DNA of 44,700 nt from Candidatus Tayloriibacteriota bacterium (GTDB taxonomy: Bacteria; Patescibacteriota; Minisyncoccia; Phycocordibacterales; PALSA-1337). The position numbers and the translations under genes are program-made. Positions 1 to 44,700 of the stretch are shown one piece after another. A model generated the notes under the pieces. It was given only the letters and a program-made list of their open reading frames with translations, searched no databases and was not told where the DNA came from. Numbering within the stretch: position 1 is the stretch's first letter; each line of letters starts with the position of its first letter. The stretch spans positions 1-44,700 of the forward strand of contig CAITNV010000014.1 in NCBI GenBank assembly GCA_903893855.1. The letters are read 5' to 3'.

Positions 1-30
1 AGTAATATTATTTATTATTTTATAAAATAT

Positions 31-1020
31 ATGTCAAACCATACAATATTGATTCCATCAAAGCCCAAGGTTATCCGGGAAGAAGGAAATACCGGAGTCT
101 ACGAAATTGACGGTCTTTATCCAGGTTACGGACACACGCTCGGTAACTCTCTTCGACGTATCATCCTCTCATCTATCCCAGGTGCAGCGGTTACACGAGT
201 GAAGATTAAGGGTGTTGAGCATGAATTTTCAACTATGTCTGGCGTTAAAGAAGATGTTATTAACATCATTCTTAACCTTAAGCGACTCCGTGTGAAGATG
301 ACTACAGATGAGCCACAGACTATCATCATCAAGGGTAAGGGAATCATGGATATTACTGCAAAGGATATCGAAGTTCCGGGGCAGGTAGAAGTGTTAAATA
401 GCGATCTACACATCGCTTCTCTTACTGATAAGGCTTCTGATCTTGAGATTGAAGCTACGGTTGAAATGGGTCTTGGTTACGTTCCAAAGGAAATTCTCCA
501 GAAGGATCGAGTTGACATTGGTTCTATCAGCCTCGATGCGACATTTACTCCTATCCGACGTTCTAACTACGAAGTAGAGAATATGCGAGTTGGAGATCGA
601 ACAGATTTCAATCGTCTGCGCATCTCAATCGAGACAGATGGTACCCTTACTCCAACTGAAGCTCTTGAGAACTCTATCATTACTATGATCAATCAGCTTA
701 AGGCTATTGTTGGCTTCAAAGAAGAAGAGGTTGTTGAGGCTAGCGCTACAGGTTCAGATGAATCTGGTGCTTCAGAAGACGAAATGGATGCCGATGGCAA
801 GCCAAAGAAAGAGCTCGATGTAGAGTTCATGAAGACACGAATCGACGCTATTGGACTCTCTCCTCGAACGACTAAGGCTCTTATGGCTGCGAATATTCGC
901 ACCATTGGCGGTCTTGCTCGTAAGAAGGAAGTGGACATCCTTGATATCGACGGTCTTGGATCAAAGGGTGTTCAGGAGATCAAGAAAATCCTTTCAAATT
1001 ACAGCATTACTTTAAAATAG
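31..1020 (+). CDS. rpoA: RNA polymerase subunit alpha
   Basis: Alpha subunit of DNA-dependent RNA polymerase, 329 residues, a normal length. The N-terminal assembly domain (about 1-228) holds the GYGHTLGNSLRRIILSS stretch typical of alpha dimerisation. A Glu/Asp-rich linker (about 230-260) follows, then the C-terminal helix-hairpin-helix domain (about 265-329) that contacts UP elements and activators. It is first in the window and is followed by rplQ, the usual order at the end of the alpha operon. The ATG has no Shine-Dalgarno; the bases ahead of it are AT-rich with a TATAAA close to the start. Anything further upstream lies outside the window. Confidence 0.98.
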   Translation: MSNHTILIPSKPKVIREEGNTGVYEIDGLYPGYGHTLGNSLRRIILSSIPGAAVTRVKIKGVEHEFSTMSGVKEDVINIILNLKRLRVKMTTDEPQTIIIKGKGIMDITAKDIEVPGQVEVLNSDLHIASLTDKASDLEIEATVEMGLGYVPKEILQKDRVDIGSISLDATFTPIRRSNYEVENMRVGDRTDFNRLRISIETDGTLTPTEALENSIITMINQLKAIVGFKEEEVVEASATGSDESGASEDEMDADGKPKKELDVEFMKTRIDAIGLSPRTTKALMAANIRTIGGLARKKEVDILDIDGLGSKGVQEIKKILSNYSITLK

Positions 1021-1049
1021 TTGCAAAATAGCTTAAAATCACGTATACA
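1021..1049 (+). promoter_or_regulatory. Sigma70-type promoter for rplQ
   Basis: TTGCAA (1021-1026), a 17-base spacer and TATACA (1044-1049) lie directly after the rpoA stop. Expected transcription start near 1056, leaving a leader of about 7 bases before the rplQ ATG. Inferred from sequence only. Confidence 0.55.
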
Positions 1050-1063
1050 TAGTACTACTTCAT

Positions 1064-1414
1064 ATGAACCACCACAGCAAAAAAAGAAAATTCGGCCGAA
1101 AGATGAACCAAAGAGATGCTTTGGTGCGTTCTCTTGCACGATCTCTTGTTCTCCATAGCCGTATTACTACGACTACAGCGAAGGCTAAAGAGCTCCGACC
1201 TTTCGTTGAGAAGCTTGTTACAAAGGCTAAGACTGGTACACTTGCAGATCGACGACTCATCATCACTAAGATTGGTGGAGAAGTAGAGGCAGATATGCTC
1301 GTTACGACTATCGCTCCTAAGTACAAGACTCGACCAGGAGGCTATCTACGTATTATTAAGCTTCCGGATCGTTTGTCAGATGCAGCTCCAATGGCTGTAA
1401 TAGAATTTGTATAA
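1064..1414 (+). CDS. rplQ: 50S ribosomal protein L17
   Basis: Large-subunit protein bL17, 116 residues. The N-terminus (HHSKKRKFGRKMNQRDALVR) is the family hallmark, followed by LARSLVLHSRITTTTAKAKELRPFVEKLVT. The C-terminus is the shorter bacterial form. It follows rpoA and precedes rplM-rpsI. Its TAA stop lies inside the -10 hexamer proposed for rplM. Arginine is encoded mostly by CGA, as in the neighbouring ribosomal genes. Confidence 0.97.
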   Translation: MNHHSKKRKFGRKMNQRDALVRSLARSLVLHSRITTTTAKAKELRPFVEKLVTKAKTGTLADRRLIITKIGGEVEADMLVTTIAPKYKTRPGGYLRIIKLPDRLSDAAPMAVIEFV

Positions 1415-1421
1415 TACACAT

Positions 1422-1766
1422 ATGAACTACAAAATAGACGCACAAAATAAAAAGATCGGCCGAGTAGCTAGTGAAGCTGCTAAGTTCCTCATGGGTAAAA
1501 ATCTCACAAGCTATGCTCGAAATGCTGTTCCTGATGCAAAGGTTACTATTTTTAACACTGCAAAGGCTGCTATCGATTCTAAGAAGAAGGATGATAAGAA
1601 ATACGTCACGTTCACTGGCTTCCGAGGTGGTATCAACACTGAGACTCTTGGTGCTCTTATCAATCGAAAGGGTACAAGTGAAGCTTTCGAACGAGCAGTA
1701 TACCGAATGCTCCCATCTAACAGCCTTCGAAGTAAGATGATGAAGAATTTAACAATAACCGAGTAA
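1422..1766 (+). CDS. rplM: 50S ribosomal protein L13
   Basis: Large-subunit protein uL13, 114 residues, somewhat short for the family (about 140). Recognised from the IGRVASEAAKFLMGKNL start, the GFRGGI segment and the AVYRMLPSNSLRSKMMKNL end. An ATG 15 bases further upstream is in frame but would overlap rplQ and adds residues unlike L13. The chosen ATG at 1422 lies exactly 6 bases after a perfect TATAAT (1410-1415), so the message could be leaderless from this start. rpsI follows after 3 bases. Confidence 0.95.
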   Translation: MNYKIDAQNKKIGRVASEAAKFLMGKNLTSYARNAVPDAKVTIFNTAKAAIDSKKKDDKKYVTFTGFRGGINTETLGALINRKGTSEAFERAVYRMLPSNSLRSKMMKNLTITE

Positions 1767-1769
1767 TAT

Positions 1770-2177
1770 ATGGAACAGAATCACACAGAACGATACATAG
1801 AGACTGTAGGACGCAGAAAAACTGCTACTGCTCGAGTTCGTATTAGCCCATCTACGAAGAACTCCTTCACTTTTAATGATAAAGCCCTTGAAGTGTATTT
1901 CCCAACAAAGGATTTGCAGTCAATTGCTACTGAAGCGATCACTACGTCAAAGGTTCCTGCGAAGTTCACGGTTACAGCAGTGGTAAAGGGTGGAGGTATA
2001 CACGGTCAGGCTGAAGCAGTTCGACACGGTATTTCTCGAGCACTTAATGAATACGATGTAGAACTCCGAGGTGTCCTTAAGAAGGCCGGTTTCTTGAAGC
2101 GAGATCCACGAGCGAAGGAACGAAGAAAGTTCGGTTTGAAGAAGGCTCGAAAGGCTCCACAGTGGTCAAAGCGATAG
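1770..2177 (+). CDS. rpsI: 30S ribosomal protein S9
   Basis: Small-subunit protein uS9, 135 residues. The N-terminal [17 protein letters not shown] motif and the basic C-terminal tail ending KAPQWSKR are diagnostic; the tail reaches the decoding centre. The rplM-rpsI pair is a standard bacterial operon. No Shine-Dalgarno is visible and the start lies 3 bases from the rplM stop, so translation probably depends on coupling. Ten of its fourteen arginines use CGA. A Rho-independent terminator follows. Confidence 0.97.
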
Positions 2178-2197
2178 TCTCCATGTTCGCGACAAAG

Positions 2198-2220
2198 CAC
2201 CCGAGAGGGTGTTTTTGTTT
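2198..2220 (+). terminator. Intrinsic terminator of the rpoA-rpsI operon
   Basis: CACCC-GAGA-GGGTG stem-loop (2198-2211) followed by a TTTTTGTTT tract, 20 bases after the rpsI stop. Confidence 0.85.
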
Positions 2221-2225
2221 GTCTT

Positions 2226-2345
2226 ATTAAATGAAACCTGTATTTCGTTTCTTCGGACACGGATATTTTTCTGGTGAAAAATTCCTAGTGCTCGCTCCGT
2301 CGAGCGAGCAATGTCCTCATTAACGAAATACAGGTTTTATTTAAT
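2226..2345. repeat. Large inverted repeat with nested hairpins
   Basis: A 24-base arm (2226-2249) is matched by its reverse complement at 2322-2345 with one G/T wobble and no gaps. Inside it, GGACA (2255-2259) pairs with TGTCC (2312-2316), and TGCTCGCTC (2289-2297) pairs with GAGCGAGCA (2302-2310) around a CGTC loop. The whole segment can fold into one long cruciform or stem. It lies between the rpsI terminator and the grpE promoter and has no open reading frame of note. It could be a miniature inverted-repeat element or a structured RNA; no second copy was seen in the window. Confidence 0.7.
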
Positions 2346-2384
2346 TAATCGTACAAAAGACTTCAATATGTTTTAATTCTAATT

Positions 2385-2413
2385 TTGCAAAAATCTTCCC
2401 TTAACAGTATACT
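2385..2413 (+). promoter_or_regulatory. Promoter of grpE
   Basis: TTGCAA (2385-2390), a 17-base spacer and TATACT (2408-2413). The grpE ATG begins 10 bases past the -10, so the leader would be about 3 bases. No CIRCE-type heat-shock operator is visible. Confidence 0.65.
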
Positions 2414-2422
2414 GTATCCACT

Positions 2423-3058
2423 ATGGATGATGAAGCAAAAGATACAAAAAAAGTGCCTGATTCAGGAGATATTTCCTACGACACTACGGATGCCGAGGTT
2501 AATTCTTCATCTCGTGGCGCTGCAGATACTGACAACCTCGACGATAGCGTAGTGGCTGAGGAAGTAACTGCTGCTACGGTAAAGAAGCTCCGTGGTGAGC
2601 TTAAAAAAGCCATTGCTGAGAAGCAGGAATATTTGACCCTATGGCAGAAGGACAAAGCTGAATTCGTCAACGCTCGCAAGCGTGATAATGAATCTCAGAA
2701 AGAAATCATTCGCTATTCTAATGAAGCACTCATTACTGAGCTTTTGCCGGTGCTTGATAGCTTTGGTATGGCTTTTGGTAATAAGGAGGCTTGGGAGAAG
2801 GTAGACAAGAACTGGCGTATTGGTGTGGAATACATTGCCAATCAATTAAAGAAGGTTCTTGAAGACAATGGTGTCGTTGAGATTAACCCCGTAGGCCTTC
2901 CATTTGACCCTATGCGCGACGAAGCTGTGGAATTCGAGTCAGTGACCGATGAAAAGCAAAATAACTGTATTACTACAGTTATTTCGAAAGGCTATTCGTA
3001 TAATTCTAAGACTCTAAAGGCTCCGAAAGTTAAAGTGGGGGAGTTTAAGAAGGCTTAA
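2423..3058 (+). CDS. grpE: Nucleotide exchange factor GrpE
   Basis: Cytosolic co-chaperone that releases ADP from DnaK, 211 residues. An acidic, low-complexity N-terminus (1-50) precedes a long helical segment (about 55-110, with LRGELKKAIAEKQEYLTLWQKDKAEFVNARKR) and the C-terminal beta domain ending in the ISKGYSYNSKTLKAPKVKV signature. dnaK lies 1.8 kb downstream and dnaJ 7 kb away, so the chaperone set is close but not one operon. The start has no Shine-Dalgarno and lies next to its own promoter. Confidence 0.95.
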   Translation: MDDEAKDTKKVPDSGDISYDTTDAEVNSSSRGAADTDNLDDSVVAEEVTAATVKKLRGELKKAIAEKQEYLTLWQKDKAEFVNARKRDNESQKEIIRYSNEALITELLPVLDSFGMAFGNKEAWEKVDKNWRIGVEYIANQLKKVLEDNGVVEINPVGLPFDPMRDEAVEFESVTDEKQNNCITTVISKGYSYNSKTLKAPKVKVGEFKKA

Positions 3059-3073
3059 GTTATTTTTTGTTAA

Positions 3074-3427
3074 CTATTTCGCCATATTCTCGAGCTCTTT
3101 CTTGATGTCTTTCCAGTGAGACTTAAGTCGCTTAACTGTGTCAGCGAGCTCCTTCTGATCGATGTTTTTCATAGCGGCGTACTTGGTCGAGATTTTGTCG
3201 ATTGTAGTATCGTATGCTTCTTGGCTTACATCTTTCATATTCTCCATCTCATCCATGATCTCGGCCTTCAAACGAAGAGCCCAGCTCTTAAGGTTGCGAC
3301 GATTGACAGCTGCTTCTGGTGAACCGTAGAGGAAATATGCTCCAGCGGCTGCTGCTGCAAGTGCTGCAATTCCGCCGACTACTTTAGCTGTTGTGTGTGA
3401 TGCTTCTGGTTTTTGTGTTTTTTTCAT
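3074..3427 (-). CDS. Small membrane-anchored protein, YtxH-like
   Basis: 117 residues, function unknown. After a short basic Thr/Lys N-terminus there is one Ala/Gly-rich membrane segment (about 17-36) with TAKVVGGIAALAAAAAGAYFLYGS, then a charged, helical tail (about 40-117) likely to form a coiled coil. This layout resembles YtxH-type gas-vesicle-like proteins, where the family role is also vague. Convergent with grpE; the stops are 15 bases apart. A second single-pass protein on the same strand lies just upstream. Confidence 0.7.
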   Translation of the reverse strand: MKKTQKPEASHTTAKVVGGIAALAAAAAGAYFLYGSPEAAVNRRNLKSWALRLKAEIMDEMENMKDVSQEAYDTTIDKISTKYAAMKNIDQKELADTVKRLKSHWKDIKKELENMAK

Positions 3428-3521
3428 GAATTTTTTAATTAATTTTTATTAAATATTTAACGCCATAGTGTACGATATATATGCCGTACAAAACTGCACG
3501 CAATTACGTTGCGAAATGCTT

Positions 3522-3797
3522 CTATTTTTTTCTCTTTGAAGCAAACCAACCAAAGAGATTAAAGATAGATCGTAACGTTGCCCCGCTACTTTTCAAGTCT
3601 TCGCGGAGCTCATGACGCATTTCTTTTATGTCTCCGGCAATCTCGGCGCTTTCTTCGCGCACGAGAGTTGATATAGCCTTGATATCAGAGAGGATGACAG
3701 CAATGTATGCAAGGATAACGATGATTACGAGAGCTATAATAACTAAAGCAATCGTTGTAATAAAGAAAAAAATGTCGGCGTGTATAAGTGTTTCCAT
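3522..3797 (-). CDS. Small single-pass membrane protein
   Basis: 91 residues, no family recognised. One long hydrophobic helix (about 9-38) is followed by an amphipathic charged region (about 40-75) and a basic end with RSIFNLFGWFASKRKK, which could form a second membrane-associated helix. Probably an inner-membrane protein with a cytosolic coiled tail. The start is well supported: the ATG lies 6 bases after a perfect extended -10 on the minus strand. Confidence 0.7.
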   Translation of the reverse strand: METLIHADIFFFITTIALVIIALVIIVILAYIAVILSDIKAISTLVREESAEIAGDIKEMRHELREDLKSSGATLRSIFNLFGWFASKRKK

Positions 3798-3803
3798 GGG
3801 ATA

Positions 3804-3812
3804 ATTATAGCA
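3804..3812 (-). promoter_or_regulatory. Extended -10 promoter, leaderless start
   Basis: Read on the minus strand: TGC-TATAAT, then TATCCC, then the ATG at 3797. The distance puts the transcription start on the A of the ATG. Confidence 0.65.
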
Positions 3813-3869
3813 TATTGATCGTAACGGTAAATATGGCTAAGTTGCGATATGTTGTTTTGTGAACAAATT

Positions 3870-3878
3870 TGATATGAT
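3870..3878 (+). promoter_or_regulatory. Extended -10 promoter, leaderless start
   Basis: TGA-TATGAT, then six bases (GAGAAA), then the ATG at 3885. A poor -35 (TTGTTT at 3852) lies 15 bases upstream. Confidence 0.6.
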
Positions 3879-3884
3879 GAGAAA

Positions 3885-4343
3885 ATGTTAGATAAAATAC
3901 TCACAAATAGTAACGGTGTTCCAGAGAATGTCCCCATCCATATGGATGTTTACAGGAATCCAAATCCGGAACAGCAGATATTAAATGAGCTATACCATGT
4001 TATACAGGATTGCTATTCTTACGTAATGGCTGAAGGGCCAAATGAATGGGTTGGTTACAATTCTGGACTAGGATTTAATGTTCCAACGGATGTTCTAAGT
4101 TTTTATGAACCGTCGCTTCAAAGAATACTCTCACTATTAAATATTGAACTGTCCGATAAAAAGATTTCTATAAATGAAGCAAGTGTAAAGCTAGCGGCTT
4201 GCATTAAGGCATTAGGGGAGTTCGACTTGCAAAAGGACATTATTGCGAGTGAAAGAGATAATTTTACCGACAGTAGAGCTCAGGAATATATCGATAATGT
4301 TAAAGATGCCCTGCAAAAAGCTCTGGTAAGGATTTCTCAATAA
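3885..4343 (+). CDS. Hypothetical protein, 152 residues
   Basis: No family recognised. The protein is soluble and mixed in charge, with no signal peptide or membrane helix. It reads as mostly helical, with a Trp/Tyr/Gly patch (GPNEWVGYNSGLGF, about 46-59) in the first half and Lys/Asp-rich helices afterwards. The start is supported by an extended -10 exactly 6 bases upstream. Divergent from the small membrane gene at 3522-3797, with 87 bases holding both promoters. Confidence 0.65.
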   Translation: MLDKILTNSNGVPENVPIHMDVYRNPNPEQQILNELYHVIQDCYSYVMAEGPNEWVGYNSGLGFNVPTDVLSFYEPSLQRILSLLNIELSDKKISINEASVKLAACIKALGEFDLQKDIIASERDNFTDSRAQEYIDNVKDALQKALVRISQ

Positions 4344-4432
4344 ATATTGATTTCAGATCCAAAATGTAATATAATAGGCTCGCAATTGTATATAGTATAT
4401 ACGCTAATTTCTGCGGTATTTTTAATATAAAA

Positions 4433-4789
4433 ATGATCGTCGCTTCAAATTACAAAGGAATACACGAGAAAGTTCTCCGAGCACGCAATGGACAATTGGT
4501 GCGAGTGTGTTTCTCTGTGGCTGAATATAACGGCGAAATGCGAGGACAAATTATATCGGTTACTCCTATTCTCGAGCTTGCAGGTGATGCAGAGCTTGCT
4601 ACATCGACATATCGACCTACATATTCACAACCTAAAGCACATTATTCGCCGGCTATTATTTGTCTACCTTGTGTCGTCGCCACTAGCGCTGCTTCAGTAA
4701 CGCCAATTCTTGGTGTTGTACAACCGTCTCCGTACTATTCGCTCGACTTCTTCATGAGTCAGCCTACTCGTGCGCCTTCTCGCGTGTAA
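4433..4789 (+). CDS. Hypothetical protein, 118 residues
   Basis: No family recognised. The first half (about 1-55) looks like a small beta domain: GIHEKVLRARNGQLVRVCFSV, then RGQIISVTPILEL. The second half is a Pro/Tyr/Ser-rich, probably disordered tail with YRPTYSQPKAHYSP and two cysteines (residues 77 and 80, spaced Cys-x2-Cys). There is no clear signal peptide. It stands alone between an unknown gene and dnaK. Codon use matches its neighbours, so I take it as real despite the missing homology. Confidence 0.6.
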   Translation: MIVASNYKGIHEKVLRARNGQLVRVCFSVAEYNGEMRGQIISVTPILELAGDAELATSTYRPTYSQPKAHYSPAIICLPCVVATSAASVTPILGVVQPSPYYSLDFFMSQPTRAPSRV

Positions 4790-4906
4790 TGTTTTAGCCT
4801 ATCCATAGGCTATATACTGTAACTTTATTATTATTTGATTTTTTCTTTTAGGTTTCTCTATTAGCAGTTTGTTAACATAGCATTAGTAGTAAATTAAAAT
4901 AAAATT

Positions 4907-6841
4907 ATGTCTAAAATAATTGGAATTGACCTCGGAACAACCAACTCCGCAGTGGCAGTGATGGAAGCTGGAGAACCAAAGATTCTTGAGAATGCAGAAG
5001 GTGCGCGAACTACTCCTTCTATAGTGGCTCTGTCGAAGACCGGAGACCGACTCGTTGGCCTTCTCGCGAAGCGTCAGGGTGTGACCAATCCCAAGAACAC
5101 CATTTACCAGATCAAGCGTTTCATCGGACATAATTTCGATGATCCAGCAGTGCAGAAGGATCGCGCTTCAGTGCCTTTCGAGATGCAGAAGTCTGCTTCA
5201 GGAGGAATTGAAGTGAAGATGTCAGACAAATGGTATCGACCAGAGGAGATATCAGCCATGATTCTTACTAAGCTTAAGAACGATGCAGAGACTCGCCTTG
5301 GCGAGAAAGTAACTGAAGCAGTTATTACTGTTCCTGCATACTTCAACGACTCTCAGCGACAGGCTACTAAGGATGCGGGTAAGATCGCAGGGCTCGATGT
5401 GAAGCGTATTATTAATGAGCCTACAGCTGCCGCTCTTGCGTACGGCTTCAACAAGAAGAAAGATGAAAAGATCGTAGTCTTCGACTTCGGTGGAGGTACA
5501 TTTGATATTTCCGTTCTCGAAGTAGGTGATAGCGTTATCGAAGTGAAGTCAACCGACGGAGATGCCCATCTCGGAGGTAAGGATATTGATCAGAAGATCA
5601 TTAACTGGCTTGCGGATGAATTCAAGAAGACTTCAGGTATCGATGTACGAAGCGATGCTCTTGCTCTTCAGCGTCTTGATGAAGCTGCTGAGAAGGCGAA
5701 GATCGAGCTCTCTACAGCTGTGCAGTCAGAAGTGAATATTCCGTTTATCACAAGCGGTGCTTCAGGTCCTCAACACCTTCTTATCACCATGACTCGAGCG
5801 AAGCTTGAGGAATTGACTCAGGAGTTCATTACACGCGCAATGGAGATCACTAAGCGCGCAATGGACGCTTCTCCATTTAAGAAGGATCAGATCAATGAAG
5901 TCCTGCTTGTTGGTGGACAGACTCGTATGCCAGCAATGCAGAAAGCTGTGAAGGATTTCTTCGGTAAGGATCCAAACATGGGTGTGAATCCTGACGAAGT
6001 GGTTGCGGTAGGCGCGGCAATTCAGGGAGGAATTCTTGGTGGTGACGTTCATGACGTGCTCCTCCTCGATGTTATTCCTTTGTCACTCGGTATTGAGACT
6101 ATGGGTAGCGTCGCTACAAAACTCATCGAGAAGAATACCACCATTCCAACATCTCGTTCACAGGTATTCTCAACTGCAGCCGACAACCAGACTGATGTGA
6201 CCATTCACGTCGTTCAGGGTGAGCGTGCTATGGCAGCGGATAATAAGTCACTCGGACAGTTTAATCTCGGTGGTATTGCTCCAGCACAGCGAGGAACTCC
6301 ACAGATTGAAGTGACCTTCGATGTAGATGCCAATGGTATCCTCAATGTCTCAGCGAAGGACAAGGCTACCGGCAAGTCAAACAGCATTAAGATCACAGCT
6401 TCTTCAGGCTTGAGCAAAGAAGAAGTAGAGAAAATGAAAGCCGATGCGGCAAAGAATGAAGCCGACGATGCCAAAAAGCGAGAGATTGCCGAAGCTCGTA
6501 ACCTTGCAGAGCAGCTTATCTACACCAGCGAAAAGGCAGTGAAGGATGCTGGAGATAAAGTGCCTGCAGATCTTAAGAAGGCTATTGAGGATAAAGTCGC
6601 AGCACTAAAGACCGCGAAGGGCGAACAAGGTTCAACTGCTCCAGTCGATCTCGCAGCTATCAAGTCTGCAACCGAAGCTCTCTCAACTGAGATTCAGAAG
6701 ATCGGTCAGTATGTGAACCAGCAAGCTCCTACAGGCGATCAGGCAGGCCAAGGTGCAGGCGCACAAGGACAGCAAGGTGCCGATGCTTCAAAAGGCCCAG
6801 AAGCTGATGTGAAGGATGCGGAGTTTAAGGAGAAGAAATAG
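4907..6841 (+). CDS. dnaK: Chaperone DnaK (Hsp70)
   Basis: ATP-dependent chaperone, 644 residues, full length. The nucleotide-binding domain starts with [19 protein letters not shown] and contains [27 protein letters not shown] and [14 protein letters not shown]. The linker [16 protein letters not shown] leads to the substrate-binding domain and helical lid. The tail is Gly/Gln/Ala-rich and ends [10 protein letters not shown], the usual charged C-terminal cap. Neither grpE nor dnaJ is adjacent. The leader of about 115 bases is AT-rich with no CIRCE element, so HrcA control is not evident. Confidence 0.98.
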
Positions 6842-6868
6842 TATTGCTTAGCTCGTATATAGTAATAC

Positions 6869-6902
6869 AAAACAAAAACAGCCCAACGGCTGTTTTTGTT
6901 TT
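6869..6902. terminator. Bidirectional terminator between dnaK and gpmI
   Basis: Perfect 15-base arms (6869-6883 and 6888-6902) around a CAAC loop. The A-rich and T-rich outer arms give a U-tract on both strands, so it can serve both convergent genes. Confidence 0.9.
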
Positions 6903-6950
6903 AGCTATATGATTACCTTAAGCTCGAGTAAAGCTCGAAATTTATCTAGA

Positions 6951-8507
6951 TTATTTCGCAACAACAAGCGGCTTACCTGTCATTTTCTTTGGAATTTTAA
7001 TACCCATAAGACTGAGTATCGTCGGTGCCACATCTGAAAGTCCACCATTATTTAAACTAATCTGAACCGGCTGACCTGAAGCATCTTTTGTGACACCAGT
7101 CAGAATACAGGGCACAACATTAGTCGTATGTGCAGTGTGTTTGTCACCTGTAACTGGATCTACATTTACCTCTGCATTACCGTGATCGGCAATGATGATG
7201 GCTTGACCACCAGCAGCATCGAGCGCTGTGATAACTCGCTTAAGCTCGCGATCGACTGTCTCGACCGCAGTGATAATTGCAGGAACATTTGCAGTGTGTC
7301 CCACCATGTCAGGATTGGCGAAGTTTACAAAGATGAATTCCGTGCCGGCTTTTATCTCTTCAATCGTCTTATCAGCAATGGCTTCAGCTCGCATCTCAGG
7401 CGCTTCATCGTGCGTCTTAACGTCCTTTCGACTCTCAAGCATAATGTGCTTCTCTCCAGTGTGTGGCTCGCGTCGTCCTCCATTTAAGAAATACGTTGCG
7501 TGGGGGAATTTCTCCGTCTCGGCAATGTGAGCTTGTGTGTGGCCCGCTTCAGAGACCTCTTTGGCAAGAGTCGTCTCAATAGTGATCGGTGGAAAGGCAA
7601 TGGGAAAGCCGTACTCCTTGCCGAACTCAGTCATTGCCGCTATATGCACATTCTTCACATCATTTTCTTCGAGCCATTTTTTAATTCGAGTAGATAGTTG
7701 GCGTACGCGATCGCTACGGAAATTAAATATAAATACAGCGTCGTTAGTCTTAAGCGGTGCGCCATGACCGTGAGCTCCCTTAATGACAACCGGCTCGAGA
7801 AGCTCGTCCTTCGCTCCTTCGGTGTACACCTTTGCAAGATAGTCAGATGCGCCAAGCTCAGTCGAGGGTCCACTAGCTTTAAACATAGCATCCTCAGCTC
7901 GTTTTATCCGATCCCAGTTATTGTCGCGATCCATGGCATAGTAGCGGCCTCCCAACGAAGCGATAAAGGTATCTCCACCAATGCGTGCTATTTCGGCTTC
8001 GAGTTTTTTAATATGTCCGAGGCCAGTATTAGGTCCAGTATCTCGTCCGTCGGTCAAAGCGTGGATCGCAATGCACTTCACACCAGCCTTTTTCGCGGCT
8101 GCGAGTAGAGCGTGCAAATGCATTTCATGACTGTGCACTCCACCATCAGAGACAAGGCCAATCACATGCAGGGTTGAATCGTGTTTATGAACATGATCAA
8201 AAATCGACACAATAGCAGGGATATTTGAGAATTCACCTGCCCGAGCGGCTTTGTCGATACGCACAAGGTCGGTGTCGAGAACCACACCGGCTCCGATAGT
8301 GGTATGACCCACTTCGCTATTGCCAATTTGGCCCTCTGGTAGGCCCACAGCGAGGCCTGAAGCCTCAAGTAGGGAATGTGGACAGCTCTTCCATAAAGAG
8401 TCGAAGAAGGGCTTCTTGGCAGCTGCTACGGCATTGTCTTTAGCATCTTCTCGGTGGCCCCAGCCATCAAGAACGATGAGTGCGACGGTATGAGATGATT
8501 TTGACAT
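6951..8507 (-). CDS. gpmI: 2,3-bisphosphoglycerate-independent phosphoglycerate mutase
   Basis: Interconverts 3- and 2-phosphoglycerate, 518 residues. It belongs to the alkaline-phosphatase-like superfamily and needs two metal ions. LIVLDGWG (Asp14) binds metal and GNSEVGH carries the nucleophile Ser64. The phosphotransferase insert has HALTDGRDTGPNTG and GGRYYAMDRDNNWDR. Late metal ligands are in NPDMVGHT and IIADHGNAE. It follows eno on the same strand with 56 bases between, so the two consecutive steps of lower glycolysis are probably co-transcribed. Confidence 0.97.
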   Translation of the reverse strand: MSKSSHTVALIVLDGWGHREDAKDNAVAAAKKPFFDSLWKSCPHSLLEASGLAVGLPEGQIGNSEVGHTTIGAGVVLDTDLVRIDKAARAGEFSNIPAIVSIFDHVHKHDSTLHVIGLVSDGGVHSHEMHLHALLAAAKKAGVKCIAIHALTDGRDTGPNTGLGHIKKLEAEIARIGGDTFIASLGGRYYAMDRDNNWDRIKRAEDAMFKASGPSTELGASDYLAKVYTEGAKDELLEPVVIKGAHGHGAPLKTNDAVFIFNFRSDRVRQLSTRIKKWLEENDVKNVHIAAMTEFGKEYGFPIAFPPITIETTLAKEVSEAGHTQAHIAETEKFPHATYFLNGGRREPHTGEKHIMLESRKDVKTHDEAPEMRAEAIADKTIEEIKAGTEFIFVNFANPDMVGHTANVPAIITAVETVDRELKRVITALDAAGGQAIIIADHGNAEVNVDPVTGDKHTAHTTNVVPCILTGVTKDASGQPVQISLNNGGLSDVAPTILSLMGIKIPKKMTGKPLVVAK

Positions 8508-8563
8508 ATTTATTTTATTTATTTGTTTTTTACTGTATTACGAATTTCTTTACGCACCCTCGG

Positions 8564-9921
<1,358 letters not shown>

Positions 9922-9929
9922 ATACATTC

Positions 9930-9958
9930 TTGACGAGAAAGAAAATTCGGCATAAAAT
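9930..9958 (+). promoter_or_regulatory. Promoter of dnaJ
   Basis: TTGACG (9930-9935), a 17-base spacer and TAAAAT (9953-9958). Expected start near 9965, giving a leader of about 10 bases. Confidence 0.65.
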
Positions 9959-9975
9959 AGCACGCATAATTAACT

Positions 9976-10938
9976 ATGTCAAAAGATTATTACAAAACAC
10001 TCGGTGTAGAGAAAAATGCTTCACAAGACGATATCAAAAAGGCGTTTCGTAAGCTCGCGCATGAATATCATCCTGATAAAAAGACTGGCAATGAGGCCAA
10101 GTTCAAAGAAGCGAATGAAGCTTACTCTATTCTTTCTGATACCTCGAAGCGACAACAGTATGATACGTATGGCTCAGCAGGCCCTGGAGGTGCTGGCTTC
10201 AATAGTAATGCTGGCGGTTTCAATCAAGGCCAAGGCTTCGGTGGTTTCGACTTCTCACAATTCACGCGACAGCAAGGAGGATTTGGCGGCAATGGACAGT
10301 CTTTTGAATTCGACCTCGGAGATATTTTTGGTGAATTTTTCGGCGGTGGAGGTGGACGTGGACGACGTGCTCGCAAGGGCGCGAATATTACTGTTGATGC
10401 GGAGATCTCTTTTAAAGAGTCGGTTTTCGGTGTTGAGCGAGAGTTCACTGTTAATGGTACTAAGCTCGCTATAACTATTCCTGCAGGTATTGAAAATGGT
10501 CAGGGCTTGCGCGTCAGTGGCAAGGGCGAGCGGAGTCCAAGTGAGACTGACGGCATGAGTCAAGCAGAGAAGGATAGCCTTCATGGGGATCTTATCGTGC
10601 GTGTATGGGTGAAGGAGCATGCGACATTCCGTAAAGAAGCTAATAATCTCGTCATGGAGCTCGATGTGAAGCTCACCACTGCTGCAGCTGGCGGCACAGT
10701 GACTATCGATACACTTGATGGAACTATTGAGGTCAAAATACCTGCGGGCACTTCACATGGAGAGATTTTACGTGTTCGAGGAAAAGGTGTACCACATGAG
10801 ACCCGTGGAGGTGTGTTCACTTCGAACACTCAGACAAAGCGCGGAGATTTACTCATCGTCATCCACATCGATATGCCACGTAAACTTTCAAAGAACGCGC
10901 AACGACTCATTGATGAACTAAAGAAAGAGGGTTTATAA
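9976..10938 (+). CDS. DnaJ-type co-chaperone lacking the zinc finger
   Basis: J-domain protein, 320 residues. The J-domain (1-65) has the HPD motif in HEYHPDKKTGNEAKFKEANEAY. A Gly/Phe-rich linker with many GGF repeats (about 66-125) follows. The two beta-sandwich substrate domains (about 130-300) are joined directly: the four CxxCxGxG zinc-finger repeats of classical DnaJ are absent and the protein has no cysteine. This makes it a class B, CbpA-like protein. It is the only J-protein in the window, so it may be the main DnaK partner here. Confidence 0.93.
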   Translation: MSKDYYKTLGVEKNASQDDIKKAFRKLAHEYHPDKKTGNEAKFKEANEAYSILSDTSKRQQYDTYGSAGPGGAGFNSNAGGFNQGQGFGGFDFSQFTRQQGGFGGNGQSFEFDLGDIFGEFFGGGGGRGRRARKGANITVDAEISFKESVFGVEREFTVNGTKLAITIPAGIENGQGLRVSGKGERSPSETDGMSQAEKDSLHGDLIVRVWVKEHATFRKEANNLVMELDVKLTTAAAGGTVTIDTLDGTIEVKIPAGTSHGEILRVRGKGVPHETRGGVFTSNTQTKRGDLLIVIHIDMPRKLSKNAQRLIDELKKEGL

Positions 10939-10942
10939 AATT

Positions 10943-11602
10943 ATGCAATACTTCGGTTCTTCATATATTAAAAAAGAAGTTAATTCAATCCTTGAGACTT
11001 TTGGCAAAAAGCCTAATGATAAGATTGGAGGTATAGTCCATTTCATTTTAGCGATTATTTTTATAATTGGAATTTTATTTGCTATAATAATTGCAGGTAA
11101 TTCTGTTGTTCAAATTTTTAGTAACCATTTTTTTACAAAGTCATCTAATCAGAATCCGGCAACGACCACTCTGCAGTCAGTAAATGTTCAAGGAAATGAC
11201 AATGCAACAGCTGTCGGTGAAAATGCTAAAGCGACGGTTAATCAATTAATTAACCCGCACACTGCTCAATATGCTCTGAGCACTACTAGTCGTTATGTTG
11301 TTCATGTCCTTTCCGCAACATCAACAACTGTAGAGCCGATATTTACTGCAACAACCCCAAACCTTCCTGACAGACTTTGCGTAAGGGTTGAATCTGATGT
11401 ACCCATTATAAGTGTCCATCCCGTCATTGGTCTTTACAGTATTAGATATTTAGAAACCAGCGGAAGTTCAACAGACGCAAAAATCTTTCTCGATTGCTTC
11501 AATAGTCCAAGTAACCAGCAACATGTGTCTATAAACTTCAATGGTAAACCAAAAAAAATAAGTGCTAGTGCTACGACAACTGACTTGATTCCATTTCAAT
11601 AG
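10943..11602 (+). CDS. Hypothetical single-pass membrane protein
   Basis: 219 residues, no family recognised. A short cytosolic N-terminus (about 1-28) is followed by one strongly hydrophobic helix (about 29-56, HFILAIIFIIGILFAIIIAGN). The rest would be an extracytoplasmic Ser/Thr/Asn-rich domain with short beta-like stretches and cysteines near residues 145 and 183. The ATG lies 4 bases after the dnaJ stop, so it is co-transcribed with dnaJ. No Shine-Dalgarno. Confidence 0.65.
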   Translation: MQYFGSSYIKKEVNSILETFGKKPNDKIGGIVHFILAIIFIIGILFAIIIAGNSVVQIFSNHFFTKSSNQNPATTTLQSVNVQGNDNATAVGENAKATVNQLINPHTAQYALSTTSRYVVHVLSATSTTVEPIFTATTPNLPDRLCVRVESDVPIISVHPVIGLYSIRYLETSGSSTDAKIFLDCFNSPSNQQHVSINFNGKPKKISASATTTDLIPFQ

Positions 11603-11658
11603 GACCTTAAATTTTCCTTAAAAGTTTTTTGCAAACGCTTTCGTATTTCGTGAGAATT

Positions 11659-11667
11659 TGATAGTAT
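11659..11667 (+). promoter_or_regulatory. Extended -10 promoter of trpS
   Basis: TGA-TAGTAT, then six bases (AGTCGC), then ATG at 11674. Same geometry as the other leaderless starts; the hexamer itself is only a partial match. Confidence 0.45.
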
Positions 11668-11673
11668 AGTCGC

Positions 11674-12630
11674 ATGTCTAAAATAATTTTATCAGGAGTA
11701 AAACCTACAGGCCGACCGCATATCGGCAACTATTTCGGTGCGATGAAGCAGTTTGTGGATCTGCAGAACAAATTGGCCTCGGGTGATCATAACTTTATTA
11801 TGATTGCCGACTATCATGGACTCAATTTTATTCACGATCAAGCAACCATGCGTGAGAACACCCTCAACCTCGCTATCGACTATCTTGCGATCGGTATTGA
11901 TCCGGTGAAGTCCACTATTTTCAAACAAAGCGATGTCTCAGCGCATACTGAGCTCGGCTGGATTTTTAATACCATTACAACCATGCCGTACCTTATGCGC
12001 GCGCACGCTTTCAAGGATGCCGAGGCTAAGAATAAAGAGATTAGCGTCGGTGCTTTCGACTATCCAATGCTCATGGCTGCAGATATTCTCCTTTACAACA
12101 CTGACATCGTGCCTGTAGGTCAGGATCAGAAACAGCACGTTGAGTATGCGCGTGATACAGCTCTTAAGTTTAATCATATTTTCAAGACCGAGACATTTAA
12201 GCTTCCTGATGTTCTCACGATAGAAGGTGTTGCGGTTGTGCCCGGAACTGATGGACAGAAGATGAGTAAGAGCTATGGCAATACCATTGGTCTTTTCGCT
12301 ACTCGAGAAGAGATTACTAAGGCTGTTATGGGAATTGTCACTGATTCTGGAAGTGACGTTCCGAAGAACGTATACGCTATGCATCGACTCTTGAAGAGTG
12401 AAGCAGAACTCGCGCCTCTCTATGAAGCGAATAAAGGTAAATATAAAGCGCTGAAGGATGCACTCGTCGAAGATATCGATGCATTTATCAAGCCCATGCG
12501 TGAACGTCGCGAGGAACTCGCACGTGATATTGATAAAGTCCATGCAGTTCTTGCTGAGGGTGCAATTAAGGCTCGTGCGCAAGCAGATATGAAGCTCGCT
12601 GAGGTCAAGAAGGTAATCGGAGTACTGTAG
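11674..12630 (+). CDS. trpS: Tryptophan--tRNA ligase
   Basis: Class Ic aminoacyl-tRNA synthetase that charges tRNA-Trp, 318 residues, a usual bacterial length. The HIGH-type motif is PHIGN (residues 15-19) and the KMSKS loop is intact in GQKMSKSYGNT. The DQKQHVEYARD segment of the Rossmann core is also present. It is first of a run with scpA (10 bases downstream) and scpB. The start lies on a leaderless-type promoter. Confidence 0.97.
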   Translation: MSKIILSGVKPTGRPHIGNYFGAMKQFVDLQNKLASGDHNFIMIADYHGLNFIHDQATMRENTLNLAIDYLAIGIDPVKSTIFKQSDVSAHTELGWIFNTITTMPYLMRAHAFKDAEAKNKEISVGAFDYPMLMAADILLYNTDIVPVGQDQKQHVEYARDTALKFNHIFKTETFKLPDVLTIEGVAVVPGTDGQKMSKSYGNTIGLFATREEITKAVMGIVTDSGSDVPKNVYAMHRLLKSEAELAPLYEANKGKYKALKDALVEDIDAFIKPMRERREELARDIDKVHAVLAEGAIKARAQADMKLAEVKKVIGVL

Positions 12631-12640
12631 CGCAATAATT

Positions 12641-13387
12641 ATGCCCTTCATCGTCAAACAAGAACATTTCGAAGGACCACTCGATCTACTTCTCACGCTT
12701 ATTGAGAAGCGAAAGCTTTTTGTTAATGATATTGCTCTTGCGAAGGTTACCGATGACTTTATCGAGCACATTAAGGCTTTCGAGAATTTTCCTTTGGCAG
12801 ACTCGGCGAACTTTATCCTCATTGCCTCGACTCTACTTCTTATCAAGTCAAAGTCGCTCTTACCACAGCTCAACCTCACGCTTGAAGAAGAGCAGGGAAT
12901 TAATGATCTTGAGACGAGGCTTAAGATTTATCAAGAGATAAAGAATGCAAGTGTAGGTATTCAAGCACTTTACGGTTCACATGTTATTTTTGAACCATCG
13001 CAAGCACGACCTCGTCTCGTTATTTTCTCTCCTGACGAGAAGATGACAGTCACGAATGTCTTTGAATCCATTTCGAACCTCATTAAAGCATTGCCGAAGA
13101 AAGAACAACTTCCCAAAGTCATCGTCGCCAAAGTAATGAGCCTCGAAGACATGATTGAGCGCTTAACTGAGCGCGTTACTACGAGTCTGCGTATGAGTTT
13201 TAAAGAATTCTCAGGCACGGCAGGGACAGGAGCGCCTTTGACCCAAGAAGACAAGGTAAATGTTATCGTAAGCTTTCTCGCTATGCTCGAGCTCGTAAAG
13301 CAAGGCATTATCACCGTGACACAAGAGACTCCAGCAAGCGACATTCATATGGAGACGCAGACTACAGGAGTTCCGCGCTATACGTAA
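12641..13387 (+). CDS. scpA: Segregation and condensation protein ScpA
   Basis: Kleisin subunit of the SMC-ScpAB condensin, 248 residues. The N-terminal FEGPLDLLLTLIEKRKLFVNDIALAKVTDDFIEHI is a clear ScpA signature, followed by FILIASTLLLIKSKSLLP. The C-terminal winged-helix part (about 185-240) has VIVSFLAMLELVKQGIITVTQ. It sits 10 bases after trpS and 65 bases ahead of scpB, the usual partner. No Shine-Dalgarno. Confidence 0.95.
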   Translation: MPFIVKQEHFEGPLDLLLTLIEKRKLFVNDIALAKVTDDFIEHIKAFENFPLADSANFILIASTLLLIKSKSLLPQLNLTLEEEQGINDLETRLKIYQEIKNASVGIQALYGSHVIFEPSQARPRLVIFSPDEKMTVTNVFESISNLIKALPKKEQLPKVIVAKVMSLEDMIERLTERVTTSLRMSFKEFSGTAGTGAPLTQEDKVNVIVSFLAMLELVKQGIITVTQETPASDIHMETQTTGVPRYT

Positions 13388-13436
13388 ACAAAATAAATAC
13401 ATTTAGTAGTGTTTGATATGCATAGTCGGCACGCTA

Positions 13437-13445
13437 TGATATAAT
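13437..13445 (+). promoter_or_regulatory. Extended -10 promoter of scpB
   Basis: TGA-TATAAT (hexamer 13440-13445) ends 7 bases before the scpB ATG. It suggests that scpB also has its own leaderless message. Confidence 0.6.
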
Positions 13446-13452
13446 TTTTTAT

Positions 13453-14022
13453 ATGACACTTGATGCCCTCATTGAAGCGGTACTTTTTTGGAAAGCGGAA
13501 CCAGTATCCGTCAAAAAACTCGCGGAAATTCTCGAAAAAAGCGAGCAGGAAATCGTCGATACAATTGCAGTATTAAAAAACACACTTACGACTACCGGTG
13601 CTGCGCGTGGTCTGACTCTTATCGAGCTTGACGGTACCGTTACCCTCGGCACGCACCCTGAAGCTTCAGCTACGATAGAAAAGATTGCGAAAGAAGACCT
13701 TGTAAAAGACCTCGGCAAGGCCGGCCTTGAGACTATTTCGATAATTCTCTATCAAGGACCAATATCTCGCGCAGAGATCGACTATATTCGCGGAGTGAAT
13801 TCTCAATTTATCATTCGTAATCTCCTCATTCGTGACCTTATCGAGAAAGTAGAGAATCCAAATGATCGCCGAGCATTCCACTACAAACCAAGCATGCGCC
13901 TACTCGCTCATATGGGACTGTCGAATATCGAAAGCCTCCCAGAATTCCAAAATATCCGCGCGCATATAGCCGCATTTAAAGCTGCTGGCGAAGAAAATAC
14001 AAGTGAAACAAGTCAAAATTGA
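13453..14022 (+). CDS. scpB: Segregation and condensation protein ScpB
   Basis: Winged-helix dimer that binds the ScpA kleisin, 189 residues. Recognised from ALIEAVLFWKAEPVSVKKLAEIL at the N-terminus and from LGKAGLETISIILYQGPISRAEIDYIRGVNS, the ScpB core motif, followed by RNLLIRDLIEK. The last 20 bases overlap the GTG start of the FtsW-family gene. It lies downstream of scpA, as expected for one complex. Confidence 0.95.
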   Translation: MTLDALIEAVLFWKAEPVSVKKLAEILEKSEQEIVDTIAVLKNTLTTTGAARGLTLIELDGTVTLGTHPEASATIEKIAKEDLVKDLGKAGLETISIILYQGPISRAEIDYIRGVNSQFIIRNLLIRDLIEKVENPNDRRAFHYKPSMRLLAHMGLSNIESLPEFQNIRAHIAAFKAAGEENTSETSQN

Positions 14023-15097
14023 CAAAATCTTTTTGGTTGCAGTTCTTATCCTTTCGTTTGGAGGGTTTTTTATATTTACGTCGGCATCTCTTGGACTCCT
14101 TGCGGCGAGCAATAGCCCTTTCGGATCGGTGACATTGACGCAATTCGCGAGCCTGCTTATGGGCCTAGCAGCTTTTTATATCGTATCGAAAATCCCGTAT
14201 AAATTCTGGAGGAAGCATGCACTTCTGGTTCTCATTGCCGCAATTGTTGTCAACTGCCTTCTTTTTATTCCTTTTCTTACGCTTAATCATGGCGGTGCAG
14301 GACGATGGATCAATCTCCGCTTCGTAACTATTCAACCGTCTGAGTTTCTAAAAATCGCTTTCATTATATACTTCGCAGCTTGGCTTGCCCATGTTAAGGA
14401 AGGCGCTGCAACATTTAAATACGGTATTTTACCTTTCCTTGTTATCGTCGGCATTCTCGGTGGCTTGCTTCTCGCACAGACTGACACATTCACGCTCGCT
14501 GTTATTATTGTGACCGGACTTGGTATGCTTGCGGCAAGTGGGGCTCAATGGAAACATATCGGTCTCATGTGTCTCGTGGCTATTATGGTGATCGCTGCTG
14601 TCGCATACCTGCGACCGTATGCGCGACAAAGAATCCTCACGTATTTAAATCCCGCAGCTGACCCGCTTGGCGCTGGCTATCAGATCCAACAATCACTTAT
14701 CGCTGTCGGTTCTGGCGGTGGCTTCGGCCGAGGATATGGACAAAGTATTCAAAAATTCGGTTATTTGCCTGAACCAACTGGAGACTCTATTTTTGCTGTT
14801 GAAGCTGAAGAATTCGGCTTTACAGGTTCGGTAATTCTCATTTGTCTATTTATGCTCTTTTTGTTTCGTTCATTTAAAATCGCGATTCGCGCACCGGATA
14901 CTTTCGGTCGCCTCACTGTGCTTGGAATCAGCATGCTTGTCATCGTCGAATCATTTGTAAATATCTCGGCAATGCTCGGTATCATTCCACTTACCGGTAA
15001 ACCACTACTTTTTGTCAGCCACGGCGGGACTGCGCTCATTATTATTCTTGCGGCGGTGGGTATTATTGCAAATATTTCAAAGTTCCAGAAAAAGTAG
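14003..15097 (+). CDS. ftsW: SEDS-family peptidoglycan glycosyltransferase, FtsW-like
   Basis: Polytopic membrane glycosyltransferase, 364 residues, with about ten helices. FIFTSASLGLL opens the first helix and HGGAGRWINLRFVTIQPSEFLKIAFI is the conserved extracellular loop. The late motif is SGGGFGRGYGQSIQKFGYLPEPTGDSIFAVEAEEFG. murG directly downstream favours FtsW over RodA. The start is GTG, overlapping scpB by 20 bases. Oddity: the segment usually read as QPDxGT is AQTDTFT here; the Asp is kept and its neighbours are changed. Confidence 0.9.
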   Translation: MKQVKIDKIFLVAVLILSFGGFFIFTSASLGLLAASNSPFGSVTLTQFASLLMGLAAFYIVSKIPYKFWRKHALLVLIAAIVVNCLLFIPFLTLNHGGAGRWINLRFVTIQPSEFLKIAFIIYFAAWLAHVKEGAATFKYGILPFLVIVGILGGLLLAQTDTFTLAVIIVTGLGMLAASGAQWKHIGLMCLVAIMVIAAVAYLRPYARQRILTYLNPAADPLGAGYQIQQSLIAVGSGGGFGRGYGQSIQKFGYLPEPTGDSIFAVEAEEFGFTGSVILICLFMLFLFRSFKIAIRAPDTFGRLTVLGISMLVIVESFVNISAMLGIIPLTGKPLLFVSHGGTALIIILAAVGIIANISKFQKK

Positions 15098-15115
15098 TAA
15101 TAGCTAATTTTTTTA

Positions 15116-15124
15116 TGTTATAAT
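15116..15124 (+). promoter_or_regulatory. Extended -10 promoter of murG
   Basis: TGT-TATAAT (consensus hexamer 15119-15124), six bases, then the murG ATG. One of the clearest leaderless promoters in the window. Confidence 0.7.
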
Positions 15125-15130
15125 CACCGC

Positions 15131-16285
15131 ATGAAAATCGTTTTTACAGGCGGAGGCTCTGGTGGACACTTCTATCCAATTATTGCTGTAGCAGAAGCAG
15201 TTCGAGAGGTAGCAAAAGAGCGGAAGATTATTCAGCCGGAGCTTTTTTATATGGCTCCGTCGAAATATAACCCTCGTGCCTTGTTCGATAACGAAATTGA
15301 ATTCGTCGGAGTCTCTGCGGGCAAAATTCGCCGATATTTTTCTATTTTAAATTTTTTTGATATTTTTAAGACTGCAGCAGGAATCATATCGGCGACATTT
15401 TCTTTATTCAGTATTTATCCTGATGTAGTCTTCGGCAAGGGCGGCTATGCGAGCTTCCCAGCGCTTTTCGCGGCTAGATTGTTACGTATTCCAGTAGTTA
15501 TCCATGAGTCCGACAGTCGCCCGGGGAGAGTAAATGCTTGGGCAGGGAAGTTCGCTCGAAAGATTGCTATTTCATATCCAGAAGCGGCACAATATTTTAA
15601 TAAACGTCATGGCGAGAAAGAGCGCGTCGCATATACCGGCAACCCGATTCGAAGAGACATTTTATTTGCTCGTTCTAATGGCGCAAAAGAATTCTTTAAA
15701 TTAAGCGAGTCTGATATCGGTGCAGATTTGCCTGTCATTATGATTATTGGTGGTTCACAAGGTTCAAAAACTATTAACGATGTACTCGTCGATGCTGTTC
15801 CTGAACTTATCAAAAAATACGCCATCATTCACCAAACCGGCAAGAAAAATTTCGCTGACATTACGACGATTATGAATTCGATTTTGAAAGATAATCCTAA
15901 TGCGAGTCGATATAAAGCGATCGAATATTTAAATGACATTAGTACCCGAATGGCTGCAGGAGCGGCGGATATTATCGTGTCTCGAGCAGGATCGAGCGTA
16001 TTTGAGATCGCTGCTTGGGGTAAACCATCAATTATTATCCCAATAAACGAACAGGTAAGTCACGATCAGACTGAAAATGCCTTCGCATATGCACGCAGTG
16101 GAGCATGTACCGTAATGGAGGAAAAAAACTTGACACCTCATATTCTTGTGTCAGAAATTGATCGAATCTTGAACAACCCTGCACTTAGGGAAAAGATGCA
16201 AAAAGGGGCTCAAAGCTTCGCTCGTACGGATGCTGCACGTGAAATTGCTCAGGTTTTACTCGAAATTGGCGTCGAACACGAGTAA
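15131..16285 (+). CDS. murG: UDP-GlcNAc:lipid I N-acetylglucosaminyltransferase MurG
   Basis: Adds GlcNAc to lipid I on the inner face of the membrane to make lipid II, 384 residues. It is a GT-B enzyme. The N-terminal glycine loop is GGGSGGHFYP (7-16), and the central motifs are FGKGGYASFPALFAARLLRIPVVIHESD. The donor-site motif IGGSQGSKTIND and the C-terminal SRAGSSVFEIAAWGKPSIIIP bind UDP-GlcNAc. It follows the SEDS gene, so lipid II synthesis and polymerisation are adjacent. Confidence 0.96.
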   Translation: MKIVFTGGGSGGHFYPIIAVAEAVREVAKERKIIQPELFYMAPSKYNPRALFDNEIEFVGVSAGKIRRYFSILNFFDIFKTAAGIISATFSLFSIYPDVVFGKGGYASFPALFAARLLRIPVVIHESDSRPGRVNAWAGKFARKIAISYPEAAQYFNKRHGEKERVAYTGNPIRRDILFARSNGAKEFFKLSESDIGADLPVIMIIGGSQGSKTINDVLVDAVPELIKKYAIIHQTGKKNFADITTIMNSILKDNPNASRYKAIEYLNDISTRMAAGAADIIVSRAGSSVFEIAAWGKPSIIIPINEQVSHDQTENAFAYARSGACTVMEEKNLTPHILVSEIDRILNNPALREKMQKGAQSFARTDAAREIAQVLLEIGVEHE

Positions 16286-16323
16286 GTTATCACCAAGGTA
16301 TCGCTACATTGTAAACCCCCGTA

Positions 16324-16332
16324 TGCTATACT
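16324..16332 (+). promoter_or_regulatory. Extended -10 promoter
   Basis: TGC-TATACT, with the hexamer at 16327-16332 and no properly spaced -35. The start should fall near 16339, so this gene has a leader of about 47 bases, unlike many of its neighbours. Confidence 0.55.
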
Positions 16333-16385
16333 ATAGGGGTACTAGATCGTCGGTCTAATATTATCCATAATTAAAAAATAGCTTT

Positions 16386-16898
16386 ATGAATTCAGAATCA
16401 AATGGTGTAAAAGTTTGGCAGTGGGTTGTTGGTGTTATTATTCTTATCCTTGTTGTCGTTCTTGGTATTTATCTTTTTAGTGGATCGAGTTCAGCTCCTC
16501 AGGCAGTAACTACTCCAACTGAAACTGAGACTACTCCGACTTCTACGGTATCTGCTAATAACGGTATCGTTATTGCTGACCAGTTCCCCGGTAACATTGT
16601 ATACGTTTCTTCAGTTCAGCTCGCAGCTCCTGGTTTTGTAGTTATCATGGCTAACAATGCAGGCAAGCCCGGTGCAGTTATCGGTTCAAAGGCTTTCCCT
16701 AAGGGAATTAACCCTGGACAGATTAACCTAACTAAGAGCATGGTTGATGGCGGTGTTTACTACGCTGCACTTTTTAGTGATACAGCAGGCACGGGAGTAT
16801 ACAGCGCTTCAGCTGATAAGGCAGTCGTTGATGCAAAAGGCACACCTATCATGAAGATCTTCCACGCTAGCTCAAATATCCCAGAGACAAAGGGCTAG
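16386..16898 (+). CDS. Membrane-anchored extracytoplasmic protein, DUF7282-like
   Basis: 170 residues. A cytosolic stub is followed by one membrane helix (about 12-33) and a Thr/Pro/Glu-rich spacer (about 36-60). A compact beta-domain (about 62-165) has the pattern VSSVQLAAPGFVVIMANNAG, KPGAVIGSKAFPKGIN and GGVYYAALFSDTAG. This resembles the DUF7282 domain known from halophilic archaea and many CPR genomes; its function is unknown. It probably faces the cell envelope. It ends at an intrinsic terminator and its codon use is like that of well-expressed genes. Confidence 0.75.
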   Translation: MNSESNGVKVWQWVVGVIILILVVVLGIYLFSGSSSAPQAVTTPTETETTPTSTVSANNGIVIADQFPGNIVYVSSVQLAAPGFVVIMANNAGKPGAVIGSKAFPKGINPGQINLTKSMVDGGVYYAALFSDTAGTGVYSASADKAVVDAKGTPIMKIFHASSNIPETKG

Positions 16899-16934
16899 TT
16901 TTAAATCTGCATCTCAATCTCTATTATGGATCAT

Positions 16935-16960
16935 AAAAACGCCACAAAATGGCGTTTTTA
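16935..16960 (+). terminator. Intrinsic terminator
   Basis: AAAAACGCC (16935-16943) and GGCGTTTTT (16951-16959) around a 7-base loop, placed between the DUF7282-like gene and the gltX promoter. Confidence 0.85.
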
Positions 16961-16969
16961 TGTTATAGT
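16961..16969 (+). promoter_or_regulatory. Extended -10 promoter of gltX
   Basis: TGT-TATAGT ends 10 bases before the gltX ATG, directly after the upstream terminator; a leader of about 3-4 bases is expected. Confidence 0.55.
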
Positions 16970-16979
16970 AGTCATACAT

Positions 16980-18341
16980 ATGTCAGAAATACAAAAAATT
17001 GTCACGAGATTTGCTCCGTCACCAACAGGGCTTTTACATGCAGGTAATTATCGCACTGCACTTTTCTCTTACCTTTTTGCACGACATGTAAAGGGAACTT
17101 TTCTTTTACGAATTGAAGATACGGATAAAGCTCGATCAAAAAAAGAGTACGAGGATAATATTATGGAAAGTCTCGCTTGGCTTGGGTTACCTCACGATGG
17201 CTTCGCTCGACAATCAGACCGTATTGACATTCATAAAAAGCGTTTGGAACAATTGATCGCTTCTGGTCATGCATACATTTCAAAAGAAATTCCGAAAGAA
17301 CCCGGCGACAGGGAAGAGGTGATCCGTTTTAGGAACCCTAATAAAAAAGTAAAATTTCACGATATGATTCGTGGCTTTATAGAGTTCGATACTACCGAGC
17401 TTGGAGATTTTATTATCGCTCGAAGCATGGAGGAGCCGGTTTTCCATCTTGTTGTCGTAGTCGATGATATTGATATGGGAGTCACGCATATTGTTCGTGG
17501 TGAAGACCATATATCAAATACACCTCGCCAAATCCTCATATACGAGGCTCTAGGTGCGCCATTACCTGAATACGCACACCTTCCTACAGTTCTAGCACCT
17601 GATAAGACTAAGTTATCGAAGCGTAAAGGCGCATTGCCAATCACTGCGTATCGCGATCGAGGCTATTTACCTGAAGCTATGGTCAACTATCTTGCTCTTA
17701 TTGGTTGGAATCCAGCCCTGAATGATCGAGAGTTTTTTACAATGGCTGAACTTATCGAACACTTTGACCTTAAGGATGTGCAGAAAAGTAGTGCAATCTT
17801 CAATGAAGAAAAGCTCGCTTGGTTTAACCGGCAATACATGGCAAAGCTTACTGATGAAGAATTCCTTGCACAAGCAAAGCCGTTTTTGGCAGCTGGTGCT
17901 TCTCTAGGAACTTCCGCTATATCAAGCGACTTGCTCGTGAAACTTCTTCCGCTTATCCGCGAGAGGATCCATGCGTTCGGCGAGATTCCAAAACTTTTTT
18001 CACCTGAAGGGGAATTGTCTTTCATGATATCTTCAATACCGAGCTATGCCAAAGAGGCCCTCATGTGGAGACAAGAGAAGGATATTACTGCGACCAAAGC
18101 TCATTTAGACTTCGTGATTAATGCTATAACAGCTCTTGATGCTAGTGCATTTACACTTGAGACCATTAAAGCGGCTGTCTGGCCTTATGCTGAGAAAGTA
18201 GGGAAGGGCAATGTCCTTTGGCCTATGAGGTATTCCCTATCAGGGAAAGAAAAATCTCCAGACCCATTTATCATTGCAAGCCTAATTGGTAAAGACGAAA
18301 CTTTGCACAGGCTCACGATTGCGCGTAATCTTATATCGTAA
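16980..18341 (+). CDS. gltX: Glutamate--tRNA ligase
   Basis: Class Ib synthetase charging tRNA-Glu, 453 residues. The HIGH-type motif lies in RFAPSPTGLLHAGNYRTALF, and the KMSKS-type motif is KLSKRKG. The C-terminal anticodon-binding part is present. I start at ATG 16980. An in-frame ATG at 16926 would place the upstream terminator hairpin inside the coding region and add residues unlike GluRS. A glutaminyl-tRNA synthetase is not in the window, so whether this enzyme also charges tRNA-Gln cannot be told. Confidence 0.96.
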   Translation: MSEIQKIVTRFAPSPTGLLHAGNYRTALFSYLFARHVKGTFLLRIEDTDKARSKKEYEDNIMESLAWLGLPHDGFARQSDRIDIHKKRLEQLIASGHAYISKEIPKEPGDREEVIRFRNPNKKVKFHDMIRGFIEFDTTELGDFIIARSMEEPVFHLVVVVDDIDMGVTHIVRGEDHISNTPRQILIYEALGAPLPEYAHLPTVLAPDKTKLSKRKGALPITAYRDRGYLPEAMVNYLALIGWNPALNDREFFTMAELIEHFDLKDVQKSSAIFNEEKLAWFNRQYMAKLTDEEFLAQAKPFLAAGASLGTSAISSDLLVKLLPLIRERIHAFGEIPKLFSPEGELSFMISSIPSYAKEALMWRQEKDITATKAHLDFVINAITALDASAFTLETIKAAVWPYAEKVGKGNVLWPMRYSLSGKEKSPDPFIIASLIGKDETLHRLTIARNLIS

Positions 18342-18380
18342 TATAATTTGTGTATATTAGTAGCAAATTATTTGTTCTCA

Positions 18381-18713
18381 ATGCACACACAAAAAATCCA
18401 AAAGAATCGCGGCATCGTAACTATCGTTGTAGTACTTGTCATAGCGCTTCTTATACTAAGCTACTACGGTATCAGCCTTCGTAAGACCGTCCAGTCTCCT
18501 ACCGGTCAAGATAATTTCTCCTATGTCTGGGGTGGCGTGACCTATGTATGGGCAACCTACCTTGAGCAGCCACTTACGTACGCCTACAACATATACATAA
18601 ACGACTTCCTAAAACCCTCTCTGGCAGACTTTCAGGCTATCAATGCTAATAGATTACCTAGTGCCGAGACTAATCTTCCAAATCAGTTTCCAGGAGCTCC
18701 ATTAGTGCCATAA
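18381..18713 (+). CDS. Hypothetical single-pass membrane protein
   Basis: 110 residues from ATG 18381; a TTG at 18348 is in frame but less likely. A basic N-terminus (HTQKIQKNRG) precedes one membrane helix (about 12-31, IVTIVVVLVIALLILSYYGI). An aromatic outer domain with YVWGGVTYVWATYLEQPLTYAYNIYINDF and a Pro-rich end follows. No family recognised. It lies 39 bases after gltX on the same strand and is followed by a terminator. Confidence 0.6.
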   Translation: MHTQKIQKNRGIVTIVVVLVIALLILSYYGISLRKTVQSPTGQDNFSYVWGGVTYVWATYLEQPLTYAYNIYINDFLKPSLADFQAINANRLPSAETNLPNQFPGAPLVP

Positions 18714-18794
18714 CAGTATCTTCGACGCCGACAATAATAATATCAGACCAAGATAAAGATATCGTAAAAAAGTAATAAAGAAAAAATAAATAAT

Positions 18795-18830
18795 AAAACA
18801 TCTGTACATATAGTGCAGGTGTTTTATTTT
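18795..18830. terminator. Intrinsic terminator, usable in both directions
   Basis: ACATCTGTAC (18798-18807) pairs with GTGCAGGTGT (18813-18822) with two G-T wobbles, extended by AAA/TTT and flanked by T-rich sequence on both strands. It ends the plus-strand gene at 18713 and faces the decayed minus-strand region. Confidence 0.75.
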
Positions 18831-18834
18831 GAAG

Positions 18835-19005
18835 TTATTTTAAATCGAATATAAAATTAAAATATGAATGTGTAGGGTAGACTGCGCATACAATTACGCC
18901 AACAGCGCCATACACGCTATAAAGCCCCATTTTAGGATATACCACGTCGCAAAAGGTATATTGTGCGACATTGTATGTTTCCGAACTGATTACTCTGTAA
19001 GCCAT
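18835..19005 (-). CDS. Small hypothetical ORF in a decayed region
   Basis: 56 codons from an ATG at 19005. The product has an aromatic, Val/Gly-rich second half (YPKMGLYSVYGAVGVIVCAVYP). No family recognised. It may not be a gene in its own right: the frame just upstream (18932-19093) is also open and could be the broken first part of the same ancestral protein. The surrounding 450 bases hold no intact gene. Treat as a possible remnant. Confidence 0.3.
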   Translation of the reverse strand: MAYRVISSETYNVAQYTFCDVVYPKMGLYSVYGAVGVIVCAVYPTHSYFNFIFDLK

Positions 19006-19093
19006 TCCCCATTAATATAGTTCGTTTGATGTCGCGCAAGTTTAGCTTATAGGTCGCATTGCCTTGGTTACGGTATTCATTTTTCAGCGTACC
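18932..19093 (-). pseudogene. Open stretch without start codon, likely gene remnant
   Basis: A 53-codon open stretch on the minus strand, bounded by stops and with no plausible start at its head. It encodes a peptide containing NEYRNQGNATYKLNLRDIKRT. The ATG frame at 18835-19005 overlaps it in another phase, which would fit a single frameshift between two halves of one former gene. No family recognised. Confidence 0.3.
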
Positions 19094-19307
19094 CTATAAA
19101 AACGTCATACCAAATCATCAAAGAAATCAATGAAAACAGAATCACGGAATTGTCTATATTTTTGCTAAGGTGTTCATTACAGAGTTTTCTAATCTCCCGT
19201 ACTTTGAAATATTTTTTGATCAAACTATGTTTTGCCAATCTAGAAAGGTCTAAATTAGGACTCCCCTCTTTCCTTAACCAATCAGCTATTGTATGATCTT
19301 CTGCGCT
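19077..19307 (-). pseudogene. Remnant of asparagine synthetase C-terminus
   Basis: An open frame of 76 codons with no usable start, overlapping the last 22 bases of the Nudix gene in another phase. The peptide has the end-of-protein pattern of the glutamine-hydrolysing asparagine synthetase family: TIADWLRKEG, then YFKVREIRKLCNEHLSKNIDNS, then LFSLISLMIWYDVF. In intact enzymes this is the last 60 or so residues. The glutaminase and synthetase domains are missing, so this is a 3' fragment left by deletion or recombination. Family assignment is by eye. Confidence 0.6.
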
Positions 19308-19822
19308 TCATTCAAGAAAATGCTGTCTCGAAGTATATTGAATCCTGTATTATAGAATTGGACATTTCCCTTTCTTAGATCATCAATCTCCACGTCCAGT
19401 ATTCTAACAGCCTCGTTTAGGGTAACCCAAATAACGTGCATTCCATTTTTTTTCTCGTCAGGCGTCAGATTTAATTTTTCATTTTTACTTATAACATTTG
19501 CGGTATAGCAATGGCTTATACAATGAGTTTTGTCCCTATTTCTATAATCCTCAATGATTCCTAAAAATCTATCGAGTTCAACACTGCACCCTGTCTCTTC
19601 TAGACATTCTCTTATAATACCGTCTCTAACACCTTCATCTTTGTCGATACCTCCGCCGGGAAGCAAATAGAATGAATTGACCTTATTACCTACAAGTGCG
19701 ACATGTTGATTTTTATTAAAGATAACAGCTTTTCCGGTTGGACGGTCCACAAATTGAACACCTAGTGTTTCAGGTATTAAAGGAAACACATCTCGTTGGT
19801 AAAATGTGGCAATTGGTTTCAT
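19286..19822 (-). CDS. Nudix hydrolase
   Basis: 178 residues. A complete Nudix box GGIDKDEGVRDGIIRECLEETGC (residues about 58-80) has the REx2EExG metal-binding glutamates. Nudix enzymes cleave a nucleoside diphosphate linked to another group; the substrate here cannot be deduced. An N-terminal segment of about 40 residues precedes the fold. It sits in an accessory patch beside an asparagine-synthetase remnant, which suggests that the region has been rearranged. Confidence 0.85.
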   Translation of the reverse strand: MKPIATFYQRDVFPLIPETLGVQFVDRPTGKAVIFNKNQHVALVGNKVNSFYLLPGGGIDKDEGVRDGIIRECLEETGCSVELDRFLGIIEDYRNRDKTHCISHCYTANVISKNEKLNLTPDEKKNGMHVIWVTLNEAVRILDVEIDDLRKGNVQFYNTGFNILRDSIFLNEAQKIIQ

Positions 19823-19895
19823 AAATTCGTAAATTGGACTTTAAATAGATTTATGATACTATACAACAAGAATAGAAATATAACAACTAAACGAT

Positions 19896-19963
19896 AAGGA
19901 GGTCATGTGACCACAAAATTGAAAAAATTATTCGTCATCCCTATGCTACACTCCAATACATGA
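19896..19963 (+). promoter_or_regulatory. Perfect Shine-Dalgarno before an 18-codon ORF coupled to the next gene
   Basis: AAGGAGGT (19896-19903) is followed by a GTG at 19907 opening an 18-codon frame that ends TGA at 19961-19963. That stop overlaps the ATG of the next gene as ATGA. The start region also forms the inverted repeat GGTCA-TG-TGACC (19901-19912). A leaderless-type promoter, TGC-TACACT (19944-19952), lies inside this mini-ORF, 7 bases from the next ATG, so two modes of expression are possible. Confidence 0.4.
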
Positions 19964-20475
19964 AATTACCAAAACATCTCGCACTAAAGCTTTTTGCAGT
20001 CATCGCACTTACCTGTGTTACATTAGGAATTTACCTCGCATTACTACACCGAGTAGCAACTATGTATACTCCTGAACCGCTTTACCCTATTACTTCCCTT
20101 TGCCCATATGACGCACGGCCTGTATTTCATTTTCGCTGTAGCGCATCAACGGTTTGGAAAACATACACCAATACCCAAAATAACTTTTCAATAAATTATC
20201 CTTCTGATTGGACTGTTACCACTAATACCGATACTAATCAACCGTATATTGCCACCTTTTTTGATACGAACTCAGACGGTCCGGTAGCTGATGTTATTTA
20301 TATTTCAAGAGGTTGCTCAATATACCCAAGTGATAGGCGCTGGGCTACGGACCACGCTTGGATGCCCTACGGTGAAGGCTGGGAGAAGATCCTTTGCCTA
20401 CAAGGCCTTACTATCGATGCGGTAAACAGTGAAGACATGCTGATCGAGGATCAAATGATCGGATCATTTAATTAG
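19960..20475 (+). CDS. Hypothetical membrane-anchored protein
   Basis: 171 residues. One N-terminal hydrophobic helix (about 10-32, LKLFAVIALTCVTLGIYLALL), without a lipobox, is followed by an extracytoplasmic domain. NTQNNFSINYPSDWTV resembles the opening strand of PsbP-like or related beta domains seen in many CPR surface proteins. Four cysteines follow the helix (in LCPYD, FRCSA, RGCSI, ILCLQ), suggesting disulfides. Its 3' end overlaps the convergent pyrophosphatase-like gene by 12 bases. Confidence 0.6.
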   Translation: MKLPKHLALKLFAVIALTCVTLGIYLALLHRVATMYTPEPLYPITSLCPYDARPVFHFRCSASTVWKTYTNTQNNFSINYPSDWTVTTNTDTNQPYIATFFDTNSDGPVADVIYISRGCSIYPSDRRWATDHAWMPYGEGWEKILCLQGLTIDAVNSEDMLIEDQMIGSFN

Positions 20476-20850
20476 TTTTGGTCGTCTGTACAGACTGATG
20501 GTTTTCTCCAACTGTTCTTCATTCGCAAATAATTCCTTATCCTTAATAACAGGACTAAAAACTGTTACGATATCGTCCCACTCTTTTTTGGTCACACCAA
20601 GGATAAATTTGGTCTCAATTGGAACATCGACGCGCCAAATCTTCATATAGCCATTTAGTTCGCCACTACCGACAAAGACATCGAGATCCTCATCATCCTC
20701 ACTCCTGTACCCTTTTATGTACCCATAGTCGACTGGATATGTAACTCCAGCGAGCGGATAGTCCTTCCATGCAGGGTCAGCGTCGATTTCGAAAGATTTG
20801 TAATTGCCTTTGGGGTTTTCTATAACAATGTTTGGATTACCTTTTTTCAT
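20464..20850 (-). CDS. Divergent family I inorganic pyrophosphatase-like protein
   Basis: 128 residues, shorter than bacterial family I pyrophosphatases (about 170-180). The fold signature is visible in YPLAGVTYPVDYGYIKGYRSEDDEDLDVFVG, which matches the region with the metal-binding Asp triad; here the triad reads D-x-E-x-x-D (Glu in the middle position). The later Asp-x4-Asp-x-Lys segment needed for catalysis is not apparent. It may act on another phosphate compound or be inactive. A separate, intact family II enzyme is encoded at 35611-36540. Confidence 0.7.
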   Translation of the reverse strand: MKKGNPNIVIENPKGNYKSFEIDADPAWKDYPLAGVTYPVDYGYIKGYRSEDDEDLDVFVGSGELNGYMKIWRVDVPIETKFILGVTKKEWDDIVTVFSPVIKDKELFANEEQLEKTISLYRRPKLIK

Positions 20851-20914
20851 TGATTATTTCGTATATTAAATAGATAATTTATTTTACTATAGCTTTCCAT
20901 GCCTGTATATAAAT

Positions 20915-20926
20915 ATGTGGTATAAT
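20915..20926 (+). promoter_or_regulatory. Extended -10 promoter of a three-gene membrane cluster
   Basis: TGG-TATAAT (hexamer 20921-20926), with the start expected near 20933 and a leader of about 23 bases. Confidence 0.5.
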
Positions 20927-20955
20927 ACGATCGGTATTGAATGTAGTAAGAATTA

Positions 20956-21414
20956 ATGGAGTTTGGTATTAAAATTAAAATTATGTCACCTATAGTCACC
21001 TTCATTATACTTTTTGGAATAATTGGAATAGCTCGCTTATCAGCAAATAAAACTGGTTGGAATAAAGTCTCAAAAACCCTAAAAAATGGCAAGCCTGAGA
21101 CCATGGTCATGCTTGATGTACAGAATATAGATATACAAAGCGCTAAAAATAGGCTTATTGCATCCCTTCCTAATTCTATATATAAACAGACCGACAATAC
21201 AAATGCATCGGAATTCGTACTTGAAGATAAATTACCTTCAGATAGCATGCTTCATACAATGTATTTTTACCCGCTATATTTCTCGACTAACCCACAAGGT
21301 CAAACCCATATTGAAATTGGAATCATAGACAAAGAAGCATTTCTTGGCAGTAAACAAGACAAACTTGAGAAAGTTAAACGATTATTCGATTATATTTCAA
21401 CAATACTAAAATAA
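20956..21414 (+). CDS. Hypothetical membrane-anchored protein
   Basis: 152 residues from ATG 20956; an in-frame ATG at 20983 is an alternative. One N-terminal membrane helix (about 10-28) precedes a soluble domain with mixed strands and helices, ending in a Lys-rich helix. No family recognised. It is first of three small membrane genes: the next start overlaps its stop by one base, so they are probably translated in series. Confidence 0.6.
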   Translation: MEFGIKIKIMSPIVTFIILFGIIGIARLSANKTGWNKVSKTLKNGKPETMVMLDVQNIDIQSAKNRLIASLPNSIYKQTDNTNASEFVLEDKLPSDSMLHTMYFYPLYFSTNPQGQTHIEIGIIDKEAFLGSKQDKLEKVKRLFDYISTILK

Positions 21415-21749
21415 TGAAACAAAAAAATGGCACTACGACCCTCTGGATTACCTTTTGCGTATTAATATTACTTATGATTATGTCGTTTAATAGTGATATT
21501 CCACTTGTAACGATTGGTTGTTGCTTCACTTTCGGCCTAATTGCAGCTTGCATACTGTCGATTATCTTGAAGAAAAATAAATTAAACGATTTTTACAATA
21601 AAAATGCCGATACTGCGGCCGTTGCTCCCAGCGCAGCAAACACCGGCGGTATCGTATCAGTCATTACCTATTGGGCACCTCCAGTATTGATCGCAATTAT
21701 TATGATGGGTTCTATTATCGGCATAGGTTTCTTCTTATATAATCGTTAA
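21414..21749 (+). CDS. Hypothetical membrane protein with three helices
   Basis: 111 residues. Hydrophobic segments lie at about 9-27 and 31-51. A soluble Asn/Ala-rich loop (about 55-78) follows, then a final helix (about 80-108). No conserved family is recognised. Its ATG shares one base with the previous stop (TAATG), a typical coupled arrangement. It may form a complex with the two flanking membrane genes; this is inference from order only. Confidence 0.55.
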   Translation: MKQKNGTTTLWITFCVLILLMIMSFNSDIPLVTIGCCFTFGLIAACILSIILKKNKLNDFYNKNADTAAVAPSAANTGGIVSVITYWAPPVLIAIIMMGSIIGIGFFLYNR

Positions 21750-21760
21750 ATAAAAATACA

Positions 21761-22009
21761 ATGTTACAAATTGCTTTATTTGTTATCGGAATAACAGGTT
21801 TATCACGTAGAAGGATTGAGATTTCTAGTAAACGTGTACTATCTGGTACCCCAGTTGTTCTTCTTTCGGTCTTCTATCTAGTTGTGGCTGTAGTCACTCT
21901 TTTCCTTAGATTAGGCATTATATCGGTTTTCGAGGTCATAGCGGCGGTAGGCATAGTGACCTTGCTTGTGGTTATTTTTGCCAAAGGAAAACCACCAACG
22001 GCTATTTAG
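21761..22009 (+). CDS. Small membrane protein
   Basis: 82 residues, mostly hydrophobic: helices at about 1-13, 30-48 and 52-74, with a basic loop (SRRRIEISSKR) between the first two. Last of the three-gene cluster. Its 3' end overlaps the convergent secreted-enzyme gene by 8 bases. No family recognised. Confidence 0.5.
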   Translation: MLQIALFVIGITGLSRRRIEISSKRVLSGTPVVLLSVFYLVVAVVTLFLRLGIISVFEVIAAVGIVTLLVVIFAKGKPPTAI

Positions 22010-22538
22010 CCGCCAAAGCGAGAGCCGTATTGATATTGTTCCAACATGGTTCAGAAGCGCTCCATGGAGTAGAGCCTTGTGTGTCGTAGAGGTACTGAGC
22101 GTAAGCCACATTACCTTCGACGGTATTGAGATCGTAGCCCATAGAAGCCGCTTTAGCGAGGTGATACTTCTGATTGATCTGCATAACACCAACGTCTTCG
22201 GCATTTACCTTTCCATGAAGGATAGCACCTGTTTTATCATCATACTGTCGGAAATCAGATTCACAGCTAGAGATGGCAATAAGAATAGGCTGATTGGCAT
22301 ACTTACGCTTAACATAAGCCATTACGCCAGCATTAGTTGGGAAACTGGTTTTGGTTTTTTCGGTAAGAGATGCATTTGAAATAGCCGCTATGACTGCAGC
22401 GCTTGATACATCCTGCATAGGGGCAACAATAGCTGTGGATGAGTCCACAGGTAAAGTCGACTGCATGCTCATTTGAGCTTGTGCGGGTCCGTATATGGTA
22501 GAAATTGTGAGGGCAGCACCTGTGATAAATCCTTTCAT
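22002..22538 (-). CDS. Secreted lysozyme-like / lytic transglycosylase-fold protein
   Basis: 178 residues from ATG 22538; a TTG 24 bases upstream is less likely. A signal peptide is seen (MKGFITGAALTISTIYGPAQAQ, probable cleavage after AQA). The C-terminal domain (about 80-178) has ILIAISSCESDFRQYD with a likely catalytic Glu, then DVGVMQINQKYH and TVEGNVAYAQYLYDTQG. This is the order of the transglycosylase SLT/lysozyme fold. Two cysteines, one beside the Glu and one near the end, could form a disulfide. Role: probably peptidoglycan cleavage outside the membrane. Confidence 0.8.
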   Translation of the reverse strand: MKGFITGAALTISTIYGPAQAQMSMQSTLPVDSSTAIVAPMQDVSSAAVIAAISNASLTEKTKTSFPTNAGVMAYVKRKYANQPILIAISSCESDFRQYDDKTGAILHGKVNAEDVGVMQINQKYHLAKAASMGYDLNTVEGNVAYAQYLYDTQGSTPWSASEPCWNNINTALALAAK

Positions 22539-22564
22539 GTTTTTGTGTATGTTACCCAACAAAA

Positions 22565-22585
22565 AAGAGGTATGTATTACCTCTT
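22565..22585 (-). terminator. Terminator-like hairpin in the leader of the lysozyme-like gene
   Basis: On the minus strand AAGAGGTA (22585-22578) pairs with TACCTCTT (22572-22565) around a 5-base loop, followed by four more U (22564-22561). It lies about 7 bases after the predicted transcription start and 26 bases before the ATG at 22538. No minus-strand gene lies upstream that it could terminate. Confidence 0.6.
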
Positions 22586-22598
22586 CTATCGTGGCTAT

Positions 22599-22627
22599 AT
22601 GTTAGCATTTTTAAATAGTAATGTCAA
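22599..22627 (-). promoter_or_regulatory. Sigma70 promoter of the lysozyme-like gene
   Basis: Consensus TTGACA (22627-22622), a 17-base spacer and TAACAT (22604-22599) with an extended TGC. The predicted start is near 22592. The rest of the gap up to the rpmA promoter (22628-22851) is AT-rich; I saw no gene or clear structure in it. Confidence 0.65.
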
Positions 22628-22851
22628 TAGATTGAGGCTTAAAACTATGGTGTACTAGTGTCTCGATATTATAGCTCTACTAAGCCATATTTATCATTAT
22701 TTTAGACCTTTTTTATTATAATTTTAACAGATGAAAATTAGGTAATTCTGTAGAAATGTGTCTTAATTTTTTAATGCTTGCATTATTATAGACCTGCTTT
22801 TGAGAACTCGGAGCATTTTTGGGGTGAGAATTACGATATTTTATCAATAAT

Positions 22852-22880
22852 TTGCGTCTTTTTTTGTTATCTGCTATGAT
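22852..22880 (+). promoter_or_regulatory. Promoter of rpmA
   Basis: TTGCGT (22852-22857), a 17-base spacer and extended TGC-TATGAT (hexamer 22875-22880). The ATG follows after 9 bases. Confidence 0.65.
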
Positions 22881-22889
22881 GTCTCCACT

Positions 22890-23168
22890 ATGGCAACCAA
22901 AAAATCAGGTGGATCAACACAAAACGGCAGAGACTCAGGACCAAAATACTTGGGTGTGAAGATGAACGACGGTCAGATGATTAAGACCGGTGGTATTATC
23001 GTACGACAGCGAGGTACAGATGTACTTCCTGGTAAGAACGTCGGTGTAGGTAAGGACTATACCCTTTTCGCTCTTAAGGACGGTGTTGTTAAGTTCGGGA
23101 CTAAGCGAAAGATTAGCTTCGATAACTCTATCGAGCGAAAGAAGATTGTTCACGTTATCCCTGCGTAA
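22890..23168 (+). CDS. rpmA: 50S ribosomal protein L27
   Basis: Large-subunit protein bL27, 92 residues, reaching toward the peptidyl-transferase centre. [21 protein letters not shown] at the N-terminus is the family signature, with [27 protein letters not shown] after it. It stands alone: rplU, its usual operon partner, is at 29873-30220 on the other strand. There is no N-terminal extension of the kind that needs cleavage. Four of its five arginines use CGA. Confidence 0.97.
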
Positions 23169-23220
23169 ATCCACTGATATTTCCTCTAGCCAATCTATCT
23201 ATCAGCTGGAGTGAACGAAG

Positions 23221-23246
23221 AAAAAACCACCGTTTGGTGGTTTTTT
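23221..23246. terminator. Bidirectional terminator between rpmA and rplI
   Basis: Perfect 11-base arms AAAAAACCACC / GGTGGTTTTTT around a GTTT loop; a U-tract on both strands. Confidence 0.9.
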
Positions 23247-23287
23247 CTTAGCAGATAACTTGAGAATCGGTACAGAACGCTAGCGTT

Positions 23288-23734
23288 TTATTGCTTTGCG
23301 TTGATAACGAGCTTGAACATTACGCTCTTATCAAGCACTCGCACTTCAATCATGTGCTCACCAACTTCCTTAATAGGCTTATCAAGGACAATATAGTCAG
23401 TACCTATCTGTAAACGAGTCTGGGCCAATACAGCGGGGATGATTTCAGCCTTATGAACTCCAGCAAAAAGACTCCCCTTTTTGTTAGCCTTCTCTTCAAG
23501 GGTAACAACTGCACCTTCAAGACCCTTTAAATTCTTCAATAGAAGCTCTTCATGGACCTTCCTCTCGCCCTCCTCGCGAGCCTTCTCAAGCTCTACACGC
23601 TTAATGACATCTGCAGTAGCGGCGACCGCAAAACCTCGTGGAATAAGGAAATTCAATGCATGTCCGTCTGCCATTTCTTTCGTCTCGTGCTTTTTGCCAA
23701 CATTTGGTATGTCTTTTGTAAGTATTACTTTCAT
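23288..23734 (-). CDS. rplI: 50S ribosomal protein L9
   Basis: Large-subunit protein bL9, 148 residues, full length. The N-terminal domain has MKVILTKDIPNVGKKHETKEMADGHALNFLIPRGFAV. The long connecting helix is rich in Glu, Lys and Arg, and the C-terminal domain has GSLFAGVHKAEI. Some CPR lineages are reported to have lost L9, so its presence is a useful phylogenetic marker. It is not linked to rpsF or rpsR here. ctpA lies 33 bases upstream on the same strand. Confidence 0.96.
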   Translation of the reverse strand: MKVILTKDIPNVGKKHETKEMADGHALNFLIPRGFAVAATADVIKRVELEKAREEGERKVHEELLLKNLKGLEGAVVTLEEKANKKGSLFAGVHKAEIIPAVLAQTRLQIGTDYIVLDKPIKEVGEHMIEVRVLDKSVMFKLVINAKQ

Positions 23735-23767
23735 ATGTGTTTATTGTTATGTTTTATATTGTATACA

Positions 23768-25027
23768 TTATGGCTGTGCTTGCAATAGTGACACCGCTTT
23801 CAGCATTACTGGATCAGTTCCTGTTGCTACAGCTGTCGCAGGTGTTCCCGAAGCAACTGCTGGGGTAGTTGTGGATGGAGTAACCACAAAATCAGGGTCG
23901 ATACCATCATGCGATAGATTGTGACCATTAGGTGTAAGCCAGCGAGCAACAGTGACCTTAAGTGATGTATCTGAAGTAATTGGAATGAGTTCTTGTACCG
24001 AACCCTTACCGAATGTTTTCGAACCAACAAGTGTTGCAACACCGTGGTCTTTAAGTGCGGCTGAGAGGATCTCTGCCGCTGAAGCACTGCCACCATCTAC
24101 AAGAATCTCCATTTGGAGGTTTTTGTTAAATACATTGTAACCTTTGCTTCGATACACTTGATTAGGAGCTTTGCCTCCATAATCTTCAGTCACCACCACA
24201 TCTCCGGCTGGCAAAAACCAACTAGCCATATCCCAAGCGGCATCGAGATAGCCCCCAGGATTACCACGTAGGTCAAGAATGAGCTTATGAGAACCCGAAT
24301 TGATGAATGTCCGCAAAGCATTTCTAAATAGATTCGGTGATGTTGCGGTAAATGTATAGAGATGAATCGTAAATATGCTATTTGCGCCCGTACCCTGCGT
24401 ATTCGTCTCGAGTGTCGGAATGGTAATAACGTCTCTTACTACTTTAATAATGATAGGTTGCGGGTTGCCGTTTCTTACAATAGTGAGGTTGACGGGTGTG
24501 CCTTTAGGGCCACGGATATAGCTAACAGCCTTATCAACGGTCATATTAGCAGTATCTTTACCATCAATTTTAGTGACAATGTCGTTTGTTAGTATACCGG
24601 CCTTTGCTGCAGGACTGTCTTTAAGTGGAGATATAACGGTGAGATGGCCATTTTTGATATCAATTTCCATTCCAACACCTTCAAAATCGCCCTGTATATT
24701 ACTCTGAAAAAGCGCGGCTTGCTGTGGTGGAAAGAATACCGTGTATGGATCACCTTCTGAAGCTGCTAGGCCTTGTATGGCTCCGTAAATCTTGTCTTGA
24801 ACGGTTGTTGAGGCTGCTGAGACGTATTTCTGATCAAGCAAGTTCCATACCTTCCAAAAGGAATCAAACTGTGCCGCCGTCACAGGGCTGCCGTTCATAT
24901 CCGTTGTAACCGTGACATTGATAGGTACCGAATGTCCGTACGATGCACTATATCGTCCAATACAAAAAACAACCACTATAATAACAACACACCCAATGCT
25001 AAATCCTATCTTTTTTTTGGTACTCAT
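23768..25027 (-). CDS. C-terminal processing peptidase, S41 family
   Basis: Membrane-anchored periplasm-side protease of the CtpA/Prc family, 419 residues. One N-terminal helix (about 5-27) is followed by the N-terminal domain with FWKVWNLLDQKYV. A PDZ domain follows (about 110-200, GVGMEIDIKNGHLTVISPLKDSPAAKAGI). The S41 core has LDLRGNPGGYLDAAWDMASWFL, GGSASAAEI with the catalytic Ser, and GSKTFGKGSVQ with the catalytic Lys. It trims or degrades envelope proteins from their C-termini. It may share transcription with rplI downstream. Confidence 0.93.
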   Translation of the reverse strand: MSTKKKIGFSIGCVVIIVVVFCIGRYSASYGHSVPINVTVTTDMNGSPVTAAQFDSFWKVWNLLDQKYVSAASTTVQDKIYGAIQGLAASEGDPYTVFFPPQQAALFQSNIQGDFEGVGMEIDIKNGHLTVISPLKDSPAAKAGILTNDIVTKIDGKDTANMTVDKAVSYIRGPKGTPVNLTIVRNGNPQPIIIKVVRDVITIPTLETNTQGTGANSIFTIHLYTFTATSPNLFRNALRTFINSGSHKLILDLRGNPGGYLDAAWDMASWFLPAGDVVVTEDYGGKAPNQVYRSKGYNVFNKNLQMEILVDGGSASAAEILSAALKDHGVATLVGSKTFGKGSVQELIPITSDTSLKVTVARWLTPNGHNLSHDGIDPDFVVTPSTTTPAVASGTPATAVATGTDPVMLKAVSLLQAQP

Positions 25028-25095
25028 ATCATTTTGTTAGTGTCACTATCATACAGAAATCGAGAGTTAAACACAATATGTACAAATAAAAAATG

Positions 25096-25104
25096 TGCTA
25101 CAAT
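25096..25104 (+). promoter_or_regulatory. Extended -10 promoter of the corA-like gene
   Basis: TGC-TACAAT (hexamer 25099-25104), giving a start near 25111 and a leader of about 15 bases. An in-frame ATG at 25093 lies upstream of this start and is therefore unlikely to be used. Confidence 0.5.
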
Positions 25105-25125
25105 ATATATCGAAATATTTCAATT

Positions 25126-26082
25126 ATGCTCCATAAATTCACCTACAAAAATCTTACGTGGATCGACCTCGAATCTCCTACCGAGAATGAGGTCATTTCT
25201 ATCATTAAAGATTTTTCTATTCAGTCATTTATCGGCGAATCTATTCTCTCAGATTATGCTCGACCCCGCATTGAGCGTTACCCCGACTACATTTACATGG
25301 TTTTGCGAATTCCAATTCGTTTTAAAGTAGCACATTCCAAAAGACATATTTCGACAAGGGACTATCGTCGCTTCAGTGTTGAAGACAGAGAGTTGGTTTT
25401 CATCATTGGTAGGAATTTTATTGTGACAGCACATAAGCAGAGCATTCCTCCACTTGAAAACTTTGCAAAAGTATTCGAAACTGATTCTATTATTGCCAAA
25501 GATCCTCTCGGTGAGCATGCGGGGCTCATTTTGTACTATCTTATTAAGAAAATTTACGCGCACATGGAGAATGATCTCGATTCAATGCGTGATTCGCTTA
25601 TGAATGCTGAAGCAGGTATTTTTGATGGGTATGAGCGCAGAATGGTTGAGGTTCTCTCGAATATTTCGCGTGAACTTATCGATCTTAAGCAATCAAGCCG
25701 AATACACAAGGAAACGATTGAACTCTTTGGCCCTATTGCGCAAGGATTCTTCGGTCAAGATTATAAATTCCGCTATGCAGATGACATCATCAAACAATAC
25801 GCCAAAATCCATGAGCTAACTGGCAATAACCGCGAGCTTTTGACCGACCTTCGCGAGACGAATGACTCCCTCCTTTCGACCAAACAGAATGAGATTATGC
25901 AGACACTTACAATCATTGCATCTATCATTTTCCCTCTTGAGCTTGTAACGGGAATATTCTCGATGAATACAGCATATACGCCTATTGTTGGCCATGCGCA
26001 TGATTTCTTAATCATTATGGGCATATTAGCCGGTATAACCCTTGCAATGATGCTCTATTTCAAGTATAAAAGATGGGTGTAG
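25126..26082 (+). CDS. CorA-family divalent metal ion transporter with SMN motif
   Basis: 318 residues from ATG 25126. It has the CorA layout: a large cytosolic alpha/beta domain (about 1-240) with a long stalk helix, then two C-terminal membrane helices (about 258-278 and 291-312) and a short basic tail. The opening (TWIDLESPTENEVISIIKDF) and FPLELVTGIFSMN are family-typical. The selectivity motif, normally YGMN, reads FSMN: Gly is replaced by Ser. Family function is Mg2+ or Co2+ uptake, or Zn2+ efflux in relatives; the ion is uncertain here. cysS follows after 14 bases. Confidence 0.88.
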   Translation: MLHKFTYKNLTWIDLESPTENEVISIIKDFSIQSFIGESILSDYARPRIERYPDYIYMVLRIPIRFKVAHSKRHISTRDYRRFSVEDRELVFIIGRNFIVTAHKQSIPPLENFAKVFETDSIIAKDPLGEHAGLILYYLIKKIYAHMENDLDSMRDSLMNAEAGIFDGYERRMVEVLSNISRELIDLKQSSRIHKETIELFGPIAQGFFGQDYKFRYADDIIKQYAKIHELTGNNRELLTDLRETNDSLLSTKQNEIMQTLTIIASIIFPLELVTGIFSMNTAYTPIVGHAHDFLIIMGILAGITLAMMLYFKYKRWV

Positions 26083-26096
26083 AGCGCTTAATTACT

Positions 26097-27602
26097 ATGA
26101 CACCCCTTTTCCTCCACAATACACTTACCGGTAAAAAAGAGAAATTTAACCCAGCAAAAAAGGCCCGAATCGTCAAGACTACGGTTGGTGGAATGCCTAC
26201 TGTTACTATGTATAGTTGCGGGCCAACCGTATATGACACTGCGCATATTGGTAATTTTCGCACGTTTGTTATGAGCGATACTGTTCGCCGAACCCTTCAA
26301 TATAAAGGCTACCGTGTTAAGCATGCAATGAATATTACGGATGTTGATGATAAGACTATTCGTCGAAGTGCGGCGGATCATATTACGCTTGAAGAGTTAA
26401 CGACTAAATATGAGGCGCTATTTTGGAAAGATATGGAATCGCTTAACATCCTCCGCCCTCAGCAAGTCATGAGCGCTCGTGGACATATAAGCCACATGAT
26501 TGATATGGTCTCAAAGCTTATCAAAAAAGGTGTAGCGTATGTCGCCGAAGATGGAGTCTATATCAATGTGATGAAGGTGAAGAATTATGGCGAGCTTGCG
26601 CATATTAAGCGTTCTGATCTTAAAGAGGCTGCTTTGGCACAATCGCGTATAGCGAATGATGAATATGATAAAAAGAATCCGCGGGATTTCGCTGTCTGGA
26701 AATTTACTTCAAAAGAAAATGAAGCTGTAGATACTGCTGTTCATGCAATATGGGATGCGCCTTTTGGTCGTGGACGGCCGGGTTGGCATATAGAATGTTC
26801 TGCAATGTCGATTGATGCTCTTGGAGAGACTATCGATATTCATACAGGTGGAACAGACCTCATTTTCCCTCATCATACCAATGAGATTGCTCAATCAGAG
26901 TCAGTTACTGGCGAAACTTTCGTGCATTATTGGATTCATGGAGCATTTACCAATGTGAACGATGAAAAAATGGCAAAATCGAAAGGTAATTTTGTTAAAA
27001 TCGCAGACCTTATCGAAGCAAAGATTTCTCCACTTTCATATCGATATCTTTTATTGACATCACATTATCGAACGCAGATTAATTTTAGCCTTGAAGCGGT
27101 ATCGGCTGCGCAGACGGCTTTTATTAACCTCTGCAAGCATTTAATCACTTGGCATGAAGCTGAACTCGCTTATATAGCGCTGAATCCTAACGTAGCGACC
27201 AAAAAACTCACTCCTGAGGTAAAAAAATACCTCGAACTTTTCGATGGTTTTATTAGTGATGACTTTAATATGCCGAAAGCAATAGCTCTTCTCTGGAAAA
27301 TTGTGAAGGACACCAAGCTTGAGCCGTATCAGAAGCGTTTTCTTGCACTTGAATTTGATAAAGTGTTTGGTTTGCGACTTGATACTATTACTTTCACTCC
27401 TTCTGACGTTTCGAAAGCTGAAAATGGAGTCGGCAATACAACAAATGATGTGCCACCAGAGATAACTGCGCTCGCTGAAGCACGTTTGGCTGCTCGTGAA
27501 GCGAAGGATTTCCTTCAAGCTGATGCGCTTCGCCAAGAAATCGAGTCTCGAGGGTACCATGTGACCGATACTGAAGGTGGTTTCGACCTTACTGAGCTAT
27601 AA
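26097..27602 (+). CDS. cysS: Cysteine--tRNA ligase
   Basis: Class Ia synthetase charging tRNA-Cys, 501 residues. MYSCGPTVYDTAHIGNFRTFV contains the zinc-ligand Cys and the HIGH-type HIGN. RPGWHIECSAMS supplies more zinc ligands, together with HTGGTDLIFPHHTNEIAQSE. The KMSKS-type motif reads KMAKSKGNF. The C-terminal helical and anticodon regions are present, ending GGFDLTEL. ATG 26097 is chosen because the upstream in-frame ATG at 26073 overlaps the transporter gene. Probably co-transcribed with that gene. Confidence 0.96.
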   Translation: MTPLFLHNTLTGKKEKFNPAKKARIVKTTVGGMPTVTMYSCGPTVYDTAHIGNFRTFVMSDTVRRTLQYKGYRVKHAMNITDVDDKTIRRSAADHITLEELTTKYEALFWKDMESLNILRPQQVMSARGHISHMIDMVSKLIKKGVAYVAEDGVYINVMKVKNYGELAHIKRSDLKEAALAQSRIANDEYDKKNPRDFAVWKFTSKENEAVDTAVHAIWDAPFGRGRPGWHIECSAMSIDALGETIDIHTGGTDLIFPHHTNEIAQSESVTGETFVHYWIHGAFTNVNDEKMAKSKGNFVKIADLIEAKISPLSYRYLLLTSHYRTQINFSLEAVSAAQTAFINLCKHLITWHEAELAYIALNPNVATKKLTPEVKKYLELFDGFISDDFNMPKAIALLWKIVKDTKLEPYQKRFLALEFDKVFGLRLDTITFTPSDVSKAENGVGNTTNDVPPEITALAEARLAAREAKDFLQADALRQEIESRGYHVTDTEGGFDLTEL

Positions 27603-27719
27603 AATCTCAATAAAATCTTAATAAAAAGAAAATAAAGTTTTTACCGAATTTTTATTACTTGTTCACAGCTTATAAACATTTCATACAAATTTGATATGTT
27701 TTTTATTTGGACTTTATCA

Positions 27720-27728
27720 TGCTAAAAT
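27720..27728 (+). promoter_or_regulatory. Extended -10 promoter of dnaB
   Basis: TGC-TAAAAT (hexamer 27723-27728), six bases, then the ATG. The gap 27603-27719 is AT-rich and I saw no other feature in it. Confidence 0.6.
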
Positions 27729-27734
27729 ATTTGC

Positions 27735-29105
27735 ATGAGTCCAACCTCACCTTATTTTAAAACTAAAGACTTACGAATTCCTCCGCAGAGTCTTGAGGCT
27801 GAGAAGGCACTTCTCGGTTCTATTATGATGCGCCCTGAAGTGATGTACGATATCACTGACATTGTTAATGAACAGGCATTCTATGCTGACCGACACCGCG
27901 TAATCTGGATTACGATGATGGACCTTCACAAAAAGGCCAATCCAATCGACCTTCTTTCTTTGTCTTCACGATTGCGAGAGATGGAAACCCTCGAACAGGT
28001 GGGCGGCATGAGCTATTTAACTGAGCTTGTTCACGGCGTGCCTTCATCGAGCAATGCCAAATACTATGCGGAGATCGTCCAAAAGAAGCATATAATGCGC
28101 GATCTTATCAATGCTTCGGAATTTATCGGAGAATTGGGCTTTAATGAAGCTGGAGAACTCGAGGAAATGCTCGATCAAGCCGAAAAGCGCATTTTCGAAG
28201 TGACGAACTTCTCTGGAACTCATAAATTCGTCGAGCTCAAAGACACCCTCATGGAAGCATGGGAGCGCCTTGATAGACTCCATAAAACCAGTGGCGAACT
28301 CCGCGGTGTACCAACGGGTTTCAAAGATCTCGATAGTAAACTAGCTGGTTTCCAAAAGTCCGACCTCATCATTCTCGCAGCCCGACCTTCTATGGGTAAG
28401 ACTGCTTTCGCTCTCGATGTGGCTCGTAAGGCTGCGACACAACACAATATCCCTATTGGAATATTCTCTCTTGAAATGAGCTCACAACAGCTTGTCGACC
28501 GTATGCTCTCTGCAGAATCGCAAGTGGATTCATGGAAATTACGAACCGGTAAAGATCTTTCGATTGAAAACGACTTTACTGCGCTTAAGACCGCTATGGA
28601 TACTCTTTCTCGAGCGCCGATTTTCATCGATGATCAAGCGGCGAACAATATTCTCAAAATGCGCGCTGTTGCTCGACGCCTCAAGAGCGAAAAAGGCCTT
28701 GGTATGATCATCGTCGATTACCTCCAACTCATGGTACCTACACAGACTCGCAATAGTGACAATGTGGTACAGCAGGTCACTGAAATCTCTCGCTCGCTCA
28801 AGCATCTTGCCCGTGAACTTGAAGTACCGGTTATTGCTCTCTCACAGCTTAACCGTGCAGTGGAAAGTCGTGGAGGAAAGCCTCGTCTGTCTGACCTTCG
28901 AGACTCAGGATCTATTGAGCAGGATGCTGACGTGGTAATGTTCATTCATCGTGAAGCCAATGACGAGGGTGGCGGTCGTAAGCAAGAGGCAGAAATTCTC
29001 ATCGAAAAGCACCGTAACGGACCGACAGGTAGTGTTAAGCTATTCTTCGATACACAAAAGACCACATTTATGAGTATTGAGAAGAGTGATTTCGGAGAAT
29101 TCTAG
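27735..29105 (+). CDS. dnaB: Replicative DNA helicase DnaB
   Basis: Hexameric 5'-3' helicase of the replication fork, 456 residues. The N-terminal helical domain (about 10-115) begins PPQSLEAEKALLGSIMM. The RecA-like ATPase domain has LAARPSMGKTAFAL (Walker A), IIVDYLQLM (Walker B) and the SQLNRAVESR and RDSGSIEQDADVVMFIHR motifs. No intein or insertion is present. recR lies 14 bases downstream with its own -10, so replication and repair genes are neighbours. Confidence 0.97.
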   Translation: MSPTSPYFKTKDLRIPPQSLEAEKALLGSIMMRPEVMYDITDIVNEQAFYADRHRVIWITMMDLHKKANPIDLLSLSSRLREMETLEQVGGMSYLTELVHGVPSSSNAKYYAEIVQKKHIMRDLINASEFIGELGFNEAGELEEMLDQAEKRIFEVTNFSGTHKFVELKDTLMEAWERLDRLHKTSGELRGVPTGFKDLDSKLAGFQKSDLIILAARPSMGKTAFALDVARKAATQHNIPIGIFSLEMSSQQLVDRMLSAESQVDSWKLRTGKDLSIENDFTALKTAMDTLSRAPIFIDDQAANNILKMRAVARRLKSEKGLGMIIVDYLQLMVPTQTRNSDNVVQQVTEISRSLKHLARELEVPVIALSQLNRAVESRGGKPRLSDLRDSGSIEQDADVVMFIHREANDEGGGRKQEAEILIEKHRNGPTGSVKLFFDTQKTTFMSIEKSDFGEF

Positions 29106-29111
29106 TATACT
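29106..29111 (+). promoter_or_regulatory. -10 box of recR
   Basis: TATACT directly after the dnaB stop; the recR ATG follows 8 bases later. No good -35 at normal spacing. Confidence 0.45.
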
Positions 29112-29119
29112 ATTTGAGT

Positions 29120-29770
29120 ATGGATTCGCTTAATAAACTTATCGAACATTTTCGGGAATTCCCCGGTATTGGTCCGCGCCAAGCACGGCGTTTTGCGTAT
29201 TTTCTTTTAAATAAAAATCCGGCATACCTCGAAGAACTCTCACGACTTGTAACTGATATACAGAAGACCATTCGAATCTGCTCTTCGTGTTATCGCTTTT
29301 ATTCTGTTCGCTCGGGAGTGCATGAAGTCCGATTTGCGGCGACCGCCGGCACGGGTGCGAACACAAACCTTTGTCCAATTTGCCTTGATCCTAGTCGCGA
29401 GCGCAATCTTCTTATGATCGTTGCACACGATGTGGACTTCGAAGCTATAGAGAAAAGCGGTTCATATCGTGGGCTTTACTTTATCCTCGGTGGAACAGTG
29501 CCTTTCCTTGAGAAGAATCCTGAGACCCGCATCAGACTCCGCGAACTCGGAATGTTGTTACAAGGTCGTTCAGTATCTGAAGTGATTCTATCCCTCAACG
29601 CCAATCCTGAAGGTGAACACACTGCACGCATTGTAAAGGCTTTTGTTACTGAACTTCCACTTAAGGAACCGGTCAGGACGACCATCCTTGGCCGTGGCCT
29701 CTCAACTGGAAGTGAACTCGAATACTCAGACGCTGACACCATAATGTACGCTCTCAAAAACCGCAGCTAA
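29120..29770 (+). CDS. recR: Recombination protein RecR
   Basis: Subunit of the RecFOR mediator that helps RecA load at gaps, 216 residues. The helix-hairpin-helix is FREFPGIGPRQARRFAYFLL (about 12-31). A zinc finger has CSSCY and CPICLDPSRE, with a spacer longer than in typical RecR. The Toprim domain (LMIVAHDVDFEAIEKSGSYRG) and C-terminal ILGRGLSTGSELEYSDADTI complete the protein. I prefer ATG 29120 to the in-frame TTG at 29114, since it fits the 8-base distance from the -10. Confidence 0.95.
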   Translation: MDSLNKLIEHFREFPGIGPRQARRFAYFLLNKNPAYLEELSRLVTDIQKTIRICSSCYRFYSVRSGVHEVRFAATAGTGANTNLCPICLDPSRERNLLMIVAHDVDFEAIEKSGSYRGLYFILGGTVPFLEKNPETRIRLRELGMLLQGRSVSEVILSLNANPEGEHTARIVKAFVTELPLKEPVRTTILGRGLSTGSELEYSDADTIMYALKNRS

Positions 29771-29820
29771 ACGAATATAAATACCATACATAATATATTT
29801 TGTGCGAATTTATTGCACAA

Positions 29821-29850
29821 ACAAAAAGAGCCTGAGGCTCCTTTTTGTTT
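29821..29850. terminator. Terminator between recR and rplU
   Basis: GAGCC-TGA-GGCTC stem extended by five A-T pairs past one bulged base, with T-runs on both strands. A second small stem (TGTGC/GCACA) lies just before it. Confidence 0.75.
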
Positions 29851-29872
29851 TATTTAAATTTTATCTACGCTA

Positions 29873-30220
29873 CTATTTTAGAGACTCAATCTTAATCTGA
29901 AAATAAGGCTGTCGATGGCCGTTCTTCTTGAAATATCGGCTCTTTTGCTTGTACTTAATAACAATAACCTTAGCTGCTCGGCTGATCTTAGTGATCGTGC
30001 CCTTAACTGAAGCACCAGCAATAACTGGTGTACCAATAGTAGTGTCAGATCCATTATCGACAAGAAGAACCTTGTCGAAAACGACTTTATCGCCTTCTTT
30101 GTATTCCCCAGTAAGCTTCTCAATCTTTACCTCATCTCCTACAGAGACTTGGTATTGCTTGCCGCCTGTCTGAATAATAGCGAATTCTTTAACTGGTGTT
30201 GTTGCTGGGCTGGTTTCCAT
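29873..30220 (-). CDS. rplU: 50S ribosomal protein L21
   Basis: Large-subunit protein bL21, 115 residues with a short N-terminal extension of about 10. FAIIQTGGKQYQVSVGDEVKIEKL, VLLVDNGSDTTIGTPVIAGASV and KYKQKSRYFKKNGHRQPYFQIKIESL are family-typical. It is separated from rpmA, which usually follows it directly in bacteria. rmuC lies 39 bases upstream on the same strand. Confidence 0.96.
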   Translation of the reverse strand: METSPATTPVKEFAIIQTGGKQYQVSVGDEVKIEKLTGEYKEGDKVVFDKVLLVDNGSDTTIGTPVIAGASVKGTITKISRAAKVIVIKYKQKSRYFKKNGHRQPYFQIKIESLK

Positions 30221-30259
30221 AATGAAAGTATTTTACACGAAGCGCTATAAAATGCAAGT

Positions 30260-31384
30260 CTAATCGTCAATTTCGGGCTTTTCGAGCAAAATTGAGTCCA
30301 CTTCAATCGCCATTCCATCCTCCAAACCGGCAATTCTCGTAACATCTTTATCAATCTTACGAAACTCTTTATTCGAGCTATTAAAATGCGAAACGACCGT
30401 TCCAAGGCTCGTGCCAAGCTTTTTATGATACTCCTCAAAGCTCTTTAAATGCTTACTGAGCTCTTCAACGCGCTTAATGACGTCTTTATGTGTCTCTTCA
30501 ATCTGCAAGGCTTTAAGGCCCTGTAAAACAGTCTGAAGGAAAGCGAGGAAAGATGTTGGGGATACGATGAGCACGCGCTTTTTGAAAGCATAATCGATTA
30601 GATCATGCGTATTTATCTTCATTCCGCCAACTTCTGCGACAAGCAAATCATAGTAAATAGCCTCATGCGGAATAAACATAAAAGCGAAATCCATAGTCCC
30701 TCGCGATGGTTGGACGTATTTTGACGTCTCATCAATGCGGTTCTTAAGATCACCTTTGAAAGCCTTTTCGAGACGTTCACGCTCAAGTGGATCCTTCTCA
30801 GCCACAAGACGGTTGTAATTCTCAAGAGAAAACTTAGAATCGATAGGGATGATTTTATCTTTAACATGAACGACAGCATCGACAATGACCGTACTTCCCT
30901 CGCCTGCTTTATCATGCATTGAGTATTGCATTTCATAGCTTCCTGGGGGCATAACGTTCTTCAAAAGCGTCTCGAGATAATATTCGCCGAGTATGCCGCG
31001 CTGTTTTGGATTCTTCAGAATATCCTGCAAATCCTTCAATTGTGTCGTAAAGCCAACGACTTCGCGATTCGTCTCGTCGAGTTTAGTAAGCTTCTCCGTA
31101 ACCTCACTCACGATCTTACGAGATTCGCTAAACTGGCGGTGCATATTCTCACTCATTGACTGACCGAGGTTGGACATTTTCTGATCCACAGAGACATTAA
31201 TATTATTAAGCTGATTGTTAAGCTGGCTATTCATCTGCTCGAGGATGAGCTTCAGACCCTCGGCATCGAGCGTCGGTACTTTAACCTCTTCGGGCGCTTT
31301 GCGACCATTACGAATAAAAGCAACAATTTGCAAAATAATCACCACGAGCACAATACAAATAAGTATGATCAATAAAAGGGTCAT
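30260..31384 (-). CDS. rmuC: RmuC family protein
   Basis: 374 residues. An N-terminal membrane helix (about 2-24) is followed by a coiled-coil region (about 40-120, with repeated Gln, Asn and Glu). The nuclease-like RmuC domain comes next (about 130-340), with NPKQRGILGEYYLETLLKNVMPPGSYEMQYS, VHVKDKIIPIDSKFSLENYNRL and FMFIPHEAIYY. In Escherichia coli the family limits inversion-type recombination; the exact reaction is not established. Divergent from yqeY, sharing a compact promoter region. Confidence 0.92.
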   Translation of the reverse strand: MTLLLIILICIVLVVIILQIVAFIRNGRKAPEEVKVPTLDAEGLKLILEQMNSQLNNQLNNINVSVDQKMSNLGQSMSENMHRQFSESRKIVSEVTEKLTKLDETNREVVGFTTQLKDLQDILKNPKQRGILGEYYLETLLKNVMPPGSYEMQYSMHDKAGEGSTVIVDAVVHVKDKIIPIDSKFSLENYNRLVAEKDPLERERLEKAFKGDLKNRIDETSKYVQPSRGTMDFAFMFIPHEAIYYDLLVAEVGGMKINTHDLIDYAFKKRVLIVSPTSFLAFLQTVLQGLKALQIEETHKDVIKRVEELSKHLKSFEEYHKKLGTSLGTVVSHFNSSNKEFRKIDKDVTRIAGLEDGMAIEVDSILLEKPEIDD

Positions 31385-31425
31385 ATAAATATCGTTTAAA
31401 TAAAATTCAAATAATCGTTAATTTA

Positions 31426-31437
31426 TGCTAGTATAAC
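31426..31437. promoter_or_regulatory. Bidirectional -10 region between rmuC and yqeY
   Basis: On the plus strand TGC-TAGTAT (hexamer 31429-31434) ends 7 bases before the yqeY ATG. On the minus strand the same bases read TATACT for rmuC. The segment is nearly palindromic, so the two promoters overlap. Confidence 0.5.
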
Positions 31438-31441
31438 ATAC

Positions 31442-31906
31442 ATGTTATACGACCAAATAAAAAATCAGATTAAAGACGCTATGCGCGCGAAGGATGCCAT
31501 TCGCCTCGAAGTTCTTCGTGGTTTATCAGCTATTTTTACTAATGAAATTATCAAGAAGAGCGCGGCGGGTCTCGCTGGATCAGACACACTTACTGACGAT
31601 GAGGTAATTGTCATCATTCGTCGTTGTGTGAAGCAACGCAAGGACTCAATTGAGCAGTTCGAAAAAGGTGGCCGTAAAGATCTCGCAGACAAGGAACAAG
31701 CTGAGCTCGCTATTCTTCAAGCTTTCCTTCCATCGATGATGAGTCAAGAAGAGATTGCGAAGTTCGTAACTGCAAAGCTCGCAGAGACTAACACCGTAGT
31801 CGACAAAGCTAAAATCGGCCAACTCATCGGTCAATTTATGAAGGACCTCAAAGGTAAAGCCGACGGAGCAGATGTGAAAGCGGTGGTTGAGAAAATGGTT
31901 GGCTAA
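31442..31906 (+). CDS. yqeY: GatB/YqeY domain protein
   Basis: 154 residues, the free-standing form of the helical domain found at the end of the amidotransferase subunit GatB. MLYDQIKNQIKDAMRAKDAIRLEVLRGLSAIFTNEII, VIIRRCVKQRKDSIEQFEKGGRKDLADKEQAELAIL and FLPSMMSQEEI are typical. The GatB relation suggests a link to tRNA-dependent amidation, but the stand-alone protein's role is not settled. Its start fits the leaderless pattern. Confidence 0.93.
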   Translation: MLYDQIKNQIKDAMRAKDAIRLEVLRGLSAIFTNEIIKKSAAGLAGSDTLTDDEVIVIIRRCVKQRKDSIEQFEKGGRKDLADKEQAELAILQAFLPSMMSQEEIAKFVTAKLAETNTVVDKAKIGQLIGQFMKDLKGKADGADVKAVVEKMVG

Positions 31907-31954
31907 TTCGATTTTTCAATCTATTTTCAAAAAGATATCCACAAAATTCCCTAT

Positions 31955-31983
31955 TTGACATTAGGGGTAGTTTGGTGTATGTT
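31955..31983 (+). promoter_or_regulatory. Strong promoter flanked by an inverted repeat
   Basis: Consensus TTGACA (31955-31960), a 17-base spacer and TATGTT (31978-31983). TCCACAA (31938-31944) and TTGTGGA (31982-31988) form an inverted repeat that brackets the promoter and overlaps the -10, as an operator might. The first copy reads ATATCCACA, one base from a DnaA box. The start should be near 31990. Confidence 0.6.
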
Positions 31984-32019
31984 GTGGACAGTCTTAACCT
32001 CAGTCCTTTAACTTAAACC

Positions 32020-32241
32020 ATGAAAATGAATACAAGTTCGGGATGTTTGACGACTGTGCCGCCTCCGATTCAGCTGGAGTTCGGTGCACTCTTCAGACAG
32101 GCTGGTCAGTCAGTTGCCCACATGCAGGCCCCGGTTTCAGTACACGAAGCGAGTACCCCACTGCCTGGCAGACGCGCTCGTGCCAACGAACGCGGAAATA
32201 ATGCAGCAGGTATGCCGAATGGTGATCTTCGCTACGATTAA
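32020..32241 (+). CDS. Small hypothetical protein, 73 residues
   Basis: No family recognised. It is soluble, with no membrane helix, Pro/Ala/Gly-rich, with a basic stretch LPGRRARANERGNN (about 49-62). Its composition and higher GC differ from its neighbours. The promoter upstream is among the strongest in the window, so the transcript is probably abundant. It ends 15 bases before the convergent valS stop with no clear terminator between. It might be a small regulatory or nucleic-acid-binding protein; that is only a guess. Confidence 0.5.
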   Translation: MKMNTSSGCLTTVPPPIQLEFGALFRQAGQSVAHMQAPVSVHEASTPLPGRRARANERGNNAAGMPNGDLRYD

Positions 32242-32256
32242 TAGCACTGTTTCAGT

Positions 32257-34455
32257 TTAAGCGACCCAAGACTCAGCAATGAGTCTTATTTTTTTCTCCA
32301 TAGGCAATGCAGACCAAATCTCTTCGGTCACGAATGGCATAAATGGATGCAAAGATTTTAATATTGTAATGAGCGCGAGCAATAAGAACTGTCTTCGTGA
32401 TAGACGTGCAACATCATCAGAGCCAGAAAGGATAGCTTTACTCTCTTCGATTATCTTGTCTGCAAGCTCGTGCCAAGCATAGTGATACATCTTCTCGGCG
32501 ACGATGTAGAATTTAAATTCATCCATTTCCTTGGTGATCTCCTTCGCGAGAGCGTGTAGTTCCTTCACTCGTAGAGCATCCTGCTCTGTCCATGCTTTAA
32601 AATGTGGATCAAAACTAATAGGCTCAAGCTTAACATCGCCCGCAGGTCCTGCTGTATCAGCGAGGATAAAGCGTGAAATATTCCAAAGCTTATTCGCGAA
32701 GTTTTTATATGCAGAAATCTTATTCTCAGAGAGAGCGAGCGAAGTTCCGGGAGTATTTCCGACAATAAGACCAATACGGAAAGCATCTGTACCGTATTTC
32801 TCTGTAAGGTCAAGTGGATTGATCACATTTCCCTTACTTTTACTCATCTTCTGGCCCTTAGCATCGAGGACGAGACCGTGGAGATAGACCGTAGAGAACG
32901 GCAACTTCCCTGTCATATAGAGGCCAAGCATAAGCATACGTGTCACCCAGAAGAAGATGATCTCGCCGGCTGTTTCCATCACATCAGTTGGATAATAATT
33001 CTTAAAATCCTCTGAATTAGGGAAACCAAGCGCAGCAAAAGGCCACTGGCTCGAAGAGAACCATGTATCAAATGTGTCATTATCCTTCACGAGTGTTGCA
33101 CCGCAGACCCCGTCAGCATCCTTATGCGGACATGTTGTCATTTTATTTTCGAGATCGACGAAACCACTGCCACAATTAGTACAAATCTTTGCAGGAATAG
33201 GAATTCCCCACACAATCTGCCTTGAGATATTCCAATCCATGATATTTTCGAGCCAATGGATGGTGATTTTCTCATAGTGCTCTGGAATATAATTGATGCC
33301 GTCTTTTGCCTTAATCTTTTCGAGCACATTATCAGCGAGAGGCTTCATCTTTACGAACCACTGACTGCGAATCTGAGGCTCGATAACGGTACCGCACTTG
33401 TAACACGTGCGAACTACGTGCTTGTAAGCTTCGTCAACTTTGTCGACAAGACCTTTAGACTGGAGCTTTTCGATGATGAGTGGTCGAGCTTTCTTAATAT
33501 GAATTCCTGCGAATTCCCCAGCAATAGGAAGAAGCTTGCCGTGATCATCAATAACCTGTTCTTTATCGAGGCCGTGCCTCTCAGCAATAGCAAAGTCCAC
33601 TGGATCATGCCAAGGTGTAATAGTCATGACACCGGTACCGAAAGCCATATCAATAGCTTCATCTTTAATAATGGTTGCAGTGATTGGACCGTTAATCCAC
33701 TCAAGCTCGATCTTTTGCCCATGCTTGTATGCCGAATAACGAGTATCGTCAGGATGCATTACCACGTATTTATCACCGAACTTCGTCTCAGGACGAGATG
33801 TACCAATAACGAAAGGGCCGTATTTAAGAAAGTAAAAAGGCTCAACACGCTCTTCGTCTTTGATCTCGAGGTCAGAGAAAGCGGTCTGATGCTTCGAACA
33901 CCATGATACGATGCGCTTACCACGATAGAGCAAGCCGTCATCTGACAATTTTTTAAAAGTTCCATACACCACCTTCACAACATCTTCGTCAAGAGTAAAT
34001 TTCTCCCGTGACCAATCACAAGAAGCACCCATCTTCTTAATCTGAGACTTAATGTTTGAAGAATTGGTCAAGGTAAAATCGAGAATCTCTTCATAGAGCT
34101 TTTTTGGCTCAATATCAAAGCGTGTACGGCCTTCTTTCTCGAGCTTCTTTTCATACACGACCTGTGTCTCAAAACCAGCATGATCAAGCCCTGGGAGCCA
34201 GAGTGTTCGATATCCTCGCATTCTCTTATACCGAACCATAATGTCCTCGATAGTCATAACAAGCCCGTGCCCAGCATGAAGCGAACCATTAGCATTGGTT
34301 GGCGGCATAATAATAGTAAAAGGCTTGGCATCGGGCTTGGTATAGCCCTCTTTTATTGAAGTATCAGGGTTAAAATAGCCACCGTCTTGCCACATTTGGT
34401 AAATACGTTCCTCGGTCTCTTTTGGATTGTAGGGTTTATTAAATTTCTCTTTCAT
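32257..34455 (-). CDS. valS: Valine--tRNA ligase
   Basis: Class Ia synthetase charging tRNA-Val, 732 residues. The HIGH-type motif is in PTNANGSLHAGHGLVMT and the KMSKS motif in KGQKMSKSKGNVINPLDLTEKYGTDAFR. The editing domain is present (GTSRPETKFGDKYVVMHPDD), and a zinc-finger-like CTNCGSG with TTCPHKDADG suggests an insertion. The protein ends right after the anticodon-binding region (LHPFMPFVTEEIWSALPM). It therefore lacks the C-terminal coiled-coil arm of the longer bacterial enzymes (about 880-950 residues). Confidence 0.96.
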   Translation of the reverse strand: MKEKFNKPYNPKETEERIYQMWQDGGYFNPDTSIKEGYTKPDAKPFTIIMPPTNANGSLHAGHGLVMTIEDIMVRYKRMRGYRTLWLPGLDHAGFETQVVYEKKLEKEGRTRFDIEPKKLYEEILDFTLTNSSNIKSQIKKMGASCDWSREKFTLDEDVVKVVYGTFKKLSDDGLLYRGKRIVSWCSKHQTAFSDLEIKDEERVEPFYFLKYGPFVIGTSRPETKFGDKYVVMHPDDTRYSAYKHGQKIELEWINGPITATIIKDEAIDMAFGTGVMTITPWHDPVDFAIAERHGLDKEQVIDDHGKLLPIAGEFAGIHIKKARPLIIEKLQSKGLVDKVDEAYKHVVRTCYKCGTVIEPQIRSQWFVKMKPLADNVLEKIKAKDGINYIPEHYEKITIHWLENIMDWNISRQIVWGIPIPAKICTNCGSGFVDLENKMTTCPHKDADGVCGATLVKDNDTFDTWFSSSQWPFAALGFPNSEDFKNYYPTDVMETAGEIIFFWVTRMLMLGLYMTGKLPFSTVYLHGLVLDAKGQKMSKSKGNVINPLDLTEKYGTDAFRIGLIVGNTPGTSLALSENKISAYKNFANKLWNISRFILADTAGPAGDVKLEPISFDPHFKAWTEQDALRVKELHALAKEITKEMDEFKFYIVAEKMYHYAWHELADKIIEESKAILSGSDDVARLSRRQFLLLALITILKSLHPFMPFVTEEIWSALPMEKKIRLIAESWVA

Positions 34456-34478
34456 ATGTTTTGTGCCTCGCGCACATA

Positions 34479-34895
34479 TTAATCACACTTATTCTTACCA
34501 TTTTTTGACATTTTAGCATAGAGTTCCTTTGACTCTCGGGTAATTGCGAGAATTCCGACCACCACAATGTATGAAGCGGTAACTTCTGGCGGAACATGGT
34601 ATGGAATATGGTCGAAGAACGAGAGAGCAATTAGGCCGAAGACCAAAACCGTCCAAATAATGACAAACAATTCCCCAGGGTGAATAGTGTCGTGGCAATC
34701 ATGCCAACGCTTGAACTCCTTCTCTGCACTATAGACTGCCAAGACGGCATCATAGACCACTGCAATCGGCAAGAGTATTTCTGATATTTCGAGAGAATTT
34801 GCAGTGAAAAAATCATAGACAATTGCAGCGAAAAAGACCACCGTCCAGACTGTTGTTAAATGTCTCCAGAATGAAGTAGTATTGAGGGTCTTCAT
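34479..34895 (-). CDS. Hypothetical membrane protein with four helices
   Basis: 138 residues. Hydrophobic helices lie at about 11-30, 38-55, 75-95 and 103-120. Helix 2 is followed by the cytosolic-looking loop YSAEKEFKRWHDCHDTIHPGE, and the C-terminus is basic. No family recognised by eye. It is 5 bases downstream of the VOC gene and 23 bases ahead of valS on the same strand, so the three may be one transcript. Confidence 0.65.
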   Translation of the reverse strand: MKTLNTTSFWRHLTTVWTVVFFAAIVYDFFTANSLEISEILLPIAVVYDAVLAVYSAEKEFKRWHDCHDTIHPGELFVIIWTVLVFGLIALSFFDHIPYHVPPEVTASYIVVVGILAITRESKELYAKMSKNGKNKCD

Positions 34896-34900
34896 TATAA

Positions 34901-35260
34901 TTATTTTCGCTTGTGGATGAGGACTTTATTCTTGTCTGGGTCGAGGATGACAGCCATGCTACAGGTAGGATACGAACCGGGTTCACCTTTAAAAGGAACT
35001 GAAGCCTTCTTAAGTGCGGTAATTATTGCATCAAAGTCTGCCACTTCGAAAGCAATTGCCGCACCAACCTCTGATGGTGGCCATTCTGGTGAACAACCAA
35101 TAGCAAATGTCCCTTGACCGAGATCGTATTCAATCCAGTTGGGACTATTGGTAGGATTAAACTGTGCGCTTGGTTTCAAGCCAAGTACTCCTTCATAAAA
35201 AGCTCGTGATCGAGCCATATCAGTTACCGCATACGCTGTAAAAGCAATTTCTTGTATCAT
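34901..35260 (-). CDS. VOC (glyoxalase/bleomycin-resistance fold) family protein
   Basis: 119 residues from ATG 35260. The opening EIAFTAYAVTDMARSRAFYEGVLGLKP is typical of the vicinal oxygen chelate fold, followed by WIEYDLGQGTFAIGC and the second-half AVILDPDKNKVLIHKRK. Members bind a metal and act as glyoxalases, dioxygenases or antibiotic-binding proteins; the substrate cannot be told here. The start at 35260 is preferred to an in-frame start at 35290, since the likely -10 (TATAAT) lies between them. Confidence 0.85.
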   Translation of the reverse strand: MIQEIAFTAYAVTDMARSRAFYEGVLGLKPSAQFNPTNSPNWIEYDLGQGTFAIGCSPEWPPSEVGAAIAFEVADFDAIITALKKASVPFKGEPGSYPTCSMAVILDPDKNKVLIHKRK

Positions 35261-35311
35261 AAATATTTTATTATGATTATATAATACCACAATATATGTG
35301 TTTTTCTATTG

Positions 35312-35339
35312 TTGACTTTAGTTTGTGGCATGATAATCT
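35312..35339 (+). promoter_or_regulatory. Promoter of a candidate structured RNA
   Basis: TTGACT (35312-35317), a 16-base spacer and extended TGA-TAATCT (hexamer 35334-35339). Predicted start near 35346. Confidence 0.5.
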
Positions 35340-35345
35340 ATCCGT

Positions 35346-35525
35346 GGTTACATAGTACGCGAACTAAACGAGCAATATATGCAGTTATGTTGCAGATACG
35401 CGAAGCCGACTTCGCGTATTGATTAGATACTGCCGTACAGGTTCAGCTGTATGCTCGGCGGGGATTTCAAGCCCTACGCCGATACGGCCGCTGGCACTTC
35501 CTCTGTGCCAGCGGCTCAATTTTTT
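35346..35525 (+). ncRNA. Candidate structured non-coding RNA, about 180 nt
   Basis: No coding frame of note, GC-rich for the region, and dense in pairing. GCAATAT/ATGTTGC is a 7-pair stem (35372-35378 with 35387-35393). A perfect 10-pair stem (35396-35405 with 35410-35419) has a CCGA loop. GCCGTA/TACGGC (35432-35437 with 35483-35488) encloses a CGGCG/CGCCG hairpin. An 11-pair terminator stem (35487-35497 with 35505-35515) is followed by six T. It does not match SRP RNA, tmRNA or RNase P motifs that I know. It could be a riboswitch for the pyrophosphatase gene downstream, but the terminator ends 85 bases before that gene. Confidence 0.6.
35487..35525 (+). terminator. Strong intrinsic terminator of the structured RNA
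   Basis: An 11-base perfect stem with loop TTCCTCT, then TCAATTTTTT. It is the most GC-rich terminator in the window. Confidence 0.85.
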
Positions 35526-35610
35526 ATAAAATTATTGTAGTTACGTGTATACCTCGACACTTTATTTTTAATACTAATTCTTGTATACTGTCGGCATAAC
35601 AAATAATTAT

Positions 35611-36540
35611 ATGGTAAAAGTTTTTGGACATATTTCACCTGATACAGACACAACATGTTGCGCAATACTCTGGACTTGGTATTTGAATACCCACACCACC
35701 CAAAAGGCTACGGCTCATGTGCTCGGTACTCTTAATAAAGAGACAGCTTTTGTCTTGAAACATTGGGATGTTGCTGAACCTGCTTTTCTAGAATCTATCA
35801 CTGCGGGTGAGGATGTTATCATTGTGGATACCAATAATCCTCAGGAGCTTTTTTCGAATATTTCTGATGCCAATATCATTCAGGTAATTGATCACCATCG
35901 CCTTTCAGGTGGTCTTAGCACCAAAGGCCCACTCGATATGATTATTCGACCACTTGCTTCAACTGCAACAGTTATATATGACCTTATTCATCAGCATGAA
36001 GACACCATTCCAAAACCTATGGCTGGTCTTCTCCTTTCTTGTATTCTTTCAGACACGCTTGCTTTCCGATCTCCTACTACTACTCCACATGACAAAGACG
36101 TAGCAGAGAAGATGGCTAAAAAACTTGGTGTCGATATCACTAGTTATGCCAATGAAATGTTCGCTGCGAAGTCTGATGTCTCTGACTTTACCGCCCACGG
36201 ACTTATCAATATCGACAGTAAAAAGACTGCCCTAGGTGACAAAAACCTTCGTATTTCAGTTGTCGAGACTACAGATCCAGCATCGATACTCAAGCGAAAA
36301 GATGAGATAGTGACTGCTATACACGCTCTTCTTAAAGAAGAAAAGGATATTGACGACGTATTGTTCTTCGTTATCGACATCTTTAAAGAAGAATCGACTG
36401 TATTCACCTACAATGCATTTACTAAGAGCGTAATATCAACATCATTTGGTGTGCACGTTCACGGTGATACCGAGGTACTTCCCGGTGTCGTTTCAAGAAA
36501 AAAGCAGATTATTCCTGTCCTTCAGCTACCCAAGCAGTAA
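35611..36540 (+). CDS. ppaC: Manganese-dependent inorganic pyrophosphatase, family II
   Basis: Hydrolyses pyrophosphate, 309 residues, DHH superfamily. KVFGHISPDTDTTCCAILWTW gives the first metal ligands. DTNNPQELF and VIDHHRLSG are the DHH core. The C-terminal substrate-binding SRKKQ motif is in GVVSRKKQIIPVL. There is no regulatory CBS insert. ATG 35611 is chosen over an in-frame upstream start at 35581, because a TATACT (35584-35589) lies between them and would start the message near 35596. Confidence 0.95.
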   Translation: MVKVFGHISPDTDTTCCAILWTWYLNTHTTQKATAHVLGTLNKETAFVLKHWDVAEPAFLESITAGEDVIIVDTNNPQELFSNISDANIIQVIDHHRLSGGLSTKGPLDMIIRPLASTATVIYDLIHQHEDTIPKPMAGLLLSCILSDTLAFRSPTTTPHDKDVAEKMAKKLGVDITSYANEMFAAKSDVSDFTAHGLINIDSKKTALGDKNLRISVVETTDPASILKRKDEIVTAIHALLKEEKDIDDVLFFVIDIFKEESTVFTYNAFTKSVISTSFGVHVHGDTEVLPGVVSRKKQIIPVLQLPKQ

Positions 36541-36573
36541 TTATTGTTAGTACGCATAGCATAAATAGTACAT

Positions 36574-37077
36574 ATGAAACCAGCCGAAATCATATCTTTC
36601 GATGAATTTAATAAAATTCGTGGCAATTTTAAAAAAATTGTCTGTACATCAGGCGGCTTCGACCCTATTCACCCCGGTCATGTCTCATGCATTCATGAAT
36701 CTAAAAAGTTCGGCGATGTACTTGTGGTGATCGTGAACGGCGATGGATTCCTGAAGCGAAAAAAAGGCAAAGCCTTTATGGATGTGAAGACGCGCTCGGC
36801 TATCGTGTCATATGTGCGAGGTGTTGATTATGTAATCCCCTTTGAAGCAGAAGGATCTGATCAGACAGTATGTGTGGCTCTCGAGATGCTTAAACCACAT
36901 GTTTTTACCAAAGGTGGTGACCGTGTAGATCACACGTCTATTCCCGAATGGGATATCTGTAAAAGAAATGGTATAGAAGTTATTTCAGGTATTGGTTTCA
37001 AAAAAGAATGGAGTAGCTCAGATTTCCTTAAAGAATGGGGAGAATTCTGGCACGAGAAAAGAGCCAATAAAAATTAA
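36574..37077 (+). CDS. Cytidylyltransferase-like nucleotidyltransferase
   Basis: 167 residues. TSGGFDPIHPGHVSCIHESKKFGDVLVVIVNGD carries the HxGH motif of the nucleotidylyltransferase fold, followed by KTRSAIVSYVRGVDYVIPFE. It resembles the heptose-phosphate adenylyltransferase (RfaE2/HldE) and glycerol-phosphate cytidylyltransferase branch. It probably activates a sugar phosphate or polyol phosphate for envelope glycans; the substrate is uncertain. It overlaps the convergent PNPOx-Nudix gene by 4 bases. Confidence 0.85.
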   Translation: MKPAEIISFDEFNKIRGNFKKIVCTSGGFDPIHPGHVSCIHESKKFGDVLVVIVNGDGFLKRKKGKAFMDVKTRSAIVSYVRGVDYVIPFEAEGSDQTVCVALEMLKPHVFTKGGDRVDHTSIPEWDICKRNGIEVISGIGFKKEWSSSDFLKEWGEFWHEKRANKN

Positions 37078-37994
37078 AGGTATCCGAGCTCGCGCGCCCG
37101 AGCAACTGCTTTATCAAGAAAATAAATCCAGTGATCGTAGTCATTGTTGGCATTATTTTTTTGCCAATTCGTCACAAGTTCCTCTGCAGTAACCCACACA
37201 AGAGAAAATTTCTCATGATCTTCATGGTGAATAGCCTTTAGCTCTGCGCTTTTTAATACCACAAGGTAACACGTAGCGAACGCAACACGATTAACATTGC
37301 GCAAAGAATTAAAATAATGTGTTTTCGCTTGTGCGACTTTCTCGACGTGGAGGTAATCATAGAGCCCACTTTCTTCAAGCACTTCTCGAAGCACACCTTG
37401 TTCCATATCCTCACCTTTGGCTACCCCACCCGAGAAAAGTCGATAGCATCCATCTGAATCCTGTTTGCCGACTGCATAACGCTTCGTAGACGGATCGAAA
37501 ATTATTCCACAACCACCATCTCTTTGCTCTTCATTGTCGCGAGGGATACCGAATTCTGGTGTCTCCATTCCATCATGACAAGCTACCATTACTCTACCCT
37601 TCTCTGGAGAGAAGCTACTGTAGCGCCACCATGCTGGAATAAAAATAAAGAATTCAATACGCTCCCCAGCTATTCGCGTTGCTTTCTTGGGGAATTTCGC
37701 GATATACACCTGCACTCTTGGATCGTCTTTCGGAATACGCGTAGCAACGCCATTCAACTGTAAAGTCCGCATGTCTTTCTCATTTACTCCAATAACCACC
37801 GAGGCACGAACTGAATTCCCTTTCGAGAAAGCCGTGAACTTACGGCTATCATTACTCGTCTCATATATAAGACAAAAAGGCACTTCTGTATGGGCATGGT
37901 GAAGCGTTGCAACGTACGGTGAACCGTCCGGTAGTGTGAGTGCTATTGCACTTACTGGTTCATTAGCAACAAAGTTGAGTATTTCTTTATTCAT
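37074..37994 (-). CDS. Fusion of a PNPOx-like split barrel with a Nudix hydrolase
   Basis: 306 residues. The first part (about 1-125) looks like a pyridoxamine-phosphate-oxidase-like flavin-binding barrel: EPVSAIALTLPDGSPYVATLHHAH, then SVRASVVIGVNEKDMRTLQLNGVATRI. The second part (about 140-300) is a Nudix domain with GGVAKGEDMEQGVLREVLEESGL (REx2EExG intact). The pairing suggests a flavin- or nucleotide-linked detoxification step, but I do not know its substrate. It starts 8 bases after a newly noticed small membrane gene and is likely co-transcribed with it. Confidence 0.8.
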   Translation of the reverse strand: MNKEILNFVANEPVSAIALTLPDGSPYVATLHHAHTEVPFCLIYETSNDSRKFTAFSKGNSVRASVVIGVNEKDMRTLQLNGVATRIPKDDPRVQVYIAKFPKKATRIAGERIEFFIFIPAWWRYSSFSPEKGRVMVACHDGMETPEFGIPRDNEEQRDGGCGIIFDPSTKRYAVGKQDSDGCYRLFSGGVAKGEDMEQGVLREVLEESGLYDYLHVEKVAQAKTHYFNSLRNVNRVAFATCYLVVLKSAELKAIHHEDHEKFSLVWVTAEELVTNWQKNNANNDYDHWIYFLDKAVARARELGYL

Positions 37995-38002
37995 ACGTTT
38001 AT

Positions 38003-38155
38003 TTATTTGGTAGTACCAATCGGAATGTTAAAATCGTTTATAGGATGAACTGTTCGCACGTGTTTAAAATGATTGTAATTACGCCATACAAAAATAATCA
38101 CAAAAAAAGCACATAATAAAAAAAGTATATCCGCAGCCAACCATTTCTTATTCAT
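38003..38155 (-). CDS. Small single-pass membrane protein, 50 residues
   Basis: From ATG 38155. The short basic start MNKKW is followed by one hydrophobic helix (about 5-26, LAADILFLLCAFFVIIFVW), then a polar tail rich in His and Asn (about 27-50). It is supported by an extended -10 exactly 6 bases upstream, the same geometry as at known genes, and by the 8-base gap to the PNPOx-Nudix gene. No family recognised. Confidence 0.6.
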   Translation of the reverse strand: MNKKWLAADILFLLCAFFVIIFVWRNYNHFKHVRTVHPINDFNIPIGTTK

Positions 38156-38161
38156 TTAACA

Positions 38162-38170
38162 AGTATACCA
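38162..38170 (-). promoter_or_regulatory. Extended -10 promoter for the 50-residue gene
   Basis: On the minus strand TGG-TATACT, then TGTTAA, then ATG 38155: a leaderless start directly after the terminator of the upstream RNA gene. Confidence 0.65.
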
Positions 38171-38197
38171 AAATAAAAGCCCTGCTTAAAGCAAGGC
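38171..38197 (-). terminator. Intrinsic terminator of the minus-strand RNA
   Basis: On the minus strand GCCTTGC (38197-38191) pairs with GCAGGGC (38185-38179), with one G-U, around a 5-base loop; UUUUAUUU follows. Confidence 0.75.
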
Positions 38198-38300
38198 GTA
38201 CAACATAATGTGGAAATCGTAGTCCCGCCTGAGCTTCTGGGAGGAAAAGACCCAGACGGAACATTTTTTCGGCTAGAGACATAACCCCCCGACCGAACGA
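38171..38300 (-). ncRNA. Candidate structured non-coding RNA, about 130 nt
   Basis: Minus-strand transcript between the HAD gene and the 50-residue gene, with its own consensus -35 and an intrinsic terminator. It can fold as a three-way junction. AUCGU (38301-38297) pairs with ACGAU (38220-38216) as the closing stem. A 5-6 pair stem joins 38292-38297 with 38268-38273. A continuous 12-pair stem joins 38262-38251 with 38233-38222. Several pairs are G-U on this strand and would be C-A on the other, which favours the minus strand. The 12-pair stem's loop contains UUUUCCUCCC. A 44-codon frame runs through it but would cross the terminator. Confidence 0.6.
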
Positions 38301-38304
38301 TACT

Positions 38305-38333
38305 AATGTACAAAAAAGAGCTATTTTTGTCAA
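38305..38333 (-). promoter_or_regulatory. Promoter of the minus-strand RNA
   Basis: TTGACA (38333-38328), a 17-base spacer and TACATT (38310-38305). The TGA inside the -35 is also the stop codon of the HAD gene. Predicted start near 38298. Confidence 0.65.
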
Positions 38334-38965
38334 CGCTTCTGAAACTGCAGTGTCATAAGCTCCGAAAGAGTACCGATCATCTGATCTGGCGACGAAGCCT
38401 CTAGCTCCGACAGGCGCTCTGAAGTGGTGACCCCGACCGTATGCACACCTGCTTGTCTCCCTGCGTGAATATCAGCCGGCATATCACCAACCATGATTGC
38501 CTGCGCTGGCTCAACACCAAAATGGCGAAGCGCCAACTGAATTCCTTCAGGGGACGGTTTTGGGTGTTGAATCATCTCAGGCGTCACGACTAAATGGATA
38601 TAATCAAGTAAACCGCAATGCCGCAAGAAGTCTTTGGCATTTCTAATCCGGTTCGTAACTACGCCAACCTTTCTGTGTTGTGCGTATAAATGTTGAAGCG
38701 TTTCCCTGACTGTCGGAAAGGCCCGCAACAAGTAGATATTTTCTGCTTGAAAATCCACCTGCGCTTTGAGGAGAAGTTCCTGATCATGACCCGGTGCATA
38801 TACTTGATAGAACTGTTGCATCGTCCTTCCACCGTCCATTTCAGGTGAATACCGTATGTCCAAACCGTGCTTTTTAAAAGCATGATCAATTGACCCAGCA
38901 ATAAGCTTAGATGTATCCAAGAGAACCCCATCAAGGTCGAAAAGGCAAAGTACTTTATTTTTCAT
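38330..38965 (-). CDS. HAD-family phosphatase, phosphoglycolate-phosphatase-like
   Basis: 211 residues. LCLFDLDGVLLDT holds the nucleophile Asp and acid-base Asp of the HAD core. The helical cap (about 20-85) is of the Gph/beta-phosphoglucomutase type. VVTNR supplies the motif II Thr, KPSPEGI the motif III Lys, and MVGDMPADIHAGRQAG the motif IV acids. It dephosphorylates a small metabolite, perhaps phosphoglycolate or a sugar phosphate. The start is 8 bases after a weak TAGTGT. Codon choice (more CGC, GGC and CAG) looks a little different from its neighbours, so transfer is possible. Confidence 0.88.
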   Translation of the reverse strand: MKNKVLCLFDLDGVLLDTSKLIAGSIDHAFKKHGLDIRYSPEMDGGRTMQQFYQVYAPGHDQELLLKAQVDFQAENIYLLRAFPTVRETLQHLYAQHRKVGVVTNRIRNAKDFLRHCGLLDYIHLVVTPEMIQHPKPSPEGIQLALRHFGVEPAQAIMVGDMPADIHAGRQAGVHTVGVTTSERLSELEASSPDQMIGTLSELMTLQFQKR

Positions 38966-39003
38966 CTGGAGTTACACTATCAAATTTTAAATATAATTCA
39001 ATG

Positions 39004-39012
39004 TGGTATAAT
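39004..39012 (+). promoter_or_regulatory. Extended -10 promoter, leaderless start
   Basis: TGG-TATAAT (consensus hexamer 39007-39012), then TTCTGT, then ATG 39019. Confidence 0.7.
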
Positions 39013-39018
39013 TTCTGT

Positions 39019-39603
39019 ATGAAATACACTATAGCCATTGTGGCTTCGCTCCTTGCCATCGTCGGCAATGTTCCATATCTCCACGATATTGTCACTCGAA
39101 AGGTCAAGCCTCACCCATACACATGGTTTGTGTGGTCTATCGTGTCATGCACGATATTTTTTGGGCAAATAGCAAAAGGTGCGGGCGTTGGAGCGATACC
39201 CACAGCTGCATCGGAGATATTTACCATAATTATTTTCTTTTTCTCTCTGCAGTACGGCTTCAAAAAAATCAATCATATCGATACGATATTCCTCATAATT
39301 GCACTTCTTGGTTTCATTCCTTGGATTATTACAAAAGACCCTACCATGTCGGTCATCGTCGCAGTGAGCGTGGATCTTGTAGCCTTTATGCCTACTATTC
39401 GTAAAACTTGGAAAAACCCTGAGACCGAAACAGGACTTCTTTATAGCATGAATGTTTTGCGACATATTCTTATGCTCTTTTCCCTTGAAGCATACAATAT
39501 CGCAACCACACTTCATTCGATCGCTATGATAGCAAGCAATAGTTTGATGACCATACTCATAGCGCGAAATAAAAATGGCAAAATAAAATCCCCACTTCAA
39601 TAG
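39019..39603 (+). CDS. PQ-loop-like polytopic membrane protein
   Basis: 194 residues from ATG 39019, with about six helices. GNVPYLHDIVTRKVKPHPYTWFVWSI and, about 110 residues later, MPTIRKTWKNPETETGLLYSMNVLRH look like two repeats of a PQ-loop/SemiSWEET-type unit, each with a Pro in the first helix. This hints at a small-solute transporter, but the family match is only by eye. An upstream in-frame start at 38911 is rejected because the promoter lies between. The 3' end overlaps a terminator of the opposite strand. Confidence 0.65.
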   Translation: MKYTIAIVASLLAIVGNVPYLHDIVTRKVKPHPYTWFVWSIVSCTIFFGQIAKGAGVGAIPTAASEIFTIIIFFFSLQYGFKKINHIDTIFLIIALLGFIPWIITKDPTMSVIVAVSVDLVAFMPTIRKTWKNPETETGLLYSMNVLRHILMLFSLEAYNIATTLHSIAMIASNSLMTILIARNKNGKIKSPLQ

Positions 39604-39610
39604 TGGGGAT
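39579..39610 (-). terminator. Intrinsic terminator of the ABC gene, inside the neighbour's 3' end
   Basis: ATCCCCACT / AGTGGGGAT perfect 9-pair stem (39588-39596 with 39602-39610), followed on the minus strand by UUUUAUUUU. It overlaps the last codons of the plus-strand gene ending at 39603. Confidence 0.85.
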
Positions 39611-39625
39611 GAGTTAGATAACATT

Positions 39626-41410
39626 TTACGCGGCCATTTCGCCGTGTTGAATTTGCCAAAGAGCATTGAATTGCGGGCAATGAGCACGCATCTCTCCAAA
39701 ACTCCCTGAACCAACGACTTTCCCTTCCTCGAACATATAGACATAGTCGAAGAAACGAGGAATGACTGAGAGGTTATGTACCGCCATAATGACAGTTACA
39801 TCATTTGAATCATGAAGTAGTTCATTGATAAAACCCTTTTCGGTAGCCTTATCAAGACCACTGGTAGGTTCATCAAGACACACTATTGAAGGAATACCAA
39901 CCGGCGCAAAATCTCGCGCGGCTAGACCTCGGGCACCGGCTAAACGTTGCTTCTGGCCACCACTTAAATTGACTCCCTTTTCATACACTTTGGAATCAAG
40001 ACCTTGAGGTAGGCCCTCAATCACCTTAGTCAATTGAGCAATGCGGATTAATTTAGCGACCTTTTCCTCAGATATCGGCGCACCAAATGTGATGTTTTCC
40101 TTAACCGTTAATGCGAAGATCTCAGAATCTTGTGGAACTAAGACTACATTATCGGCGATACCATCTAAACCATTTGGAATTACCGTTCCATCGACGGTTA
40201 CGGTTGCTTGCTTTGGTTCATAGAGACCACGAATGAGTTTCAAGAGTGTGCTTTTGCCACCACCACTTGAACCTACGAATGCATACCGCTTACCACGTTC
40301 GAGTTTTACACTCACGCCTGACAAATGCAGTGAGGCTCCTACTTTGCTATCATACGCAAAGTCGACACCGGCCAGCTCGATTGTTTTCCAATCAGGCGGA
40401 ACATGGTTGACGAGCTTTTTTGGTTCCTTGAAGTATTTGGCTATCTTATTCCCTCCTTCAACTCCCGCTCTTTGGTGAAGAATTTCACCATAGCGATCCG
40501 CGAAAGCAAAGAAGAATTGTTTGATTTCTTCAAGATAACGGAAAAGGAGGTAGACACTCCCGACAAGAGCAGTCTTATCAACACCAATGTGCTGTCGGAA
40601 ATAAACACCAAGCACCAACACGAGTGTTAAAGTAGCGCTGAAATTCACAAGGAACCATTTCCATTCATTAAGAATAAAATTCTTTTTGAAAAGACTAAAC
40701 GGTTTCTCGATTCTTTCAACGATAAATTTAAACGCATGCGATTCTGCCCGAAGAGTTATGAGCGTAGTGATATTGCCGAGGAAATCATTGATCAGCTCGG
40801 ATATACTATTCTCATAGACATTGAGTTCGTTGTACTGTGCGACAAGTCTGCGATCAAAGTGCGTGATGATAAGAGTTATTAACCCAAACATTGCCACGAT
40901 CACAAGAGCGCCGATGCCGGATAAACGCACAAGCATGCTGAACGTCACCACAAGCTTCACAATTGGCCCAATGACCAAAAATGAAGCATTCGAAAATGAG
41001 TGCAAGCTAGACGCATTCTTTTCAATGCGGTCTATCGTCTCTCCTGAATGATGTTCATTGTGCCATGACAGCGGAAGTCTAAACAAACCAGCAATAAGGC
41101 TTGTACGTACACTGGCTTTGACTCCGGCAGCGTTATACATTTCTGTTACGCGAGCTGGGCCATGAAACATCCAAAATAGGAATTCAAGACCCAATAATCC
41201 CATTAAACATTGTTCAATCGATGTGATATTGGTAGACGTGACGCCGTCCCCCTGAATGATATTCATGATCCTCGCAACAATAAGTGGTGCTAAGATCATG
41301 TCGATAGTATTGGCTATAATAAATTGAAACCAATACTTTACAACCTTCCATTTATCTTTGGAATGTTTCCAGTTTTCACCGAATAGGTAGACTAACGGAT
41401 TTTTTTTCAT
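39626..41410 (-). CDS. ABC exporter half-transporter, canonical ATP site
   Basis: 594 residues: six-helix ABC membrane domain (about 20-320), then an ATPase domain. Motifs are all standard: Walker A GSSGGGKST, signature NLSGGQKQRLAGARGLA, Walker B IVCLDEPTSGLD, and the switch His in MAVHNLS. It should work as a homodimer, exporting a lipid, peptide or drug; the cargo is unknown. It is separated from the other two ABC genes by a promoter, a 27-codon ORF and a terminator, an arrangement that suggests attenuation control. Confidence 0.92.
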   Translation of the reverse strand: MKKNPLVYLFGENWKHSKDKWKVVKYWFQFIIANTIDMILAPLIVARIMNIIQGDGVTSTNITSIEQCLMGLLGLEFLFWMFHGPARVTEMYNAAGVKASVRTSLIAGLFRLPLSWHNEHHSGETIDRIEKNASSLHSFSNASFLVIGPIVKLVVTFSMLVRLSGIGALVIVAMFGLITLIITHFDRRLVAQYNELNVYENSISELINDFLGNITTLITLRAESHAFKFIVERIEKPFSLFKKNFILNEWKWFLVNFSATLTLVLVLGVYFRQHIGVDKTALVGSVYLLFRYLEEIKQFFFAFADRYGEILHQRAGVEGGNKIAKYFKEPKKLVNHVPPDWKTIELAGVDFAYDSKVGASLHLSGVSVKLERGKRYAFVGSSGGGKSTLLKLIRGLYEPKQATVTVDGTVIPNGLDGIADNVVLVPQDSEIFALTVKENITFGAPISEEKVAKLIRIAQLTKVIEGLPQGLDSKVYEKGVNLSGGQKQRLAGARGLAARDFAPVGIPSIVCLDEPTSGLDKATEKGFINELLHDSNDVTVIMAVHNLSVIPRFFDYVYMFEEGKVVGSGSFGEMRAHCPQFNALWQIQHGEMAA

Positions 41411-41487
41411 TGTTAAGGAACCTTTCTATACTGACGTTTATTTGAAACTCACGAACAAAGAACTAATTAAAAGCCTAAAATAGACTA

Positions 41488-41512
41488 AAAACACCGCTTT
41501 ACGCGGTGTTTT
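41488..41512. terminator. Intrinsic terminator between short ORF and ABC gene
   Basis: AAAACACCGC (41488-41497) and GCGGTGTTTT (41503-41512) around TTTAC, a perfect 10-pair stem with T-runs in both directions. On the minus strand it lies 20 bases after the stop of the 27-codon ORF and 77 bases before the ABC start. Confidence 0.85.
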
Positions 41513-41531
41513 GAGCATTTAAACAAGAGAT

Positions 41532-41615
41532 TTAAATACGTGGAACACAGCGCAAAGTGGGACGTGCATGTGCACATCGATAGTTGCCGTATAGATTTGT
41601 AGTCATATTTGACAT
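41532..41615 (-). CDS. Candidate leaderless 27-residue peptide
   Basis: From ATG 41615; a second in-frame ATG is codon 4. The peptide is basic toward its end (YRCAHARPTLRCVPRI) with two cysteines ten residues apart. A consensus promoter starts transcription exactly at its ATG and an intrinsic terminator follows its stop. It may be a leader peptide controlling read-through into the ABC exporter gene, a small secreted peptide, or a chance frame in a small RNA. No family recognised. Confidence 0.4.
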   Translation of the reverse strand: MSNMTTNLYGNYRCAHARPTLRCVPRI

Positions 41616-41621
41616 GGTTTT

Positions 41622-41650
41622 AATATACATGATAGCAAGTCAATTGTCAA
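41622..41650 (-). promoter_or_regulatory. Near-consensus promoter upstream of the 27-codon ORF
   Basis: TTGACA (41650-41645), a 17-base spacer and TATATT (41627-41622), six bases before ATG 41615. The -35 includes the TGA stop of the upstream ABC gene. It has the best -35/-10/spacing combination in the window. Confidence 0.75.
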
Positions 41651-43422
41651 CTTGTTCGCTTACTTTTACTAATGAGCTCGACTGAACGCTCGAATGATTC
41701 TGCAGTCTCTACTGAACCGTTATTCACGAAGTAAATCTCATCGGCGTTCTTAATAGTGTTGAGGCGATGCGCAATGATGACCTTGGTGGTTGTCGCCGGT
41801 AATTTATTAATAATGTCTTGTAGCAAACTCTCGGTTATGGTGTCGATATTGGCAGTAGCCTCGTCCATGATAAGTAGAGCGGGCTTACGGATGATGGCGC
41901 GCATGAATGAAATGAGCTGCTTTTGTCCTAGGCTAATAATCTCGGTATTCGGAGCAATGGATGTATCGAGACCTTGTTCAAATTTGTTAAGGAGAGTGCC
42001 GAGGCCGAGCTCGCGAATCTCTTTCTCAAGCAAGTCTTTCGAATAATTATGATAATTCACATTGCCGTACGCGATGTTCTCGCCGACAGTGCCACTAAAG
42101 ATAAATTGGTCTTGAAGAATGAAACCGATCCGTCGTGCTCGCTCCTCTGCTGAATATTGGCGGATATCCACACCTTCAAGGAATACCACGCCATGCTCTG
42201 GATCATAGAGTCGTGACATAACCGAAGCTATCGTACTCTTCCCTCCTCCAGTTGGGCCAACAATAGCGTATGTCTTGCCGTGATCGAAAGTAAAAGAAAC
42301 ATCTTTAAGCACATGTGGCTTCTCAGGATAACCAAAGCTTACATGGTCGAACTGCATAATGTGCCGAGTACTCATCGTGGGATGCTTGGCTACGGGCACT
42401 ATTGGCATGTCACTCTCAAGAGCGAGGATCTCTGATACACGATTCCACGCAGCGAGAGCAGTCTGGGCACTTGAAAATACCGAAGCCATTTGACGAAGTG
42501 GAGCGTAAAACTTATCGACATAGCTCAAGAAGCTCACGAGAATTCCGATCATGATCTCTCCCGACATGATTAAATGAATTCCGTACACGAGCACAAGTGC
42601 CTGAGCAATATTGCCCGCATAGTCATAGAGCGGACTTGAAATGGTATTCGCTATACCTGAACCGATAGATTTGTGATAGTTTTCTTGATTGGCCTTCTCA
42701 AAACTTTCTTTAAAATAATCTCTGCGATCGAATGATACGATGACTTTGAAGTTCGTTAGTGCTTCAGATATCTCAGCTGATAGACCGCCGAGTGATTGGA
42801 GACTCGAGCGGTTCTTACGATTGACCCATGGTGACATGACATACGACACGATGAAGAGTCCGAAAGCTGTCGCGAGCGTTACGAGACCTAATTTCCAATT
42901 AATTATAATGATGAAAATTCCAATTCCGAAAATTGTGAAGATATTCCCGACGAATTGTATAAGTGACTGCGAGAAGAATTGATTTAATTTATCCGTGTCA
43001 TTATTGACGCGCGAGATAAGATCGCCAAGCTTATTTTGATTAAAGAAAGCGAGTGGCAGTGACTGAATCTTCTCAAAAAGATAATTGCGGAGCTTGTAGA
43101 GTAGCTCTTGTCCAAAACGACCCATGCGTATTGTCTGGAGATAGTTCGTCAGAAAGACAATGGCATAAACTCCGGCAAGAATAAGCGAAAAGTATCCAAT
43201 ACCCACAACGTCTTTGTTCGTAATGTAGGTATCGACGGCATACCCGAGGACAAAAGGCCCAGCAATATTGGCTGCTGAGTTTAAAATAATAATAAAGAAT
43301 GTAATGAAGAGCGTCGCCCTTTGTCCATCGAGAAAGACAAAAAACTGGCGCAAAAGGACCATCGGGCTCTTTTTGGCCTTATTTCCTGCATCTTTACGGT
43401 TGGTTAGTGTGTAATTAATCAT
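41647..43422 (-). CDS. ABC exporter half-transporter with altered signature motif
   Basis: 591 residues: membrane domain (about 20-330) and ATPase domain. Walker A is GPTGGGKST, Walker B LLIMDEATANID with the catalytic Glu, and the switch His is in IIAHRLNTI. The signature, usually LSGGQ, reads ISLGQKQL. It overlaps the next gene upstream by 4 bases (ATGA type), so the two products are made together. The complementary defects in the partner point to a heterodimeric exporter of the BmrCD/TM287-288 type. Cargo unknown. Confidence 0.92.
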   Translation of the reverse strand: MINYTLTNRKDAGNKAKKSPMVLLRQFFVFLDGQRATLFITFFIIILNSAANIAGPFVLGYAVDTYITNKDVVGIGYFSLILAGVYAIVFLTNYLQTIRMGRFGQELLYKLRNYLFEKIQSLPLAFFNQNKLGDLISRVNNDTDKLNQFFSQSLIQFVGNIFTIFGIGIFIIIINWKLGLVTLATAFGLFIVSYVMSPWVNRKNRSSLQSLGGLSAEISEALTNFKVIVSFDRRDYFKESFEKANQENYHKSIGSGIANTISSPLYDYAGNIAQALVLVYGIHLIMSGEIMIGILVSFLSYVDKFYAPLRQMASVFSSAQTALAAWNRVSEILALESDMPIVPVAKHPTMSTRHIMQFDHVSFGYPEKPHVLKDVSFTFDHGKTYAIVGPTGGGKSTIASVMSRLYDPEHGVVFLEGVDIRQYSAEERARRIGFILQDQFIFSGTVGENIAYGNVNYHNYSKDLLEKEIRELGLGTLLNKFEQGLDTSIAPNTEIISLGQKQLISFMRAIIRKPALLIMDEATANIDTITESLLQDIINKLPATTTKVIIAHRLNTIKNADEIYFVNNGSVETAESFERSVELISKSKRTS

Positions 43423-44700
43423 GTGAGTGACATTTGAGACTTATATATGAGGTCGTATTCAACTGAAGATGCAAGAAGCTCTGCATGCGTTCCCTGAGCG
43501 AGGATTTCCCCTTCCATAACAAGAATAATATTGTCAAAATCTACCACCGAAGCGACTTGCTGAGTAATGAGTACCTGCGTAATACCTTCATAATTCTTTT
43601 TCATATTTGCAAATATTCTTCGCTCAGTGTCATTGTCGACTCTCGCAGTAAAGTCATCGAGTAGCAAAACCTTAGGATTAAGCACGAGAGCGCGAGCTAG
43701 TGTGATGCGCTGTTTCTGCCCTCCTGAAAGGCTCGTCCCTCGCTCAGCCACTACAGTCTCGATTCCTTGCGGAAGTGTATCAACGAAATCCTTGAGCTCT
43801 GCAGTCTCAATGGCCTTCTCTACATGGCTACGGTTCTCCACATTTTTAAAATTAATATTCTCAAGTATGGATGTGTTAAATAATGAACTGTCTTGAAAAA
43901 CCAGACCAATCTGATTCGATCGTGACTCGCGGGTATAGTCCTGTAACGGAGTTCCATCGATAAGAATTCGTCCAGACGCCGGCGTAAAAAGTCCAGCAAG
44001 AAGGTGGAAGATCTGGGTCTTACCAGCAGCAGTAGGGCCTAGAATGGCAGTCTTTGAATGGGCTGGAATAGTGAAAGAGATATTTTTTAGAACTTCTTTA
44101 CCGCTAAGCGTAAGGCTAACATTGTCGAAAACAATCTCTCCTTTAATTACACGATCAACACTACCACCAACGAGCTTCGGCGTAGCATCAAGCACTTCCT
44201 TGATACGGCCATATGACACAGCCGCCTGAGTGAATTGCCCGCTGATGAAGCCAATAACAATGATAGGAAAAAGCAGAATCCAGACATAGCTAATAAATGC
44301 TGAGAATTGCCCAATCGTAAAAGTTCCATCAACAATAGCATGTCCACCAAAGTAAAGTATGAGAACAACGCTCGCATTCGCAATTAGACCGATCATCGGT
44401 ATCAAAATCGAAAAAAGATTCACAATTGTCGTACCAACATTACGCGCTTCTCCGCTTACAGTTCGGAATTTCTTAAATTCATTCTTTGTGGAATTGAGAA
44501 TACGGACAAGAGCCGCAGTTACGATGCTTTCGTTAATCGTACGATTAAGCTTATCAATAGTCTGCTGTCGTTTTATAAAAAACTTACGAATTCGAACGAG
44601 CGTAAAGAAAAACACCATAGCAATGACGGGAATAATAGAAAGCACGATGAGTGCCAGCCACCAATTAATCGAGAGTAAGAAAATAACCGTACCAATAATA
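43419..44700 (-). CDS. ABC exporter half-transporter with degenerate ATP site (partial)
   Basis: The open frame continues to the window edge, so the N-terminus is missing; about 427 residues are visible, covering the later membrane helices and the full ATPase domain. Walker A (GPTAAGKTQ) and signature SLSGGQKQRITLARAL are intact. Walker B reads VLLLDDFTARVD, with Asp in place of the catalytic Glu, and the switch position reads TQQVAS, with Gln in place of His. These are the marks of the non-hydrolysing site in a heterodimer with the product of 41647-43422. Confidence 0.92.
   Translation of the reverse strand, partial: IIGTVIFLLSINWWLALIVLSIIPVIAMVFFFTLVRIRKFFIKRQQTIDKLNRTINESIVTAALVRILNSTKNEFKKFRTVSGEARNVGTTIVNLFSILIPMIGLIANASVVLILYFGGHAIVDGTFTIGQFSAFISYVWILLFPIIVIGFISGQFTQAAVSYGRIKEVLDATPKLVGGSVDRVIKGEIVFDNVSLTLSGKEVLKNISFTIPAHSKTAILGPTAAGKTQIFHLLAGLFTPASGRILIDGTPLQDYTRESRSNQIGLVFQDSSLFNTSILENINFKNVENRSHVEKAIETAELKDFVDTLPQGIETVVAERGTSLSGGQKQRITLARALVLNPKVLLLDDFTARVDNDTERRIFANMKKNYEGITQVLITQQVASVVDFDNIILVMEGEILAQGTHAELLASSVEYDLIYKSQMSLT

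Follow-up and report, generated by a model that had tools for sequence, protein, structure and literature searches.

General translation arrest is the signal of the attenuator of Bacillus subtilis bmrB-bmrCD (PMC4191407). This system is like the element described here in having a short ORF before a multidrug ABC exporter, a terminator and antiterminator that overlap the RNA of the ORF, and a proposed mode of sensing that is not codon specific. It is unlike it in that bmrB has 53 codons, a 5' UTR, a GTG start and a terminator inside the ORF, whereas the ORF of our element sits at the tip of the predicted transcript and ends before the terminator; the likeness seen is one of layout. Attenuator ORFs that begin right where their transcript begins are also known: the transcript of Sinorhizobium meliloti trpL starts at the trpL ATG (PMC7298713), a leaderless state is discussed for Corynebacterium glutamicum ilvBNC (PMC11857589), and the title of Canestrari 2020, as cited in PMC13236596, describes leaderless polycysteine ORFs of mycobacteria as attenuators. 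As far as these sources and that title indicate, such leaders control amino-acid metabolism through specific codons, whereas the element here precedes exporters and has no specific codon. Since leaderless leader peptides are thus known for amino-acid attenuators, the leaderless feature alone is not new, contrary to the original prediction, which had regarded it as a new variant. The Trp_leader family (Rfam RF00513) has the same 1:2, 2:3 and 3:4 segment logic, but the element scores only 20.8 bits against its gathering threshold of 41, lacks a Trp codon pair and has other downstream genes. In the open-licence literature we found neither a leaderless attenuator joined to an exporter, in this lineage or elsewhere, nor a description of any ribosome-mediated attenuator family in this lineage.

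The window, the whole 44,700-nt stretch of DNA that was analyzed, carries the element on its minus strand. A sigma-70-type promoter (41622..41650; −35 TTGACA at 41650-41645, 17-nt spacer, −10 TATATT at 41627-41622) matches the consensus at 11 of 12 positions and ranks top among 13 promoter-like sites in 5.7 kb. Seven nucleotides 3' of the −10 box lies an ATG (41615-41613), coincident with the predicted +1, that opens a putatively leaderless ORF of 27 codons plus TAA without a Shine-Dalgarno sequence (41532..41615, last base 41532; MSNMTTNLYGNYRCAHARPTLRCVPRI). An intrinsic terminator follows (41483..41512; AAAACACCGC, loop GTAAA, GCGGTGTTTT and a U-rich tail); its stem (41512-41488) is perfect across 10 bp and the strongest among nine candidates. 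The gene proposed to be regulated (39626..41410) encodes an ABC exporter half-transporter of 594 aa with ABC_membrane and ABC_tran domains; its matches are broad, among multidrug and lipid exporters. Its ATG lies 77 nt past the attenuator terminator behind an AGAAAGG ribosome site, and no other gene lies between the attenuator and the exporter gene's own terminator (39610-39588). A scan of the minus strand from 41488 to 41410 found no promoter-like site. The layout named in the original prediction, from the near-consensus promoter to an ABC gene lacking a good promoter of its own, is therefore present in every part. The 133-nt RNA from the ATG to the terminator has a folding energy of −40.3 kcal/mol, compared with −23.1 kcal/mol in dinucleotide shuffles (z = −5.5, 0/200). 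Just upstream, at 41647-44699 on the same strand, are two more ABC exporter genes that overlap by 4 nt and likely encode a heterodimer. The second of these genes ends in a stop codon that the −35 box of the attenuator promoter overlaps, so transcription reading through from this operon could run into the attenuator as well.

The last codons of the leader ORF are complementary to the 5' arm of the terminator, and this arm is thus shared by two mutually exclusive structures. Segment 2 (TTTGCGCTGTGTT, 41544..41556), within the final ORF codons, is the 5' strand of the antiterminator; segment 3 (AACACCGCGTAAA, 41498..41510) is both its 3' strand and the 5' arm of the terminator, which consists of segments 3:4. 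In the window the paired strands are TTTGCGC-T-GTGTT (41556-41544) and AACAC-C-GCGTAAA (41510-41498), and the antiterminator hairpin is extended by an upper stem, P2 (41515..41539; GTATTTAAAT / GTTTAAATGC, loop CTCTT), in which 41539-41530 pairs with 41524-41515 and the 5' strand includes the leader stop codon. The three strands covary across relatives, as in the change from GTGTT/AACAC/GTGTT to ATGTT/AACAT/ATGTT. Among 11 exporter orthologs, changes on both sides were seen in 8 of the 19 pairs of the antiterminator and in 5 of the 10 of the terminator. With 23 sequences, 14 of 21 antiterminator pairs were changed on both sides (8.9 in shuffles) and the covariation score was 0.432, compared with 0.244 when shuffled and at most 0.15 with the strands slid (max 0.146); for the terminator, 7 of 11 pairs were changed on both sides, with a score of 0.485 versus 0.239 shuffled and no higher than 0.18 slid. 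The original prediction had held that an alternative antiterminator fold would support attenuation, and such a fold, covarying with the terminator, is what the relatives display. Antiterminator column 16 is mismatched with column 77 (alignment A3) in 16 of the 23 leaders, while the same C is always paired in the terminator; this recurrent mismatch may fine-tune how readily one structure forms relative to the other.

Within the order, other genera and families also have orthologs of the exporter, and most of the close cases have the same succession of promoter, Shine-Dalgarno-less ORF, terminator and gene; the element is missing from about half of the orthologs. A covariance model built on 11 exporter orthologs was searched across 397 genomes of one bacterial order and found new cases ahead of genes outside its training set, and a second model contributed a few extra leaders. 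After chance and antisense matches had been dropped, 28 leaders were kept: 14 ahead of the exporter group of the window (window included), 13 ahead of other ABC exporters (ABC domains identified by Pfam in three and by ABC motifs in the translation in the rest) and one ahead of a GNAT acetyltransferase. The order expected for leader-peptide attenuation, as originally predicted, is therefore conserved in its ORF and terminator in the 14 orthologous leaders and in 14 others, and relatives share the promoter/ORF/terminator/exporter layout far more often than chance would give. Among 380 genomes sampled across the phylum the element was matched only at the window, a scan of named genomes yielded one exporter ortholog, without the element, and no Rfam family scanned against the element reached its gathering threshold.

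Several weak model matches were rejected because they had no leader ORF layout, had no exporter behind them or were simple long palindromes (L065, L066, L068, L069, L081 and L083), and five more were antisense reads of the same hairpins (L070, L071, L079, L080 and L082). An exporter ortholog that the model missed (L039, G147:C16) seems to be preceded by its own promoter, by long alternative hairpins and by a short ORF, which may represent a diverged form of the attenuator; a short ORF with a terminator is also present at L042. At L034:1333-1500 the leader ORF and antiterminator are retained, and the 3' half of the terminator and the first codons of the exporter are seemingly deleted, or the region is misassembled. 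At L035 the exporter ortholog is immediately preceded by a reading frame for a GNAT-like acetyltransferase, and at L059 a GNAT gene itself carries this leader; taken together, these suggest that the two kinds of gene may have a function in common.

We examined the reality of the leader ORF with a blind procedure in which the best promoter upstream of each model match was taken, the first ATG or GTG 3 to 15 nt past its −10 box was accepted as the start, and the frame was followed to its stop. These frames stopped exactly at model position 33 in 17 of the 28 leaders (shuffled upstream DNA: mean 0.8, max 5) and within model positions 20-46 in 20 of 28 (shuffles: mean 1.6, max 6), an indirect sign that the ORF may be translated. 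The promoters scored 10.36, compared with 9.16 (sd 0.15) in shuffles. The leader ATG usually lies 6-9 nt past the −10 box, which predicts a 5' UTR of about 0-3 nt, and the mean anti-Shine-Dalgarno energy is −1.2 kcal/mol for the leaders versus −5.9 kcal/mol for the genes behind them. The leaders thus have two sequence features expected of leaderless mRNAs, an ATG within a few nucleotides of the predicted start and no Shine-Dalgarno sequence.

Segment 1 (41586..41610), in the 5' part of the ORF, is the putative anti-antiterminator strand; in the predicted fold of the window RNA its partner is segment 2. Across the leaders, nt 1-30 of the ORF paired better with the antiterminator 5' strand of their own leader than with those of others (cognate −10.0 versus non-cognate −7.8, P<1e-4), likewise nt 1-24, and the control region nt 25-48 gave no preference for its own leader's antiterminator strand (P=0.93). 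The effect stems from 15 leaders outside the sequence type of the window; within that type cognate 1:2 pairing was no better than permuted, a possible reason being that the partners there are too similar to be told apart. The pairing predictions show 1:2 pairing of the ORF 5' end with segment 2 in about half of the leaders, which gives these a trp-like four-segment switch. The minimum free energy structure of the window RNA contains the terminator without a ribosome, the antiterminator with a ribosome on codons 3-8 or 10-14, and the terminator again from codon 15 on. Over the family, the terminator was predicted in 21 of 28 leaders when free and in 27 of 28 with a ribosome at the last codon, and an early ribosome flipped only about half of the leaders in equilibrium folds; the full off/on/off logic appeared in just 12 of 28, in a calculation that ignores folding during transcription.

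Attenuation at the window is, on comparative sequence evidence, strongly supported. This evidence establishes the ORF and its lack of a Shine-Dalgarno sequence, the terminator, the mutually exclusive and covarying antiterminator, the 1:2 pairing in about half of the leaders and the link to ABC exporters, and two features of bmrB-type attenuators were found here: a short ORF between a promoter and an intrinsic terminator before an exporter, and an exclusive antiterminator that overlaps the ORF. We consider it highly probable that the element is a cis-acting, ribosome-mediated transcription attenuator in which early ribosome arrest turns the exporter on. Transcription would begin at the ATG or only a few bases from it, and a ribosome would read the short ORF without a Shine-Dalgarno sequence. 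A ribosome that reaches the stop codon would cover segment 2, so that the 3:4 terminator forms and the transcript ends at about 130 nt. Early arrest of the ribosome would leave segment 2 free to pair with segment 3 as the antiterminator, and the polymerase would enter the exporter gene. In many members segment 1 would pair with segment 2, so that untranslated RNA also terminates and the gene is turned on solely by a ribosome arrested early. We infer the leaderless translation, the switching itself and a translation-inhibitor signal, with the exporter removing the inhibitors. With no repeated codon, downstream genes that are exporters and one acetyltransferase, and the precedent of bmrB-bmrCD, the best-supported candidate for the signal would be, by analogy with that system, general translation arrest, as caused by antibiotics.

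The peptides and the downstream genes bear on what such a leader might otherwise sense. An amino-acid-responsive attenuator of the trp, his or Cys leader type, with codons for one amino acid ahead of a gene that handles that amino acid, would have the same four-segment architecture, and the top leader-type Rfam match on the minus strand is Trp_leader, far under its threshold. Yet no repeated or shared codon was found in the leader peptides, in which the longest run of the same residue is two in all but one, and the genes behind the leaders are ABC exporters and one GNAT, with no gene for the biosynthesis or uptake of such an amino acid, making this reading quite improbable. We regard as unlikely, too, a drug-specific arrest by the nascent peptide near codons 7-10, in the style of the erm and msrD leaders, for which a weak M-x-N-x-x-x-[QNK]-x-N pattern could speak. 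Of 26 non-redundant peptides, 13 have Asn as residue 9 (P=0.0014) and 22 have Q, N or K as residue 7, and the position of the pattern suits the peptide lengths at which macrolides arrest translation. However, the Asn-9 codon is AAT in all 13 cases, although the leaders otherwise use AAT and AAC about equally; having considered the pattern as a stall motif, we set it aside, since the sole use of AAT suggests, and probably reflects, a constraint at the RNA level such as segment 1 pairing. The window peptide has Tyr at position 9, and no conserved drug-arrest motif was identified in the leader peptides.

The peptide itself appears to carry little that is conserved. Leader peptides differ from one another except in about the last seven residues and are unalignable in the middle, and their C-terminus follows the RNA pairing, changing wherever the stop position differs (L057, L058 and L063). 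Counts of synonymous and nonsynonymous changes in close leader pairs, which were uninformative, gave no sign of purifying selection on the peptide. The original prediction had looked to conserved stall residues in the Arg/Pro-rich end; none was found, and this end is no peptide signal but the antiterminator strand as it reads when translated, and RNA pairing constrains it. It had also offered a small secreted peptide encoded beside its own exporter. The adjacency of a small ORF and an ABC exporter is as that idea expects, but the unconserved sequence, the C-terminus that tracks RNA pairing, the terminator standing between ORF and exporter and the leader that precedes a GNAT gene instead make it extremely improbable. 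An RNA switch run by a bound protein or small molecule, with the ORF incidental, would be permitted by the mutually exclusive structures alone; it is nevertheless very unlikely, as ORFs close to the promoter that stop at one fixed point of the structure occur far more often than expected by chance and the loops vary in sequence and length among leaders.

Returning to attenuation by early ribosome arrest, a broader reading, to which we give about an even chance, is that the leaders form a new RNA family confined to one order of a probably Patescibacterial lineage, with the start codon in or beside the regulatory stem at the 5' tip of the RNA. The family would read initiation and roughly the first ten elongation steps of a leaderless ORF and would serve ultra-small bacteria that depend on hosts as a general sensor of ribosome-targeting antibiotics, acting on genes for exporters and an acetyltransferase. 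The window comes from a genome of 0.94 Mb in which ribosomal protein L30 is missing, although 13 of 14 control genomes have it; together the two traits fit Patescibacteria. The element provides a compact test case for leaderless translation combined with attenuation. If the proposed mechanism is true, it would flag exporters likely to face translation-blocking compounds, perhaps from hosts or neighbours, and very small bacteria, thought to be poor in regulators, would sense translation arrest through a leaderless ORF to turn on drug pumps.
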